In this document: one piece after another, positions 1 to 64,000 of the stretch
How positions within the stretch are numbered: position 1 is the stretch's first letter
Layout: each line of letters opens with the position of its first letter
From: a virus
Virus record (IMG/VR): IMGVR_UViG_3300021962_000036
Location: 1-64,000 of that record
Length of the DNA: 64,000 bases
Strand: one strand, 5' to 3'
Notes under the pieces: model-generated
Databases searched by the model: none
Seen by the model: only the letters and a program-made list of their open reading frames with translations
Told to the model about the DNA's origin: nothing
Made by a program: the position numbers and the translations under genes

Positions 1-106
1 CCATACGTTGGCATTCAAGTTCATAGTCACATGGATTTGTGTCATCGTCTGAAAATCCACTTAAAAAGTCTCCTACAGGATACTTGTACTTTGATTCTTT
101 TATCAT
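1..106 (-). CDS. Hypothetical protein, N-terminal part only
   Basis: An open frame starts at the ATG read from 106 to 104 and runs off the left edge, giving 35 complete codons. The visible protein begins MIKESKYKYPVGDFLSGF and is followed by an acidic stretch (SDDDTNP). It lies 19 bases downstream of the next minus-strand gene, in keeping with an operon. Too little is visible to propose a function. Confidence 0.6.
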   Translation of the reverse strand, partial: MIKESKYKYPVGDFLSGFSDDDTNPCDYELECQRM

Positions 107-125
107 TGTTCTTGTTGTTTAAAGG

Positions 126-365
126 TTAGTAGTAAATAAATCCTAATTGAAATTGAGCAAGTTTTGTGTCATCCTCATCACTAGATAAACCAAGCGAGAT
201 ACTTTGACCACTACATGTACATGTAGGATTGCCTTCTTTATTTAATCCAAAGTGAATAAAACCTGCACTAATTGGATTCATGTGTTTAAAATCACTGTGT
301 AACATGATTTCACCAAAAACAATAATTTCTTTGTCTTTAGTCTTAATGTACTTTGCTTTTGCCAT
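126..365 (-). CDS. Hypothetical protein, 79 aa
   Basis: The start chosen is the ATG at 365 (MAKAKYIKTKDKE). A longer open frame would run into the tRNA-like gene upstream and is rejected. The protein has a basic N-terminus, a likely beta-rich middle (EIIVFGEIMLHSDF) and a CTCSG motif. I recognise no family. It sits 21 bases from the 3' end of the tRNA-like gene and is read in the same direction. Confidence 0.6.
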   Translation of the reverse strand: MAKAKYIKTKDKEIIVFGEIMLHSDFKHMNPISAGFIHFGLNKEGNPTCTCSGQSISLGLSSDEDDTKLAQFQLGFIYY

Positions 366-386
366 TTGTTTGTTTTTAAAATTAGA

Positions 387-526
387 AGTCAGGACAGGAT
401 TCGAACCTGTACGCACACATTAAGGTGGTGCTTTGATATGTTTTCTAGTGTCCACTACATGTTCCCTTAACTTTGTAGCAACTGCTGTCATCTCACATAG
501 CGTCTAACCAATTCCGCCACCTGACT
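387..526 (-). tRNA. tRNA-like gene with long insert, class II (Leu-like) features
   Basis: Read on the minus strand, the ends form a perfect 7-bp acceptor stem (AGTCAGG with CCTGACT). A Leu-type D arm (GCGGAATTGGTTAGACGC) follows, and the 3' part has a T arm with stem ACAGG/CCTGT and loop TTCGAAT. A short variable arm (GCAC/GTGC followed by GT) precedes the T arm, as in class II tRNAs. The gene is 140 nt, about 55 nt longer than a normal Leu tRNA. The extra sequence lies in the anticodon-arm region and contains its own short stems (CTACA/TGTAG and TAGTG/CACTA). I could not assign an anticodon by eye. A small intron, a decayed intron or a non-canonical tRNA are all possible. Confidence 0.6.
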
Positions 527-597
527 GTGTTGCTTGTCTTTCCAAGCTGTCACGATTTTGCTAGTGTCAGACAATTGTTTTGCCTCTCATTACCTCA

Positions 598-846
598 CTA
601 GTTTTGGGGAGCGTCTACCTGATTACCCGCATCCATTCCTCCTTGCAGGGGAAAATTTCTTTGTTTCATCTCTTCATCTAGAGATTGATCTGGACTATAG
701 ATTTTGTTACAGTTGCCACAAATGTGAAACTCTCCATCATCTGTCCATTTATTGACAAATTCACCTTCTTTTATGTGAGGTGAGCATGTTTTACAATTAC
801 ATGCGTTTGCTGTACCACAATGTGGACAATGAAAGGCTCCCATCAT
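598..846 (-). CDS. Small zinc-ribbon protein, 82 aa
   Basis: Cysteine pairs at the N-terminus (CPHCG, then CNCKTC) and in the middle (CGNCNK) suggest one or two treble-clef or zinc-ribbon modules. The start ATG at 846 overlaps the stop of the upstream gene as ATGA, indicating translational coupling. A role in nucleic-acid or protein binding is only an inference from the metal-binding motif. Confidence 0.7.
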   Translation of the reverse strand: MMGAFHCPHCGTANACNCKTCSPHIKEGEFVNKWTDDGEFHICGNCNKIYSPDQSLDEEMKQRNFPLQGGMDAGNQVDAPQN

Positions 847-1025
847 ATTAGTGTAGTTTTATTGTACTTTAACAAAAGAATTTTTTGAGATCTACCAAAC
901 TGAACTTTAATGGCTTCTCCAGGAATAACATTAATTACTTGCCCTGTACCAAACTTTGTGTGTTTTACAATTTGACCAATTGTATACTCACTTTCAATGG
1001 GTTCTTCTTTTTTAGCCTTTGCCAT
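843..1025 (-). CDS. Small Tudor/SH3-like protein resembling the UvrD/PcrA C-terminal domain, 60 aa
   Basis: The segment GQIVKHTKFGTGQVINVI, followed by AIKVQFG and a hydrophobic LLLKY, matches the pattern of the Tudor-like domain at the C-terminus of PcrA/UvrD helicases, which contacts RNA polymerase in bacteria. Here it stands alone without a helicase. By analogy it could bind RNA polymerase or nucleic acid, but only the fold resemblance is seen. It overlaps the zinc-ribbon gene by 4 bases and starts 6 bases after the phosphoesterase. Confidence 0.6.
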   Translation of the reverse strand: MAKAKKEEPIESEYTIGQIVKHTKFGTGQVINVIPGEAIKVQFGRSQKILLLKYNKTTLI

Positions 1026-1031
1026 GATTTG

Positions 1032-1517
1032 TTATTTTTTAGGTATCTTGATATTTAATTCTTCATGAGTTACTGGTTTGTAATCAGTGTTCTCACAAGA
1101 CACGCAATAATATTTTGGTTCATTAATGATATTTTCATGGACATGCCCATGTATGTTTCCATAAACTCTTTCAAGTTCAAAAGGATGTACTGGACAGTGT
1201 GTTAACCAAAAACCTTTGTGTTTAATCATTCCTGATACACTGTGAACATGTTTCAATAGCTCTGCTACATCTTGGTGTCTATCATGATTACCCAGAACCA
1301 CATGCTTCACGCCATTAAGACGTGAGAGCAAGTGATAAGGGCTTTTCTTTTCCATGGATACATCTCCAAGAATATAAGTAACATCACGTTTTGAAACAGT
1401 ATTATTCCAACGTTGGATTATGAATTCATCATGCTCTTCAGCACATGAAAATCCACGTTTAATGGCCATATTTGTATGACCAAAGTGAAGATCTGCAATA
1501 AAACGAATTGTGCTCAT
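1032..1517 (-). CDS. Calcineurin-like metallophosphoesterase, 161 aa
   Basis: All signature motifs are present in order: DLHFGH near residue 9, GDVS near 51, GNHD near 76, a THCPVHP histidine segment, and GHVHE near 123. These bind a di-metal centre that hydrolyses phosphomono- or diesters. At 161 residues it is the short stand-alone form also found in many phages. The substrate cannot be told. It sits 3 bases after the VWA gene in the same operon. Confidence 0.9.
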   Translation of the reverse strand: MSTIRFIADLHFGHTNMAIKRGFSCAEEHDEFIIQRWNNTVSKRDVTYILGDVSMEKKSPYHLLSRLNGVKHVVLGNHDRHQDVAELLKHVHSVSGMIKHKGFWLTHCPVHPFELERVYGNIHGHVHENIINEPKYYCVSCENTDYKPVTHEELNIKIPKK

Positions 1518-1520
1518 ACT

Positions 1521-3404
1521 TTAGATTGTTATTTTCTCTTTGATAAGTTTGTCAACTTTCTTAGACATGTAATTTACTAAATCTTTTGGAAGATTTTTGA
1601 TATCTGTCATCTGAATAAAGTAGTCAAACATTTCTTTAGAAGGAACATGTTCTTCAATAGCAATCTGAATAACTTGGAAACCTAGTAACTGAGCACGCGT
1701 AACTTTCTTACGTGTATCATCAATTGCACTACGTCCTCCATATCCAGATGCACTTGGAGCACCATCTGATAATACAATAAGTAAACCTTGATTTTCTGTT
1801 TGACCACGCATACGTCTAGCTGCAGCAAATATAGCATCACCGTCTCTATTGTTTGCATGTGCTTCAACAGAACCAAGAGAAAAAGAATCTGTTATATATC
1901 CTTTTTCACGATATACTGTCATGTCAACAGAATCTCTACCATTTGTATCAGCAGTGTGACCATAGATAAACAATTCTACATCAGGCATTTTCTTGAAAAC
2001 TTCATTAATAAAAATTGCAGCTTCTCTTGCTTTTTGAATTTTAGAACCTCCCATAGATCCAGACTCATCAATAAGAACACCAACGCAAACTTTGCTTGTT
2101 GTTACTTGACCAAATCTTTCATAAATAGTAGGAACTTGTTGAGCAGCTTCTGCAATCTTATTAGTATCCAAACGTCCTGAACGCATAGATTTCATGCTAA
2201 ACTCATAGTTTTTACTCTTGCGAGAAAACAACTTTTGTAACACAGCAGCTTTTGTTGTGTCAATTTTAGTTATAGCATCTCTATATTTATCTTTAGAACG
2301 TGTGTTTACTTCAGCTTTTTTCCAGTAAACATTTCCTTGAGAAGTTTCACCTTCATCATCCCAATTGAAATCTGACTTTGGTGGACTTGGAGCAGTTTCA
2401 GACATATCATCTACGAAATCTTCAAACTCACCACTAAAATCTTCACCACCAGGAGAGCCTTCTTCAGGATTAATCAATGCAGCCATCATTTCTTTGGCAA
2501 AGTCATTTAGTTCAGACTTATCCATTTCAGGTTTTGGCTTGCTTGGACTTGGCGTACCAGTTCCTTCAGAGTCATCTTCATCAGATTCATCTTCACCAGA
2601 TCCACCACCTCCAGGAGGTTCTTCTTCTTTTTCAGTATATTTGTATACAATGTTTGATAAACTTGTTGCCATACTAGCACAACTATCATAATCATTTGGT
2701 ATACCACCATGCTTCTTAAGAATACGTTCCATTGCTTTCAAAGGTTCAGCAAAATCTTCCATGTCTTCTTCAGAAATATTAGCTGGATAGCGTAACATTT
2801 TTACCACAAGATCAAGTAAACGTTTTTGCTTTGGTTCTTCTACACCAGGTCCTTCATAGTTTTCAAATCTATGTTCTTTGTATTTTTGTACAAACTTTAA
2901 ATAACCAGGAAGACGGTCTGCAAGTTTCTTGTCAATACGTTCTGTGTTTAATACACTTGTAATCAAGTCTTTAACACTAACTCCTTTTGAAGTGTCACGC
3001 AATAACATTGTCTTGTTATATTCTTGTGTTGTCTGCATTGTTGCAAGAGCAGCATTTTGAATAGCAGCGCCATAAAAAGCATCTAATAACTTTTCATCTC
3101 TGTCAAGGTACTTACCATCTTCATCTCTAAGCATGCTTAAAGGTACTTGAACTTTGGCATCTGTATAACCTCTTTTAGATGTTTGGATATCATTAGAATA
3201 CTTAAATGTTTTAGGTACACCAATAACTCTAAACATAGAGCCAATCATTTTAGAAGCTTCCTTCAGTGAGTTGTCATTTCTGATAAAGTATGAAGAGTAT
3301 GAACTCCTATCTTTATCCCAGTTGAAGAAACGCTTTGATTCATCATTGAATGTATACGCGTCTTCAGCTCTTCTGTTAAACCAGTCTTTTACTAATTTGC
3401 TCAT
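1521..3404 (-). CDS. VWA-domain protein, CobT-like partner of MoxR-type ATPase, 627 aa
   Basis: The C-terminal third is a von Willebrand factor A domain with the MIDAS motif DESGS at about residues 443-447 (after VCVGVLI) and the later LIVLSDGAPS strand. A long acidic Gly/Pro/Ser-rich linker spans about 262-330, followed by an acidic helical segment, the layout of CobT-type proteins. The N-terminal 250 residues are helical and unassigned. MoxR-type AAA+ ATPases and VWA proteins act in pairs to remodel or insert metal into targets. The ATPase is encoded immediately upstream. The phage target is unknown. Confidence 0.85.
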   Translation of the reverse strand: MSKLVKDWFNRRAEDAYTFNDESKRFFNWDKDRSSYSSYFIRNDNSLKEASKMIGSMFRVIGVPKTFKYSNDIQTSKRGYTDAKVQVPLSMLRDEDGKYLDRDEKLLDAFYGAAIQNAALATMQTTQEYNKTMLLRDTSKGVSVKDLITSVLNTERIDKKLADRLPGYLKFVQKYKEHRFENYEGPGVEEPKQKRLLDLVVKMLRYPANISEEDMEDFAEPLKAMERILKKHGGIPNDYDSCASMATSLSNIVYKYTEKEEEPPGGGGSGEDESDEDDSEGTGTPSPSKPKPEMDKSELNDFAKEMMAALINPEEGSPGGEDFSGEFEDFVDDMSETAPSPPKSDFNWDDEGETSQGNVYWKKAEVNTRSKDKYRDAITKIDTTKAAVLQKLFSRKSKNYEFSMKSMRSGRLDTNKIAEAAQQVPTIYERFGQVTTSKVCVGVLIDESGSMGGSKIQKAREAAIFINEVFKKMPDVELFIYGHTADTNGRDSVDMTVYREKGYITDSFSLGSVEAHANNRDGDAIFAAARRMRGQTENQGLLIVLSDGAPSASGYGGRSAIDDTRKKVTRAQLLGFQVIQIAIEEHVPSKEMFDYFIQMTDIKNLPKDLVNYMSKKVDKLIKEKITI

Positions 3405-3416
3405 ATGAATGTATTT

Positions 3417-3446
3417 AAAAAAAGAGGGAGTATTTCATCCCTCTTT
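3417..3446 (-). terminator. Rho-independent terminator between AAA+ and VWA genes
   Basis: On the minus strand a 9-bp stem AAAGAGGGA/TCCCTCTTT with an 8-nt loop is followed by a T tract. It lies just after the AAA+ ATPase stop and before the VWA gene start. It may attenuate rather than fully stop read-through, as the two genes are expected to be co-expressed. Confidence 0.8.
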
Positions 3447-3461
3447 ATAATTTTGGTATGC

Positions 3462-4748
3462 TTAAAAAGCAGAAACAATAGAAAGTACTTTGCTACGCTC
3501 AGATACACCAATACCATCTTCAAACAAAGGCATGATTGTAGCAAGCAATGCTTTATCTACATCAAAACCATCTGCAATAAGACTTGCAGCTTGAAGTGTA
3601 TGACGAACAGAAACAGCTGTTGAAAGTTCTTGCTCTTTGTACTGCTTGCGTATCTCATTAGATACACGTACAATTGCAGTTGCAAACTTTTCATCAATTC
3701 CTGTACGTAACTTAAGAATGTTTACCTCATCTTTTTCAATTGGGTAATCAAGTTCTATAGGAAAAAATCTGTCCAACAATGCACGGTCAATTGAATGAGT
3801 ACCTGAATACTCAGAACCAAGGTTAGCAGTTGCAAAGAACACAGTGTTCTCATTAACAGCAATCCTACGATCACAATCTTCACATGCAATATCTACTGGT
3901 AAGTAACGTCTTTTATCCAAACATGGAAACAAGATATTATTTGCAGCAAGAGGTGAACGATTCAACTCATCTAACAACATAATACCACCAGCTTGAATGT
4001 TATTAACAAAAGGAGCAAACTCAAATGATGAGTGACCTTCATTGTTCAAACGGTGAACGCCAAGTAATGCTGATTGAGCATCTTGAACAGTACCCATGTC
4101 TTGGATGTACATGTTTCTTTCCATTGCAAGTGCAAGGTGAGATACAATTTCTGTTTTACCAGAACCTGTTGGCCCTATAAGCAAAGTGTTTTCCCCTCTC
4201 AATACATTTCTCACAAGCAAGAACCACATGTCTGGATCAATGTGGAAACCACAGTCATCAACAGAAGGTACAGGGTAATTTGCTGCAATAGTACGTTTAA
4301 GGTTTGTTCCTGAAGGAATTTCACCTGCAACAGTTGGTTTTGGAGCTATCATTGCGTCCCAGTCATATTCATAACCATAAGATGCAAATTGCTCTGCCAT
4401 TGCTTTTGCTTTTTCAATGCCATATAACTCACTGTCAATCATGTAATTAACAGTAAATTCAGCCATTTCTTGTAAACGAGCTTTTTCAAGATGTGCTAAT
4501 GGAAAAACTGTGCTATCATAAAACATAGCAACTACATTCTCTTTGCGAATGTGTAAATGGTCATCTTCTGGAAAATCATATCCATCTGTAATGAATATTG
4601 TTCCCAATGGATACTTTGCAAACTCAGCAATTGGAGATGTAATTTTCATGTCATCCATGTGACGTGTCAAAGTTTTCTCAAAAGATTGTTTAGGTAGAGT
4701 CTTAACTTGGTAGCTTGTGCCGCTGATAATTGATTGTAATAAAATCAT
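3462..4748 (-). CDS. MoxR/CobS-type AAA+ ATPase, 428 aa
   Basis: Walker A is IGPTGSGKT near residue 190, Walker B is GIMLLDELNR near 253, and sensor 1 is FFATANLGSEYSG near 301, followed by DRALLDRF, which supplies the arginine-finger region. The set and spacing fit the MoxR/CobS clade. The N-terminal 150 residues are extra and unrecognised. Next to the VWA protein it forms the classic chaperone pair. In the cell it would use ATP hydrolysis to remodel a client protein; which one is not visible. Confidence 0.9.
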   Translation of the reverse strand: MILLQSIISGTSYQVKTLPKQSFEKTLTRHMDDMKITSPIAEFAKYPLGTIFITDGYDFPEDDHLHIRKENVVAMFYDSTVFPLAHLEKARLQEMAEFTVNYMIDSELYGIEKAKAMAEQFASYGYEYDWDAMIAPKPTVAGEIPSGTNLKRTIAANYPVPSVDDCGFHIDPDMWFLLVRNVLRGENTLLIGPTGSGKTEIVSHLALAMERNMYIQDMGTVQDAQSALLGVHRLNNEGHSSFEFAPFVNNIQAGGIMLLDELNRSPLAANNILFPCLDKRRYLPVDIACEDCDRRIAVNENTVFFATANLGSEYSGTHSIDRALLDRFFPIELDYPIEKDEVNILKLRTGIDEKFATAIVRVSNEIRKQYKEQELSTAVSVRHTLQAASLIADGFDVDKALLATIMPLFEDGIGVSERSKVLSIVSAF

Positions 4749-4771
4749 TTCTTTTTAGTATTTATTGTGAG

Positions 4772-5347
4772 TTAGTAAATTTCAAAACCATTACAGTTTT
4801 CTAAGAAGAGAGCAAACTCTTCAATGTTGTCAATATTTGTTGCATGAGATGGAGTATAGAGTACACCATCTAGTTCAGCTTGTTCAAAGAAAATGCCTGG
4901 ATACTTTGCGTCTAATGCTTCTTTTAATGATAAGCTTTTTACAGAAGGCTCATTTGAGTCTTTGATATTCCACCAACCTGTATTTAAATAGACAATCTTA
5001 TTGTCATTTAATTTCATGTCAGCAGCAAAATCTCTAAAGCATTTAGCCAATTGTTCACAAAGACCTTTGTCTTTGACTCCTCCACCACCATTTTCACCTA
5101 ATTGCTTTAGGGTTTCTTCTGGTAAATGAAGTTCATAGGCACTGTTAAATACTGAAATCAACATTTGTAATGGACGCCAATGCCACCAGTTGTTTCTAAA
5201 GTAAAAACCTGGGTTTGATTGTTCCCATTCATCACGCATTTTCCAATAAGCTTGAACCTGATCTTCAGATAAATCTTGATAATTATCTGGTAATTCTGGT
5301 GCAGTTTCAGTCAACTTTGGACTGATTCCATAAATGTGTACTCCCAT
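4772..5347 (-). CDS. Hypothetical protein, 191 aa, Trp-rich centre
   Basis: The start at 5347 gives MGVHIYGISPKL. A tryptophan/aromatic cluster (FYFRNNWWHWRP) near residues 48-59 and a second (NTGWWNIKD) stand out, along with a Gly run (NGGGGVKDKG). No family is recognised with confidence. It lies 23 bases upstream of the AAA+ gene on the same strand, so it may be co-transcribed with the ATPase/VWA pair. Its 5' side holds the inverted repeats at 5390-5486. Confidence 0.75.
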   Translation of the reverse strand: MGVHIYGISPKLTETAPELPDNYQDLSEDQVQAYWKMRDEWEQSNPGFYFRNNWWHWRPLQMLISVFNSAYELHLPEETLKQLGENGGGGVKDKGLCEQLAKCFRDFAADMKLNDNKIVYLNTGWWNIKDSNEPSVKSLSLKEALDAKYPGIFFEQAELDGVLYTPSHATNIDNIEEFALFLENCNGFEIY

Positions 5348-5389
5348 GATTGTAAAGTGTTAATTTTAAAGGCTTTTTTTGAGTAAAGG

Positions 5390-5428
5390 TATTCACTGGT
5401 GACACTTGATGGTATTCACCAGTGAATA
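5390..5428. repeat. 12-bp perfect inverted repeat, operator-like
   Basis: TATTCACTGGTG at 5390-5401 is perfectly complementary to CACCAGTGAATA at 5417-5428. Each arm also contains its own near-palindrome of the form TCAC-NN-GTGA (5393-5402 and 5416-5425). It lies upstream of the 191-aa gene on the minus strand. It could be a double operator or a structured leader. It is not followed by a T tract on the minus strand close enough to be a simple terminator. Confidence 0.6.
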
Positions 5429-5469
5429 GTAAGTAAAGAGAAGAATATAAAGAGAAAGCGAAGAAATTT

Positions 5470-5486
5470 CATGGGTGTCACCCATG
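5470..5486. repeat. Palindrome CATGGGTG-T-CACCCATG
   Basis: Two 8-base arms are separated by a single T, just after the stop of the 147-aa gene and about 40 bases from the larger inverted repeat. A one-base loop is too tight for an RNA hairpin of full length, so a DNA-binding site is more likely than a terminator. Confidence 0.5.
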
Positions 5487-5500
5487 ACACTCGTCACTCT

Positions 5501-5944
5501 TTAAAATCCTCCTTTAAAGTCATTAATGTTGAAACCATCTGGATCTGAGCTGTCATCTTCATCATCTGATATTCCAAGTTCATTTTTAACTCTATTTTTA
5601 AGTTCCTCTAATTTAGAAACATCTCCGTTTTTTAAAGCTTCACGTGCGTCTTCTTCAAACTTTCTGATTTTCTCAACAATGTGACTTGGCATACCATTTA
5701 ATGCACGAGATGCATTTTCAACAGTTTCAAACTTCTCATGAATAGACTCACGAGCCTCTTCAAGTTTTCTAATTGCAAGATCTAACATTCCAAGTGTTTG
5801 GAAAGGTGTACCTTTTACTTTTACAGCACTTCCAACAGGAATGCCATTGTCATCAGCTTCAATGCATATTAATACATGGTCATTGAACTCTAATTCTTTG
5901 TTTTCAATTTCTTGAATTTGTGCTAAAAATGATTTTTTTGACAT
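5501..5944 (-). CDS. Hypothetical protein, 147 aa, helical with acidic tail
   Basis: The sequence is mostly helical with charged heptad-like stretches (residues 50-110) and ends in an acidic segment (ISDDEDDSSDPDG) before a short hydrophobic tip. An acidic tail of this kind occurs on single-strand DNA-binding and other replication proteins, but no OB-fold is obvious, so no function is assigned. It starts 11 bases after the winged-helix gene. Confidence 0.7.
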   Translation of the reverse strand: MSKKSFLAQIQEIENKELEFNDHVLICIEADDNGIPVGSAVKVKGTPFQTLGMLDLAIRKLEEARESIHEKFETVENASRALNGMPSHIVEKIRKFEEDAREALKNGDVSKLEELKNRVKNELGISDDEDDSSDPDGFNINDFKGGF

Positions 5945-5955
5945 GATTTTTGAAT

Positions 5956-6255
5956 TTAAGATTTTTTACTTTTATCCATCAAGTTGTAGGTGATGGTTTT
6001 CCTTTGAGATGGGTCATACAATCTTTGTATAACGCCTGTTTGAATTAATTCTTTAAGAAGTCTCTGTATAGTAGATTTACTTTTACCAGACATCTTACAT
6101 AAAGTTGAAATTGCAGGATAACAGTAATCTTTGTTACCACATAAAGAACAAACAATAGCGTAGAGCCCTTTTGCTTCTAAAGAAATTAACTCAGAATAGG
6201 ACACCACATTGTTTACTCTACCGTAGTTCATTTGATAACTGTTTAAAAGTGTCAT
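5956..6255 (-). CDS. Helix-turn-helix (winged-helix, HTH_36-like) protein, 99 aa
   Basis: The pattern SLEAKGLYAIVCSL, then YPAISTLCKMSGKSKSTIQRLLKELIQTG, matches the helix-turn-helix family found in phage and plasmid replication or regulatory proteins. The recognition helix is near SKSTIQRLLKEL. The ATG at 6255 is preferred over the GTG at 6258; an internal ATG at 6231 is also possible. It overlaps the upstream gene by about 38 bases. The operator-like repeats at 5390-5486 lie just downstream and could be its targets, an inference from proximity. Confidence 0.75.
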   Translation of the reverse strand: MTLLNSYQMNYGRVNNVVSYSELISLEAKGLYAIVCSLCGNKDYCYPAISTLCKMSGKSKSTIQRLLKELIQTGVIQRLYDPSQRKTITYNLMDKSKKS

Positions 6256-6541
6256 CACAGCTTTCTAACAGTTCAACAATTGGTCCTAGCTTAGCTACAA
6301 CAGATTTTGCCAGAATATAATATTCTGTGGCTTTAAACTTTGATATATGCTCATCAGAAACTTGCATAATTGCCACACCATCACCCATTGGAGTTTTAAC
6401 TGTCTTTGTGATTTGATTTTTACTTAGATTTTCATCAAGTTTGTCTACATACTTTTTAAAACGATAGTAAACAAGCATGATTTCAGAGTTAGAGAGTCCA
6501 CCATATTTGATGGACTCGTCTGTTTGAGTTGTTTTAGCCAT
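6218..6541 (-). CDS. Hypothetical protein, 107 aa
   Basis: The protein starts MAKTTQTDESIKYGGLSN and is largely helical, with no metal or nucleotide motif. It overlaps both neighbours (8 bases with the 176-aa gene, about 38 with the winged-helix gene), which suggests one translationally coupled unit of three genes. The winged-helix neighbour hints at a replication or regulatory operon. Confidence 0.7.
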   Translation of the reverse strand: MAKTTQTDESIKYGGLSNSEIMLVYYRFKKYVDKLDENLSKNQITKTVKTPMGDGVAIMQVSDEHISKFKATEYYILAKSVVAKLGPIVELLESCDDTFKQLSNELR

Positions 6542-7064
6542 TTAGAGAGACATTTTGGATTGTGATGTTAAAGAAGTTTTTAGGAAGTAACTTGCGTTTT
6601 ACAAACTCTTCAATTACTTCTTTTGTAGAGATGCCAAGACTTCTTAAAGTTACAGTCTTTGGTAATTCTAAAAACCAATCATGATCTTTTGAACCCAAGT
6701 TAAATGTTGGAAAAATAGCATTCATTAGCTTTGTTTCAGCATAATAATACTTTTTAGCCTTCATAATGTGTAAAGCTCTTTTAGCTTTTTTGTAGTCTTC
6801 AACAATCTTGCTGATTGCAGAAGGAGATAATGTGGCCATTTGCTCTGGCGTGTACTCTTTCAATCCATACATCAGACGTCTGAACATTTGGCGTTGTACC
6901 ATGTTCAAATGAATCTTTTCTAAATCTGTGCTAGTTTGCGCAATGTGCTTTGGCTTGTAGTCTGATTTTGATTGAAAATTTTGAGTATAACGCTCTAGTT
7001 GAGGTTTACCGTTTTTGTCATAGGTCAATAGACCTTGGGCTGTGGCTGTAATTTGATTCTTCAT
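6534..7064 (-). CDS. Hypothetical protein, 176 aa, basic
   Basis: A Lys/Arg-rich helical protein (KIVEDYKKAKRALHIMKAKK in the middle) with a C-terminal segment that could pack as a small domain. No family is recognised. It is the first gene of the three-gene unit ending in the winged-helix protein. An inverted repeat at 7098-7113 sits 34 bases upstream of its start, a plausible control site. Confidence 0.7.
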   Translation of the reverse strand: MKNQITATAQGLLTYDKNGKPQLERYTQNFQSKSDYKPKHIAQTSTDLEKIHLNMVQRQMFRRLMYGLKEYTPEQMATLSPSAISKIVEDYKKAKRALHIMKAKKYYYAETKLMNAIFPTFNLGSKDHDWFLELPKTVTLRSLGISTKEVIEEFVKRKLLPKNFFNITIQNVSLNG

Positions 7065-7097
7065 TTTTTGTCAATTTTAGAGTAAATAATGGATACC

Positions 7098-7113
7098 ATC
7101 ACTAAATAGTGAT
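7098..7113. promoter_or_regulatory. Inverted repeat ATCACTA-AA-TAGTGAT, possible operator
   Basis: Seven-base arms are separated by two bases, upstream of the 176-aa gene on the minus strand. It shares the TCAC...GTGA half-sites with the repeats at 5390-5428. Operator function is inferred from position and symmetry. Confidence 0.45.
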
Positions 7114-7124
7114 ATAATTGTCAT

Positions 7125-7155
7125 AAAAAAGGACCTGTATTTCTACAAGTCCTTT
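7125..7155 (-). terminator. Rho-independent terminator after the 66-aa membrane protein gene
   Basis: On the minus strand the 12-base arms AAAGGACTTGTA and TACAGGTCCTTT pair with one wobble around a GAAA tetraloop, followed directly by T residues. It lies 4 bases beyond the stop at 7159. Confidence 0.9.
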
Positions 7156-7158
7156 AAA

Positions 7159-7359
7159 TTAAAGTTTAATAAGTGGTTGATCTATATCTACAAATTGAGA
7201 TAGTAGTTGAACCATTAGAATAGGCATAACACAGAATGGTGATAAGATCAACATTAAGATATCTGCAACACTTAACATACGTGCTTCTGATAAGGTCATA
7301 ATGCTGAAAATTGTTCCTCCTATGTAGGATAATACTAGATAAATTTGCAATACTAACAT
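7159..7359 (-). CDS. Small membrane protein, 66 aa
   Basis: Two hydrophobic segments (VLQIYLVLSYIGGTIFSIM and ADILMLILSPFCVMPILMV) are separated by a short polar loop. The start ATG overlaps the stop of the 59-aa gene, and a strong terminator follows, so it is the last gene of its operon. The alternative frame 7166-7408 lacks this context. Function unknown; a holin-like role is possible because a lysin gene lies upstream in the same operon, but this rests only on topology and position. Confidence 0.7.
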   Translation of the reverse strand: MLVLQIYLVLSYIGGTIFSIMTLSEARMLSVADILMLILSPFCVMPILMVQLLSQFVDIDQPLIKL

Positions 7360-7532
7360 TGTTCTTTTTGATTTTGTTGTACAGATTCTTGTACATCTTC
7401 ATGTACAACAGGTTGACTATTCATTTCTTGTTCTTCAAGGTATCTTTGATACCAATAAGCATCATCAAGATGCTCATTTTCAATTGCTTCTTGCTCACGC
7501 TTGAGCATAAAGACTTCTTTCATTCTTCCCAT
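7353..7532 (-). CDS. Hypothetical protein, 59 aa, Glu/Gln-rich
   Basis: The frame begins at the ATG 7532-7530 (MGRMKEVFMLKREQEAIENE) and ends in TAG at 7353-7355. It is acidic and Gln-rich with a short coiled-coil-like stretch. It overlaps the genes on both sides by 38 and 7 bases, the compact arrangement seen throughout this arm, which supports it as a real gene. Confidence 0.6.
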   Translation of the reverse strand: MGRMKEVFMLKREQEAIENEHLDDAYWYQRYLEEQEMNSQPVVHEDVQESVQQNQKEQC

Positions 7533-7812
7533 GTGTATCTAATTTATTTAGTTTAATACATTTTTGTTCTGGGGTACAGGTGTTGATAAGAAAATATTCA
7601 TTTTCTGTGTCAAATAAGTACTGAGGATGAACAGAAGACATAGCTTCTTTCATCTCAAAGAATCTTTCTCTTTTGCAATTGCGAGATTGTTTGTTCAATA
7701 CAAGAATTTCATATCTTGTTTGTGGTGGATTATCAATTTCTTTAATAGATTTGATAAACTCTGACACACCATCTTTAAAAGTTCTGAGAGAGTTCTCTAA
7801 CTTTTGCGACAT
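7495..7812 (-). CDS. Hypothetical protein, 105 aa
   Basis: The ATG at 7812 (MSQKLENSLRTFKDG) is taken as the start; an ATG at 7830 would add six residues. It overlaps the end of the lysin gene by 38 bases in either case. The N-terminus is helical, the rest mixed, with two Cys residues near the C-terminus. No family is recognised. Its place between the lysin and small membrane protein genes makes a lysis-linked role conceivable. Confidence 0.6.
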   Translation of the reverse strand: MSQKLENSLRTFKDGVSEFIKSIKEIDNPPQTRYEILVLNKQSRNCKRERFFEMKEAMSSVHPQYLFDTENEYFLINTCTPEQKCIKLNKLDTHGKNERSLYAQA

Positions 7813-8326
7813 AATTTGGAGCTTCTGCATAATTTTCTTTTAAGTATTGATAATAACCTTCTTCAGTTTTGATACTTGTTAAGAAGGCACATTGAAATAA
7901 AGCATAATCAACAACGCTTTCACGCCAGTGACCATACATAGCATGACCTAATTCACTTCCAAGATTTGTAGTTGCACGTACACGTGCCTGTTTCATACCA
8001 AATAAGTTATGGTTTGCAGTAAAAATCTTTGAATTAAAGTTACCTGTTTCAAGTACTGCTTGAGCGTATACTATATGAGGAAACTTAATGTTAAGTTGTA
8101 AGAGATACTCTTTTAACTTTTCTTTTGAGAACTTGTCATTCTCCTGAATAACAATCATACGTTCTTCTGGACTAACAACAGCATATTTATAATCATAATA
8201 ACCTTTGTAATGTCCAACGACATAAGAGGTTAATGATGCAAACACAATTGCAAGAATAACAAAAAGACTTGTTTTTAGAAACACGCCTTCATATTTCAGT
8301 GATGTTTTGTTGAATTTGTAAATCAT
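7775..8326 (-). CDS. Membrane-anchored glucosaminidase-type lysin (Bax/FlgJ-like), 183 aa
   Basis: The C-terminal domain carries the glucosaminidase signature: QAVLETGNFNSKIF, then HNLFGMKQARVRAT, then WRESVVDYALFQ. Glu in LETG is the expected catalytic residue. This family cleaves the glycan backbone of peptidoglycan. A single transmembrane segment (FLKTSLFVILAIVFASLTSY) near the N-terminus should place the enzyme in the periplasm as a signal anchor. The ATG at 8326 is chosen over an upstream TTG at 8380. Likely role: endolysin or cell-wall remodelling. Confidence 0.85.
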   Translation of the reverse strand: MIYKFNKTSLKYEGVFLKTSLFVILAIVFASLTSYVVGHYKGYYDYKYAVVSPEERMIVIQENDKFSKEKLKEYLLQLNIKFPHIVYAQAVLETGNFNSKIFTANHNLFGMKQARVRATTNLGSELGHAMYGHWRESVVDYALFQCAFLTSIKTEEGYYQYLKENYAEAPNYVAKVRELSQNF

Positions 8327-8595
8327 TTTCTGAGAATTTATGTGAAACAATATGTAAAGTATAATTACAGGGACCTTCAAAATAACGGTTTATCTATCCT
8401 GTCAGAACCTGATTAGGGTTTGCTTTGTTCCCAAGAGAGCTTTTCATTATCTGAAACAAAGTCTTTTTGTAACCATATTGGCCTCACTCCTTGCTACTAA
8501 CCAGAGCAAATGTGTGTGAATTTAAAAGAAAGCAGCTCACTCTAATAAACTGCTTATGCTTACCAATAGGATTACTCCTTCAGCACAAAAATGCA
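8327..8595. other. Intergenic stretch with no supported gene
   Basis: Only very short frames (fewer than 20 codons) occur on the minus strand here. I see no terminator with a T tract and no tRNA fold. It may hold the leader and promoter of the lysin gene. Confidence 0.4.
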
Positions 8596-8904
8596 TTATT
8601 CAGATTCAGGACCATATTGAATAGTCCTTCCATCAGGGTATATTTCAAAAAGATCTTTGATAAAACCATCATTACCTAAAAGGTAGACGTTGTCATAGTC
8701 TTTATGTTTAATTGTAAGGTATATGACACTATCAGTTTTCATGATCATGTGCTTTTTACCACCGTCCATCTTAAGGACATTGTTAACAAACAGACTATCA
8801 TCTGCTGTTAAGTTTCTAAACGTTGGATGTACCACTAGCTCCTCACTATTTGAGCAAGAAACTAGGGTCATCACAACTATGAACAAACCAATTATATTTT
8901 TCAT
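8596..8904 (-). CDS. Lipoprotein, 102 aa
   Basis: The N-terminus MKNIIGLFIVVMTLVSCSNS is a type II signal peptide with lipobox LVSC (Cys 17). The mature part is about 85 residues with a likely beta fold (DSVIYLTIKHKDYDNVYLLG). It would be anchored in the host outer or inner membrane. It overlaps the upstream 59-aa gene as ATGA. A role in lysis (outer spanin) or in altering the cell surface is possible from its place next to the lysin; no spanin motif is seen. Confidence 0.75.
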   Translation of the reverse strand: MKNIIGLFIVVMTLVSCSNSEELVVHPTFRNLTADDSLFVNNVLKMDGGKKHMIMKTDSVIYLTIKHKDYDNVYLLGNDGFIKDLFEIYPDGRTIQYGPESE

Positions 8905-9080
8905 TGTGCTACTTTGAAGGGTTTAAACAATTTATACATTGAGCGGTTGTTCTGATAATGAGACATCTTTGTATAAAGAAGCTCAATAGCATGCCACTTG
9001 GTGCAAGCATAAACAGATTGTCTGTATACTTGACCATCAGGTAGTGTAACCTGAACAGGAAAGTTCTTCATTGATTCCAT
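8901..9080 (-). CDS. Hypothetical protein, 59 aa
   Basis: The frame from the ATG 9080-9078 reads MESMKNFPVQVTLPDGQVYR and ends in TGA at 8901-8903, which overlaps the lipoprotein start. The LPDGQ turn followed by a helix rich in aromatic residues suggests a compact small domain. It is just below usual length cut-offs. The tight ATGA overlap with a clear gene supports it. Confidence 0.6.
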   Translation of the reverse strand: MESMKNFPVQVTLPDGQVYRQSVYACTKWHAIELLYTKMSHYQNNRSMYKLFKPFKVAQ

Positions 9081-9090
9081 GATAGATACA

Positions 9091-9531
9091 TTAATAGGTT
9101 TCTAAAAAAGATATATCAAGAGTATAGTTCTTTGAAGAACGTTCTCTCCATATTGCAAAGGATTCATTAAGATATTCTATGGCTTGTTCGTTTGTCATAC
9201 CATTAACCTTCTTAAGTTGGTTAATAACAATATTGAGCTTACCATTCATTTGGGCAAGACCTGGATGTTTTGTAGTATGGCAATGAGGACAAAGACCTAT
9301 GATACCTGTAAGACTTTGAGTTAAGACTTCATCATCATAAGCCCATATTTCATGAGCTTCTAATTTATGTCTATAACCTTGATTGGTTCCAACGTCACCA
9401 CAGACTTCACAAACGTTGTTAGCGTTGTCATAGCACTTGTGACGTATATGATCCCACTCAGAGGTAGTAACATTAGATCTAACATTACTATACCAAGAAG
9501 TTTTAGGCACAAGTTCTATAGTAAGTTTCAT
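9091..9531 (-). CDS. HNH-family nuclease, 146 aa
   Basis: CEVCG (near residue 42), a central KLEAHEIWAYDDE and CPHCHTTKH form the zinc-binding treble clef and catalytic His of HNH endonucleases. Stand-alone HNH proteins in phages act as homing nucleases, packaging helpers or nicking enzymes. It is not next to the terminase, so packaging is less likely. It lies between two lipoprotein genes. Confidence 0.85.
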   Translation of the reverse strand: MKLTIELVPKTSWYSNVRSNVTTSEWDHIRHKCYDNANNVCEVCGDVGTNQGYRHKLEAHEIWAYDDEVLTQSLTGIIGLCPHCHTTKHPGLAQMNGKLNIVINQLKKVNGMTNEQAIEYLNESFAIWRERSSKNYTLDISFLETY

Positions 9532-9532
9532 A

Positions 9533-9661
9533 TTACTTGGATGCTAAATCTTGAGAAGAATGTTGTACTTGAGAATATGCATCACATTCAATCATCTTTG
9601 GAGAACTACAAGAGGAAAGAACTATTGCAACTAGAATTGTAGGGATAATAAACTTTTTCAT
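9533..9661 (-). CDS. Very small lipoprotein, 42 aa
   Basis: MKKFIIPTILVAIVLSSCSS is a clear type II signal peptide with lipobox LSSC; only about 25 residues would remain after cleavage at Cys 18. The start is the ATG at 9661 and the stop (TAA) is one base before the HNH start. Size and location fit an entericidin-like or outer-spanin-like peptide, but neither can be shown. Confidence 0.6.
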   Translation of the reverse strand: MKKFIIPTILVAIVLSSCSSPKMIECDAYSQVQHSSQDLASK

Positions 9662-9701
9662 AATCAATTGATTTGAGGGTTTTTAAAGAAAGCGGATGCT
9701 C

Positions 9702-9764
9702 TTATACTATAGGAAGAGATAAAGAAACATATAGAGAGAGTAATAAAGAAACAACTCTCTTCAT
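9702..9764 (-). CDS. Possible 20-aa hydrophobic peptide
   Basis: The frame MKRVVSLLLSLYVSLSLPIV starts directly after the stop of the 40-aa gene (TAAATG) and is strongly hydrophobic. It could be a real leader-like peptide or chance. It is listed because of its tight placement and Lys-Arg plus hydrophobic composition. Confidence 0.25.
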   Translation of the reverse strand: MKRVVSLLLSLYVSLSLPIV

Positions 9765-9887
9765 TTAGAATCCATCATAAGGATATCTTGCAATACCAAT
9801 TGTCATAATGTTATATATAACAAGTGTGAGTATTGTACCAAAGAATACTGATAGGATTAACAGGTTTATTTTGTCTTGCTTTTTCAT
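9765..9887 (-). CDS. Single-span membrane peptide, 40 aa
   Basis: MKKQDKINLLILSVFFGTIL begins with a positively charged cytoplasmic end followed by one transmembrane segment and a short C-terminal tail. It could be a small holin-like or inner-spanin-like peptide, given the lipoproteins and lysin downstream in the same direction. This is inferred from topology only. Confidence 0.5.
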   Translation of the reverse strand: MKKQDKINLLILSVFFGTILTLVIYNIMTIGIARYPYDGF

Positions 9888-9923
9888 AACTTGTTATTTA
9901 TAGCTATTTATTATACAATGTAA

Positions 9924-9947
9924 CCCTCTTTTGAGAGGATTTTTTTT
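9924..9947 (+). terminator. Terminator-like hairpin on the plus strand with no plus-strand gene upstream
   Basis: CCTCT/AGAGG around a TTTG loop is followed by eight T residues on the plus strand. No plus-strand gene precedes it, so it may stop antisense transcription entering the minus-strand arm or be chance in AT-rich sequence. Confidence 0.4.
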
Positions 9948-9962
9948 GACTAATATATGTGG

Positions 9963-9987
9963 GAGAGTAGATCTGTCACCTACTCTC
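9963..9987. repeat. 8-bp inverted repeat GAGAGTAG/CTACTCTC
   Basis: Perfect arms with a 9-base spacer lie between the paralogue terminator and the small membrane gene. There is no adjacent T tract on either strand. It may be an RNA processing or protein-binding site. Confidence 0.4.
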
Positions 9988-10086
9988 ACGCACACAAATT
10001 ATTATTAATCAATGAGTTAACAAAGAAGTTTTGTTTGTCTTTGTAAGTTTGTCATTCAACACCTAAGTTTTCTTGTGGTTAATCAG

Positions 10087-10126
10087 AAAAAACTGCAGCA
10101 AGTACAGGGCATTATACCCTATACTT
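10087..10126 (-). terminator. Terminator of downstream paralogue gene
   Basis: On the minus strand AAGTATAGGG pairs with CCCTGTACTT (one mismatch) around a 6-7-base loop. A six-T tract lies seven bases beyond. It lies about 20 bases after the gene stop. Confidence 0.7.
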
Positions 10127-10144
10127 ACCACAATTATATACTAA

Positions 10145-10636
10145 TTAACCTAACATTGCAGCGCTTGCAGATTGTACTTTACTCTCTGACACAGCAACTG
10201 TGTTGTCATGTGCTACTTTAACGTCTGTATCAGAACCGTTAGCATCATAACTTGTGAAGCGTAGAATTCTTTCTCCACCTAATGTTAACTCAACACCATC
10301 TGCACCTGCGCGTTTTACGTAAGGAGCGATAGCATCTTCATAAGCTAACTCTTTGTTGAAGAACTTTTCAGCAATAGCTTGAGGTACTTCAGACTCAAGG
10401 TATTCTTTTACTACAATTGCACCTGGCAATTGAAGACTTTTGTAAGCGGCAACAAACTTGGTTAACAAGTCCATCTTTGCGCGCAATAGAGTAGAGCGTT
10501 TGCTCTCTCTTACCCAACCACCATCAACGGTGATTGCAGTTTGTTGAAGCTGAACATAACCAAATTCAGCGTTGTTTTTGTAGGCAGTGATCACACTACC
10601 TGTCTTTGAGTTAGGAACGATTTGTACTTGAGACAT
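10145..10636 (-). CDS. Tandem paralogue A, unknown function, 163 aa
   Basis: This protein and the one at 10839 have the same length and align end to end: a common VQI...YKNN start, GGWVR followed by LLRA, then YE..IAPYVKRAG.DG.ELTLGGERILRF and a C-terminal AHDN. No known family is recognised. The strongly conserved core and separate terminators suggest abundant proteins made from separate transcripts. No Cys, signal peptide or transmembrane segment is present. DNA-binding or virion roles are possible but unproven. Confidence 0.85.
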   Translation of the reverse strand: MSQVQIVPNSKTGSVITAYKNNAEFGYVQLQQTAITVDGGWVRESKRSTLLRAKMDLLTKFVAAYKSLQLPGAIVVKEYLESEVPQAIAEKFFNKELAYEDAIAPYVKRAGADGVELTLGGERILRFTSYDANGSDTDVKVAHDNTVAVSESKVQSASAAMLG

Positions 10637-10787
10637 AATTCTAATTTTTAATTGTTAATACTAAAGTGATTTGGGGGTTTAGGTGTTGTTGTAGTCAAGG
10701 GCAATTTAGGTGTTGAGTAAGGGTTGAGAAAAAACTGTTCTGTTGTTTTTGTCTTACAGATCATCAACCACCCCAACATTTTTATTT

Positions 10788-10829
10788 GGAAAAAACTGAG
10801 GCTGAGGAGTTTATCCCCAGCCAGCAGTT
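10788..10829 (-). terminator. Strong rho-independent terminator of upstream paralogue gene
   Basis: On the minus strand AACTG and GGCTG pair with CAGCC and CAGTT in a long stem interrupted by small bulges, followed by six T residues. It lies about 10 bases after the gene stop at 10839. Confidence 0.85.
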
Positions 10830-10838
10830 CTTCTAAAG

Positions 10839-11330
10839 TTAAGCAGGTAACGCAGCGCTGTTAACGTTCACATTACGTGAAGCAGATACAGCAGAGTTGT
10901 TATCATGTGCTATGCGTACATCTTGGTCAGCACCAGATGCATCATAGTCAGTGAAACGTAAGATACGCTCACCACCAAGAGTCAATTCAATACCGTCTTT
11001 ACCAGCACGTTTAACATAAGGAGCAATAGACTCTTCATAGTCTAAGTTCTTGTTAAGACGTGACATGTAGTTCTCAGGTAATTGAGACTCAGTGAATTCT
11101 TTTACAACAATGCGTCCTGGTATATTACCAGACTTACCAAATGCATTAACAAACTTTTCTAATAAGCTTGTCTCAGCTCTAAGTAACGCAGTGCGTACAG
11201 AGTTTCTTACCCAGCCACCGTCAACACTCATCTCTTCAGATTGTAGTGTGATGTAACCGTAAGCAGGATTGTTCTTGTAGGTGCTAACTAATGCACCAGT
11301 TTCAGTTGGTTTAATTTGTACTTTGTTCAT
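10839..11330 (-). CDS. Tandem paralogue B, unknown function, 163 aa
   Basis: It is the full-length homologue of the 10145-10636 product, with the motifs GGWVRNSVRTALLRA, IVVKEFTES, YVKRAGKDGIELTLGGER and AHDN. The pair arose by duplication and has diverged to roughly half identity by eye, so both copies have probably been kept by selection. Each has its own A-rich leader and terminator. The function is not recognised. Confidence 0.85.
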   Translation of the reverse strand: MNKVQIKPTETGALVSTYKNNPAYGYITLQSEEMSVDGGWVRNSVRTALLRAETSLLEKFVNAFGKSGNIPGRIVVKEFTESQLPENYMSRLNKNLDYEESIAPYVKRAGKDGIELTLGGERILRFTDYDASGADQDVRIAHDNNSAVSASRNVNVNSAALPA

Positions 11331-11395
11331 GATTGTTTAATTTAAATTGTTATTGATTTATTAAAGGATTTAAGTTGTTGTAAGGATGTGGGAGA

Positions 11396-11623
11396 TTATT
11401 TCTCATCCCACATCCAAGAGCCTACACTAATGAATGAACCAATTCCTACAAGGAAGTTGAATACCCACATTGGAGTAGCAGTTGTAACCTCTGAGAAAGT
11501 TACAGGCGTTAATAGCGAAATGCACGTAGCAAATACAGCTGTGATAATTGTAATCATAATCATTGGCAATGTGAATAGCGCAATGATTTGTACAGGCAAT
11601 ACCATTCTTTTAAGATGTCTCAT
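11396..11623 (-). CDS. Small membrane protein, 75 aa
   Basis: Two hydrophobic spans (VLPVQIIALFTLPMIMITII and a second near MWVFNFLVGIGSFISVG) predict a helical hairpin in the inner membrane. The frame on the opposite strand has no such logic and is rejected. Function unknown. Confidence 0.65.
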   Translation of the reverse strand: MRHLKRMVLPVQIIALFTLPMIMITIITAVFATCISLLTPVTFSEVTTATPMWVFNFLVGIGSFISVGSWMWDEK

Positions 11624-11702
11624 TTGATTGTTTATTTAGAGTGATTAATAAATACTGATTAGTTAAGGGGTTTAGCTGTTGGTAATAGTCTTATATATAA
11701 TA

Positions 11703-11737
11703 AACACAGAGACACTCGTGTAGAATATCTCTGTGTT
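11703..11737 (-). terminator. 10-bp perfect hairpin, terminator-like
   Basis: AACACAGAGA pairs perfectly with TCTCTGTGTT over a 15-base loop, about 25 bases beyond the 33-aa gene. On the minus strand it is followed by TTATTATAT rather than a clean T run, so it may be a weak terminator or an mRNA-stabilising hairpin. Confidence 0.5.
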
Positions 11738-11760
11738 GGGTCTGCTCTGGTGACACTTGT

Positions 11761-11862
11761 TCAGTGTCTGTCTTCTCTGCAGTACTCCATGAAGTATTTG
11801 TATGCTTCACGTAGAGACTTAGCAAGGATTTGATGTCCAGAAATTAAATACCAATGATACAT
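11761..11862 (-). CDS. Possible small protein, 33 aa
   Basis: The frame MYHWYLISGHQILAKSLREA runs from the ATG at 11862 to a TGA at 11761-11763. The amphipathic composition (aromatic start, helix with Arg/Glu/Tyr) and the hairpin just downstream favour a real gene. No function is suggested. Confidence 0.45.
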   Translation of the reverse strand: MYHWYLISGHQILAKSLREAYKYFMEYCREDRH

Positions 11863-12125
11863 AAGATTAAATTTAATGTGCTGGATCACATGGGGGTATA
11901 GGTGTTGGCGTGTGAGGCGGGGGGCTGTTGTGGTAGGGGGTACTCACTCTCTACTACACACATGGGGGCTAGTTCCAGTAGACATAGTTATAGCTCAAGG
12001 GCAAACTGTTTATAGCTCAGATTGTCACAAATTTGATCTACATTTGTTACATATGTGAGCGATAAAGTCAGCAGAATTTCCTATATTATATATGTAAGAT
12101 TGTTCAACATTAAAAAATATATACT
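11863..12125. promoter_or_regulatory. Divergent intergenic region with G-rich tracts
   Basis: This gene-free stretch separates the minus-strand left arm from the plus-strand gene at 12126. The plus strand has four runs of five or six G (11892-11896, 11919-11924, 11936-11940, 11964-11968), striking in an AT-rich genome, and the decamer CACATGGGGG occurs twice. A TACATTTG element at 12039-12046 matches the Bacteroidetes -7 box. The repeated TATAGCTCA (near 11992 and 12010) is also here. It likely holds promoters for both directions and could be a replication or regulatory locus. Confidence 0.45.
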
Positions 12126-12527
12126 ATGGCAAATTATTATGCATTTACAAAAAATGGTAAACCTGTACTAGGAAGTCCTTTACAAGGTAAGAAGCCACGT
12201 GGTGGTAAAAGTGTTCCTGTTTACTTAGGAGGTGAATCTTCTATTACATGTGAATTTGGCTTCATAAATGGAGCACAGTCTATTGAAGATACAGACAGCT
12301 ATCAAGTGTTTATCACTGCTATGTCAGAAACTGGTCGTCAGGTCCCTTACCAAATTGGATGGGTATACACTGGTTCACGCTTGACAATTAAAAAGTTTAT
12401 CAAAAGCATCAACACAGAACTTAATGGCATCCTTGAGTTTACAGCTGATAGCGTTGGTAATATTTTTATAGTAAGAAGTCAGATTGGTACAATCATGAAC
12501 TGCGGTATCAACTTTGTACTTGACTAA
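12126..12527 (+). CDS. Hypothetical protein, 133 aa
   Basis: The protein MANYYAFTKNGKPVLGSPLQ is beta-rich with Gly turns (VPVYLGGESSITCEFGFING). No family is recognised. It is a single-gene plus-strand transcript flanked by the G-rich promoter region and a strong terminator, which suggests it is separately controlled. Confidence 0.75.
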   Translation: MANYYAFTKNGKPVLGSPLQGKKPRGGKSVPVYLGGESSITCEFGFINGAQSIEDTDSYQVFITAMSETGRQVPYQIGWVYTGSRLTIKKFIKSINTELNGILEFTADSVGNIFIVRSQIGTIMNCGINFVLD

Positions 12528-12551
12528 AAGAAAAATTAGCCTAAAATAAAG

Positions 12552-12582
12552 AACCCAGGTCAATAGCCTGGGTTTCTTTTTA
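12552..12582 (+). terminator. Convergent bidirectional terminator
   Basis: AACCCAGG pairs perfectly with CCTGGGTT over a 7-base loop, followed by TCTTTTT on the plus strand. On the minus strand TTCTTTATTTT follows, so it can serve both the plus-strand gene and the minus-strand gene ending at 12580. Confidence 0.9.
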
Positions 12583-12783
12583 ATTGGAAGTTTTAAGGAG
12601 GATGTCTAGTGTATCTGACATTTCAATCTCATAGTGCCAGTCAACTTCCGTTCCCTGACTACATTTATAAATCAACCCACCATCAGCACATATCTGAATG
12701 CCTATGATTATACGAGGTAATTGTTCTACTTCAGTCTTGAGATAAACAATCTCTCCTAGCTCAAATTGATTATTTATATGCAT
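12580..12783 (-). CDS. Hypothetical protein, 67 aa
   Basis: The N-terminal FELGEIVYLKTEVEQLPRII is typical of small SH3-like or KOW-like beta barrels common in phage genomes. It is the last gene of a four-gene minus-strand unit, one base from its upstream neighbour. The function is not known. Confidence 0.65.
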   Translation of the reverse strand: MHINNQFELGEIVYLKTEVEQLPRIIIGIQICADGGLIYKCSQGTEVDWHYEIEMSDTLDILLKTSN

Positions 12784-12784
12784 G

Positions 12785-13054
12785 CTATAAGTTGCTAAAG
12801 AAGTTCATCAGGAAATGACTTGTATATAAACCCAGCAAGCTACCAATTGTTGCTCCTGTAGAATAAAAGATTCTGTCAGAAAGTGTTCCAAACACAATCT
12901 TCTTTATGTTATAGGACCATACCATGGAAATGGCAAATGCTGCAAACATAACCCCAAGATATATGTCTTTGGCTAGGAAGCATGTGTTTATGGCTACAAA
13001 GTAAACTTGAATAATACCTGTTGCTGTTAGTTTAATCTTGGAAAGGTTCATCAT
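12785..13054 (-). CDS. Membrane protein, 89 aa, about three spans
   Basis: Hydrophobic segments near residues 11-30, 32-50 and 62-85 (GATIGSLLGLYTSHFLMNFF) predict an inner-membrane protein. It overlaps the end of the zinc-binding gene by 23 bases. A holin role is possible from size and topology but there is no lysin beside it. Confidence 0.65.
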   Translation of the reverse strand: MMNLSKIKLTATGIIQVYFVAINTCFLAKDIYLGVMFAAFAISMVWSYNIKKIVFGTLSDRIFYSTGATIGSLLGLYTSHFLMNFFSNL

Positions 13055-13502
13055 CGTAATCTAGTTTAGAGGGTTTGACTTTAATTTTGTTTAATATATA
13101 GGTTGAATTTTTAGTCTTGAAACGTAGCTCATTTGCAGATATTCTTTCAAAACTTTGAACCTGAGTAGTTAACCATGTATAAGAAGCACCATACTCAGAG
13201 TCTACTATACAGGAAAACCCAACCTGGGGTCGTCTATAAAGTTTTTCAGCTCTTCCATCTTCTTTCCATTTAACCCATCTTATAGATTTTCCTGTAATAA
13301 ATTTACCATCTTCCACTCTCATTAAAGAATATTTGATGCCAAATCTACACACAATGCATTCTTGAGCAACCATCTCCTGTTTGCCTAACATTGCGTCTTT
13401 TTCAAACTGTGACATAGTAGCACCAGTTTTAATAATTCCTCTACACTTGGAACATAATAATGCTCCTTGGCCTCCGTTGAATTTAAAGATTGCTTTCTCC
13501 AT
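13032..13502 (-). CDS. Zinc-binding protein, 156 aa
   Basis: CSKC near residue 17 and CIVC near 50 form a split zinc knuckle, followed by a C-terminal beta-rich region (GKSIRWVKWKEDG; YILNKIKVKPSK). It overlaps the thioesterase gene start by 20 bases. No family is recognised. Confidence 0.7.
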   Translation of the reverse strand: MEKAIFKFNGGQGALLCSKCRGIIKTGATMSQFEKDAMLGKQEMVAQECIVCRFGIKYSLMRVEDGKFITGKSIRWVKWKEDGRAEKLYRRPQVGFSCIVDSEYGASYTWLTTQVQSFERISANELRFKTKNSTYILNKIKVKPSKLDYDDEPFQD

Positions 13503-13896
13503 TGTTATTATATTTATTTCTTGTTCTATCTCCTATAGGAAGTGGGTCACCTGCCTCATCTATTCTGACAAATCTCATGTTTGTGTGTAAGATCACAGAT
13601 TGTGATCCTGAATACACATTGTGAGCGCGTGCTTCCATGTACAATGTTACAGAAGTATTACCTATGAGCAAGACTTTACCGTATATCTTAACAAGTTGTC
13701 CTTCCCTTGCAGGTTTCTTGAAGACGCACTTGTCTATCAGAACCGTAACCATGCGTGGTGTGTCACATACTTCCATGGCAAATCCAGCTGCCGCTGCATC
13801 CATCCATGCTAATAATTTACCACCAAAAAGATTACCATGAAATCCTAGATCTGACTTCTTTATAGGGTGGGTTGTAATCAGTTGCATTCCTTCCAT
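13483..13896 (-). CDS. Acyl-CoA thioesterase-like hotdog protein, 137 aa
   Basis: The N-terminal HGNLFGGKLLAWMDAAAAGF is the diagnostic region of YciA/BACH-type hotdog thioesterases, with the Asn and Asp expected at the active site, followed by the beta sheet (MVTVLIDKCVFKKPAREGQL). These enzymes hydrolyse acyl-CoA thioesters and work as multimers. The length is normal for the family, so it looks intact. A start at the ATG 13887 is also possible. As the first gene of its operon it may change host acyl-CoA pools during infection; this is inference. Confidence 0.85.
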   Translation of the reverse strand: MEGMQLITTHPIKKSDLGFHGNLFGGKLLAWMDAAAAGFAMEVCDTPRMVTVLIDKCVFKKPAREGQLVKIYGKVLLIGNTSVTLYMEARAHNVYSGSQSVILHTNMRFVRIDEAGDPLPIGDRTRNKYNNNGESNL

Positions 13897-13916
13897 TCAA
13901 CAAAAATACAAAAAAA

Positions 13917-13948
13917 TTTGTAAAAGTTAAACTTTTGAAGTATATTTG
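13917..13948 (+). promoter_or_regulatory. Bacteroidetes-type promoter for the rightward late arm
   Basis: TTTG at 13917-13920, a 20-base spacer and TATATTTG at 13941-13948 match the -33 TTTG / -7 TAnnTTTG consensus of Bacteroidetes primary sigma factor. It lies 40 bases upstream of the first gene of the long plus-strand arm. On the other strand TATTTTTG (13901-13908) could serve the thioesterase operon with a very short leader. Confidence 0.7.
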
Positions 13949-13988
13949 TATTGAGGTTACTATTAAACTAAACTTTAAAAATTAAAAA

Positions 13989-14219
13989 ATGGCAACAGAA
14001 GAAACCAAAGAACCAACTAGAGAAGAGGTTATTGCCTGGTATAACAGCCAGATTGAACTTGCTTCTCTACGCGCACAGCTTGCTGAGCTACAAGCTAAGG
14101 CTGTAACTGAAGAAGCTAAGCGTATTCAAGCTACAATTATGATAGCTAACATGACTGCTCCTGAAAATGGAGAGCCAACTGACGGACCAGGTGGAGCTGA
14201 ACCTTCAGAAAAAAACTAA
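13989..14219 (+). CDS. Small coiled-coil protein, 76 aa
   Basis: A helical segment with heptads (QIELASLRAQLAELQAKAVT) is followed by an acidic Pro/Gly-rich tail (ENGEPTDGPGGAEPSEKN). It is the first gene after the rightward promoter. No family is recognised; small scaffolding or regulatory proteins look like this. Confidence 0.7.
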   Translation: MATEETKEPTREEVIAWYNSQIELASLRAQLAELQAKAVTEEAKRIQATIMIANMTAPENGEPTDGPGGAEPSEKN

Positions 14220-14565
14220 ACCTTGTAAGTTTAAACTGACTTACATTGTTCTTTGACATTTGATTTGTGTTTGTGGCAGAATAAACTCTTGAGAGGGGTT
14301 AATGTGGTTTTTCCAATTCTGAAAAGTTTTGAGAGAAACGCTGTCAAGCACGTGAGTTAAAACCACTCATCTTAAAGGTAGCGTAACTAATAAGCTCTGA
14401 GGTCCTGTGAAGATATACATAACTGATCTCCGCAGCAGGTGCTGGTAGTCAATCCAGCTAGTTAATAACAAGTGAACTGATCATTTGCTTGGACTATGGG
14501 TGAAAAGGGGCGTGTGTTGGACTTGTGGGTAGTCAGGATTCCCATCAAATAACAAATCAATGAAT
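14220..14565 (+). ncRNA. 346-base gene-free region with RNA-like structure
   Basis: No open frame of useful length is seen. GTGGTTTT (14304-14311) can pair with AAAACCAC (14359-14366), CAGCA/TGCTG forms a tight hairpin near 14432-14443, CTGG/CCAG follows, and ATGGG near 14496 can pair with CCCAT near 14541. GC content is higher than in the flanks. It leads directly into tRNA-Thr. It may be a structured non-coding RNA or a long tRNA precursor leader; I could not match it to a known RNA family. Confidence 0.35.
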
Positions 14566-14638
14566 GCCTTCTTAGCTCAATTGGTAGAGCAGCTGATTTG
14601 TACTCAGCAGGTTGTGGGTTCAACTCCTACAGAAGGCT
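14566..14638 (+). tRNA. tRNA-Thr (anticodon UGU)
   Basis: A complete cloverleaf is visible: acceptor GCCTTCT/AGAAGGC, D arm with AGCTCAATTGGTAGAGC, anticodon stem GCTGA/TCAGC with loop TTTGTAC (anticodon TGT), and T loop TTCAACT. CCA is not encoded. The anticodon reads ACA and related Thr codons, frequent in this AT-rich genome. Confidence 0.95.
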
Positions 14639-14670
14639 CAAATTTTTAATAACTAACAAACAAAAAAAGA

Positions 14671-14958
14671 ATGGAACAATTTAGAACATTGGTAGGAACC
14701 AGAGTGTTGCTTACAAAACCACAAAAGCCAGAATCTAAAATTATGTTAGATCCTGCTGCTGAAGCCCAAATGGAAGCAGAGATGATGCTGAAATGGACAG
14801 CATTAGAAGTATATGCTGTAGGAAATGAAGTAACAACTGTCCAACCAGGAGATAAAGTTTTTGTTGAAACTTATTCTTTGCAGAATGCAGGAGTTGTTTC
14901 AATTGGAGATGACTTAAAACTTATGATTGCAGAAAGAGATATTGCAATTATCTGGTAA
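14671..14958 (+). CDS. GroES-like co-chaperonin, 95 aa
   Basis: The order of segments follows the Cpn10 fold: GTRVLLTKPQKPESK at the N-terminus, a mobile-loop position, LEVYAVGNEVTTVQPGDKVF as the barrel core, and KLMIAERDIAIIW at the C-terminus matching the family's LIM.E.DI.AI ending. Length fits GroES (about 95-100). Phage co-chaperonins such as T4 gp31 replace host GroES to fold the major capsid protein. Sequence identity is low, so the call rests on pattern. Confidence 0.75.
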   Translation: MEQFRTLVGTRVLLTKPQKPESKIMLDPAAEAQMEAEMMLKWTALEVYAVGNEVTTVQPGDKVFVETYSLQNAGVVSIGDDLKLMIAERDIAIIW

Positions 14959-14976
14959 CCTTTAAAACTTATCATT

Positions 14977-15231
14977 ATGTTAAAAACCATCATTAACAAA
15001 CTAACAGGTACTTCAGCGTCTTCTTTTTTATTTCAAGAAAGAAAAGATGCAATTCTTGCAGGATTTACAAGTACATTATCAAACTTGCAATCTTTGAGAG
15101 CAGAGCAAGAAAAACACATTGACAACATCAATGAGAAAGTCAACACATTAATGGATGAGTCAGAACGTACAAAGAAAATATTATCTAGTACTGATAAGAC
15201 AATTTCAAAGATCCAAAGTATTTTGGATTAA
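14977..15231 (+). CDS. Coiled-coil protein, 84 aa
   Basis: From about residue 25 the chain is one long amphipathic helix (STLSNLQSLRAEQEKHIDNI and on) with heptad Leu/Ile positions. The function is not recognised. It ends 6 bases before the tRNA-Met gene. Confidence 0.7.
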   Translation: MLKTIINKLTGTSASSFLFQERKDAILAGFTSTLSNLQSLRAEQEKHIDNINEKVNTLMDESERTKKILSSTDKTISKIQSILD

Positions 15232-15237
15232 AGGTAT

Positions 15238-15312
15238 GGCGGGGTAGACTGGAGTTGGTCCCAGCTTGGTCTCATAAGCCAAACAACGTAGGTTCAAATC
15301 CTACCCCCGCAA
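15238..15312 (+). tRNA. tRNA-Met (CAU), initiator-like
   Basis: The anticodon loop CTCATAA gives CAU; stems are TTGGT/GCCAA (anticodon) and GTAGG/CCTAC (T arm, loop TTCAAAT). The acceptor is GGCGGGG opposite CCCCGCA, leaving a G1 x A72 mismatch. A 1:72 mismatch and the GCGGGG/CCCCGC acceptor plus A73 are shared with bacterial initiator tRNA, although the anticodon stem has two rather than three G-C pairs. CCA is not encoded. Confidence 0.9.
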
Positions 15313-15487
15313 CAAAAGGTGCATGCCATGCAGGAGTCGCCAGTACCGCACTGATGTAAGTGTAAAAAAAGCATACCCATTCTGTTTGGTGGAACAGATC
15401 AAAAGAGACTCACAAGTCTGGACTGAGAGGGTTGTTCAGGTGAAAATCCTGAGTGAATGGTACAAAAAAATTAAAATATTAAAAACC
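15313..15487 (+). ncRNA. Structured region with a tRNA-like cloverleaf at 15377-15460
   Basis: Hairpins occur in series: TGCATG-C-CATGCA (15320-15332), CAGT/ACTG, TGTT/AACA with a D-loop-like GG, AGACT/AGTCT (15406-15419), and TCAGG/CCTGA (15436-15452) with a 7-base loop TGAAAAT. CCATTC at 15377 pairs with GAATGG at 15455-15460 to close the last three into a cloverleaf. The anticodon arm has a loop too short for a working tRNA. It may be a decayed tRNA or a tRNA-like regulatory RNA. Confidence 0.45.
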
Positions 15488-15883
15488 ATGGAAGTAAACA
15501 GAGTTCAAAAAAAGATTAGAGTAAGCTCTTATGAACTGGTTAAATATCAGATTATTACAGAATTGATTTTCTTTAAGAAAGAACATTTGATTCCATCTGA
15601 TATTGAACTATTAACACTACTTGCATTATGGGGGCCTATTGAACTAGGTAAATTCTGTAATGCTGCTGCCAAAAGATTGTACAAGAACATTGAAATGGAA
15701 GAGTTTTCTGTACGTGCACAAAACGTACGTAACAGAATGGCTAAGCTAGAAAAACGTGGCATTGTGCAAAAAATTAATGATGGAAAAAGACAAATTCAGT
15801 TATCCCCAACATTAAACATTTATGGCAAAGGAAATGTATTGTTAGACTATAATATATTAGCACTTGAATCCAATAAAGCGTAA
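15488..15883 (+). CDS. Winged-helix-like protein, 131 aa
   Basis: The start is the ATG at 15488 (MEVNRVQKKIRVSSYELVKY); a longer frame upstream would cross the tRNA-like structure. The middle (SVRAQNVRNRMAKLEKRGIV followed by QIQLSPTLN) resembles a winged helix. It overlaps the HU/IHF-like gene by 20 bases and is the first protein of the packaging block. A DNA-binding role is inferred. Confidence 0.65.
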   Translation: MEVNRVQKKIRVSSYELVKYQIITELIFFKKEHLIPSDIELLTLLALWGPIELGKFCNAAAKRLYKNIEMEEFSVRAQNVRNRMAKLEKRGIVQKINDGKRQIQLSPTLNIYGKGNVLLDYNILALESNKA

Positions 15884-16247
15884 GGAAATAACCAAGAAGA
15901 CCGCAGAGTCTTTAGGTTTAGATCATCTTATTGTGGATGATGTGGTAGCATTCTTTTATAGAACTACACAAAAGAAATTAAGTTCAATGAATGCTCCTTC
16001 TATCAATGTTCCTAATATGGGAACTTTTGTGCTTATGAGGAAGCGTGTTGAGAAGAAGCTTGAAAAGTACACCGCTTTTCTAAATAAAATAGATCCTTCT
16101 GAATCTATTAGAATGTATGAAACATCACTGCAAGTAAAGAATGATGTTGAAAATTATACAGCAATTTTAGAGAAAATGGATCTAGAGCAACAAAGAAGAA
16201 AAGAAGTAAACAAACTAAAAGAAAACTATTTAGACAATGTTGAATAA
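15864..16247 (+). CDS. HU/IHF-family DNA-bending protein, 127 aa
   Basis: The N-terminal half follows the HU/IHF pattern: KRKEITKKTAESLGL, a helix DDVVAFFYRTTQKKL, then VPNMGTFVLMRKR where HU has the conserved G-F/T-G-T-F. The C-terminal 60 residues form an extra charged helix. IHF-like subunits are a conserved part of crAss-like virions and genomes. It overlaps both neighbours, which ties it to the terminase block. Confidence 0.75.
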   Translation: MNPIKRKEITKKTAESLGLDHLIVDDVVAFFYRTTQKKLSSMNAPSINVPNMGTFVLMRKRVEKKLEKYTAFLNKIDPSESIRMYETSLQVKNDVENYTAILEKMDLEQQRRKEVNKLKENYLDNVE

Positions 16248-16554
16248 TACAATTAAAATCTGGAAAGAACGTAACAAGATTTTTGAAGGTGTTAGAAATA
16301 ACATATTTAAAAAGGAACACATTGAAGAGATTGCTTTCTCTAGAAATGAAGTTTGCGTAAAGTGTCCTCACATAGATGTTAAAGGAGACAATTGTGCTGT
16401 CATTGGTACACAACCATGTTGTTCTGAATGTGGATGTTCATTAAAACTAAAGACAAGATCTTTGTCTTCAGAATGTCCAAAAGGATTCTGGCAAGCTGTA
16501 ACAACACAACAAGAAGAAGACTTGATTAGACAGAGTATTAACAAAAGAAACTAA
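16237..16554 (+). CDS. Cys-rich zinc-binding protein, 105 aa
   Basis: Eight or more Cys in the pattern CVKCP, CCSECGCS and SSECP suggest a double zinc site in the central part. The N-terminus is a basic helix. It overlaps the HU/IHF-like gene by 11 bases and ends 2 bases before the nuclease gene. Function unknown. Confidence 0.7.
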   Translation: MLNNTIKIWKERNKIFEGVRNNIFKKEHIEEIAFSRNEVCVKCPHIDVKGDNCAVIGTQPCCSECGCSLKLKTRSLSSECPKGFWQAVTTQQEEDLIRQSINKRN

Positions 16555-16556
16555 GT

Positions 16557-17402
16557 ATGAGTTTAGTATTTGAACCAAAAACCCACAGTTACACATCAGT
16601 AGATCCTTCTGATAAAACACGATGGATTAGTGTAACAACCTTAATTGGCGCTTTAAAACAACCCTTTGATTCAACAAACATTGCAAAGAAATCATCTACA
16701 AGTAAAAAAAGTAAATGGTTTGGAATGACAGTTGACCAGATACAAGAAGTGTGGAGAAAAGAGTCTGATAGGGCATGTACACTAGGAAACTGGTATCATG
16801 ACCAAAGAGAACAAGACATCACAAATTGTGATACCATAGTTCGCTATGAGAAAGTATTGCCAGTAATAAAGCCAATGCAAGATGAGCATGGGTTGAAAGT
16901 GGCACCTTCTCAGAAACTTATGGATGGTATATATCCAGAACATATGGTCTATATGCGATCAGCAGGTATTTGTGGTCAAAGTGATTTAGTAGAAGTAGCT
17001 GATGGGTATGTTCATATCACAGATTACAAAACAAACAAAGAAATCAAAACAGAATCCTTTAGGAATTGGGAAGGTGTTTCTCAAAGAATGAATGCACCTG
17101 TGTCACATCTTGATGATTGTAACTTGAATCATTACAATTTACAGTTGTCAATTTACATGTACATGATTCTTAAACATAATCCAAACTTAAAAGCTGGTAA
17201 ACTAATTATACATCATATTTCTTTTGAAGAAGAAGATGAAAAGGATGATTTTGGTTATCCTATTTCTAAGCTAAACGCAGATGGAGAACCTATCATAAAA
17301 GAAATTGTACCTTATGAACTACCTTATTTAAAGGATGAGGTACTTGCAATTATGACATGGTATAAGAACAATGCAGATAAAGTAATTAAAAAGAAACACT
17401 AA
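16557..17402 (+). CDS. PD-(D/E)XK family nuclease, 281 aa
   Basis: The core motif is GQSDLVEV near residue 139 followed by HITDYKTNK near 155, giving D-(x)n-D-x-K. An upstream region (TLGNWYHDQRE) may give the first Glu/His site. Such a nuclease next to the terminase is a crAss-like hallmark, and it may take part in DNA processing or recombination. It shares one base with the next start (TAATG). Confidence 0.85.
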   Translation: MSLVFEPKTHSYTSVDPSDKTRWISVTTLIGALKQPFDSTNIAKKSSTSKKSKWFGMTVDQIQEVWRKESDRACTLGNWYHDQREQDITNCDTIVRYEKVLPVIKPMQDEHGLKVAPSQKLMDGIYPEHMVYMRSAGICGQSDLVEVADGYVHITDYKTNKEIKTESFRNWEGVSQRMNAPVSHLDDCNLNHYNLQLSIYMYMILKHNPNLKAGKLIIHHISFEEEDEKDDFGYPISKLNADGEPIIKEIVPYELPYLKDEVLAIMTWYKNNADKVIKKKH

Positions 17403-17917
17403 TGGTAAAATTATTTGACTTAGAAAATGGTGTGCTTGTTCCAACAGAACATTGTCACACATTAGCATACTTAAAAAGAATCATGGTAGAGTATCCTGAT
17501 AGTTATATGAATGTGTATTCTTATCTGTTCTACATGACCTGCCCTAACCCTGATTTAAATCCCTTTTTTGATACACCAGAAAATGAAAAAGAAGAAATTA
17601 TACTTACACAGATTAATGCAGATTTTTCTACAGAAGATGACGCAATTGTCGCAGCTGTTGAACTATGCAAAAAACTTTATGAAACGCCTACATACAGGGC
17701 TTTTATGGGTATTAAACACATGCTTGATGGCTTGGCAAAATACATGGAGACGACTACAATTGAGCATGGTAGGGATGGCAACATCAATTCTTTGGTTAAT
17801 GCTGCAGCAAAGTTTGAGCAGATACGTATATCGTTCAAAGGGGCGTATAAAGATCTCATGGAAGAGCAGAAGAGCCAGGTACGTGGAGGCCAACACCTTG
17901 CGTACGATCAAAGCTAA
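17402..17917 (+). CDS. Conserved-context hypothetical protein, 171 aa
   Basis: The chain is mostly helical and acidic in the middle (DTPENEKEEIILTQINADFS), with a basic helical C-terminus (RISFKGAYKDLMEEQKSQVR). The place between the nuclease and terminase and its helical nature would fit a small-terminase-like protein, but no DNA-binding motif is clear. A frame shifted by one in the same stretch is judged a shadow except for its last part (see 17940-18161). Confidence 0.7.
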   Translation: MVKLFDLENGVLVPTEHCHTLAYLKRIMVEYPDSYMNVYSYLFYMTCPNPDLNPFFDTPENEKEEIILTQINADFSTEDDAIVAAVELCKKLYETPTYRAFMGIKHMLDGLAKYMETTTIEHGRDGNINSLVNAAAKFEQIRISFKGAYKDLMEEQKSQVRGGQHLAYDQS

Positions 17918-17939
17918 ACAAAAACAACAAAAATTACAT

Positions 17940-18161
17940 ATGGACTTGACAACCTACAATTGGATTTTTCATTACAATGCACACACATCTACCTGGGCAG
18001 GATTTCATAGAGATGATTATCATGCCTATTGGAATGGTGGTGAATCAACCTTTGCAATCATAAAATCAAGCAAGATTGAAACTGTGCAAGAAATTATTAA
18101 AAAAACAGAAGGTAACAAAACACTACTCAATGAGCTTACACGAAGAACTGGAGAAAAATAA
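17940..18161 (+). CDS. Hypothetical protein, 73 aa
   Basis: The start chosen is the ATG at 17940 (MDLTTYNWIFHYNAHTSTWA), 22 bases after the previous stop; the open frame upstream is only the shadow of the 171-aa gene. It is rich in aromatic residues at the start and ends with a basic helix. It overlaps the next gene by 32 bases. Confidence 0.6.
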   Translation: MDLTTYNWIFHYNAHTSTWAGFHRDDYHAYWNGGESTFAIIKSSKIETVQEIIKKTEGNKTLLNELTRRTGEK

Positions 18162-18345
18162 AACTACAAGAGTAGAAGTACATCATGTATCTGATGGATA
18201 CTTGACAACAAGAGTTGTAAAAAATACACCAGCAAAAGGTGATTGGATATCTATTGGTGGAGATACTTATGTTGTCAAACAAAGAATCTGGAACTATAGT
18301 GATGGAAGCACTCTTAAGTTGATAGTAGAAGAACCTAAAGATTAA
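18130..18345 (+). CDS. Hypothetical protein, 71 aa
   Basis: The start MSLHEELEKNKTTRVEVHHV at 18130 is preferred over an upstream one at 18076. The rest is beta-rich (GDWISIGGDTYVVKQRIWNY), as in a small barrel. It ends 2 bases before the terminase gene. Confidence 0.6.
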   Translation: MSLHEELEKNKTTRVEVHHVSDGYLTTRVVKNTPAKGDWISIGGDTYVVKQRIWNYSDGSTLKLIVEEPKD

Positions 18346-18347
18346 AT

Positions 18348-20546
18348 ATGTACTTAAGTATACCAACATATGATGCTAAAACTGAATCATGGTCTTATAC
18401 TGACTTTGAGACAAGAGAGTCATACACTGAATTTTTATGGTCTGTTTTCAAAGAACCTGGAAAATATGAGTTTGATGAAACATCATTATTGTTTAACAAA
18501 GAAGCTAGAAAGTTTAACAAGTATAAATTATTTTGTACAGCTCCTATAAGAACAAAAGACTACATACAATATTGGGATGACCAAAAAGAAAAATGTAGAA
18601 AAGGAGTAATTTTTAAAGGCAAGAAAAGCACATGGTTTTTAGCAAGAGACTATTACATGTGGATAAACTTCTTACCTATTTACAATAAGGAAGTAGCAAA
18701 GTTTACTTTTGCAGATGTAAGGGACGCCCAATACCATATGGCATTATATGAGGAGATTGCAAAGCATTCTTCTAAACATGCAGCCATTCTAAAGAAACGT
18801 CAGATTGCATCCTCTTATTTTCACGCAGGAAAAATGATTAACCTATTTTACTTTGAGGAAGGTGCTATAAACAAAATGGCTGGTTCCCTGAAGGATTATA
18901 TTAATGAAAAAGGTACTTGGCGTTTTCTAGAAGAATATAGAAACTTCTTGAACACACATACTGCATGGTATAGACCTTGTAATCCAGATAAAGTATTAAA
19001 CTGGGAACAGAAAATTGAAGTTAATCAAGGAGGAAAAAAACGTGATGTTGGATTAAAGTCTGTAATATTTGGACTTGCACTTGAAAAAGATCCAACAAAT
19101 GGTGTAGGGGGTCCTTGTACACTGTTTTATCATGAGGAGGCAGGTATTGCCCCAAAGATGAATGAAACAGTTGAGTACTTGTTACCTGCTATGAAATCAG
19201 GTATGACATACACAGGTATGTTTGTAGCTGCAGGATCTGTGGGAGATTTGGAACAATGTGAGCCATTGAAAGAAATGATCATGAATCCTATCTCTAAAGA
19301 CGTATTAGCAGTAGAAACAAATCTTGTTAATGCTGAAGGTCAGATTGCAGAGTGTGGTTTATTTATTCCTGAGCAGTGGTCAATGCTACCATGCATTGAT
19401 GAATTTGGTAACTCACTGGTAGAGAAGGCATTAGAAATGATTGTTGAAGAAAGGTTAGAATGGAAGAAAAATCTTAAACCTGAAGATTACCAATTACGTA
19501 TTTCTCAGAAACCAGTTAACATTGAGGAAGCTTTTGCTTATAGAAAAGTATCTAAATTCCCACTACATCTTCTAACTAAACAGATTAGAAGAATAGAAGA
19601 TCAAGAATATTTCAGAGAGTTTGTAGAGTTATCTAGAGATGAACATGGTAAAATTGTTTCTAAAGAATCGCGCAAACTTCCTATATCAGAATTTCCCATA
19701 TCACCTAAAACAGTTGATAAAGAAGGAGTTATAGTAGTCTATGAAAAACCAGCAAAGGATCCACAGTTTGGAGCATATTATGCTTCTATTGACCCTGTGT
19801 CTGAAGGAAAAACAACAACGTCAGATTCATTGTGTTCTATCTTTGTTTATAAAACAGCACAAGAAGTTACAAAGCATAAGGCTGACGGTACAATAGAACA
19901 GCACATTGAAAGGGATAAAATAGTTGCAGCATGGTGTGGACGTTTTGATGACTTGAATAAGACGCATGAACGTCTTGAAATGATTATAGAATGGTACAAT
20001 GCTTGGACAATTGTAGAGAATAACATAAGTTTGTTTATTCAATATATGATATCCAGAAGAAAGCAAAGATATCTGGTTCCAAAAAGCCAGATCTTGTTTC
20101 TCAAAGAATTGTCTAGTAATACAAATGTCTTTCAAGAATATGGTTGGAGAAACGTTGGTACACTTTTTAAAACCAATCTTATATCATACGCCATACAGTT
20201 TTTAGAAGAAGAATTAGACCAAGAAACAATGGCAGATGGAACCATTGTAAAACAAACATATGGTATAGAAAGAATACCTGATATCATGCTGTTAAAAGAA
20301 ATGGCAGCATACAGAGAAGGACTGAACGTGGATAGACTTGTAGCATTCTGTGCTTTAGTTGCATTTGCCAAAGTTCAAGAATCAAATAGAGGATACTCAA
20401 AACGTGTTGAAAGAGATGACGCTAATTTGGATAAATCAAATAAAAATGCTAAATTAAGAGTGAGCCCTTTTCGCCATATGGGGAATGAGAACTCATCATC
20501 TACAGCGTTGAGAAAGCCTAGAAATCCTTTCAAAAACATTAGATAA
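18348..20546 (+). CDS. terL: Large terminase subunit, 732 aa
   Basis: A degenerate Walker A-like loop, LKKRQIASSYFHAGKM near residue 147, and Walker B CTLFYHEEAG near 256 mark the packaging ATPase. The C-terminal RNase H-fold nuclease has YASIDPVSEG (Asp near 482), VENN near 555 and an acidic third site near 660. The enzyme pumps DNA into the prohead and cuts concatemers. Length and the motif style match crAss-like terminases. It is followed directly by the portal gene. Confidence 0.95.
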   Translation: MYLSIPTYDAKTESWSYTDFETRESYTEFLWSVFKEPGKYEFDETSLLFNKEARKFNKYKLFCTAPIRTKDYIQYWDDQKEKCRKGVIFKGKKSTWFLARDYYMWINFLPIYNKEVAKFTFADVRDAQYHMALYEEIAKHSSKHAAILKKRQIASSYFHAGKMINLFYFEEGAINKMAGSLKDYINEKGTWRFLEEYRNFLNTHTAWYRPCNPDKVLNWEQKIEVNQGGKKRDVGLKSVIFGLALEKDPTNGVGGPCTLFYHEEAGIAPKMNETVEYLLPAMKSGMTYTGMFVAAGSVGDLEQCEPLKEMIMNPISKDVLAVETNLVNAEGQIAECGLFIPEQWSMLPCIDEFGNSLVEKALEMIVEERLEWKKNLKPEDYQLRISQKPVNIEEAFAYRKVSKFPLHLLTKQIRRIEDQEYFREFVELSRDEHGKIVSKESRKLPISEFPISPKTVDKEGVIVVYEKPAKDPQFGAYYASIDPVSEGKTTTSDSLCSIFVYKTAQEVTKHKADGTIEQHIERDKIVAAWCGRFDDLNKTHERLEMIIEWYNAWTIVENNISLFIQYMISRRKQRYLVPKSQILFLKELSSNTNVFQEYGWRNVGTLFKTNLISYAIQFLEEELDQETMADGTIVKQTYGIERIPDIMLLKEMAAYREGLNVDRLVAFCALVAFAKVQESNRGYSKRVERDDANLDKSNKNAKLRVSPFRHMGNENSSSTALRKPRNPFKNIR

Positions 20547-20568
20547 ACAAAAGTAAATACATAAGGTT

Positions 20569-23298
20569 ATGCCAACAGTAGTTAACGCAATGCAGCTTAA
20601 GAATGGAGCTAAGGTAGAGAACAATAAAATGGGTACTCTAACTCAGCCTATTCAATTTCTGCGTAGAAAAGAAAAAGATGAATCTTGGGGAGCATGGAAC
20701 CTGGACTGGTTTGAAATGCAAGGTCTCAAGCAAATACGTAGAAATGCAAGAAGGTTGTTGAAAAACTACAAGCTTGCAAATGGTATTATTGATAAAACAG
20801 ACTATATTGTTGAAGAAGACAATGAAGTTGCAGAGCTTATTGATGTTCTGACAAAAGAAGATCAGAGTGCTTTTGAATTAAAGTTCTTTCCTATTGTTCC
20901 AAACGTTATCAATGTTTTGACAGGAGAGTTTGCAAAAAGAAATGATAAAATTACATATCGCGCAGTTGATGATCTTTCATATAATGAAATGATTGAGGCT
21001 AAACGTGCTATGGTAGAAGAAGTACTTGTTTCAAGAGCTGAGCAGAAAATGCAAGAGACCATAGAAAAGATGGGTCTAAATCTTGAAGATGAAAAACAAG
21101 CAGCTCAAGCACAACAAATGATGGCTCCTGAAACTCTTAAATCTTTACCTGAGATTGAAGGATTCTTTAAAAAGGATTATAGATCTCTTGTAGAAGAATG
21201 GGCAACTCATCAACATAATGTAGATGAAGAAAGATTCTCTATGAAAGAATTAGAGAATATGGCATTCAGAGATATGCTTATTACAGATAGAGAATTCTGG
21301 CACTTTAAAATGGGAGAAGATGACTATGAGATTGAATTATGGAATCCTTTATTGACATTCTATCACAAATCTCCAGAGGCAAGATATATCTCACAATCTA
21401 ACTGGGTTGGTAGAATAGACTTGCTTACTCTTGCAGATGTAATTGATAAGTATGGTTACATGATGGATGAAGATCAGATTCATAGTCTTGAGGCAATCTA
21501 TCCTGTAAAATCTGCTGGTTATAACATCCAAGGCGTACAGAATGATGGTTCATTCTACGATGCTACAAGATCACATGACTGGAATACAAATGGCCCTTCT
21601 TTAGGAATGCGCCAGTTCTTAAGTGCAAGTGAAATGCACATGAATACTGGTGATGATATTATCTTCCAAATTCTAAATGAGTCAGAAGACTTACAGGAAT
21701 TTAAAGATATGGGCATGTTGCGCGTTACTACAGTATACTGGAAGTCACAACGTATGATTGGACACTTATCAAGAATAGATGAGAAAGGTATGCTTGTAGA
21801 TATGATTGTAGATGAAAGTTATAAAGTTACAGATAAACCTGTTTATGACACTACAGTTGTAAAAAATAAAAATAGAGAAACATTAGTTTATGGAGAACAC
21901 ATTGATTGGATATGGATTAATGAAACTTGGGGTGGTGTCAAGATTGGTCCTAATAGACCAGCTTACTATGGCAACCATGATATCTTTGGATTTGCTCCAA
22001 TGTATCTTGATGTAAAACCTATACGTTTCCAATTTAAAGGAGATTTTACACTATATGGCTGTAAACTTCCAGTTGAAGGAGCTGTATTCTCTGATAGAAA
22101 TACAAAATCAATGTCTCTTGTAGACAAAATGAAACCTTATCAAGTAGGTTACAACTTGGTAAATAACCAGATAGCTGACATTCTTGTAGATGAATTAGGA
22201 ACAGTTATTATGTTGGATCAGAATGCATTACCACGTCACTCAATGGGTGAAGACTGGGGACATAACAATTTCTCTAAGGCGTACGTGGCAATGAAGAATT
22301 TCCAAATGTTACCTTTAGATACTTCTATAACAAATACAGAAAACGCAACAAACTTTAATCATTATCAAGTATTAAACCTTGAGCAGACTAATCGTTTGAT
22401 GTCACGTATTCAGTTATCTAACTATTTTAAGAATCAGTGCTTTGAAGCAATTGGTCTATCACCTCAGCGTATGGGTGCTGTTAATGCCCAAGAAACTGCA
22501 CAAGGTATAGAGCAAGCAATAAACATGAGTTACTCTCAAACTGAGCCTTATTTTACACAACACTCTGAGTACCTAATGCCACGCGTACATCAAATGCGTA
22601 CAGACTTATCACAGTACTATCATTCAAATAAACCAAGTTTGAGACTACAATACTTGACTACTATGGATGAAAAGGTTAACTTTGAAATTAATGGTACTGA
22701 ATTATTGGCTAGAGACTTGAACATTTTTATCTCAACAAAGGTTAATCAAAGACAGGTTATTGAGCAGATACGTTCTCTTGCAATTTCAAATAATACATCA
22801 GGTGCTTCTATTTATGATTTAGGTAACATTATTAAAGCTGACTCTATGGCTGAGATTACACATGTTATGAAGTCTATTGAAGAGAAAACATCTGCATCTA
22901 AACAACAAGAAATGCAAGCAATGCAAGAAACTGAGAAGATGAAACAAGAAGGTGAAACTAAACGTCTTGAGGCTCAACTTAAGTTTAATGCAGAACAGAA
23001 AGCTCTAGATAGAGAGTCTGATGTTAAGGTTGCTGAAATTCGCTCTGCAGGTTATACTGCAATGCAGGATAGAGATGCAAATGCTCAGAATGATTATATT
23101 GATACTCTTGAGTATCTTGATAAGAAGAACGCAAAACAAGCAGATCAGTCTTTATCAAGAGAAAGAGAAATAAACAAACAAACATCTGAGCAAGCAAAAC
23201 TTGAGTTGAAACGTCAGGAATTACTTTCAAAAGAAAGAATTGCTCAAAAAGAATTACAAGTAGCACAAACAAATAAAAATAAATATGATAAAAAATAA
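20569..23298 (+). CDS. Portal protein, 909 aa
   Basis: Placed directly after the large terminase, with the crAss-like portal pattern: VINVLTGEFAKRNDKITYRA near 120, the conserved block LITDREFWHFKMGEDDYEIE near 240, and a C-terminal third of long Gln/Glu-rich helices (barrel and tail, about 760-909). It would form the dodecameric ring at one vertex through which DNA is packaged and ejected. Confidence 0.85.
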   Translation: MPTVVNAMQLKNGAKVENNKMGTLTQPIQFLRRKEKDESWGAWNLDWFEMQGLKQIRRNARRLLKNYKLANGIIDKTDYIVEEDNEVAELIDVLTKEDQSAFELKFFPIVPNVINVLTGEFAKRNDKITYRAVDDLSYNEMIEAKRAMVEEVLVSRAEQKMQETIEKMGLNLEDEKQAAQAQQMMAPETLKSLPEIEGFFKKDYRSLVEEWATHQHNVDEERFSMKELENMAFRDMLITDREFWHFKMGEDDYEIELWNPLLTFYHKSPEARYISQSNWVGRIDLLTLADVIDKYGYMMDEDQIHSLEAIYPVKSAGYNIQGVQNDGSFYDATRSHDWNTNGPSLGMRQFLSASEMHMNTGDDIIFQILNESEDLQEFKDMGMLRVTTVYWKSQRMIGHLSRIDEKGMLVDMIVDESYKVTDKPVYDTTVVKNKNRETLVYGEHIDWIWINETWGGVKIGPNRPAYYGNHDIFGFAPMYLDVKPIRFQFKGDFTLYGCKLPVEGAVFSDRNTKSMSLVDKMKPYQVGYNLVNNQIADILVDELGTVIMLDQNALPRHSMGEDWGHNNFSKAYVAMKNFQMLPLDTSITNTENATNFNHYQVLNLEQTNRLMSRIQLSNYFKNQCFEAIGLSPQRMGAVNAQETAQGIEQAINMSYSQTEPYFTQHSEYLMPRVHQMRTDLSQYYHSNKPSLRLQYLTTMDEKVNFEINGTELLARDLNIFISTKVNQRQVIEQIRSLAISNNTSGASIYDLGNIIKADSMAEITHVMKSIEEKTSASKQQEMQAMQETEKMKQEGETKRLEAQLKFNAEQKALDRESDVKVAEIRSAGYTAMQDRDANAQNDYIDTLEYLDKKNAKQADQSLSREREINKQTSEQAKLELKRQELLSKERIAQKELQVAQTNKNKYDKK

Positions 23299-23340
23299 CT
23301 GTCATAGCTATATAATACAAAAAATGTGCAACCAATACAC

Positions 23341-23371
23341 TTTGAGGGTGTAAATCTTCAAAGTTTATTTG
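23341..23371 (+). promoter_or_regulatory. Candidate promoter upstream of scaffold and capsid genes
   Basis: TTTG at 23341-23344, a 19-base spacer and TTTATTTG at 23364-23371 match the Bacteroidetes sigma consensus with one mismatch. It sits in the 128-base gap before the scaffold-like gene and would boost head-protein transcription. Confidence 0.45.
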
Positions 23372-23426
23372 TAGATTATATATGAAGAAGAACAAGAAAT
23401 AATACCAACTAAACAGAAAAAAAAGT

Positions 23427-24680
23427 ATGAGTACAACAGACAACAACCAACAAACATCTGTTAGTAATGTAACAATTGAAAGTATTGACGACTTTCTACC
23501 AATGCCAGGAGCTGAAAGCATTGTTACATCTGATGAAGATCAAGGTGAGGAGAAACCTACAATATTCTCAACAGGAAAACCTGTAGATATGTCATTCTTA
23601 GAGGATGATGCTGCAGATGATCCAAATAAAAAGAAAGTAGTAACGTCTACTGAAACTAATGAAGCAATTGCTGAGTTAGATGCTGACTTGGAAGATACAG
23701 AAGGTCTAGAGGACGCTGATAAAAAACAAGGACGCAAAAAGATTGACAAAAGTGGAATGGTAGAAACATTCTCAAAATTAATTGAGGAAGGTCTATTAGT
23801 TCCTTTTGAAGATGAAAAACCAATGGAGGAATACTCTATCAAGGATTGGAAAGATTTAATTCAAGCCAACTTTGATGAGAAGGAAAAAGCTTTAAGAGAG
23901 CAAACTCCAAAAGAGTTCTTTGAATCACTTCCATCAGAACTACAATATGCAGCAGAATATGTTGCAAAAGGTGGCACTGACATAAAAGGATTATTTCGTG
24001 CACTATCTCAAACTGAAGAGGTAAAGTCATTGGATCCAACAAATGCTGAGCATCAGGAAATGATTGCTCGTCAATACCTACAAGCTACAAACTTTGGTAA
24101 TGGAGACAATGAACTTTTAGAAGATCAGTTACAAGAATGGGTTGAATCTGGTACAATTGCAAAAAAAGCACAACAGTTCAAACCAAAATTGGATCAGATG
24201 CAAGAAGAAGTAGTTCAATCAAAAATTGCACAGCAGGAACAATTCCGCGCTGATCAGCAAAAGAAAAAAGAAGAGTATATGGATAACATATACAACACTT
24301 TGAAACCTGCTGAACTAAATGGTGTAAAGATTGATGGTAAACGTCAGAAGTTCTTATGGGATGAATTGACAACTGTTAAGTATGAAAGTATGACAGGACG
24401 TCCTACAAACTTGCTTGGTAAACTTTTAGAAGACCATCAGTTTGGAAAAGCTCCACGTTATGACTTGATTGCTGAAACATTATGGTTGCTATCTGATCCT
24501 GAAGATTATAAGGAAAATATCAGAAAGCAAGCAAAAAATGAGGTAACACAGGATACAGTTAGAAAACTCAAAACAGAAGAAGCACGTAAGATTGCATCAA
24601 CTGTAAAAGATGAGGAAGATGACAAACCTGCAACTAGAAAAATACCTCGCCAGGCTGCTAATATTTTTAAAAGACAATAA
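23427..24680 (+). CDS. Putative scaffold-like head assembly protein, 417 aa
   Basis: The protein is acidic at the N-terminus, strongly helical and charged throughout, and ends in a basic segment (TRKIPRQAANIFKRQ). Position between portal and major capsid genes is where scaffolds lie. The residues 190-300 look like coiled coil (QMQEEVVQSKIAQQEQFRAD). The call rests on position and composition. Confidence 0.65.
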   Translation: MSTTDNNQQTSVSNVTIESIDDFLPMPGAESIVTSDEDQGEEKPTIFSTGKPVDMSFLEDDAADDPNKKKVVTSTETNEAIAELDADLEDTEGLEDADKKQGRKKIDKSGMVETFSKLIEEGLLVPFEDEKPMEEYSIKDWKDLIQANFDEKEKALREQTPKEFFESLPSELQYAAEYVAKGGTDIKGLFRALSQTEEVKSLDPTNAEHQEMIARQYLQATNFGNGDNELLEDQLQEWVESGTIAKKAQQFKPKLDQMQEEVVQSKIAQQEQFRADQQKKKEEYMDNIYNTLKPAELNGVKIDGKRQKFLWDELTTVKYESMTGRPTNLLGKLLEDHQFGKAPRYDLIAETLWLLSDPEDYKENIRKQAKNEVTQDTVRKLKTEEARKIASTVKDEEDDKPATRKIPRQAANIFKRQ

Positions 24681-24717
24681 CAATAATTTATAACTTTAAA
24701 CTTTAATTTAAAACACA

Positions 24718-26367
24718 ATGAGTACACCCGTATTAAACAATGGACTGTTCTTACGCGACACTAACTACAAAGTTGGTTCTCACGTAGATTCTTACCATTT
24801 GGTGAACATGCTTAAGAGTACTGACCCTATGGATTTAGGACCAGTTGACTTATGGGCACAGACCCAAAAGGTAGAAATGCCTCTTTATCAGATGGCTTCT
24901 TTTGGTGGTAAAAACACTATTCTTGTAGACAACCCTCGTGGTGAGTACAAATGGCAAACTCCTATCGTACAGGATCTTCCTTACGTTGTAGAAGATGTTG
25001 AGCCAGGCGTAGCTGTTCTAGGTCAAGATGGTACTACCTTCAAAATCAAAATTAACAAGCGTGTATTTGGACATGGTGATATCATCACTTATGACAAATA
25101 TAAAGGAGCTGAACTTTACATCACTGCAGAAGATATTCTTCCTTCAGGTGATGGTTTTGTGTACACTGTTCAATTAGTGAACAATGACAACACTAAGGCT
25201 CTTGACAAAAAATACTTGAAACCAGGTACTAAATTCTTCAGAAAAGGTTCTGCTCGTGGTGAGTATGGTGAGCGTTTCTCTGACATTGGAGAATTGAGCG
25301 CAGGTTTCCGTGAGTACTACAACTATGTTGGTGGTGCTGAAGCTCACGTACACTATTCAGTTTCTTCTCGCGCAGAAATGATGATGAAAGGTGGAATGAA
25401 TGCAGATGGTACAGTTCCTGTAACTGAGATCTGGAAATCATTTGACGCTAACATCGCAAAAGATCCATCTTTGACTAACATTGATGCAATGGTAGCTAAA
25501 ATGGGTAAAGACTACATCAAGAAAGCTTATGACAATGGTACATTGACTCGTTCATTTGTAACTAAAATGGAATCTGCACACTTGAGCAAAATTGCTAATG
25601 ACATTGAGACCTACTTAATGTGGGGACAAGGTGGACGTATTAAGCAAGATGGTCCAGATGATATCAGATTGTCTACTGGTCTTTGGGCACAGTTGGATAA
25701 CTCTTTCAAACGTATCTACAACAAAGGTTCATTCAATTTAGAGTTGTTCCGTTCTGAGATCTTCAACTTCTACAATGGTAAAGTTGACTTCAAAGGACCA
25801 GATCCAAATCGTCAAATCATTGTTCAAACTGGTATGGCTGGTATGAAGATGGTGAATGAGGCAATCAAGAAAGAAGCATTCAGCACTGCTGGATCTGGTA
25901 CTTCTTTATTTGCTGACATGAGCAAGTCTGGTTTAGGTGCTATCTCTGGTAACAACGCAATGGATTTGAATTTTGGATTTGCTTTCACTAGCTACACTAT
26001 TCCTTTCTTAGCTAACGTTAAGTTTGTGTTGAACCCAGCATTTGACAACGTACACACTAATGACATTGAAAACCCAATCATTGATGGTTTCCCATTGTCT
26101 TCTTATAACTTCATCGTGTTTGACATCACTGACAACACCAATGACAACATTTACTTGTTGAAATTGAAGTGGGATAGTGAAATGAAATGGTTCTACCAAA
26201 ATGGAACTATGGATTACATGGGAAGAACTCAAGGTTTTGCATCTTCAGGTAATTTCAATGGTTATAGAGTATTTATGACTCAGACTATGCCTTCTATCTG
26301 GGTTAAAGACCCTACTAAAGTTCTCAAAATTGTTATGAGAAATCCTATCACTGGAGGATCATTCTAA
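24718..26367 (+). CDS. Major capsid protein, 549 aa
   Basis: Placed after the scaffold, it is rich in Gly/Asn/Asp with a more GC-rich, evenly biased codon use than its neighbours, a sign of high expression. Segments such as VEMPLYQMASFGGKNTILVD and the C-terminal TMPSIWVKDPTKVLKIVMRN fit crAss-like HK97-fold capsid proteins. It would form the icosahedral shell. The 3' flank holds strong hairpins. Confidence 0.85.
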   Translation: MSTPVLNNGLFLRDTNYKVGSHVDSYHLVNMLKSTDPMDLGPVDLWAQTQKVEMPLYQMASFGGKNTILVDNPRGEYKWQTPIVQDLPYVVEDVEPGVAVLGQDGTTFKIKINKRVFGHGDIITYDKYKGAELYITAEDILPSGDGFVYTVQLVNNDNTKALDKKYLKPGTKFFRKGSARGEYGERFSDIGELSAGFREYYNYVGGAEAHVHYSVSSRAEMMMKGGMNADGTVPVTEIWKSFDANIAKDPSLTNIDAMVAKMGKDYIKKAYDNGTLTRSFVTKMESAHLSKIANDIETYLMWGQGGRIKQDGPDDIRLSTGLWAQLDNSFKRIYNKGSFNLELFRSEIFNFYNGKVDFKGPDPNRQIIVQTGMAGMKMVNEAIKKEAFSTAGSGTSLFADMSKSGLGAISGNNAMDLNFGFAFTSYTIPFLANVKFVLNPAFDNVHTNDIENPIIDGFPLSSYNFIVFDITDNTNDNIYLLKLKWDSEMKWFYQNGTMDYMGRTQGFASSGNFNGYRVFMTQTMPSIWVKDPTKVLKIVMRNPITGGSF

Positions 26368-26390
26368 GGATCCTTGAAGGCACTAAGCAA

Positions 26391-26532
26391 ACCTGGGGGA
26401 ACGCAAACCCCCAGGTCCCTGCTTTTAAAGCAAGACTCCACCTCCTCACGTCAGGGTTAAACTTGACAAATACTTGCCTGGGTTAATTCCCAGGTTCTCC
26501 TGAGAAGCAACTACCTTGACGTGGTTCAGGAG
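26391..26532 (+). other. Three strong hairpins after the capsid gene
   Basis: ACCTGGGGG/CCCCCAGGT (26391-26416, 9 bp), CCTGGG/CCCAGG (26477-26494) and CTCCTGA/TCAGGAG (26497-26532) follow each other without clear T tracts. They may stabilise the abundant capsid mRNA or mark processing sites rather than act as intrinsic terminators. Confidence 0.6.
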
Positions 26533-26599
26533 CTTTAAACTAGAAGTTGCTAAAAACAGAAAGAAAAAGAAGAAAATAATTAACCAACAAAAACAAATT

Positions 26600-27616
26600 A
26601 TGGAAGTAACAATGATTGAAAAACATCAGACCTTTAAAAGGTCAAGTACTCTAGCAGTACGTCCGTTCATTGACACAATGAATTCTAACATGGGTCTTGA
26701 AAAGTATGAAATGGTACTTTTTGAAGGAGTGTTCCATGAGGAACAGTTAGCATGTTTAGAAAACAATGGTATCAAAAGATACGTAACAGGATTGAATGAA
26801 TTTGCTCCTGAGATCAAACAATTAGATGAAGATGAAAGAGAAGCAGCAATTAAGCAGATTCGCATGACTGTTGCTCAACTTGAAAAAGAACTTGCATCTA
26901 ATGTGTTAGATCCAACTGATGAACATTTCTGGAACAAAGTAAAATTACTTAGACCAGACAATGATGAGTTTTGGAGTAAAATCATTATGAGATTTGGTAA
27001 TGAACCAATCTATTTAGATCCTGCAAATGATCCTTATGACTTGATTAAGCTAAAAGCTATTGAAGCTGGTGGTTTTTCTGCTGTCGTAAAGAATCTTGAA
27101 GTAGCAAGAACATCTCCTGTACCTCCTAAGTTTTACTTGGATAAGTATGAAGAAACTGCTTCTGTAAGAACTGAAGTTAAAAAATTACGTAATAAGGCAT
27201 TGTCTGAATTACAAAAGTTATTTGATAAGAACACAAACAAGTTGTTCTATGTATGTAAAGTAGTAGATGGTAACTCAACGCAGTACAAAAAGTCTACACC
27301 ACTTGACATACTTTATGACAACATGGATAAATACATTAATGGTGAAACTGTAGATAAAGACAAACGTAAAACTGCAGAAAGATTCCTAGATGTATGTTTA
27401 ATGGATATGGAAACATTGAAATTAAGATCTCTTGTTAAGGATGCAAACTTCTATAAGATTATTGCTACCAGAGCTGATGGATTTATCTATCACATGAAGA
27501 GCAGTAGCTTATTGGGTAAAAACTCTTCTGATGTTGTAGAACATTTGAAGAATCCTTTAAACGAAGAAACATTGGTAGATATTACAAAAAATGTAGAGAA
27601 ATACTGGAATAACTAA
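26600..27616 (+). CDS. Head-associated hypothetical protein, 338 aa
   Basis: The ATG at 26600 (MEVTMIEKHQTFKRSSTLAV) is preferred; the longer frame from 26516 would run into a hairpin. The protein is helical with charged segments and has no enzymatic motif. It follows the capsid gene and shares TAATG with the next gene, so a structural or head-completion role is inferred. Confidence 0.75.
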   Translation: MEVTMIEKHQTFKRSSTLAVRPFIDTMNSNMGLEKYEMVLFEGVFHEEQLACLENNGIKRYVTGLNEFAPEIKQLDEDEREAAIKQIRMTVAQLEKELASNVLDPTDEHFWNKVKLLRPDNDEFWSKIIMRFGNEPIYLDPANDPYDLIKLKAIEAGGFSAVVKNLEVARTSPVPPKFYLDKYEETASVRTEVKKLRNKALSELQKLFDKNTNKLFYVCKVVDGNSTQYKKSTPLDILYDNMDKYINGETVDKDKRKTAERFLDVCLMDMETLKLRSLVKDANFYKIIATRADGFIYHMKSSSLLGKNSSDVVEHLKNPLNEETLVDITKNVEKYWNN

Positions 27617-28314
27617 TGAACAATAACCTACTACAAATTAAAGTTAAAGAGAGATTGAATAAACTTTCTTCTCAGGACTATGACAACATTGAGTGTTGGC
27701 AGATTGTTGAGGCTTTCAACAAAGCTCAACTTGAATGGGTACGTAGGCAAGTTCACGGTCATAACCAAGGAAAAGAAGGTAGTGAGCAAACAATCATGAA
27801 CATTGATGATTTGCAAATACTTCTTGTAGAGCAAAATTTAACTGCTACACAATTTCCTTTGTATTATGAAACAGCTGTTATTCCTGCAAACTACATGTTT
27901 TATAAAAGAATATCTGTAAATGCTATAACTGAATGTTGTCCTGAAAGACCATTGATTGTTTACTTAGCACAGGTTGCGGATGTTGATTCTTTGTTATCTG
28001 ATGATTTTAGATCACCAAGTGCTAAATGGGGTGAAACATTTTCAACAATTCAAAGTAATAAATTCAGAATTTATACAAATGGTGAATTTAATCTTTCAAC
28101 GCCAAAACTGGTTTACTACAGAAAACCAAGAAATATTTCTTTCTTGGGATGTATTAACCCTTCAACAGGAACAGCTGATGTTGATGTTGAATGTGAATTA
28201 AAAGATGATATTGTAGAAATGGTTATTGATGAAGCATGTTCTATTATAGCAGGAGATATTGAATTATTTAACCAATACTCAAGAACAAAACAACAAGCAA
28301 CAATAAACAATTAA
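27616..28314 (+). CDS. Putative head-tail connector or ring protein, 232 aa
   Basis: The N-terminal helix pattern (VKERLNKLSSQDYDNIECWQ followed by EAFNKAQLEWVRRQ) and beta-rich middle resemble adaptor/ring proteins of podoviruses. The C-terminus is acidic then basic (VEMVIDEACSIIAGDIELFN). Position after the capsid gene supports a connector role; the exact ring cannot be named. Confidence 0.6.
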   Translation: MNNNLLQIKVKERLNKLSSQDYDNIECWQIVEAFNKAQLEWVRRQVHGHNQGKEGSEQTIMNIDDLQILLVEQNLTATQFPLYYETAVIPANYMFYKRISVNAITECCPERPLIVYLAQVADVDSLLSDDFRSPSAKWGETFSTIQSNKFRIYTNGEFNLSTPKLVYYRKPRNISFLGCINPSTGTADVDVECELKDDIVEMVIDEACSIIAGDIELFNQYSRTKQQATINN

Positions 28315-28318
28315 TAAT

Positions 28319-28762
28319 ATGGACTTTGCTGGACAATATAAAACCTTGAAAAGAACATCAACAGGATATCCTGCTGCAACGTCATGTGAAGCTCAAACTG
28401 CAGCATGTGTTACTGAATTAATGAACGCCTCTGTTAGCTTTCACAAATTACATTTGAAAGTTACAGGACTTGGTTCATTTTCTGCACATAAAGCATTGAA
28501 TGAGTTATATGATTCTTTGCCAGGTCATGCTGACGCTGTAGCTGAAGGATTTCAAGGAGCATCAGAAAAATTGCTAAATTATGAAGATTCTGCTCCAAGA
28601 ATTTTGAATTCTGTAGAAGAAGCGTTATCTTATTTAAGAGAGATGAAAGAGATGGTATCTGGATTACAAACAATAACACCATATAGTGAAGTTGTAAATG
28701 ACTTAGATAACATTAAAAGTACTATCAACTCTATTAAGTATAAATTGTTATTCTTAAAGTAA
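28319..28762 (+). CDS. Possible four-helix (Dps/ferritin-like) protein, 147 aa
   Basis: The helical segment FHKLHLKVTGLGSFSAHKAL, then LYDSLPGHADAVAEGFQGA, is reminiscent of the Dps pattern HW.V.G..F...H....LY.E...HAD..AER. The ligands are only partly conserved, so ferroxidase activity is doubtful. It lies between connector and major structural genes. It could instead be an unrelated helical phage protein. Confidence 0.5.
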   Translation: MDFAGQYKTLKRTSTGYPAATSCEAQTAACVTELMNASVSFHKLHLKVTGLGSFSAHKALNELYDSLPGHADAVAEGFQGASEKLLNYEDSAPRILNSVEEALSYLREMKEMVSGLQTITPYSEVVNDLDNIKSTINSIKYKLLFLK

Positions 28763-28812
28763 AAACAAAACAAAAAAATAAATTCTTTTAACCTTTAAAT
28801 ATTTTAAAAATT

Positions 28813-29967
28813 ATGGCTTACTTTCCACACGCCTTCCAAAAACTCTTAGTAGGAACTGATGGTTTCTCTACTAAAGACGGGCAAAACACATTAGCATTGG
28901 TTGCTGGTGAAATTGGTGTTGTATCTGCACAAGATAACATCATCCAAGACTTAACTGTTGCACCTACATATGCTGCGACACCATTAATTTATCTTGCTCA
29001 AGGTAGCTTCCACGCTAATGACAAGATTGGTCCTTTCCACGGTGGATACAAAGAGACTGTAAAGTCAAAAGGTATCAACCCTAAGTACGTTAGTGCATTC
29101 TACGTAACTGAACCAGCAAATGCTGTAAATCATGTAATCACTGTTGGTGCTGCTGCTCCTTGTGATGTTACATGTAACACAACTTACCGTCTACGTGTAG
29201 ATGTTAAAGGTTCTGCTGCTTTGCGTTTCTTAACTCACAACGCTTACAAAACTGTTGATGCTTTCACAGGATGTTGCGAAGGTGATGTTGCTGGAACTTT
29301 AGTTGATTCAGCTATCGTTTATGAGGCATGGGCTGCTGCAATTGCTGCTGATCCAATCATTGGTAAATTCATTGCTGCTTCATTGTTATACACAGACAAT
29401 TCTGGTGCATCTCCTGTAGTTACTACTACAAAGCCTGCTAACTGGAACACAATTGCTTTGGGTGACAAATGGGTACAATTGAAATTGACTGGTGCTTATG
29501 TAGACACTAAATTTGGTAACTGTTCTTTTGATCCTAAAGATCATTTTGAAATTGAGCCTGTTTATATCTATGCATCTGCTGTTGATTCAACTGGTGATCC
29601 TTGTTCTGAGTCTTGTTTCTTCGTTGCTGAAGTAACTCAAGCTTACCAAGGAAAAGGTTATGGTGAAACTTTAGTTAGAGAATTGATCTTAGCTAAAAGA
29701 TACCAACAAGAGCCTTGGACTCAAGACGTACGTTTACGTGAAGTTTTAGATGATACTACTCTTACTGAGTTGTCTCGTAACTCTAAGTACTTTGCTTACC
29801 ACATCTTACACAGTGTTCCTCGTAAGAGCAACCCAACTGGTATGATGGATGCTGATCAATACTTGGTGAAAATTGTTGTAGACGCTCGTGATGCAGCTTT
29901 TGAATCATATCTTGACACATTATTGTTGAGTTCTGGTAATCATGTACAACTTCAAGTTCAGTTGTAA
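28813..29967 (+). CDS. Major structural protein (auxiliary capsid or tail), 384 aa
   Basis: The composition (Ala, Gly, Thr, Val-rich, few charges), codon use like the capsid gene and a strong terminator suggest an abundant virion protein. Cys pairs (DVTCNTT, GCCEGD, CSESCF) may form disulfides or metal sites. No family is named; auxiliary capsid is the likeliest by position. Confidence 0.6.
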   Translation: MAYFPHAFQKLLVGTDGFSTKDGQNTLALVAGEIGVVSAQDNIIQDLTVAPTYAATPLIYLAQGSFHANDKIGPFHGGYKETVKSKGINPKYVSAFYVTEPANAVNHVITVGAAAPCDVTCNTTYRLRVDVKGSAALRFLTHNAYKTVDAFTGCCEGDVAGTLVDSAIVYEAWAAAIAADPIIGKFIAASLLYTDNSGASPVVTTTKPANWNTIALGDKWVQLKLTGAYVDTKFGNCSFDPKDHFEIEPVYIYASAVDSTGDPCSESCFFVAEVTQAYQGKGYGETLVRELILAKRYQQEPWTQDVRLREVLDDTTLTELSRNSKYFAYHILHSVPRKSNPTGMMDADQYLVKIVVDARDAAFESYLDTLLLSSGNHVQLQVQL

Positions 29968-29998
29968 TAACTGATCTTGCTTTCCATACATTGCAAAG

Positions 29999-30036
29999 AA
30001 GGAGGAGAAGGGTGCAACTCTTCCCTCCTTTTTTTG
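29999..30036 (+). terminator. Rho-independent terminator after the structural gene
   Basis: AAGGAGG pairs with CCTCCTT, with a further GAAG/CTTC inner stem, and is followed by a T-rich run. It closes the head-gene transcript. Confidence 0.9.
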
Positions 30037-30052
30037 TTTTTGTTAGATATTT

Positions 30053-30090
30053 TTTGTAAATTCTAAGTGTAGAGATTCTATTATAATAAA
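30053..30090 (+). promoter_or_regulatory. Phage promoter-like motif, copy A
   Basis: TTTGTAAATTCTAAGTGTAG followed by an AT-rich TATAATAAA lies 46 bases before the 30099 gene and right after the terminator. The same core recurs at 36692 and 48133, each ahead of a new gene group. Confidence 0.65.
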
Positions 30091-30098
30091 TTCAAACC

Positions 30099-30707
30099 AT
30101 GGCAATAAAACATATTCTGGCATTAGATATTCCAGACACAGCATGTGATACTATTCTAAAAATTTGGGATAGTTCTAGTTATGCTGAGACGTTACCTGTA
30201 GACTGTCCTAGGTTAGACATATTCTTTCCTGGATTTGCAGAACCCTTATATATTACAGAACCAAAGATTGCTCCAGGTTTTGCCCTTAATTTGAATGCTA
30301 AAGACTTTAGTTTACAACATCCTCAAGCAGAGCATTTGATTTCTTTGCCTGATGGTTTATATACAATCAAATACAGTGTTTCTCCTAATGATAAAGTATT
30401 TGTTGAATATTATCATTTGAGAACAACAACAATAATGAATGCGTATTACAAGGAACTTTGTAAAGTACAATTAGCACCTTGTGAACCTTCACCAGAGCAA
30501 CATCAAAAACTACATGATTTACGTTATATAAAAATGTACATTGATGCTGCAAAAGCTAAGACAGAATATTGTCATTCACCTAAGCAAGGTGTTGAAATGT
30601 TAGCATATGCTGACAAATTGCTTAAAAAATATATGACTGGCTGTTGCGTTAGTTGCAGTGGATCACACGGAGGTTATACTCATGGATCACATGGTCATCA
30701 TCACTAA
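30099..30707 (+). CDS. Hypothetical protein with Cys/His-rich tail, 202 aa
   Basis: The N-terminal half is beta-rich, the middle helical with several Cys (LCKVQLAPCEPS). The last 25 residues hold CCVSC, then SHGGYTHGSHGHHH, a natural metal-binding tail. It is the first gene of the surface-protein block. No family is recognised. Confidence 0.7.
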   Translation: MAIKHILALDIPDTACDTILKIWDSSSYAETLPVDCPRLDIFFPGFAEPLYITEPKIAPGFALNLNAKDFSLQHPQAEHLISLPDGLYTIKYSVSPNDKVFVEYYHLRTTTIMNAYYKELCKVQLAPCEPSPEQHQKLHDLRYIKMYIDAAKAKTEYCHSPKQGVEMLAYADKLLKKYMTGCCVSCSGSHGGYTHGSHGHHH

Positions 30708-30734
30708 GACAAATTATTTAAAACCAATTATAAG

Positions 30735-30923
30735 ATGAACTGTCAAAACTGTGGATCAAAATTATCATGTGGATGTCAAAAAAGAATTGCATCAGATGGT
30801 AAAGAAGTATGTGGCACATGTGCTGCAAACTATGAGAATCAACTTAGATTGAAAGCACTAACTGATAATCAAGTGGCTAAATACCCTTTGATTACAGATG
30901 TAAATAAAACAAACAACACATAG
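30735..30923 (+). CDS. Small zinc-binding protein, 62 aa
   Basis: CQNCGSKLSCGC and later CGTCAANYENQ give a zinc ribbon of the four-Cys type. The stop is TAG, which shows this codon is not reassigned. It ends one base before the next gene. Confidence 0.65.
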   Translation: MNCQNCGSKLSCGCQKRIASDGKEVCGTCAANYENQLRLKALTDNQVAKYPLITDVNKTNNT

Positions 30924-30924
30924 T

Positions 30925-31149
30925 ATGGATCCAATAGAACGCATAAGTGAAGTATTTGCTGATTCAGTATTTGTTTCCTACAAGAAAACACGTTATGGTT
31001 TAAAATCTTGTAAGATGACAATTGACGCAGAATACGCAAATGATTTGAGAGAACTTTATTTAAGAACTCTTGAAATGAACACTTGTGGGTTAACTTTTGG
31101 TGGTGGTTGTTCAAAAATTAGTATTGAAGAAAAAATCAAGACAATATAA
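30925..31149 (+). CDS. Hypothetical protein, 74 aa
   Basis: A helical chain (ANDLRELYLRTLEM) with a Cys/Gly-rich patch (CGLTFGGGC). It shares TAATG with the following surface-protein gene, which suggests translational coupling. Function unknown. Confidence 0.6.
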   Translation: MDPIERISEVFADSVFVSYKKTRYGLKSCKMTIDAEYANDLRELYLRTLEMNTCGLTFGGGCSKISIEEKIKTI

Positions 31150-32711
31150 TGAAACCTATAAACAGCAACTTAAGATTAAAACCTGAAGATGGATGCACAA
31201 AAGTATCATCTTCATGCGTTATCTGGCAAGGTCCAGATATTCCTTGTATTGAATTATGCAAAGGAGACTCAATTACAGATGTTGTTTATGAGTTAGCAAT
31301 GAAGTTGTGTGAAATAACTTCTGGAGTTATTGATCTTAGTACACTAGATTTTAAATGCTTAGTGCCAACAGGTATTCCTGAACCAACTACAATTATTCAA
31401 GCATTACAGTTGCTTATTGATAAGCAATGTTTTTTTGAAGAAAATTGTTGTGATGATGGACCTGGTGGTAGTACAGTACCTATTCCTATTTCATTACCTC
31501 CATGTTTATATTTTACAGAAGATGGAGATGAAATAACATCTTTACTTCCAACTGATTACAGTTCTTATTTAGCAAGTAAAATTTGTGAAATTATAGATGA
31601 TATTACAAGTATCAATTCTACCATTGCAACATTGCAAAATAGAGTCACTACATTAGAAGCAAGTTCTGGTGGAGGTGGTGGTACTGGAGCAACAATATCT
31701 GTTGTTGCACAGTGTGCTAGTAATCCTATACCTGGAACAGTTGTTCCTATTGGCCAAGCATTTTCTGCATTTGAAAGTAAGTTTTGCCAATTAACAACAA
31801 TTCTTGGAAGCAATGCTGCGTTATCAACTGCGATTGGTACAGAATGTGCAGGATTAGACTCAGCTCCACAACTAGTCAATGGTGATAATACAATGTCAGA
31901 AATTGCAGGTTGGGTTGCTTCTCCATCAACTTTGTCAGAAACCATAGTAAACATGTGGTTGACAATATGTGATATGAGATCTGCAATTGTAAATAGTTTG
32001 AACACTACAATACCATGTATTCCAATTCCTGTATCTAATATTCAAATAACAGATGTAACAAGCACAGGTTCTAAAATAACTTGGTCTGCTCCAAATAATG
32101 GAACTGTGTCAGAATCACCTTTACAATATTTACTAAAAGTATATGAGTGGAATGGTTCATCAACAGTAGGTTCACCTATTGTTAGTGTTATCAAACCTTT
32201 TGGAACAAATTTTCATGACATAACACTTGTTCCTGATCCAGCAAAAGATTATCAAATACAAATTACAGCTGAATATTCTTGTGATCTGTCTACTGTTGCA
32301 ACTACCATTGGTAAAATTGCTTTGACAACTGTCCTATATTGTGTAGCTGTAACAGATGTTGCATATGATGAAATCAATCAATTATGTGATGGTAATTCAT
32401 ATGTTACAAAAAGAAGAAAAACAACCCTTACACTAAAAGATATAGTTTCAGGTAATCCTGTAGCAAATACTTTAGCACCATTTACTGCTGTAATTAATTA
32501 TGACATAGATGGAGATTGTGCTTTAATTACTTCAGAATCAATTACAAAAACATTTGCAACAGGTGTTTCTAGTGTAGATCATATTTATGAAATGGAAAAA
32601 TATGTTCAATGTGCATCAGATCCATGTGCTCCTAAGATTAAATCCTACAATTGTATTGGAAGTATCTCAAGCACAAGAGCTGTAGCATGTAGTGGTGAGG
32701 TAACTTGTTAA
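31149..32711 (+). CDS. Surface or fibre-like protein with FN3-like domain, 520 aa
   Basis: A Cys-rich N-terminal module (SSSCVIWQGPDIPCIEL near 22) is shared with the next large protein. A coiled-coil stretch (residues 154-172) and a Gly-rich hinge (SSGGGGGTGAT) follow. The region around 290-395 (PIPVSNIQITDVTSTGSKIT, then QYLLKVYEWNG) looks like fibronectin type III. The C-terminus has more Cys. This layout fits a head or tail fibre whose N-terminus attaches to the virion. Confidence 0.65.
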   Translation: MKPINSNLRLKPEDGCTKVSSSCVIWQGPDIPCIELCKGDSITDVVYELAMKLCEITSGVIDLSTLDFKCLVPTGIPEPTTIIQALQLLIDKQCFFEENCCDDGPGGSTVPIPISLPPCLYFTEDGDEITSLLPTDYSSYLASKICEIIDDITSINSTIATLQNRVTTLEASSGGGGGTGATISVVAQCASNPIPGTVVPIGQAFSAFESKFCQLTTILGSNAALSTAIGTECAGLDSAPQLVNGDNTMSEIAGWVASPSTLSETIVNMWLTICDMRSAIVNSLNTTIPCIPIPVSNIQITDVTSTGSKITWSAPNNGTVSESPLQYLLKVYEWNGSSTVGSPIVSVIKPFGTNFHDITLVPDPAKDYQIQITAEYSCDLSTVATTIGKIALTTVLYCVAVTDVAYDEINQLCDGNSYVTKRRKTTLTLKDIVSGNPVANTLAPFTAVINYDIDGDCALITSESITKTFATGVSSVDHIYEMEKYVQCASDPCAPKIKSYNCIGSISSTRAVACSGEVTC

Positions 32712-32740
32712 TTAAATAGAAACAAATAAAATATAATATA

Positions 32741-34342
32741 ATGTATCCTAATCAATATTGTCATCCTTGCACAGAGCCAACACCATGTGTTCCAGCTCCA
32801 CCACCACCAGATTGTATAGGTGAACCATGTGAAGAAATTGTTCTAGACACATGTGTAAGATATACAGGACCTGCAATTCCATGTCTTGGAATTACTACAG
32901 GTGCAGATCTTAGTCAAGTACTACAAATTATTGCAGCAAGACTTTGTGATTGTTGTGATGGAACACCTCCAGTTGTAAATTGCGTAGTTTCTGCATGGTC
33001 AGAATGGTCAGAATGTATAGATGGTGTTCAGACAAGAACTAGAACAGTAATTCAAGCTCCACAAAATGGCGGTACTGCTTGTCCTCCATTAATAGAAACA
33101 AGATCATGTTGTGAGCCTGTTGACTGTGTAGTATCTGCATGGAGTGATTGGTCAATTTGTGATGGGGATGTTAGAACAAGAACAAGAACTGTTGTTACGC
33201 CAGCATCATGTGGTGGAGTAGCTTGTCCTGTTTTAATTGAAACAGAATCTTGTAACTTACCATTGCCATGTCAACCAATAACAAATATTCTTGGTAGATC
33301 ATTAGATTGTGAAACAATTGAAGTATCATTTTCAGATGGAGCTACAGGTCCAGCAACAAGTTTAGTTGCAGAATTAGTTAGTACAAGTGCACCTTCTGTT
33401 GTTTTACAGTCATTTACTTTCACAACAACTGGCGCTGCTGCATCATATTCTCATACATTTACAGCTGTTGCTCCTGGTTCATACCTTATAAAAGTTTATA
33501 AAACTAGTGCAGCAGGAACTTGTGATGTTGTTACAACTTCTGCTGTAACAGTTGAAGTTTGCGCAACATGTGTGCCATTAACAGACATAGATGTTTTATC
33601 TGACAATTGTGAAACTTTACAAATTTCATTAACTGATGATGGAAACGCTACTGTTTTGTATGCTGAATTATTTAACAATAATGCACCAACTATAGTTGTA
33701 TCTACCAAAACATGGACTCCATTAGGATCAGCTACTGTTTATAGTCATACTTTCACAGGATTAACTCCAGGAAATTATTTTGTAAAAATTTACAAAGATG
33801 CTGGTACTGTAAAATGTGATACAGTTGTAACAAGTGCTGTTTTAGTACAAGGATGTCCTGTAGATTGTGTTGTTTCAGATTGGTCTGCATGGTCTGAATG
33901 TATTGAAGGTGAACAAACTAGAACAAGAACAATAGTTACACCTGCATCAAATGGTGGAACTCCATGTCCTGTATTGACAGAAACACAACCTTGTGAAATA
34001 CCATGTGTCCCTTTAACAAACTTTACAGCAATATCTGATAATTGTGAAACGTTAACCGTTTCAGCAGTAGATAATGGAGAAGCAACAGATTTACATGTAA
34101 CATTGTATAATGCATCTAACCCAACAGTGCCTTTATTTACTCATGATTGGATTCCTACTGGAAATCCTGGATCATACACACATACATTTACAGGTCTTTC
34201 AGGAGGAACTTATATTGCAATAATTTACAAATTGTCAGATCGTTCAACTTGTGATCCAATATCATCAGCAAATGTTGTTGTTGAAACATGTAAATCAGCA
34301 TGTCCTGCACCAACAGGAGTATCAGCTACAGTAACAGCTTAA
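32741..34342 (+). CDS. Surface protein with three thrombospondin type-1-like repeats, 533 aa
   Basis: The N-terminus (residues 1-78) is Cys/Pro-rich and includes the same CVRYTGPAIPCLGI module as the previous protein. TSP1-like repeats with WS.WS.C, TRTRT and a closing Cys occur at about 80-123, 128-171 and 375-419. Three beta-sandwich repeats of about 95 residues (each with a CETL/CETI and YSHTF/YTHTF motif) lie between and after them (about 175-273, 274-371, 422-521). The last residues, CPAPTGVSATVTA, look like the start of an FN3 domain. The role is likely binding at the host surface or gut matrix. Confidence 0.75.
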   Translation: MYPNQYCHPCTEPTPCVPAPPPPDCIGEPCEEIVLDTCVRYTGPAIPCLGITTGADLSQVLQIIAARLCDCCDGTPPVVNCVVSAWSEWSECIDGVQTRTRTVIQAPQNGGTACPPLIETRSCCEPVDCVVSAWSDWSICDGDVRTRTRTVVTPASCGGVACPVLIETESCNLPLPCQPITNILGRSLDCETIEVSFSDGATGPATSLVAELVSTSAPSVVLQSFTFTTTGAAASYSHTFTAVAPGSYLIKVYKTSAAGTCDVVTTSAVTVEVCATCVPLTDIDVLSDNCETLQISLTDDGNATVLYAELFNNNAPTIVVSTKTWTPLGSATVYSHTFTGLTPGNYFVKIYKDAGTVKCDTVVTSAVLVQGCPVDCVVSDWSAWSECIEGEQTRTRTIVTPASNGGTPCPVLTETQPCEIPCVPLTNFTAISDNCETLTVSAVDNGEATDLHVTLYNASNPTVPLFTHDWIPTGNPGSYTHTFTGLSGGTYIAIIYKLSDRSTCDPISSANVVVETCKSACPAPTGVSATVTA

Positions 34343-34366
34343 CAAAAAAATAAAAAAAATAAACAA

Positions 34367-35149
34367 ATGGCAACATTAACTATAAATTTTACACCAGTAT
34401 CAGGAATATCAAGTTATGAAATTTGTTATAGACCTGTAGGTGCAACAACTCCTTTTATTTGTATAGAAGATTCCGCATCACCTGTTGTTATAACTTCAGG
34501 GATTGAATGTGGTGTTGCATATGATGTGACAGTAAGAACAAACTGCCCTCCAGGAGAATATTTATCAGACCAAAGTACATCTGCTGTTGCAGTAGCTACA
34601 GCACTAGAATGTCCTCCTGAAATAGTATGTGTATCTTACACAATATCAACATCATCAGCTCAAGGACAAACTTCAGCTTATATTGATTGCATGGATCAAA
34701 TTCAACAAGTAACTGTAGGAGGTGTTAGTGGATATGACGCAACTACATTCTGTGCAAAAGAAGGTAGCGTTGTAATAGCTGGTGAATGTAATCTAACAAT
34801 TAATGGCCCATGTGGTGACCCAGTAGGTCCAATTACAGTAACTGGTGCGTATGGTTCAATGGAACCATGTATTGGCGGTACAATTGATGATTATATGAGT
34901 GCTAGTGTTAGTTTAGATGCTCCAGTTTCTGTAGACACAAATTTTAACGTAAATGTTTTATGGACTCAGTTAAATGGTGGCAGTTGTGCCAGTCCTAATA
35001 CTCAATCATTTACAGTTCTTGTACTAGCTGGGCAAGTATCTGGTCAATTAAATGCATGTAATCAAGGAGCTTATTTTGCACAAGGAGCATCTATTTGTGC
35101 AGCTCAAGTAATGGGTCATGACAACACAGTTGACATAATTAATTACTAA
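34367..35149 (+). CDS. FN3-like/beta-sandwich surface protein, 260 aa
   Basis: Residues 1-85 continue an FN3 fold from its second strand (TLTINFTPVSGISSYEICYR); the first strand appears to lie at the end of the previous gene, in the same frame. The rest (90-260) is Cys-containing beta structure with Gly turns. One TAA and 24 bases of A-rich sequence separate the two genes. The A-rich leader before ATG fits a normal Bacteroidetes start. Likely a partner of the previous protein on the virion. Confidence 0.65.
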   Translation: MATLTINFTPVSGISSYEICYRPVGATTPFICIEDSASPVVITSGIECGVAYDVTVRTNCPPGEYLSDQSTSAVAVATALECPPEIVCVSYTISTSSAQGQTSAYIDCMDQIQQVTVGGVSGYDATTFCAKEGSVVIAGECNLTINGPCGDPVGPITVTGAYGSMEPCIGGTIDDYMSASVSLDAPVSVDTNFNVNVLWTQLNGGSCASPNTQSFTVLVLAGQVSGQLNACNQGAYFAQGASICAAQVMGHDNTVDIINY

Positions 35150-35203
35150 TAAAGATAATAGTCATGCATTAGGTTTGTTGGTTTTCCTACTGTTTTGATG
35201 GAA

Positions 35204-35235
35204 GTGCCCCTGGCGAAAGCTGGGGGTATCTTTTT
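35204..35235 (+). terminator. Terminator closing the surface-protein block
   Basis: A stem of about ten pairs with a GAAA tetraloop (GCCCCTGGC GAAA GCTGGGGGT) is followed by ATCTTTTT. Confidence 0.9.
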
Positions 35236-35310
35236 AAAAACCAATTGTTTATAAGAAATTATAAATTAATTTCCTATTTTTGCTAAAGTTTAACCATATT
35301 AAAATAACCT

Positions 35311-36657
35311 ATGAATATTATTTCAGCAGTATACCATAGTTTAAAAAGAAAGAAGTCAGCAGAAGCTGAGTCTCAAAGACTAGGTATTTCAGTATCTTAT
35401 TATCAAAAGATAAAAGAAGAAGTCATTAAAGTTTTAAATGAAGCAGGTTCAAGAATAGATTCTGTTGTCATTCAAATGGTAGAAGCAAATTTAACAAAAA
35501 AATCTGAGTCAGTTTCAAATGAAGAAATTTTATTTGAACTAGAACAACAACTTGGCATTGATGCTAAAGACAGATTCTACAACAAAGAGGAAGATTCTAA
35601 AAGAATTGAAATTCATGAAGATCTAGAATCAGGAACCAGTAAGATCACTGGCCTGTCTGCAACAGAGCCACGTAGTGCAGAAGAAATTATTGCATTATTA
35701 AAGATAGACACAAAGAAATGGAAACTATCTCAATATTGGAATAAAGAGAAAGGCACAAAATGGTTAGTATCTGCTTTAGTTAGTAGAGTACCACAAGAAG
35801 AAAAAATACAAAGTACATTCTTAGAGTTACTTGAAACATATCAAGTTCCACAAATAACACCACTAGACCCTGCAGCTTTTTGGCAGAACACAAGTTCTCA
35901 AGAAAAAGTTTGCGGGGTTCTTTCATTACAAGACTTGCATTTTGGTAAAGTTGGAAATGAAAACATGAAAGAGATCTTAAATGACTCTGTAAGCTACTTA
36001 ATTGACAAAGCTAATAGAAACTACGTCTTGGAGAAGATAGTGTTTGTAATAGGCCCAGATACGCTCAACATGGATACATTTGGTGGTACAACCACTAAAG
36101 GAACTCCAGTAGAGAACTCTGAGATGGCAACAGAGGCTTACATAAAAGCTTTTGATGGTATATGTCAAGCAATAGGTACAGCTAAACAGTTTTGTGAGAA
36201 GCTGGAAGTATTGTTTATACCTGGTAATCATGATAGGTTAAGTTCCTTTCATTTGTTACACGCTGTTTCTCAAGCATTTAAGACATGGGATGATATTAAT
36301 TTTAACGTAGCCTATGCTGAGAGAAAAGTTGTAACTTATGGCTTGAACATGCTTTGTTTTGAGCATGGTGACGTGACTGCCAAAAATAATCCTTTGGTTT
36401 ATGCAGTTGAGTTTCCTAATGAATGGGGAGTTTCTAAGTATAGAATGCTTTATACAGGACACTACCATGGACGCAAGACAACTCAGTTTGTGACTGAAAA
36501 TGAACAAAATGGTTTTGTTACAAGAATAATTCCAGCATTGACTTCATCTGATTATTACCACTATCATAATAAATATGTGGGAAATACGCGTTCTGCTATA
36601 ATGCATATTCATGATTCTTCTAAAGGATTGATCAGTGAATTTACATATACTGTCTAA
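35311..36657 (+). CDS. Metallophosphatase-like protein with N-terminal extension, 448 aa
   Basis: Residues 206-390 carry the calcineurin-like set: LQDLHFGK near 206, GPD near 247, GNHDR near 304, EHGD near 350 and GHYHG near 383. The N-terminal 200 residues are helical with an HTH-like start (ESQRLGISVSYYQKIKEE). It would hydrolyse phosphoesters or nucleic acids. The DNA-binding-like N-terminus is an inference. This is the second such enzyme in the window and much longer than the first. Confidence 0.85.
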   Translation: MNIISAVYHSLKRKKSAEAESQRLGISVSYYQKIKEEVIKVLNEAGSRIDSVVIQMVEANLTKKSESVSNEEILFELEQQLGIDAKDRFYNKEEDSKRIEIHEDLESGTSKITGLSATEPRSAEEIIALLKIDTKKWKLSQYWNKEKGTKWLVSALVSRVPQEEKIQSTFLELLETYQVPQITPLDPAAFWQNTSSQEKVCGVLSLQDLHFGKVGNENMKEILNDSVSYLIDKANRNYVLEKIVFVIGPDTLNMDTFGGTTTKGTPVENSEMATEAYIKAFDGICQAIGTAKQFCEKLEVLFIPGNHDRLSSFHLLHAVSQAFKTWDDINFNVAYAERKVVTYGLNMLCFEHGDVTAKNNPLVYAVEFPNEWGVSKYRMLYTGHYHGRKTTQFVTENEQNGFVTRIIPALTSSDYYHYHNKYVGNTRSAIMHIHDSSKGLISEFTYTV

Positions 36658-36691
36658 TTAATCAAGGAAGTTCTTTATAATGTCCCAAAAA

Positions 36692-36713
36692 TTTAGTAAA
36701 TTCTTATTGTAGG
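36692..36713 (+). promoter_or_regulatory. Phage promoter-like motif, copy C
   Basis: TTTAGTAAATTCTTATTGTAGG matches copies A and B at most positions of GTAAATTCT..., then TGTAG, and ends about 7 bases before the 36720 start. If it is a promoter the transcript would be almost leaderless; if it is a leader element the spacing is natural. Confidence 0.5.
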
Positions 36714-36719
36714 TATCAT

Positions 36720-37298
36720 ATGAAAGATGCAAGAAAACCAAATCTTAATGCGCCTCGTTTCAGACCCAGTGCTGAAGGAACTTTAAACTCAGAATTTATT
36801 GAGTTACTTAAACAAAAAGTCCCTTCTGCAAAAGACTTAAGTGCTGCTGATGTGAAGAAAATAATTCACACATTCAACACAAACCTTTGGTCTACTGTGA
36901 TTGAAAATAGAGATGGTGTTGAGATTCCAGAACAAATTGGACATCTTTTTATAGGAACTTGTCAACCAAGGCGTAGTCCAAATGTTGACTACAAGACTAG
37001 TGCTGAATATATGAAAGTCATAGAATTTCGCAACTGGGAAAGTGATCAACATTTGGCAAAGATTTTTTATACAACCTATGGTACAAAGTATAGGTTTAAG
37101 AATCATGAACTTTGGGGATTTAAACCTACAAGAGCATTTAAAAGAATGGTCAGTAAAACATATCCTGAAAAATGGAAACAATATGTGGAGATTGATCCTG
37201 CAATAAAAATATCAAGTATGTTCAGAACTAAAGGTTATGAATCTTTTAAAGAACAGATTGAACCAGACATAACAATGTATAACGAATTTGAATTATAA
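36720..37298 (+). CDS. Possible IHF-like virion protein, 192 aa
   Basis: A segment VKKIIHTFNTNLWSTVIENR, then VEIPEQIGHLFIGT, echoes the helix-plus-beta core of HU/IHF, with a longer C-terminus rich in basic and aromatic residues. It precedes ring and tail genes, where crAss-like phages often encode IHF-type subunits. The similarity is weak by eye. Confidence 0.5.
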   Translation: MKDARKPNLNAPRFRPSAEGTLNSEFIELLKQKVPSAKDLSAADVKKIIHTFNTNLWSTVIENRDGVEIPEQIGHLFIGTCQPRRSPNVDYKTSAEYMKVIEFRNWESDQHLAKIFYTTYGTKYRFKNHELWGFKPTRAFKRMVSKTYPEKWKQYVEIDPAIKISSMFRTKGYESFKEQIEPDITMYNEFEL

Positions 37299-37301
37299 CA
37301 A

Positions 37302-37973
37302 ATGATTACAATAGGTGAAGTATTATCAAGGCTGCGTAACCAAGTAAAAGCTGTTAAGCAGGATGCTTTCCTGACTGACCGTTTCTTGTATTCTCTTGTT
37401 AATAAACATGCAAAACTAATGATGCGTAGACAAGACAACTTGAATCGCATTATGAAATATCAATCAGTGTTTCAAACTCTAGATTTTATAGAGTTAATTG
37501 AAGTAGATAGAGCACAAGCTCAATGTCATGGTATTGAAACAGGTTGTTACTTTAAAAGAACAAAAGATAAATTACCTGAATTGTATGATGGATACTGGGG
37601 ACCATTGATTAGAGCTGTTACGTCATTAGATTTATCAGAAGACTTAACAAGCACATATCCTACTACTTACCAACAAATGGAAAGACAAAAAACATTTAAG
37701 TACAATAAGAAAAAGTATTATTGGTATTTAGATGGTCATTTGTACTTTCCTAATTTAGAATGGGACGCTGTTAGAATTGAAGGTGTGTTTGAAGGTGATA
37801 TTTCTAAATACAATTGTGATCCTGCGGATGACTGTCAATATGTTCAAGATAGTCCATTTAATGTTCCTGAACACTTGTTCCCTGAAATAGAACAACTTGC
37901 TATGAGAGATTTAGGATTAATGATGCAGGTTCCACAAGATGCTGCACAGGATCTTAAACACACTGCTAGATAA
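37302..37973 (+). CDS. Putative tail tubular/ring protein, 223 aa
   Basis: The N-terminal GEVLSRLRNQVKAVKQDAFL, then LVNKHAKLMMRRQD, is the pattern I associate with crAss-like ring/tail-tubular proteins; a beta region with Cys and a helical C-terminus follow. Placed between the IHF-like and next tail gene, it probably forms a ring below the portal. Confidence 0.65.
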   Translation: MITIGEVLSRLRNQVKAVKQDAFLTDRFLYSLVNKHAKLMMRRQDNLNRIMKYQSVFQTLDFIELIEVDRAQAQCHGIETGCYFKRTKDKLPELYDGYWGPLIRAVTSLDLSEDLTSTYPTTYQQMERQKTFKYNKKKYYWYLDGHLYFPNLEWDAVRIEGVFEGDISKYNCDPADDCQYVQDSPFNVPEHLFPEIEQLAMRDLGLMMQVPQDAAQDLKHTAR

Positions 37974-37990
37974 TTTTAATATAAAACACT

Positions 37991-39091
37991 ATGTTGACTG
38001 AAGTACAATATAAAGAATTTGATGAACTACTTGAGAGTGTCAAGATAGATATGAGAACTTATGACTTAGAAAGTTCAATAGATCCTCAGCAACTAATTAA
38101 AGTTGCCATGAAGGTTAACTATGAGCTAGGTCTTAAAGTAAACCCATCACGTTCAAAAGCTATAGAAATTCATAAAGGTAAAGGTAAGTTACCTCAAGAC
38201 TTTTATGTGTTAAACTTTGCACTTGTATGTGAAGGTCATAATTCATACTACCTACAAGAAAGAGCAAAAACTTATACAGAAGGAATGCTAGAGGGAGTCC
38301 TGCTTGCTCAAAAAATGTTTAAACTTACAGGTGGTAGTAATGTAAGACAATATAGTGTTATAAGAAATATTCTACCAGGAATCAATGTTATAAATCACAA
38401 CATTGGTACTGCAAATATTTTAGTTCAAGCTTTGAGCATTGATGGCAATCTGCTTTCATTTGAAATTCATCATTTAGATAATAATAGTTTTGAATTAATA
38501 TCAGAATCTAGTGAAATTATCACAGAAGTAAGATTGGTTGTAATGGGTGGTAACACAATTGCAACTACAAGTGGTGGAACAAGTGCTGAAATTGTTAGTG
38601 ATTCACAAGGTAAAAAAGTTGTAGCATATAACTTAAATGGTAGAAGATATGAGCATTCTCATTTGATACCATTAAGAATTGAAAAAAGCAAATCAGTATC
38701 AGCTGATTGTTTTAATTTAAACAGTCATGATCCTAATGTAGCGTATATAAAGAATGGATTTCTAGTAACAAACTTTGATGAGGGTGTTGTTTACATTAAC
38801 TACCAAAGTTTAATGGAAGACGACAAAGGAAACTTATTGGTAATGGAACATCCATTGGTAAATGAATACTATGAGTATGCTTTGAAACAGAGAATATATG
38901 AAAACTTGTATATGTCTGGAGAGAATGTACTTAACTATTTACAGTTAGTAGAACAAAAACTTAGAGCATCAAGAAACAATGCTTTGTCTTTTGTGAATAC
39001 ACCTGACTTTAGAGAATTAAAGCAGACATGGGAAATGAATAGAAAAGCACAGTATCACAATTACTATAACATGTTTAAGAGTAGAATCTAA
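37991..39091 (+). CDS. Putative tail ring/hub protein, 366 aa
   Basis: A helical N-terminal 120 residues are followed by beta-rich segments (residues 130-260), then helices at the C-terminus. It shares TAATG with the small HExxH gene. There is no enzyme motif. The position in the tail cluster suggests a structural protein of the ring or hub. Confidence 0.6.
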   Translation: MLTEVQYKEFDELLESVKIDMRTYDLESSIDPQQLIKVAMKVNYELGLKVNPSRSKAIEIHKGKGKLPQDFYVLNFALVCEGHNSYYLQERAKTYTEGMLEGVLLAQKMFKLTGGSNVRQYSVIRNILPGINVINHNIGTANILVQALSIDGNLLSFEIHHLDNNSFELISESSEIITEVRLVVMGGNTIATTSGGTSAEIVSDSQGKKVVAYNLNGRRYEHSHLIPLRIEKSKSVSADCFNLNSHDPNVAYIKNGFLVTNFDEGVVYINYQSLMEDDKGNLLVMEHPLVNEYYEYALKQRIYENLYMSGENVLNYLQLVEQKLRASRNNALSFVNTPDFRELKQTWEMNRKAQYHNYYNMFKSRI

Positions 39092-39462
39092 TGGCTGCTA
39101 AAATATTTAAAAAAAAAATAAATCTTGCTATCTATGAAGCTGTAGTAAACTTACGCGTTGTAGAAAGTATGCAAGACATGCAAGAGTATCTTGACAAAAA
39201 AACTAAATCTTTAGTAGATGTTACAGATAGTTATGGATGTGTTTTTGATTTACCTGGTGCAAAAGGATTGGAATATTATATTGTTTATGAAAAAGATAAA
39301 CTTACTATAAATTTAATCTCTCATGAGGTATATCATTTAGCTATTAGAATTTTAACAAACATAAACATAACAGATGAGGAATCAACTGCATGGTTAGTAG
39401 GTTACTTGACAGAAACAATATATAAAGTATTACGTCAGAAAAATTACAACATCAAAGACTAA
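39091..39462 (+). CDS. Small HExxH (zincin-like) protein, 123 aa
   Basis: The motif SHEVYHLAIRIL places HExxH at about residues 78-82, followed by an acidic residue pair (DEESTAWL) that could supply the third ligand. Before it lies a beta hairpin (YYIVYEKDKLTINLI). This fits a minimal zinc metallopeptidase. It overlaps tail genes on both sides as TAATG, so it may process a tail protein or act on entry. The motif is short, so activity is unproven. Confidence 0.6.
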   Translation: MAAKIFKKKINLAIYEAVVNLRVVESMQDMQEYLDKKTKSLVDVTDSYGCVFDLPGAKGLEYYIVYEKDKLTINLISHEVYHLAIRILTNINITDEESTAWLVGYLTETIYKVLRQKNYNIKD

Positions 39463-42400
39463 TGAGCGAAAATTTTACAAATACAAGTGCTGCCAAAACT
39501 AATGCCTTCAACAAAGGTATGGTTAAAGACTATACTGATATTTACATTTCAGAAGGTCTTTGGACTAATGCAGTAAATGCTATAAACAATGCTCACTATG
39601 GTGAGACAGGCTCTATTGGCAATGAGCCATCTAATAAGTTTTGTGCAAACGCAACTTATGATGTTATTGGTATTTCTCACAAAACTAAAACTTCTTGGGT
39701 TGTATTTTCTACAGATGATGTTTCTTCTGAGATTGGTATTTTTGATGAAAGAGATTGCTCATATACAGTAATTGTAAATGATCCATGCCTTGGTTTTAAG
39801 AAAACAAACTTGATCACAGCAGTTACAAAAGAAAACTATGACTGCACACATTCAACATATTTTCAGGATAACTTAAATCCTGATAGAGTTTTAAACTTAG
39901 ACAGAGTTCCTTATAAAACAACAGGAAACAACTTGTCTCAGGATCCAGATTGTTTTATTCCTGAATACACAACTGACTTAGATTGTGATGCACTAAGATT
40001 ACATCCTCTTGTAACACAACCATGTGTAAATGTAAAAAAAGCACAAGGAGCTGGCCAATTAAATAATGGTAGTTATATGGCAGTTGTAGCTTATTCTGAA
40101 AACGGAATAAGACTTACAGATTACTCACTACCTAGTCAACCACAAGCATTGTGGGATCATACTGGAATTGGTGGATCTTTGGATATTACTATTGACAATC
40201 TAGACAAAGACTATGATGAGTATGAACTTGTTGTTATTGCTGTAATTAATCAACAAACTATAGCAAAAAAGGTTGGTTATTATTCAACTAGGCAAACATC
40301 AGTACATCTTGACTTGTACAATCAAAGTTTAGAAACTGTTGAACTTGCAGTAATACCTTTAAAATCAATAGTTTATGAAAAGAGTGAAAAAATGCACTCT
40401 GTAAATAACTATCTTATCAGAACAGGAGTTACTACACAACCATACTTTAATTATCAAAAACAAGCAAATGATATAAAAGTGCAGTGGGTTGCTGCACAAT
40501 ATCCTACAGATTATTACCATAATGGAGGTAATGTTACAGGATACATGCGTGATGAGGTGTATGCCTTTTTCATTAGATGGGTTTATAAAACAGGAGCAAG
40601 AAGTGCTTCTTTTCATATTCCTGGTAGGTTGTCTACAGGAGTTGACACAAACCCTGTATCAACACCTGACGTTATTTATCCTACAGAAACTAAAGTGTGG
40701 CAAGTATATGATACTGCAACAAAATATTTAGCATCTGGTACTACCAAAGATGGTGGTGTTATCATTGCTAAAGGAGACATGGCATACTGGGAATCAACAG
40801 AAAAATATCCTGATGACAAACCAGATGTTTGGGGTACACTATGTGGTAAACCAATTAGACATCACAAAATGCCTTCAAATGAAACTATACATATCCATAG
40901 TCAAGGAGGAGATTATATTTATAATTTAGGTGTTGAGTTTTCAAATATTCAACATCCTGTAGATGAGACACTTACTCCAATTAAAGATATTGTAGGATAT
41001 GAGATATTAAGAGGATCTAGAGAAGGAAACAGAACTATTGTTGCGAAAGGTTTATTTAACAACATGTTTGAGTTTAATATTCAAGGAAGTACTGGAAGAA
41101 AAGGTTTGTTCCAGAATTATCCTTACAATGATATTAGACCAGATAACTTCTTAACAAACGATTTTTCAGTTCTTGATTCTGGTAGAGGAAGTCAATCTGG
41201 TGTTGAGTCAGCATCTAAACTTGACACTCACAAAAGAAACTATTTATCTTTTCATGCTGTAGAAACAAATTTTGTTAAACCATATATTGGTTCTAACTAC
41301 GTAAAAGTATATACAGAAGAAAGAGGAACTGTAACAGGTAAGTATGAGTTTCCACATAAACATCCTAAACATGTAATTTTAACTGATGGTGCGTTTGTAA
41401 CAGCAGGTATTGTTGGTTTAGGAATTGCACTTGTACAAGCTGTTGGTAAAACAACATTGACATCAGAAGTTGCTCCATGGGCTTTAGCTTTAGGTACTGG
41501 ATTTTATTATGGTGGAACACAAGTAAGTAAAGAATCAGCACCAGCATCTATTATTGGTGATTTAACAACATATGGTATTACATCAGGTCTTTCAGGATTT
41601 GGTGCAGGAAATGCCGCAGCTGCTATTGCATCTGTTGCAGTAATGATTGTTAGTGGTACTTATTATTGGGGACAAGCTACTGATCAAGTTTTGGATATAT
41701 TTAGAAAACTTGGTAAGGATAGACAATACATGCTTCAATACAATAGTCATGGATTCTATCATTCATATTCAGGCGTATCTAACTCTGCAGTACCTTCAGG
41801 ATTACCAAAAGCATTTAGAAGAAAGATTGCTGATTCAGGAGCAAAATATATTGGTTCTGGGATTCATGATTTAGATGCTACATATAGAATTAACAATCTT
41901 AATAGAAACAAATATGTAGCTATTAAATTAACTTCTGATTTACCAGATGTATCATCAACAATAGATAATACAAAACATAGAATTCAAGATGGTGGAATAG
42001 ATCGTTCTAATCCTACAAAAGAATCAATTAGTACAACAACAGTTGCATATTATGGTGCATTAAAAGTAGATTTTGAAAATCAGTATGGTCAATTAACATC
42101 AGTTGTTCAATTACCTACAGATTCTTGCATATACGCAACTGAACCACAACTTACAACTCTTTATACTACATCAACAATATTTGGTGGAGACATCTATATT
42201 AATAGATACACTGAAAAGAATCCATACATGTTCTTTAACACATGGATGTATGATATGCCAACTGGTACAGAATATGATTACAAAAATTATGTAAATGGTC
42301 CTGTTCCAAGATATTGGATAAACTTTGATAAATTTGATGTCACAGATTTTGATGTTAATATAAGTTTGTCAAATGGTGTAAGTTTTACAACGCCTAGTGA

Positions 42401-45077
42401 CTTCCATAGAATGGATAGAGCAGGTAGTACTGGTACATGGACTTTGAGAAACTGCTTTGCATATCTTTTCCATAACGGTATTAGAGACTTTTATACAGAA
42501 TCTGAACTTAACATGGCGTTTAGAGACTATGGTGAAGAAGATTTTCAAAAGTTCTATGATGTATATGGTAACTCATTTAATGATGAGGCTACTATGTTTA
42601 GATCAGATTTGATAACTAAACCAATATATAACAAATATGACTTATCACTTAGCACATCCAAGTTGTTTAACAACTTCGCGACATGGGGACAAATTCTCCC
42701 TAGGGACTATGACCCAGCCATATACAACACATGCTTTGAGTACTACCCTAAACGTGGAGTGTACTCTCTCCAACAGCAGTCAGGTCTTAAACGCGATAAC
42801 TGGAGAAACTTCTTACCTCTTAACTATAAAGATTTTGGAGGAAAAATCAACACAATAAAGTCACTGAATGGAACAGGTGCTATAATACTTTTTGAAGATG
42901 CTGAACCTACACAATTTGTAGGTGTTGATCAATTGCAGACTAAAGGTGGTGTAAAAATCACAATTGGTGATGGAGGATTGTTTCAACAAAACATGCAAAG
43001 TCTTGTAAATGCAGATGATGCGTTGGAGTATGGAGCATGCATTTCTTCAAGATCTGCAGTAAATACACCACATGGTTTATTTTATGCTTCTCAGAAGTCA
43101 GGTAAAATTATGCATTATTCTGGTGGCATTGATGAGATATCAAGAAATGGATTGAAGTTTTGGTTTGCTGAAAATTTACCTTCAGAACTATTACGTCAAT
43201 ATCCAGACTATCCATTATATGATAATCCAGTAGCAGGTATTGGAGTACAAGCAATTTATGATCCTCAATATGAATTAGTATACTTTACAAAGAAAGACTA
43301 TATTCCTTTGAGATCAGATTTACACTTTGATGACCCTTCTGGTGTACCATATTATATTTGTGGAACTACTGGTGATATTGACATACCATCTGAAATAGTC
43401 TCAACAAGTATGTTGGAAACTCCAACAACACTTGCTGAAGATCCAGATGCACCATGTAAAGCACCATTAGATTTAGTTTTTGTTATTGACATTACAGGAA
43501 GTATGGGAACTGTTTTAAATAACATTAAAACAAGTGTTGCTAATATTGCTACTGATGCTGTGACAAAATCAAATAATGATTATAGATTTGGATTAATAAC
43601 TGTGAATCAATCTGGTAGTGTTCTTAACGTTGTAAGAGAAGTAATGTCTGCAAATAATGTTGCAACATTTAACACTGCATTACAAGTTGTTACATTGGGA
43701 AGTGGTGGCGGTGAACCAGAACCTACAGACATAGGTGTTAAGATGGTATTAGATGGACAAGCAGGAGTTTTCAGATCAAATGCTATCAAAATGATTATTA
43801 TGGTTACAGATGCTAGACCATCTGGTACTGATGATGCTTATGTTGTAGGTGTTGATGATGTAAATGTTCAAAATGTTTCAAATCAAGCATTAGCTCAGGA
43901 TGTTTTAATATTCCCTATTGCAACAGGTTATGGAGTTAGTGGTCAATATGCATCTACTATTTTACCATTGCATGACATTTATGCAAATACTACAGGAGGT
44001 GTTGCAAGTCAATCACTTACTGGAATTGTAGCAGATATAATTGGTGATTCTATTTTAAATGTACCATGTCCAGAAGTACCATTAGAATGTACTTTTGAAT
44101 CTAATCCATATACTATAAATTTAGGACAATCAATAACGTTGACATGGTCTGTACTTGGTACACCAGAATCTGTAGTATTAATGCCAAATAATGTTGTGGT
44201 AAACGCAACAGGTTCATTGACAGTATCACCAGTTGTAAACACTATTTATCAATTGATAAGTACTAAAGGTGATGTAACAAATATTTGTGAATTAGAAGTT
44301 ATTGTAGTTCAACCAGAAATAATTCAGTGTCCATGCGCATATGATGATCCTAAATGTTTTACTCCATGTGGTTGGACAATCAGTTATGATCCAAAGCAAA
44401 AATTATGGATAAGTTTTCATGATTGGAAACCTAGTTTATTAATGCCTTCACATGAGCACTTCTTTACAATTAAAGGCAGAGGATTTTGGAAACACAATGA
44501 TAGATGGGATAGTTTTGCAAATTACTATGGAGTAGATTATCCATGGGAAGTAGAATATCCTGTGACAACACCTAATAGCGTAACAACTCTTAGAAGTATA
44601 GAATATACACTAGATGTATATAAGTTCTTCAATGATGGTAAAGATTTCAATCATGTACTTGATGAAAACTTTGACAGAGCTATTATACATAACTCAGAGC
44701 AAATGTCTGGTTTGTTGAAACTTAAAATTAAAGGTAAAAACAATCCTTTAGAATTGGTCAATTACCCACAAGCAACAGCTAATGGTATTGACATACTATT
44801 CTCTAAAGAAGAAAACAAATTTAGATTTAATCAATTTTGGGATATTACAAAAGATAGAGGTGAGTTTACAGGTAATGATACACCAATGTGGATTACAAAA
44901 TGTTCAGGTTATGAAAGATCAATTAATCCTAATTATGTAAACTACTTTAAGACACCAACTGAACATAAAAAATTCAGACACTATGGAAACAAAGTGATCT
45001 TACGCAAAAATGTAAGTGGTGACAAGAAAATGATTTTAAAACTAACAAATTCAAAACATCTTAATAGTTCAAGATAA
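39462..45077 (+). CDS. Giant tail (muzzle-type) protein with VWA and Ig-like domains, 1871 aa
   Basis: The first 630 residues are beta-rich and Tyr-rich. About 640-740 is a hydrophobic, Gly/Ala-rich region (FVTAGIVGLGIALVQAVG and later spans). From about 1333 a VWA domain is clear: LDLVFVIDITGSMG carries the MIDAS, ending in SNAIKMIIMVTDARP. An Ig-like domain (INLGQSITLTWSVLG) lies near 1540-1616, followed by a Cys-rich PCPC/CGW part. Size and place match the crAss-like muzzle. The VWA and Ig-like modules look like an insertion for adhesion. Confidence 0.7.
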   Translation: MSENFTNTSAAKTNAFNKGMVKDYTDIYISEGLWTNAVNAINNAHYGETGSIGNEPSNKFCANATYDVIGISHKTKTSWVVFSTDDVSSEIGIFDERDCSYTVIVNDPCLGFKKTNLITAVTKENYDCTHSTYFQDNLNPDRVLNLDRVPYKTTGNNLSQDPDCFIPEYTTDLDCDALRLHPLVTQPCVNVKKAQGAGQLNNGSYMAVVAYSENGIRLTDYSLPSQPQALWDHTGIGGSLDITIDNLDKDYDEYELVVIAVINQQTIAKKVGYYSTRQTSVHLDLYNQSLETVELAVIPLKSIVYEKSEKMHSVNNYLIRTGVTTQPYFNYQKQANDIKVQWVAAQYPTDYYHNGGNVTGYMRDEVYAFFIRWVYKTGARSASFHIPGRLSTGVDTNPVSTPDVIYPTETKVWQVYDTATKYLASGTTKDGGVIIAKGDMAYWESTEKYPDDKPDVWGTLCGKPIRHHKMPSNETIHIHSQGGDYIYNLGVEFSNIQHPVDETLTPIKDIVGYEILRGSREGNRTIVAKGLFNNMFEFNIQGSTGRKGLFQNYPYNDIRPDNFLTNDFSVLDSGRGSQSGVESASKLDTHKRNYLSFHAVETNFVKPYIGSNYVKVYTEERGTVTGKYEFPHKHPKHVILTDGAFVTAGIVGLGIALVQAVGKTTLTSEVAPWALALGTGFYYGGTQVSKESAPASIIGDLTTYGITSGLSGFGAGNAAAAIASVAVMIVSGTYYWGQATDQVLDIFRKLGKDRQYMLQYNSHGFYHSYSGVSNSAVPSGLPKAFRRKIADSGAKYIGSGIHDLDATYRINNLNRNKYVAIKLTSDLPDVSSTIDNTKHRIQDGGIDRSNPTKESISTTTVAYYGALKVDFENQYGQLTSVVQLPTDSCIYATEPQLTTLYTTSTIFGGDIYINRYTEKNPYMFFNTWMYDMPTGTEYDYKNYVNGPVPRYWINFDKFDVTDFDVNISLSNGVSFTTPSDFHRMDRAGSTGTWTLRNCFAYLFHNGIRDFYTESELNMAFRDYGEEDFQKFYDVYGNSFNDEATMFRSDLITKPIYNKYDLSLSTSKLFNNFATWGQILPRDYDPAIYNTCFEYYPKRGVYSLQQQSGLKRDNWRNFLPLNYKDFGGKINTIKSLNGTGAIILFEDAEPTQFVGVDQLQTKGGVKITIGDGGLFQQNMQSLVNADDALEYGACISSRSAVNTPHGLFYASQKSGKIMHYSGGIDEISRNGLKFWFAENLPSELLRQYPDYPLYDNPVAGIGVQAIYDPQYELVYFTKKDYIPLRSDLHFDDPSGVPYYICGTTGDIDIPSEIVSTSMLETPTTLAEDPDAPCKAPLDLVFVIDITGSMGTVLNNIKTSVANIATDAVTKSNNDYRFGLITVNQSGSVLNVVREVMSANNVATFNTALQVVTLGSGGGEPEPTDIGVKMVLDGQAGVFRSNAIKMIIMVTDARPSGTDDAYVVGVDDVNVQNVSNQALAQDVLIFPIATGYGVSGQYASTILPLHDIYANTTGGVASQSLTGIVADIIGDSILNVPCPEVPLECTFESNPYTINLGQSITLTWSVLGTPESVVLMPNNVVVNATGSLTVSPVVNTIYQLISTKGDVTNICELEVIVVQPEIIQCPCAYDDPKCFTPCGWTISYDPKQKLWISFHDWKPSLLMPSHEHFFTIKGRGFWKHNDRWDSFANYYGVDYPWEVEYPVTTPNSVTTLRSIEYTLDVYKFFNDGKDFNHVLDENFDRAIIHNSEQMSGLLKLKIKGKNNPLELVNYPQATANGIDILFSKEENKFRFNQFWDITKDRGEFTGNDTPMWITKCSGYERSINPNYVNYFKTPTEHKKFRHYGNKVILRKNVSGDKKMILKLTNSKHLNSSR

Positions 45078-48000
45078 TGAAGGATACAAATAATGTATTG
45101 ATGAAATTTATTAGCACACAGGGTTACAAAAATAGTAGCCCTGATGTTAACAATCCTATTAATGTAATTCCTTCAAATAGAATTACAATGAAGGATGTAG
45201 ATTTTCCAGTACAAGGAATTGATAATTTAGGCAACTCACAATTAATGATGCCAGGTGGTGAATATCTATTTGGTGGCGATTATGTTATTGAAACACCAAT
45301 GAAAAAACAAGGTGGTGAAAAAGATGCAGATATTAAATGTGGCAATTGTGGTTGGTCTTGGAAAGTTTCTAATGGAGGATCAGATCCTTACACATGTCAT
45401 AAATGTGGAGCTGAAAATGCAGAGGTTCAAATGAAAAATGGTGGCCAACATGGTGGTTTAGATAGATGGTTTGCTGAGAAATGGGTTGATGTCAAAACTG
45501 GCAAACCATGTGGTAGACAGAAAGGTGAAAAGCGTGATGGTTATCCTGCATGTAGACCTTCTAAAAGAATTAGTAGTGAAACACCAAAAACAGCTTCTGA
45601 ACTTAGTCAGTCTGAAAAAGATAAATTTAAAAGATCAAAAACATCAAGCAAACGCATTGATTACAATCACAAAAAAAATGAGTTTGGTGGACAAAACATA
45701 TTTGAAAAAAACTTTACAATGGAAGATTATAACAAATTAGAAATGATGGCAAAAGGAGGCAACGTTCCTACTAATCCTGCTTTATGGTCAAGAGCTAAGG
45801 CAGCAGCAAAAGCTAAGTATGACGTTTATCCATCAGCATACGCAAATGGTTTTGCATCAAAATGGTATAAGTCAAAAGGTGGTGGTTGGAGAAAAGCTGA
45901 ATTTGGTATGGAAGTAATGGGTGATGGCGGCACACCAAACAATGCTGGATTTAATGCTTTACCTGATTATGTTCAACAAAAAATAATGAACAATATGGCA
46001 GAAGGTGGTGAAAAAATGCCAGCTGATATTGCACGCGCACGTTTTGCTGCAGCAGGTAATCTTGATCAAATGGATGAATATGGATACGCCTTTGGAGGTT
46101 TCGTACCTGAAATGATGTATGGGGGTGATTATGAAATGAAGAATGGAGGATGTATGGAATGTGGCGGTCAAATGCAAGAAGGAGGAGAACAACCTCAACA
46201 AGAACAAGGATCAAACATTAATGATGCATTAGGTGAAATATCAATGATGTTGGAAAATGGAACAAATCCTAATGACATTTTACAAATGTTAATTGAGCAA
46301 GGTGTTTCAGAAGAGCAAGGTATGGAGATTATTCAGTCAGCTCAAAATGACGTTGTAGAATCTGATTTAGAAGAAGAAGATGTGCCAGTAGATACAGAAG
46401 ATATTGAAGATGATTCTGAAGAATTGTTATCATCTGATGATGAGATGAAGTATGGTGGTATTAAACTTGACCCTAAAAAGAAAGGAACATTTAAAGCACA
46501 AGCTACTAAGATGGGCATGTCTGTACAAGAAGCAGCAGAACACATTTTAGATAATAAAGAAGAATATTCACCAGAGATGGTAAAAAAAGCTAACTTTGCT
46601 AGGAACTTTGCTAAAGAACTTGGAGGACAAATGTATGAAATGGCATCAGGTGGAACAGTTCCTGATCGTTATAAGAATATGGGTTTCTCAAAGGTGGGTG
46701 TTAAAAAACAATCTACGCGTCCTGGAAAAAAATGGATGGTGCTTGCAAAAAAAGGTGATCAATATAAAGTAGTACATGGTGGATGGAAAGGAATGAAAGA
46801 CTTTACACAACATGGTTCTGAAAAACGCAAAGATAGATTTTGGGATAGAATGGGTGGTAGAGATTCTGCAAAAGCAAAAGATCCTTTTTCACCTTTGTAT
46901 TGGCATAAGCGTTTTGGTACTTGGCAAGATGGTGGAGAATCTACTTCAATGTATGACTATGAAAACTATAAAGTTGGAGATCAAAGAACAAACAAGACTG
47001 AATCAAATACAATAAGTTCATTAGAAAATAATGCTTGGAATAGAGGATTAGCTACAGCTAATACATTAGGAGATCCTAGATCAATGATTTGGGCACTACC
47101 TAATAAGGGAATACTTGGAACAGTAAAAGGCATTGCTGGTGCAGCTGCTGGTTTATCTGGTGCTATTTTAGGATATGAAAAATTGTTTAGTAAACCAAAG
47201 ACAACTGAGTATGTTGTAAACAATGATACAAAAGAATCTGGAAAATTATCTGACGTACTTGCAAAAAGAAAAGAAGATCAAGATAAGCTAATGAAACAAT
47301 ACTCTCAACCTAGCATGTACCAAGAAGCTCCTAAAGATGAAATGAATAGAAAACAAAATATGTTACCAGCTGACCCAATGATGCAACCATGGATGAATGA
47401 TGGTACAATACCAAATAATCCTAATGTTGGAATGATGGCTAAGTACGGTGGTGCAATGCAAGAATATCAAGTTGGCGGTCAAAGCAAACCTTTAACATAT
47501 GATGAGTGGCTTGCTGAAAATAATAGAGGTTTAATGGGTGAAGAAGGTAGAGATATGAATGATTATCAACAATACCTTTCATCATTTCAACCTGCTGTAG
47601 CAACAAGTGTTGGAGGTACTGAAGTAGCTCAAACTCCTGGTGGTGCTGCACAACCTACTGACAAATCAGATGTGGCAAAACAATCAACTCAAACTTTTAA
47701 AGGTGATAACGTTGGTGTTATTGCAGCAAACAATGCACTTGCTGGATTAGGAATGGTTAATGAAGTACTTGGTGCAGGTGATTATGAAAAAGAATATAAT
47801 CAACGTTTGAGAGAAATGGGTAATACTATGAATAGATATAATCCTCAGAACGCTGTCAATCCATTTGGTAACTATACATTGAACGCAGGTCCTGCATCAA
47901 ATTTTGCACTTGTTGCAAATACACCAATACAAGACTTTGGTACTAAAATGTCATCAGCTAAATATGGAGGATTAATTCCTTTTATTCCTGCCACAAGACA

Positions 48001-48088
48001 ATATGAAGAAGGCGGTGAGTTTTATGCTGATGAAGATGAGATCAAACGCATTCTTGCAATGGGTGGAGAGATAGAATATCTTGACTAA
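45077..48088 (+). CDS. Giant virion (cargo-type) protein with zinc ribbon and GG motifs, 1003 aa
   Basis: A zinc ribbon (CGNCGW, CHKC; about residues 88-113) is followed by two basic modules: KPCGRQKGEKRDGYPACRPS near 140-165 and WSRAKAAAKAKYDVYPSAYA near 236-274, of the kind seen in phage DUF5872-type proteins. The rest is low-complexity helix with many GG motifs. It has an acidic stretch near 425-450. It would be packaged and ejected, an inference from position and size. Confidence 0.65.
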   Translation: MKDTNNVLMKFISTQGYKNSSPDVNNPINVIPSNRITMKDVDFPVQGIDNLGNSQLMMPGGEYLFGGDYVIETPMKKQGGEKDADIKCGNCGWSWKVSNGGSDPYTCHKCGAENAEVQMKNGGQHGGLDRWFAEKWVDVKTGKPCGRQKGEKRDGYPACRPSKRISSETPKTASELSQSEKDKFKRSKTSSKRIDYNHKKNEFGGQNIFEKNFTMEDYNKLEMMAKGGNVPTNPALWSRAKAAAKAKYDVYPSAYANGFASKWYKSKGGGWRKAEFGMEVMGDGGTPNNAGFNALPDYVQQKIMNNMAEGGEKMPADIARARFAAAGNLDQMDEYGYAFGGFVPEMMYGGDYEMKNGGCMECGGQMQEGGEQPQQEQGSNINDALGEISMMLENGTNPNDILQMLIEQGVSEEQGMEIIQSAQNDVVESDLEEEDVPVDTEDIEDDSEELLSSDDEMKYGGIKLDPKKKGTFKAQATKMGMSVQEAAEHILDNKEEYSPEMVKKANFARNFAKELGGQMYEMASGGTVPDRYKNMGFSKVGVKKQSTRPGKKWMVLAKKGDQYKVVHGGWKGMKDFTQHGSEKRKDRFWDRMGGRDSAKAKDPFSPLYWHKRFGTWQDGGESTSMYDYENYKVGDQRTNKTESNTISSLENNAWNRGLATANTLGDPRSMIWALPNKGILGTVKGIAGAAAGLSGAILGYEKLFSKPKTTEYVVNNDTKESGKLSDVLAKRKEDQDKLMKQYSQPSMYQEAPKDEMNRKQNMLPADPMMQPWMNDGTIPNNPNVGMMAKYGGAMQEYQVGGQSKPLTYDEWLAENNRGLMGEEGRDMNDYQQYLSSFQPAVATSVGGTEVAQTPGGAAQPTDKSDVAKQSTQTFKGDNVGVIAANNALAGLGMVNEVLGAGDYEKEYNQRLREMGNTMNRYNPQNAVNPFGNYTLNAGPASNFALVANTPIQDFGTKMSSAKYGGLIPFIPATRQYEEGGEFYADEDEIKRILAMGGEIEYLD

Positions 48089-48132
48089 AAAATGTAGAAA
48101 AAGCCTTCTAAAATTGGAAAAATCAAATTAAA

Positions 48133-48172
48133 TTTGTAAATTCTAAATGTAGGAGGTTTATAATATAATAAA
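48133..48172 (+). promoter_or_regulatory. Phage promoter-like motif, copy B
   Basis: TTTGTAAATTCTAAATGTAG followed by a TATAATAAA box lies 62 bases before the 48195 gene. It is nearly identical to copy A at 30053. Confidence 0.65.
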
Positions 48173-48194
48173 GTTTAAACTTCATAAGTTTATT

Positions 48195-51100
48195 ATGCAA
48201 AAGATTAGAATCAAAAAAGCACCAAAACCTGGAGACCAACAAGACTATAGTTTAGTTGGTAGAAATGTTAGTTTTACTGACACTGGTAAAAGCACAAGTA
48301 ATGTTAAAAATACTATGGGTGCTGTTCCTGAAGAAGAAGCTAACATTGAAGTAGAGGGTGGTGAAACAGTAGTTGGTGATATCAACAAAGATGGTTTCTT
48401 AGAACAATTTACTTTTGTAGGTAAACGTCACTCTAAGGGTGGCATGCCTGTAAATATACCTGAAGGTTCATTTATATTTTCTGACACAAAGAAATTAAAG
48501 ATTAAGGACAAAGAAGTTCTTGAATCTATCTTTGGTTTAAAAGAAAAGAAAGGTGGTTATACTCCTGCAGAAATTGCAAAGAAATATCAAATCAATCAGT
48601 TTGTTCAAGACTTAAAAAGTGAAGATACTGATGCTATTCAAAAACGTTCTTCTGCTGAGATGCTTAAAAAGAATACTCAAAAGTTGGGTATGCTTGCATT
48701 GGTACAAGAATCTATGAAAGGATTTCCTGATGGAATTCCTGCTATTGCAGAATCTGTAATGGCTGGATTAGGTGGAACACAAATACCTGGAATGGAAAAA
48801 GGTGAAAGTGTTCAGGAAGAAGTAATGGAAGGACAGGAAGAAGGAATGAAGTATGGTGGTTCAATGAATAGAAAATTCCAAGATGGAGGTTTTCAATTGA
48901 GTTACACACCTAACATGGTTATATACTTAAATGGTGAACCATTTAAATACAAAACACATGAAGATGCTTTTGGTTGGGGAACTGGTGATATTATTACATT
49001 CCAAGGACCTAATGGTAGAACATATAAGACAAACTCTGAAGACTTAATGGAAAGAGTTGACTCTGGTAAATATGTTGACACAGGATTTGATGGTACAAAA
49101 GCTAAAAGATTTTATGTTGAAAGTAAACCAGGTGGTAGAAATTATTACGCGTCAAACTCAAACACAATTGGTAAAACCACATTAAAGCAAGGGCAGCAAT
49201 TTTATATTGGCAATGAGCAATATGAAGTAGCTAATGCTTATGCTAAAACAACACAGACTGGATATACTGCAGGGTATCAAGGTACAGGTATGGCTAATGC
49301 TGGCTCATCATACAAACAAGATGTTAATACTGTATCTGTTTATAAAATTGATCCAAACACAGGAAAAAGAGTTGGTAATGCTTTTGCTATTGACCCAAGT
49401 AAAATTGAGCAAGGCGTAAGAAATAATACATTTGCTTATGTTAAAGGAACAGCACAAGCTGCTCCAGTATCTGTACCAGTTAATGGTGCATACAATAGCT
49501 ATGACAGTGGTGTTACTGAAAAAACAAAACCTGCAGGACAAGAATATAAGATTGCTGGTAGAGATAAGTATACTTATTACAAAGATGCTAATTCTTCAAC
49601 AGGTTGGACTTATGTAGATACTGATGGTAATAGAGGAAATGTTACAAACAACGAAAGTGTAGCAACCTTGAATAAACAAGTATCAGGCATGCAAACTAAA
49701 GCACCAGCTAAAACAACAAGTACACAACAAACACCTGTTAAATCTGCTCCAAGACCTACAGGCAAACCTAAGACAGCTCAAGAAGCATTAAACTATTTTG
49801 CGTCAGGTGGTTCAGTTTTTGGTTATTATCAAGAAGCAGGTACTGTTACACCTGGTCCTGGTGATCCTCCAAATAATGGTACTTTAAATACTACAGTTGC
49901 TACTAAACAAGATGCACAAGCATCAGGAAACAAACGTGTAGATCCTAATCAAGAAATATTTGCAGGTAACATTACATTAGAAGATGGTACTGTATTAAAA
50001 GCTTATTACAAAGGAAACCAAAAATATTTAAAAGATGCTAGTGGTGCAATTGTAGCACAAGCAACTAGAACAGACGTTCAGAATGAACAATATGGTTCTC
50101 AAAACATTAATCAGATTTTATCTAAAGCTGAGAATGTTAAATATACAAACACAAACTTTGGTACATTTAAAAATCAGCCAAACGTAAAAGGTACTGGTAT
50201 TTATCTTTCTTCAGGAAATGCAGCTGCTAGAACAAGTGGTGATTTATCACCTGAAGAATGGGCTGACTTTCAAGATAGACATGGTGACTGGATTGATAAA
50301 CAATACACAGGAGGATTTGCTCAATACAAAAAAGATTTACAAACTAGTAAAGCAACAGGTGATAAAGCAGCTGCTTGGTTTCAAGATGCTGTAAATGAGA
50401 AATCAATGAAGCAATTTGGTGTACCTTATTTTGCACCATTAGGTTCTAATAAGGAAACCAATCCATATTTTAGAGATTCTAAGTTTGGACAGGTTACATA
50501 CTCTGTACCTAGATTTTTTGATGCTCCTGTTAAAACAGAACCAGGACAAGAAGTTGCATATTTCTGTGTTGAATACACAGATGGTTCTAAAAACGTTGTT
50601 TCTGTTTCTCATAAAACTGGTGAACAACCACTTGCTCCTTCTGGAACAACTATTAAAGCAGTTGGTGCAGCTTCAAAAGATAAAGGAGTTGTTGATGGTC
50701 AATGTATTGGCGTTCCAGGAAAAACTTTTGAGAAAAAACCTAAGAAAGAAGGACCATGGTGGTTACAAGACATTGTCAACTTTGTAGGAACTGCAACAGA
50801 TCAAGTTAATCGTTATGAACCTACACAAGGTAAGATTGACTTAGTTACACCAGGTTATGACTTATTAGACCCTACAAGAAAGCTTGCTGCTAATCAAGAG
50901 CAAATGGCAAGATACCAAAATCAAGTACAAAATACTGCTGATGGTAACGTAGGATTAGCAACAACTCTTGGTGCATCTGGTGAAGGATTTGCTAATGCAG
51001 CAAATGTATTAGATACAACAGAAGCTGCAAATATTGGAATTGTTAATCAAGCATATAATACAAATGCTCAAATTCAAAACCAAGAAATACTTGGTAATGA

Positions 51101-51632
51101 AAATGCACGTCAAAAATATGTTGAAGATATGGCAACATTGAATCAACAGTATGACAATTCATTACAACAAAAGAAATGGAGAGAGATTGCAGCATTTAAT
51201 AATGGTACAACTAACTGGTTTAGAAAAAAACAAATGGAGAATGTTTTATTCCCACAAGTTTATATAGATCCTATTTTAGGAGATGTAGATTTTTCTGGTC
51301 AAGGTAGAGAGATACTTGGTGATGAAGGAACTGGAATGGCTCCTGATGTATACCAAAATCCATATGGAGGTGGTGCAAGAGGTGGTGTTGGTACTGGTTA
51401 TGATCCTTCAGCAATGACTCAAACTGCAAATGCAGCATGGAAAAAAGCTTATGATGAATCAGTAGGTACAAGAGGAGAAGAAGAAGCACGTAAATATGCA
51501 ACTCAAGTATCTAATATGTATTTACAAACTGCTAAGCAGTCTCCTACATGGAAGAATAATTTTCAACAAGCATATATGAGTGGCATGACTACTCCTGCTC
51601 AAGCTAATATGACTCCTTGGGAAGATCAATAA
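48195..51632 (+). CDS. Giant virion (cargo-type) protein, 1145 aa
   Basis: The N-terminal 160 residues hold a repeated-looking beta region (VEGGETVVGDINKDGFLEQF, then HSKGGMPVNIPEGSFIF). Middle parts are Gly/Ser/Thr-rich with GG motifs, and the C-terminal 300 are helical and Gln/Asn-rich. It starts after promoter-like copy B. Structural cargo is inferred from its place between the tail and later giant genes. Confidence 0.6.
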   Translation: MQKIRIKKAPKPGDQQDYSLVGRNVSFTDTGKSTSNVKNTMGAVPEEEANIEVEGGETVVGDINKDGFLEQFTFVGKRHSKGGMPVNIPEGSFIFSDTKKLKIKDKEVLESIFGLKEKKGGYTPAEIAKKYQINQFVQDLKSEDTDAIQKRSSAEMLKKNTQKLGMLALVQESMKGFPDGIPAIAESVMAGLGGTQIPGMEKGESVQEEVMEGQEEGMKYGGSMNRKFQDGGFQLSYTPNMVIYLNGEPFKYKTHEDAFGWGTGDIITFQGPNGRTYKTNSEDLMERVDSGKYVDTGFDGTKAKRFYVESKPGGRNYYASNSNTIGKTTLKQGQQFYIGNEQYEVANAYAKTTQTGYTAGYQGTGMANAGSSYKQDVNTVSVYKIDPNTGKRVGNAFAIDPSKIEQGVRNNTFAYVKGTAQAAPVSVPVNGAYNSYDSGVTEKTKPAGQEYKIAGRDKYTYYKDANSSTGWTYVDTDGNRGNVTNNESVATLNKQVSGMQTKAPAKTTSTQQTPVKSAPRPTGKPKTAQEALNYFASGGSVFGYYQEAGTVTPGPGDPPNNGTLNTTVATKQDAQASGNKRVDPNQEIFAGNITLEDGTVLKAYYKGNQKYLKDASGAIVAQATRTDVQNEQYGSQNINQILSKAENVKYTNTNFGTFKNQPNVKGTGIYLSSGNAAARTSGDLSPEEWADFQDRHGDWIDKQYTGGFAQYKKDLQTSKATGDKAAAWFQDAVNEKSMKQFGVPYFAPLGSNKETNPYFRDSKFGQVTYSVPRFFDAPVKTEPGQEVAYFCVEYTDGSKNVVSVSHKTGEQPLAPSGTTIKAVGAASKDKGVVDGQCIGVPGKTFEKKPKKEGPWWLQDIVNFVGTATDQVNRYEPTQGKIDLVTPGYDLLDPTRKLAANQEQMARYQNQVQNTADGNVGLATTLGASGEGFANAANVLDTTEAANIGIVNQAYNTNAQIQNQEILGNENARQKYVEDMATLNQQYDNSLQQKKWREIAAFNNGTTNWFRKKQMENVLFPQVYIDPILGDVDFSGQGREILGDEGTGMAPDVYQNPYGGGARGGVGTGYDPSAMTQTANAAWKKAYDESVGTRGEEEARKYATQVSNMYLQTAKQSPTWKNNFQQAYMSGMTTPAQANMTPWEDQ

Positions 51633-51660
51633 TTTAATAAAAGTAAAGTAGAAATAAAAC

Positions 51661-54285
51661 ATGGCAACATTTATAAAAGGACTTACTGATCAATTTGGTC
51701 CAATGCAATTGTACAAACCTGACTATCAGTTTCTGACTCAGGTGTATGGTACAAGACAGGCTGAATATGATCGTGGTTTTAGCATGGTCAAAAATCTTTA
51801 CAACTCTGTGCTAAACAGTGCATTGACAAATTCTGACAATGAAAGTTTTAGACAGGAGGCTTTTAAAAAGCTACAAGGAGCATTGAAAAGTGTTTCTAAT
51901 GTTGACCTTTCAAATCCTACTAATATCATGCGTGCACAAAGTTTGATTGATCCTATTTCTCAGGATCAAGATATGGCGTATGATATGGCTGTAACAAGAT
52001 TTCATCAAGCACAAAAGCAAAAGATGGAGCAGTACAAAAATAGTTCTGATCCTAAGATGCGTGCAATGTATAGTGATTACAGTAAAATGGATATTGCTTT
52101 TGCAGAAGAAGATTTAAGAGGTGCTAAAAGAGGAGATGGATCTGTACAAAAAGTACAGCCACGTGAGTTTGTTCCATTTGAAGATACAATGGAATATCTT
52201 AGAAAAGCAGCTAAAGAACAAGGATTAGAAATTACACAGTCTGGTCCAGATGGTAATGGTTATATTATTAAACGTGTGAATGGTGCAGGTGTAGCTCCTA
52301 TTTTTACTGAGTGGGCAAAGGCCACAATGGGAACTAGATTTGACAGACAGTTTCAGGTTATGGGACGTGTTGCTGCTGAATCTTCTATCAGAAATGAAAT
52401 GTCAACAAATGGCATAAAAAGAGAAGAAGCAATACAAAAAATCTCACAAAAATTATTACCTGTTTTAAATGAAAAAACTTCTACAGAAGGTGTAACAGCT
52501 GATAAAGAACTTAAAAAAATAGATGATGAAATTTCTCTTTATGAGAAAAAATATCCTAATGGATTCCCTCCAACATTACCACATGTAAAAGAAGACTATC
52601 AAGAACTTTTGAAAAAAAGAGATGATTACAAAAATACACTTGATGGTTCTAAATCTGAAGTTGCTAAAATGCAGCAAGAAGGGCCTCAATATGTAGCATC
52701 TAATCTTTACTCATTATATACAAAAGAGGCAAGAGAAAATGCTGCTCAAACTTTTGGTGGTACGCTTGCTACAGCAAAACAATCTATTGAATATAGACCA
52801 GATACTACGTGGGCAACAAAAGCACACATTGCTTCTAGCGAAAGAATTGCTGGTGCAAGACTTGCAATGGATCAACAAAAACTTAATTGGGATAAAGAGA
52901 AGTTTGGTATTACTACTGAACTTAAGATGATGGAATTAAAAGGTAAAGGATATGTGCCATCAGAAGAATACTTAGGTTCAGGTTTAGGTGCTGCACAAAG
53001 TGGAGCTGAACTTGTTTCTAAAGGTATGAACATCAATAGAGAAAAAGCATTTTCTACAGCATTTAATGCTGAGAATGGTTTAGCTTTACTTGTATTGAAT
53101 GAAGACGCAAAACAGTATTCAGATGTTTACAATACTGTAAATAAGATTAAACAAATGGGTGCTGGTCAGAGAGTTACATTAACAGCTCAAGACAAGGCTA
53201 CATTAAAAATGTATGGTGACAAGTTAGGTATTAATATTACAGCTCCAGGAAATGCTGCACAAGCAACTGGATTAGTTGATGCACTAGCAGGATATACATA
53301 CAAAGCTGCTACAGATAAATTACCAGCTTATTCAAGATTACACAAAACAGGTGACGCAGCAAAATTTGTTCAAAGTTTTAGAGGAGCATCTAATGCATTT
53401 AAAACATTAGAATCAGAAAGAACAAACCTTAATCAAAACATGTTGAGACTTTCTCAAGAAGTTGTTGGTGCTAACGGAAGAGTTAAAGATGCTTATAAAG
53501 GTGCGGTAATTAGAGGAAGACTTGCAAATGGAGCATATGATTTGGACTTATCAAACACAAGTGCTGCTGCAAAACAAAGACTAGGTACTTTAGTGACATC
53601 TGAGTATGCTGCTAGAACAAGACCTGTAACATCTAATTACAAATTCAGTAAGTTAAACGCTGCTGAGATAGAAGTTCTTGTTAAGAATCCATATGCTGTA
53701 AAGTCAATCACTTCATCAGATGGATCTGCTATTGATATGAGTGTGTTAAAGAATATGAATGCATCTGACTTAGCTGAGTTGTTTGGTGATCAAGCAACAG
53801 TTAATTATGATGGTAACAATGCAAATATTCAAGTTAACATTTCTCAGAAATCTGATATAGGTAAAAAGATAGGAATTAAAAATCCTGGTACATTAACATT
53901 TGTATTACCTTATGAGTCTGCTAGAGCAAACAGTGCTTTAGGAAGAATTAACAAGTACGCTACTGTTAACTCAGTGTCATCACAATCACTTGGTGTATTA
54001 GATGATTTCTTAACTAACCCTGGTGCTTCTGTTAAAGGTGAGCAATCTTATAAAGGTTTTGATTTTGATTACAATTTGCAAGGATCTCAAGATGCATCTG
54101 GTAATCCTGTGTTAATTTATAACATTGATTTTTACAATCCTCAAACTAAAAAACGTGAAAATAAAACTTCATATATTCCTTTTAGACCAGGTGATGTAAA
54201 TAGTTTGCTAAAAGCAAATGAAACTATTAACTCTACGTTTGATAATTACATCAATCAGAGAATTCAACATGAATTAGGACAATAA
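51661..54285 (+). CDS. Large virion (cargo-type) protein, 874 aa
   Basis: The protein is mainly helical (residues 1-520) with a Gly/Asn-rich beta part at the C-terminus (ANIQVNISQKSDIGKKIGIK). There is no enzyme motif. It lies between two giant genes on one transcript, so it is likely ejected or packaged with them. The function is not recognised. Confidence 0.6.
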   Translation: MATFIKGLTDQFGPMQLYKPDYQFLTQVYGTRQAEYDRGFSMVKNLYNSVLNSALTNSDNESFRQEAFKKLQGALKSVSNVDLSNPTNIMRAQSLIDPISQDQDMAYDMAVTRFHQAQKQKMEQYKNSSDPKMRAMYSDYSKMDIAFAEEDLRGAKRGDGSVQKVQPREFVPFEDTMEYLRKAAKEQGLEITQSGPDGNGYIIKRVNGAGVAPIFTEWAKATMGTRFDRQFQVMGRVAAESSIRNEMSTNGIKREEAIQKISQKLLPVLNEKTSTEGVTADKELKKIDDEISLYEKKYPNGFPPTLPHVKEDYQELLKKRDDYKNTLDGSKSEVAKMQQEGPQYVASNLYSLYTKEARENAAQTFGGTLATAKQSIEYRPDTTWATKAHIASSERIAGARLAMDQQKLNWDKEKFGITTELKMMELKGKGYVPSEEYLGSGLGAAQSGAELVSKGMNINREKAFSTAFNAENGLALLVLNEDAKQYSDVYNTVNKIKQMGAGQRVTLTAQDKATLKMYGDKLGINITAPGNAAQATGLVDALAGYTYKAATDKLPAYSRLHKTGDAAKFVQSFRGASNAFKTLESERTNLNQNMLRLSQEVVGANGRVKDAYKGAVIRGRLANGAYDLDLSNTSAAAKQRLGTLVTSEYAARTRPVTSNYKFSKLNAAEIEVLVKNPYAVKSITSSDGSAIDMSVLKNMNASDLAELFGDQATVNYDGNNANIQVNISQKSDIGKKIGIKNPGTLTFVLPYESARANSALGRINKYATVNSVSSQSLGVLDDFLTNPGASVKGEQSYKGFDFDYNLQGSQDASGNPVLIYNIDFYNPQTKKRENKTSYIPFRPGDVNSLLKANETINSTFDNYINQRIQHELGQ

Positions 54286-54302
54286 AGAAATAAACCATTT
54301 AC

Positions 54303-57300
54303 ATGGCAGAGAATATAACATTTGATTTTAATCAAGGTATACCTGATCAAGGCTTGATTGGTGAAACAACTTCACCATTAGAAACTCCTATTGATCCACC
54401 TAAAAAAGGCAAAGGTAGTTTTAGTAGTAGTTTTGATTCTCTTAATACTCAGAGTGTTAAAGATATATACTACAGCGACCAACCTAAAAGTATCTTAGAT
54501 AAATTAAACAGACCTGTTGGACCTAGCGGTGTTGCTTATGCACCAGAGTCTTTGACAGATCAATATATGTATCAAGAAGGATTTGAAGCAAAACACTTTA
54601 ATCCATTTGATACTACAAACTATCAAAAATTTGCTGATAAAGAAACATGGGGTTCTGCATTAGATAAAGGTTTTGATTCATTTGGTTATAAGTTTGGTAA
54701 TACTTTTTCAGATTACTGGAAAGGTTATGGACGTATGGCTGAAGCATTGTTTACTCTTGACTGGGACAAAATGAAACCAGATGAGACCACAATGATGGAA
54801 ACATACTATCAAGACCAGTTAGACATGAAGAAAAACTTTGTGTTTGAACAACCTCAAAATGAGGATAGTATCTTTGGTAAAAGAACAATGTCTGAGTTTA
54901 TTGGTAATGCTGGTTTTGCATTAGGAACATTTGCAGGACTTGGTATTGAAATTGCAGCTGATATTGCTATTACTGCTTTAACAGGAGGTGCAGGTGCTGA
55001 AACATTTGCATTAACTGCTGCTAATCAGGCTGCAAGAACTGCTGCAAGACAAGCTACAAAAGGAGGACTTAGAACTTTTGGTAGAGATGTATTACAAGGT
55101 TTTGGTAAACTTGGTGCTAAAAGTGTAGACGAACTTGCTGTATTAAACAAAATAGATGAAGCTGCAACAATAGCTGGAGCATCAGCATCACCATTAAGAA
55201 GTACAGTTGCACAAACATTTGAAGCATTTAATTATAGTTGGCTTAAAACTTTAAAGTCTAAATCATTTAGTGAATTTGGAGAAAACCTTTTAAAAGGTAC
55301 TCCATTACTTGGTACAGGAATTAGATATGGAGAAAGAGTTGCTGCAGCTGCCAAAGGTGGTGCATCAGCTGGTCAACTAGTTGGACTAGGTTTACAGGGA
55401 GTAAGACGTGTTGGTCAAGAAATGAACATGGCAGCTACTGAAGCAAGTTTTGAAGCAGTAACATCTTATGGTGATACTCTTGACAAAATGGTTCAGCAGT
55501 ACAAGATTGATAATGAAGGTGGTGTTCCAACAGCAGAAGAATTTGAAAAAATGAGAGGACTTGCAATGAAAGCAAGTTCATCTAACTTTAATACTAACAT
55601 GGCAGTATTACTTGCAACAAACCAATTACAATTTGGTACATTGTTTAGTAAATTCTTGCCAGCAAACATGTTAGCTAATGACGTTGCTGAGCAAATTCTA
55701 AGAGTAGAAGGAAAAGCAGCAGCTGCTAAACTTTACAAAAAAGGATTTACTGGAACTTATGGTGTATTAGGTCAAGTTGCAAAAGACTTTGGTAAAAAAG
55801 AAGCAGCATATCAATTTGGAAAAGCATTCTTTAAAGATGCCCTAAAGTTTGAAATTGCAGAAGGTCTTCAAGAAAACGTACAAGAAACAACTGCTGCAGG
55901 ATGGAGAGACTACTATGCTGGTCAAATGAATGGTACAAAGTATTCTTTATCACAAGCATTTGGAAAAGGAGCAGAAGAACAATTTACAAAACAAGGTTTA
56001 AAGACATTCTTAATGGGTGCTTTAACAGGTTCTGTAATCAGACTCCCAACAGCTGTTGCATCACGTTCTTTAGATGCTGCAAATAAAGCTGTTATCAGTA
56101 ATCAATATAAAAATGATCCAACGTCAAATCCTATTGTAAAAGCTGAAAAGCAATTAGATGAGGACTTGGCACAAATGAACTCATTGTTTAAACAAGCTCA
56201 TGAGGGTAAGTTTGAACAAAAAGTATTTAACTTTAATGCACAAATGAATGCTGCTCAAGAAGTAGCAGAAGGCGCAGCGCAGGGTTCAAGATATGATTTT
56301 GAAAATGGTAAAGATAACTCATTGTTATCTGCTGTAGCAAGTGCAAAACGTACACACTCAATTGACATGCTTTACAAAGCTGTAAAGGATATGGGTGTAG
56401 AAATGACTGCTGAAGATTTTGAAAAATCATTTGGTTACAAATTAGAAAACACAAAATATGCTACAGCTCAAGACTTTTCTGAATCTGTAGCTAGAGATAT
56501 TAAAAAGTATTCTGATACTATTGATAATGTAACAAGTCACGTTAAGAATAAATTAGCCAATCCAATGGCTTATTCTGCAGGTAGTAGAGGTAAATTTGTT
56601 ACAAGTTTAACAAGACAAGCACAAGAAGATGCTATTCAGGTAATTGCATTGAATAGTGTTAAAGGTGAAATGGCTGCAAATCGTGCTAAACAAGTTGCAA
56701 GTGAAATACTAGCTATGCCTAACATGGGCATTTCTGCAGATTTTGCATTAAGAACTTTGACAAATGCAGGATCAGTTGACGCTGAAGTAGGTAATATTGT
56801 TGCAGAACTTAAGATTTTAAATACAAACATGCAGGCAGAAGGTCTTGAACCTGACGCAAAGAAAGCATTGGCTGAACAGATTGCAAATAAACAAGAAGAA
56901 CTTGCATTAGTTAACAAATGGAAAACATTCTGGGACACTAGAAAAAATGTAATAGGGAAAGACTCTGAAGGCAATGATATTGCAGAAGATGAATCTGACT
57001 TGTTTGTAGGCCAAAAGTATAGAGGAAAACTTGAAACTCAAGATGAAAATGGTGACTTTATTTTATCAGAAGAGGAACAGGACTTATTTAGTATAGACCA
57101 TCCTGAAGTTATAAACACATTCAGAAAGTTAATGTCTATTAAAAATAAACAAGCTGGTAACAATACTGAAATATCTGAACAAACACTAAGAGATTCTTTT
57201 GAAAAGGTTTATGACTACATGAGATTAGACCAAGACACTAAAGACTATATGAGGTCTGTAGATGTGTTAATGAATCCTGAAAATTTCCAAAGAGCATTAG

Positions 57301-58739
57301 CTAGAATGGCTGATGGTAAGTTTAAACATAAGTTAATCAATTATGTAGATACAGTATCAGCGCGTTATTCAGTCGCTGCTATGTCTGCTGCAGTAGAACT
57401 TGGATTAAATCAACAAGAGTACATAAATCTATTAGCTGATATTGGAACTGCTGTAACGTCAAGTGAAGCATACAATAACATTCTTACTTTGGCAGTAGAT
57501 CCAAATGTTGGTATTGAAAACGCAGAGTATGCTCAAAAATTATCAGAGCAGATAAATGAAACCATTAAAACTGCAGTTAAAGAAGGTATTGCAAAATACA
57601 AGTCTGATGGCATATCTGATTTGTCAGTAGAAGAATTAGATGAAATTATTGCAGCTGGTACAATAGATGATGCAAGTGTTAGAAAGTTAGTTATTCTTGA
57701 CAAGTTAGTAAAGAATCAACCTTTACTTCCTAATGAACAAAAGGTTTATGATTTGTTTAAAGAAGATTTTGACAAAGAAGCAGAAGCACAGAAAGCTGCA
57801 CAACCTGTTGCGCAAGAACCTATTATTCCTGTAAATCAAGAAGAGTTGCCTGAAATTGGCCCTGATGGTGAGTTAGTTGATAGAGTTCCTGTAAATGGTG
57901 GTGATCAAGTAGAGGAAGAAGCACCTGTTACATTTGTAGATGAAAATGGTGAAGTTGCAGAAGAACCTGCACCTATTGAAACAGAAGTAGAAACTTTAAC
58001 TCCAGTAGAACCAGCTCAAACACAAACAACAACTGAGGAGGGTGTTGAAGGTGTTGGTGCTCAAGATGCGTCTAGCATGCTTGCTGGACTACTTGGTATT
58101 GAACCTGTAGAGAATGAAGAACCATTTGTTGTTGAAGGTACTACAGAGTCAGGATTTGATGTTGTAGACAAAAGCAATACTCCAGTAACAAATGAGAAGT
58201 TTGAAACAGAAGATAAAGCTCAAGAACTTTCTGACAGTTTAAATGCTACAAGATTGAACTTAGAGTTTGCTAAACAATTTATATCTCCAATGTTAGAAGA
58301 TCTTTCTGACAATGGTAAAATTGTAGAGATGCATGATCGTGCGATGAAATCAATGAAAAGATTTAACAGCATGAACAAGACAAACTTTGAAACTCTTGAA
58401 GAATATTACAAGACTCCAAAAGGTAAAGAGTTGTTAAATGGTATTAGAGATTCTGTCATTTCAGGTCAACCTGTTAAGTATGGTAAACCTAAAGCAATTG
58501 TTGTTACAACAAATGATGAGAATCAACCAACATTATTTGATACAACAACATCACCAGCAACTTCTGCAAGTTTAACTCTTGAAAGTTTACAAGCATTACA
58601 CAGTAAAATCCAAGGTTCAATTTCTACACCAGAAGTACAACAAATATCAGAAAAAAATAGTAAATTTGTAGAGGGAGGAATTGTCACAGAAGAATCAATT
58701 TTAGATGAGTTGAGGAAGATAACTGACTGTTTCTCTTAA
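54303..58739 (+). CDS. Giant virion (cargo-type) protein, 1478 aa
   Basis: Residues 200-250 and 345-375 are Gly/Ala-rich hydrophobic segments (GFALGTFAGLGIEIAADIAI) that might insert into a membrane on ejection. Long helices follow. An acidic Pro/Glu-rich linker spans about 1160-1280 and precedes a final helical domain. It overlaps the open frame of the next giant gene by 17 bases at its end. By order it belongs to the crAss-like set that includes the virion RNA polymerase, but no polymerase motif is visible here. Confidence 0.6.
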   Translation: MAENITFDFNQGIPDQGLIGETTSPLETPIDPPKKGKGSFSSSFDSLNTQSVKDIYYSDQPKSILDKLNRPVGPSGVAYAPESLTDQYMYQEGFEAKHFNPFDTTNYQKFADKETWGSALDKGFDSFGYKFGNTFSDYWKGYGRMAEALFTLDWDKMKPDETTMMETYYQDQLDMKKNFVFEQPQNEDSIFGKRTMSEFIGNAGFALGTFAGLGIEIAADIAITALTGGAGAETFALTAANQAARTAARQATKGGLRTFGRDVLQGFGKLGAKSVDELAVLNKIDEAATIAGASASPLRSTVAQTFEAFNYSWLKTLKSKSFSEFGENLLKGTPLLGTGIRYGERVAAAAKGGASAGQLVGLGLQGVRRVGQEMNMAATEASFEAVTSYGDTLDKMVQQYKIDNEGGVPTAEEFEKMRGLAMKASSSNFNTNMAVLLATNQLQFGTLFSKFLPANMLANDVAEQILRVEGKAAAAKLYKKGFTGTYGVLGQVAKDFGKKEAAYQFGKAFFKDALKFEIAEGLQENVQETTAAGWRDYYAGQMNGTKYSLSQAFGKGAEEQFTKQGLKTFLMGALTGSVIRLPTAVASRSLDAANKAVISNQYKNDPTSNPIVKAEKQLDEDLAQMNSLFKQAHEGKFEQKVFNFNAQMNAAQEVAEGAAQGSRYDFENGKDNSLLSAVASAKRTHSIDMLYKAVKDMGVEMTAEDFEKSFGYKLENTKYATAQDFSESVARDIKKYSDTIDNVTSHVKNKLANPMAYSAGSRGKFVTSLTRQAQEDAIQVIALNSVKGEMAANRAKQVASEILAMPNMGISADFALRTLTNAGSVDAEVGNIVAELKILNTNMQAEGLEPDAKKALAEQIANKQEELALVNKWKTFWDTRKNVIGKDSEGNDIAEDESDLFVGQKYRGKLETQDENGDFILSEEEQDLFSIDHPEVINTFRKLMSIKNKQAGNNTEISEQTLRDSFEKVYDYMRLDQDTKDYMRSVDVLMNPENFQRALARMADGKFKHKLINYVDTVSARYSVAAMSAAVELGLNQQEYINLLADIGTAVTSSEAYNNILTLAVDPNVGIENAEYAQKLSEQINETIKTAVKEGIAKYKSDGISDLSVEELDEIIAAGTIDDASVRKLVILDKLVKNQPLLPNEQKVYDLFKEDFDKEAEAQKAAQPVAQEPIIPVNQEELPEIGPDGELVDRVPVNGGDQVEEEAPVTFVDENGEVAEEPAPIETEVETLTPVEPAQTQTTTEEGVEGVGAQDASSMLAGLLGIEPVENEEPFVVEGTTESGFDVVDKSNTPVTNEKFETEDKAQELSDSLNATRLNLEFAKQFISPMLEDLSDNGKIVEMHDRAMKSMKRFNSMNKTNFETLEEYYKTPKGKELLNGIRDSVISGQPVKYGKPKAIVVTTNDENQPTLFDTTTSPATSASLTLESLQALHSKIQGSISTPEVQQISEKNSKFVEGGIVTEESILDELRKITDCFS

Positions 58740-58767
58740 TCTTCGTAAAATCAAAGAATATAAAGGT

Positions 58768-61700
58768 ATGGCATGTCAAATACAAACTGACAAGTACACT
58801 TCAGTTGTACTTAACTTAATTAAATTAGACCCTTCAGTATATAGTAATTTTGATAACGCTTCAAAGTTTATACTTGGCAGTGCATTGACACCTGAGCAAA
58901 AGATGATGTCATTGCATAACATGGCATATATCTACAAGGGCCTGGCTGGTATTGATAATAAATTTTACAATGCTGGAAATGCTGAAGGTATCATTAGTGC
59001 TGTTGTATTAATGGATGATCCATCAAAGTATGTGTCAAGTGTTAGTGAAATATTAGGTGTCAAGAAACCTTCAGCTTTAAAAGTTGAGAGTATTTCTAAA
59101 GCAATTGATAAGCTATCTTCTAAGAAGAACATCACACGTCAAGATTTAATTTCTTCTGAAGGTATACTTACATCTGTAAAAAACTATTTCAGTGTTACAG
59201 TATTTCCTACTAACGAAGAAAGAGAGCAATTACTAAATGAATTTTCTACTGCAATTAAAACTGCAATTACAGAACATGATTCACCTCAAGCTCACAAAGA
59301 CTTCTTAATCAAGCAAGTAGATGAAGCAATAAATTCTTTAAGAAAATCTTCTAGTTTTATTCCATTGTCAGATATTGCTAATCTAGCAGATTTGAACAAT
59401 GTATTGATTACTTTGACAAATGGTCAAATGGTTGAGGGCGTTAGACAAGATGAGCAATTTAAAATTATTACAAGTGATGGTTCATTACAAACAGTAGAAG
59501 CATCACAGATTCTTACAGCAAAAGATGCACGTGTTGCAGATAACTCAAGAAGTAATGCTGGAGAACAAGTATTTCAAGAACACACTTTACTTTCTAGTTT
59601 TTCAATTAAAGCTGTTGATTCAGCGGATCAATTTGAATTAGAAAAGAAATTGGCTAACATGAAAAATCCACAAGCTGGTATTAAAATTCATGCAGTCAAG
59701 TTAAGCGATGTAGCAGATAGAAGAGTAGAACGTATACAAGAAGCTGCAAAACAAAATCCTAAGTATTCATCTCTAGAGAATAGAGAACATGAGACTTTTG
59801 AAAATGCTACACAAATAAAAGCATTACAATCATCTTCTTCTAAGAAGATTATGACTGTGTCTAGACCTAAAGCAAGTGAACAACAGTTTGTTCTTGTTGG
59901 TGAGATTATTGGAAGTGGTGAGAAATTTTATATGTATTCTTCTGACAACTTTGTTTTTGTTAGTAGTGATAACACAACAGAAAGAGTTGACTTTACAAAT
60001 CCAGAACATATGGAATTGGTTAAGTCTCTTGCTGTAAAGAACACAAAAGAAGGAAACAAATCATTGTCTGATACAGATATCATTGCAATGTCTGAGTCTA
60101 ATAAATTATTCCAAGGTTTTAAAGCAAGTCTTTCTGACAAGGTTGCAAGTTTATCTGATAACTCACTTGATGTTACTAGTGAATTTTTTAATGCTTATGA
60201 AGCTAGTTCAAAAAGAACAGACATAAACAAAAAACAATTATTAAAGAATGAGATTGAAGTAGATACTACTTTATCTAAACCTTTGACAGTTGTTACAATG
60301 GTAGATGGAGTTATTGCTAATACAGAAGTAGTTAGTGTACCATTCATTTATACAAAAGTAAAAAATGACCCATACATCTTAAAACCATTCTTGGCAAAAG
60401 GGCAACTTATTCAATTAGAAAATGGTGCTACTGTTTCTCAAGAAGTATACGCAAGTGATGTGTTAGGTATTAATCCTTCTGAGATACAAGGTAAAATTGT
60501 AAAACCAGAGCATGGTAATCAACTAAACATATTGTTACGTTTCAACAATGATGGTACAATTGGATATAGAAGTATTGCTCCTGTATTACAAATGTCTCAG
60601 CAAGTAGAGTTTGCAAAATTCATTGTATCATTGGCTAATATTCTTCAGACATCTGCAAACAGAACTGGTGATATTAGAAACTTTGATAGAAACTCATATG
60701 GTTTTAAGTTTTACAATAAAGCAAAACAAGGACCTAATGATGACAATAGAGCACCATTGCGTGTAAACTTTGCAACATCAAAAGCAGGACAGTTACAAAT
60801 AGAAATAAGACCAATGGACAAACAAGGTCCTTATGGTTTTATTGCTGAAACAGAAAACAAGAATCAATTTAACTTTCCAGTTAATGAAGCTATTATAACA
60901 AACTTAGCTAAAGCATTACTAGGAAAGGGTAATTTAGTTAATCAAGTAAAAGAAGCATATCCTGCTTTGAAGACTTTGGATTTAACAAATACAAAAGACT
61001 TAGTTACATTCTATGAGCAGGTAAACAAATTAAGTAATTCAGAAACTGCACTTCCTGTTTTAAAACAGTTAAGTGATAGTATTGAGAAAGCTCAAAAAGA
61101 ATTTGCTGAATACTTGGTTAATAATATTATAAACAAACTTGCTGAAAGAACAACAATGTTCCCAGAGTTTGTAGAACAATTAAAGAAAGACTTTACATTC
61201 AATGGTGTGTACAGACCAGAATTGTTAGTGGCTGACACTGATGAATCAGGTGTATTATATCCTAGAATAGAATATGCACAACCTGCAGAACGCAAAGAGT
61301 ATCGTGAAGATCTTGCAAACTTTAAAATATTACAAGCAAACAGTAAGAAGTTTACAGTAGTACCAAAAGCTGCAACTCCACAAGTTACAAAATCACAAGA
61401 AGTATTAACTCCAATTGTAGAAAGTGAAAAGATTCACAAACAAGAACCTTTAAATACAATTGAAGATGACACTACAGATATTCCTGATATTGAAGTATTC
61501 TCTTTAGTTGGGGATGAGAATGTTATTGTAGAGACAGATGAACAAAGATTAGCAGCATCTGAGTGGTTGTCACAATCTTTACCACAATTTGAAATTGATA
61601 ATGGTTCTCTAGCAGACATTATTGATCTTACTAAATTAGACGGTACTGTTCTTGGTGCATTTAAAGATAGAGTTATCTATTTAAATAATGCATTAAAAGG

Positions 61701-64000
61701 ACAAGGTGTAATTTATCATGAAGCTTTCCACGGTGTATTCAGATTCTTAATGAGTTCTGAAGAAAGACAAAATCTTATCAATGCTGTTTCTGATAATAAA
61801 AAGCATGCTGGTAAGTTCACAGAAAGCGCTCTAAAGGAGTTTGCACGTCAACGCAACTATGTGTATAACAAAGAAGAAATGACGCGCTTACAGGCAGAAG
61901 AAATTCTAGCTGATGGATTCCAAAACTACATGTTAAAGAATACTAAACCAAAAGGTATTCTTGGTCAGTTTATGGCAATGCTTAAAAAGTTATTGGCAAT
62001 GTTTGCTTCTAAAGGAGCTTACATTGATAACGTGTATGGTAAAATCAAAAACGGTCAATATAGAAATGAGGTAATCTCTTCTGGTATACATGAAGGTCAA
62101 ATAGCTTATGAATTAATACCAGGACTTAAGCAGGTAGTATCAACCCCAGCAGGTGTTGGGCAAAGAACAAGTGTCTTGTCTAAAGCAGATCAAGATCAAC
62201 TTGTAAACATGCTTGCAGGATATGTAATTGAAGATGGTCAAAAAGAAGCATTCTCTACAAAATTTGATAGAATTGCTCAGTTAGTATTAGACTATGAATA
62301 TAACATGGATGTTTTGTTAAGAACAAACTCTGAGTTATTTAAGTCTAACCCTGGCCTTAAGGAAAAAGTAATCAAAACAATGGGACCTTTGTATGCTAAC
62401 TACAGATTTATGTTGGGAGCTAGAGCAAAAGGTGAAGCATTGTATGATTTAAATACAACAGATAATCCATCTTATGACAACAGGTTTAACAAAAACAATT
62501 CTGTTAAAGTATATGGTGAAGAAGAAGCACAGGATAATCACTTGGGTCAAGTGTCATATGAGATGCTTAAAAAACAAGTTAAAGAGCAAGTTGATAAAGT
62601 AAACTCTATTCTTGATGGTACTGAAAAGACTTCTGATAAAGATGTTGTTGAAAAAGAAATAGCTGGTGCAAATGAAAATACAATTGCAAATGATGATGCA
62701 GAAGACGAACAAGAAGTTTCAGAATCATCTGATTTTGATGCTTCATTCAATGAGATAAATGCATTAGAGTCTTTGCCAAGACAAATTAGAAAGTTCTTAG
62801 CAGTAGTAAGATATGACCAAGTTCACCCAACATTAGGAATTAAAGTTCCAAGAATGATTGCAGGTGAACAATTGTTTGGTTCACTTATTAAAGTATCTGC
62901 AGAGATGGACCCAAGAAATATTATTGAGCACATCAAGATTGTTGCAGAACAACAAATTGAAGATGGGTACTTTAATTCTGGAAATGACCTAATGGCTGTT
63001 TATGACAAGTTAAGTCGTTACACCAAAATGGATGAGTCAGGAACACCTCAATCTAATAAGCAATTATATAACATGATAGTTGATGTCTTACATAAGACTG
63101 AGATTGATTATGTAATGATTGATGTAAAAACATCACAAACTTTCTTGGAAGGGGATGAGGTTCTTACAGATACAAGAAACTTTACACTTGTTGATAAAGT
63201 ACATTCACAAGATGTAAATAATAAGAAAAGAAATTTAGTTACATCTGTTATTGAGATGTACAAAGAAAATAAAAATAATCCTGAGTACTTAGCTGCAGTA
63301 AATAAATTGTTGCAATTGTCACGTACAATTAAGACAAGCAGTTTTATTTTAAGTGATGTTACATCTCAAAATGCAAAATTAGAAAGTATTACTACTGAAC
63401 TACAAAAAGCATTTGAAGATGTAGGCATGAAGTTTCCTAAGTCTTTGATTAGAATGTCTGTTATGGCAATTGATCAAGTTGATAATAAAGCAACTTTAAA
63501 TATTACAGGAACTCCATTAACACATTATAATAATCACTCTAAATTTATTTCTGAGAAGAAGTATTTAGAAAAAGATTTCTTTACAGATGTGATTAATATA
63601 TTTGAAAAGATAAGTGTAAACAAAATCTCTTCAAATGACTTTGCAGTATTGCTTGATGAAAAGAATAGCAAAAGTGATACAGTTAATCGTTTTAACTCAA
63701 TCATTAAAAAAGCTGCAGAATATATTGTTAAGTATGATCCTAATGAATTACCAAGTACTGTGCGTAACGCAGAGGGTAAACCAATTTACAGATACGTAAG
63801 TTATACTCCTGCAACTATTATTGCTCAGTCTATACGTACAAAAGGTTTACTTGAAACTTTAAAAGAAGATCCTTTCTATGCAGATTTCTTAGAATCTTTC
63901 TATGCTGATAATGCAATGTTAGGTGACTTACTTAAAGGATTAGATACACAAAAAGCAAGAGAAATGAAATTGTTTATGGACAACTTCAAAGTATCATTGT
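58768..64000 (+). CDS. Giant virion protein with zincin domain, N-terminal 1744 aa, open at window end
   Basis: An uninterrupted frame runs from the ATG at 58768 to the window end; open frame extends back to 58723. HEAFHGVFRFL at about residue 984 gives HExxH, and EEILADGF near 1045 may give the third zinc ligand, so it contains a zincin-like protease domain. An acidic linker (DDAEDEQEVSESSDFD) lies near 1310-1330. Giant crAss-like proteins with a zincin and a DxDGD RNA polymerase core are known; no DxDGD is seen up to the edge, so the polymerase would lie further right if present. Confidence 0.75.
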   Translation, partial: MACQIQTDKYTSVVLNLIKLDPSVYSNFDNASKFILGSALTPEQKMMSLHNMAYIYKGLAGIDNKFYNAGNAEGIISAVVLMDDPSKYVSSVSEILGVKKPSALKVESISKAIDKLSSKKNITRQDLISSEGILTSVKNYFSVTVFPTNEEREQLLNEFSTAIKTAITEHDSPQAHKDFLIKQVDEAINSLRKSSSFIPLSDIANLADLNNVLITLTNGQMVEGVRQDEQFKIITSDGSLQTVEASQILTAKDARVADNSRSNAGEQVFQEHTLLSSFSIKAVDSADQFELEKKLANMKNPQAGIKIHAVKLSDVADRRVERIQEAAKQNPKYSSLENREHETFENATQIKALQSSSSKKIMTVSRPKASEQQFVLVGEIIGSGEKFYMYSSDNFVFVSSDNTTERVDFTNPEHMELVKSLAVKNTKEGNKSLSDTDIIAMSESNKLFQGFKASLSDKVASLSDNSLDVTSEFFNAYEASSKRTDINKKQLLKNEIEVDTTLSKPLTVVTMVDGVIANTEVVSVPFIYTKVKNDPYILKPFLAKGQLIQLENGATVSQEVYASDVLGINPSEIQGKIVKPEHGNQLNILLRFNNDGTIGYRSIAPVLQMSQQVEFAKFIVSLANILQTSANRTGDIRNFDRNSYGFKFYNKAKQGPNDDNRAPLRVNFATSKAGQLQIEIRPMDKQGPYGFIAETENKNQFNFPVNEAIITNLAKALLGKGNLVNQVKEAYPALKTLDLTNTKDLVTFYEQVNKLSNSETALPVLKQLSDSIEKAQKEFAEYLVNNIINKLAERTTMFPEFVEQLKKDFTFNGVYRPELLVADTDESGVLYPRIEYAQPAERKEYREDLANFKILQANSKKFTVVPKAATPQVTKSQEVLTPIVESEKIHKQEPLNTIEDDTTDIPDIEVFSLVGDENVIVETDEQRLAASEWLSQSLPQFEIDNGSLADIIDLTKLDGTVLGAFKDRVIYLNNALKGQGVIYHEAFHGVFRFLMSSEERQNLINAVSDNKKHAGKFTESALKEFARQRNYVYNKEEMTRLQAEEILADGFQNYMLKNTKPKGILGQFMAMLKKLLAMFASKGAYIDNVYGKIKNGQYRNEVISSGIHEGQIAYELIPGLKQVVSTPAGVGQRTSVLSKADQDQLVNMLAGYVIEDGQKEAFSTKFDRIAQLVLDYEYNMDVLLRTNSELFKSNPGLKEKVIKTMGPLYANYRFMLGARAKGEALYDLNTTDNPSYDNRFNKNNSVKVYGEEEAQDNHLGQVSYEMLKKQVKEQVDKVNSILDGTEKTSDKDVVEKEIAGANENTIANDDAEDEQEVSESSDFDASFNEINALESLPRQIRKFLAVVRYDQVHPTLGIKVPRMIAGEQLFGSLIKVSAEMDPRNIIEHIKIVAEQQIEDGYFNSGNDLMAVYDKLSRYTKMDESGTPQSNKQLYNMIVDVLHKTEIDYVMIDVKTSQTFLEGDEVLTDTRNFTLVDKVHSQDVNNKKRNLVTSVIEMYKENKNNPEYLAAVNKLLQLSRTIKTSSFILSDVTSQNAKLESITTELQKAFEDVGMKFPKSLIRMSVMAIDQVDNKATLNITGTPLTHYNNHSKFISEKKYLEKDFFTDVINIFEKISVNKISSNDFAVLLDEKNSKSDTVNRFNSIIKKAAEYIVKYDPNELPSTVRNAEGKPIYRYVSYTPATIIAQSIRTKGLLETLKEDPFYADFLESFYADNAMLGDLLKGLDTQKAREMKLFMDNFKVSL

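Follow-up and report, generated by a model that had tools for sequence, protein, structure and literature searches.

A fibronectin type III (FN3) domain is split between two adjacent genes of a crAss-like phage, here called A and B, with strand A of the fold encoded at the end of gene A and strands B to G at the start of gene B. The split domain is quite likely a joint between separately translated fibre-type proteins, in which strand A is donated in trans, head to tail. The DNA analysed, referred to as the window, is a stretch of 64,000 nucleotides from a virus record of 119,946 bases (IMGVR_UViG_3300021962_000036). A match to the Crassvirus major capsid protein (PF23898, E 5e-33), and phrog matches to terminase, portal and major head protein in the same phage, place the source within the Crassvirales. 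The sharing of an FN3 domain between the two genes, proposed in a preliminary description of the DNA, is confirmed by FN3 profile matches, by the predicted fold and by the recurrence of the same end/start pair in relatives.

Gene A (32741–34342, + strand) is an open reading frame of 533 aa, the product of which carries a docking-like motif (CVRYTGPAIPC, 32852–32884), three spondin-like thrombospondin type 1 (TSP1) repeats (PF19028, TSP1_spondin, E 2.8e-36), Ig-like repeats and a C-terminal FN3 strand A. The protein ends in CKSACPAPTGVSATVTA, followed by a TAA stop (34340–34342, +), and the donor strand itself, CPAPTGVSATVTA, occupies positions 34301–34339 (+), as assigned from the AlphaFold model and the gain in the Pfam fn3 match. 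A 24-nt A-rich stretch (caaaaaaataaaaaaaataaacaa, 34343–34366, +), an ordinary translation leader, precedes gene B (34367–35149, +), an open reading frame of 260 aa in the same frame as A. Protein B is without the docking-like motif; its N-terminus is MATLTINFTPVSGISSYEICYRP and the gene opens with MATLTINFTPVSG, i.e. straight at FN3 strand B, the acceptor domain (34367–34612, +) comprising strands B to G only by profile, Pfam and AlphaFold. Upstream of A lies gene 1 (31149–32711, +), an open reading frame for a fibre-type protein of 520 aa with homologues in relatives, which has a docking-like motif of its own (CVIWQGPDIPC, 31215–31247), also contains an FN3 (Pfam fn3, E=0.0015) and is the carrier of the donor strand in other clades.

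Spondin-like TSP1 repeats are a module typical of animals; in relatives, similar repeats vary in number. The domain at the C-terminus of B (GSMEPCIGGTIDDHMGASVSLD...) is also found at the end of a tail-type protein of 1617 aa in another phage (locus L002, 468–5321), which points to a tip domain common to different tail parts. Elsewhere in the window (39462–45077) a protein of 1871 aa contains a von Willebrand A-like stretch (DLVFVIDITGSMGTVLNNIKTS...), identified by reading only.

The acceptor domain is recognisable as FN3 by comparison with solved structures. A profile of the acceptor domain matched 3t1w (E=1e-10) and 3mpc (2e-9), and its alignment starts at strand B of the solved FN3s, for example at residue 13 of 1fna. 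Against Pfam fn3, B alone scored 13.0 bits over profile positions 15–70, while the donor tail joined to B scored 22.4 bits (E 1.5e-4) over positions 2–70, slightly short of the curated cut-off of 25. Adding the donor raised the score of a second pair from 18.7 to 24.0 bits, of a third from 25.0 to 27.1 and of a fourth from no match to 13.0; a fifth pair gave no match either way.

The AlphaFold models are consistent with this assignment. When positions 34004–35146 were modelled as a single cis chain, with the TAA read as glycine and 26 aligned sequences, a seven-strand FN3 (A-B-C-C'-E-F-G) was predicted, in which strand A is the C-terminus of protein A (residues 104–115, the block 101–110 having a pLDDT of 96) and strand B is formed by residues 121–130. 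Foldseek matched this model to the FN3s of fibronectin, LAR and contactin in the PDB (E 6e-8). Modelled alone with the matching alignment rows, B gave six strands with strand A missing; the pLDDT of the FN3 blocks was 76–90, against 90–97 in the concatenation, strand B shortened from ten residues to three and the best PDB match had an E of 1.5e-3. In this cis concatenation, which is one chain rather than two, the last residues of A are thus predicted to complete the FN3 of B as strand A. A complete FN3 in B alone, together with the lack of a fused form in relatives, had been named beforehand as the outcome that would speak against a shared domain; what was found is B alone without strand A and, among relatives, both cis FN3s and a one-gene form. 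The two features of donor-strand complementation, an acceptor without one strand in its own chain and a partner with the matching terminal strand, are both seen, the second with exceptions among loci.

To place the junction in its wider context about 160 loci were fetched, anchored on gene 1 and the neighbouring exonuclease. The A-end/B-start pair recurs across many related crAss-like phages, at about 28 adjacent junctions, which argues that the split is beyond chance; split joints were found in L001, L006, L008, L009, L011, L024, L025, L029, L084, L119, L120, L123–L157 and L199. L001 has three consecutive genes with two joints, the first CPAPTNLTATVS and stop, then MATINLSWTPV, the second CPAPTNLSAVVS and stop, then MAQLTVNFTPV. 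In the L123–L157 group gene 1 ends in CPIISSVTATLT and, 1 nt after the stop, MNVTLNWTPGAG begins, and in L119, L120 and L199 the end of gene 1 resembles CGVPTGISVTLS and is followed 3 nt beyond its stop by MATLTINFNTT or similar. A DNA pattern for the acceptor start only, scanned over the whole viral collection, gave further split cases, including L184, a 66-kb contig (L315) in which APSAPTGLTLTVQ, a stop and 1 nt precede MATVSLTWTPS. This contig had no crassvirus capsid match, and its other genes look myovirus-like by reading, with sheath- and baseplate-like members. In bacterial genomes the pattern gave mostly chance matches, with one FN3-like start (L257) that had no upstream donor, and tblastn of A, B, the L006 middle protein and gene 1 against cultured phages gave no matches.

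In one clade donor and acceptor are not neighbours. In L109, L110, L111, L116, L121, L133, L135, L140 and L141 the donor is on gene 1, with a tail such as CPPPTSVVPSITIP before the stop, and the acceptor is on gene 3, with an A-less start such as MALVPATITVNFTSNYTGNHRVCYR; the intervening gene 2 encodes about 180 aa and has its own complete FN3. Since the whole of gene 2 lies between them, these halves cannot be fused by decoding. L139 provides a natural control. Gene 3 there starts with MCQSPTNLIINTSTTEISISW and has a complete FN3 including its own strand A, and gene 1 is without a donor tail; this gene of 93 aa (13039–13320) stands where relatives place the A-less acceptor.

Gain or loss of a donor goes with gain or loss of an acceptor, as called by hand, with weaker agreement from a blind score. 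The sample comprised 57 gene-1 clusters (70% identity), 15 with an A-less acceptor and 42 without, and a donor tail was present in 14 of the 15 against one of the 42 (Fisher 3e-11; hand-called, not blind). A blind donor score, trained on internal cis FN3 strands only and with a locus's own cassette left out, also separated acceptor from other clusters (MWU p 1e-5; 0.015 among cassettes of three or more genes). This score agrees with the hand calls but is weaker and is low for several pairs that are clear by eye. A PSSM built on 54 cis strands placed an upstream gene end in the top 6% of all gene ends for over half of 66 acceptors, and a fixed-spacing cis-HMM ranked the window donor eighth of 1272 C-termini, many other donors taking middling ranks.

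Many genes of the cassette, gene 1 and A among them, share an N-terminal motif, C-x-x-[WY]-x-G-P...C. It was found in none of the 20 A-less acceptors, against 77 of 144 other cassette genes; many of the non-acceptor genes that are without it have a Cys-rich start instead. Acceptors without the motif need another means of attachment, and a donor strand would supply one. From gene order, and by analogy with crAss001, the motif would dock the protein to the tail hub: in crAss001 trimeric gp22 has its N-terminus in the hub, with further fibre proteins attached that were not resolved (PMC10172136). Just before the fibre-type genes the window has a trio of genes (30099–31149; 202, 62 and 74 aa) that is conserved in this position in many relatives and is possibly a set of tail hub proteins. 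The 202-aa and 74-aa members (genes 30099 and 30925) were considered as homologues of the crAss001 hub proteins gp38/gp39 but no homology was detected, nor was any detected between gene 1 or the conserved upstream genes and crAss001 hub or fibre proteins.

In L005 a single protein of 586 aa combines docking, TSP1 and Ig parts of the type found in A with, directly behind the A-type Ig, the mid-domain of B, aligned over 76 residues at 45% identity, and then the B2 tip, which is the terminal domain encoded by the third gene of L006 (98 residues, 42% identity). This one-gene protein has no FN3 joint, and no acceptor was found in the 120-kb record of L005. On the usual reasoning from gene fusions, A and B are then parts of one assembly, and the split FN3 occupies a place in which a covalent link is also possible. 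On an exonuclease tree of 60 rows the split state changes at least five times, a number as low being reached in none of 500 shuffles, and L005 is nested in the clade of the window, L004, L006 and L024.

From the sequences and models, A and B probably snap together via one common fold. Protein A would dock to the virion by its N-terminal motif and end in a free FN3 strand A, while B would fold as an A-less FN3 with an open edge; the flexible C-terminal strand of A could then zip onto strand B of this domain, completing it in trans, so that B, itself without a docking motif, would project from the end of A as the next, distal fibre segment. FN3 folding proceeds from strands B, C, E and F, with A and G the last to pack (PMC4330816); a domain interrupted between strands A and B can therefore still fold, leaving an open edge. 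Middle proteins of relatives, with an acceptor N-terminus and a donor C-terminus, would extend the arrangement into chains of three or more, and the last protein of a chain would be an acceptor only, without a donor. Binding in trans, the order of the proteins in the virion, their location in the fibre and the stoichiometry are what we infer. Of the three explanations first put forward for the junction (a strand donated in trans, read-through to a fused protein, and an ancestral gene broken by a new start), donation in trans is the best supported by sequence and model, as donor/acceptor pairs are maintained, some pairs are non-adjacent and chains occur.

Decoding of A and B into one polypeptide with an intact FN3, by stop read-through, frameshift or ribosome bypass, would draw on the arrangement in the window, where the two genes share a frame and the halves are separated by one TAA and eight codons only. 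The original observation of a common frame, a single TAA and a 24-base A-rich leader is correct for this junction but does not hold in general: across the 28 adjacent junctions the gap ranges from −1 to 85 nt and all three frames are used (12/9/7). Tandem stops are common, and at seven in-frame junctions a ribosome would have to pass two or three stops. With a whole gene between donor and acceptor in one clade as well, read-through, frameshift and bypass are rejected as a general explanation. At the A/B junction itself no RNA structure was found at the leader of B (fold z −0.33), TAA is the normal stop of this phage (25 of 26 listed genes) and the leader, in the same style as the others, is the richest in A among the listed genes (fraction 0.83, against roughly 0.3–0.67), as expected if B initiates on its own; a fused product is very unlikely. 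A hidden upstream extension of B or of the other acceptors is likewise rejected. In 27 of the 28 junctions the acceptor frame is open for just 1–11 codons upstream of the ATG and thus does not conceal the missing strand; at the remaining junction, in L008, 22 codons are open and include one TTG.

It would also seem improbable that the halves are independent, with B's FN3 able to do without strand A and the strand-like end of A a relic of an ancestral fusion that a new stop and start divided. As B alone is still predicted, with fair confidence, to be a six-strand FN3-like domain, strand A may be dispensable, and A-less starts without an adjacent donor do exist. They are found in the L123 group (genes of 372 aa and of 75–231 aa), in the first genes of L120, L185 and L199, in the fourth gene of L006 and gene 3 of L138, and among small FN3 proteins, that of L203 for example. 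That a new start broke a fused gene may be how the arrangement arose, but this leaves unexplained the joint retention and loss of donor and acceptor across very diverged phages, the acceptors standing second or third in chains with two joints, the gene 1 donors with an acceptor two genes away and the repeated changes of state on the exonuclease tree. The C-terminal strand of A might instead complete something else, for example a neighbouring A in a trimer, with acceptors taking a strand from another protein or none. Donor-like ends without an adjacent acceptor, as in L155 and in the 184-aa gene of the L123 group, the tail of which is otherwise unused, would fit such an arrangement, as would the donor-less acceptors; the presence of donors tracks that of acceptors within the cassette, however, and the window's record holds one acceptor, which makes this a distinctly unlikely reading. 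Acceptors without an adjacent donor are the main weakness of the proposed joint in trans; they may share a donor or do without strand A. Two successive acceptor genes of L006 (8539–9075 and 9080–9847) follow one upstream donor and may be alternative tips competing for one strand. Upstream of gene 1, L120 (6809–9910) and L199 (5772–7676) have another series of A-less FN3 genes, the first member of which is without a nearby donor.

A wider role for strand donation is doubtful but can be put forward: the split FN3 might be a general snap-fit system for the exchangeable fibre segments of crAss-like phages, and the several acceptors per few donors in L006, the L123 group and L120 could then act as competing alternative tips, giving mixed receptor-binding tips from one genome. 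The joint in trans, if true, offers a ready explanation for the cohesion and tip swapping of multi-protein Crassvirales fibres. The tail fibres of crAss001, formed by gp22 and its partners, are likewise multi-protein assemblies, although how their parts are joined is not described (PMC10172136) and they have no detectable homology to the window's gene 1 or upstream genes. Both donor-strand complementation, in pili, and strand-A swapping, in cadherins and Tencon, are known. In largely open-access literature, nothing relevant was found on phage domains of the split FN3 type or on strands donated or supplied in trans in phages, and no published precedent was found for donation of FN3 strand A between phage proteins.

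In chaperone–usher pili an Ig-like domain missing strand G is completed by the N-terminal extension of its neighbour, a chaperone holding the groove beforehand. The likeness lies in a missing strand supplied by the terminal strand of a neighbour, in the head-to-tail chain and in the end caps. In contrast, in the phage it is strand A of an FN3 that is missing, the donor is C-terminal, and the subunits are phage proteins made in the cytoplasm; no chaperone was seen, the neighbours examined near A and B being phage head, fibre and exonuclease genes. For the type V (FimA/Mfa) fimbriae of Bacteroidota the proposed donor strand is the terminus of the next subunit, inserted after the first N-terminal strand has been vacated (PMC4789730). 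There a protease takes away an N-terminal strand that the subunit itself had in cis, whereas here the acceptor never encodes that strand, and the fold is different. Strand A enters a partner domain, as proposed here, in classical cadherins and in a crystallised FN3 scaffold that has, according to its entry title, a swapped N-terminal strand (Tencon, 4m6a). Those swaps are reciprocal, between like molecules that own their strand A, whereas donation from A to B would be one-way between different proteins. If true, this would be, as far as the literature was searched, the first natural one-way donation of FN3 strand A from one protein to a different one, and it would provide engineered split-domain tags with a natural, non-covalent counterpart.
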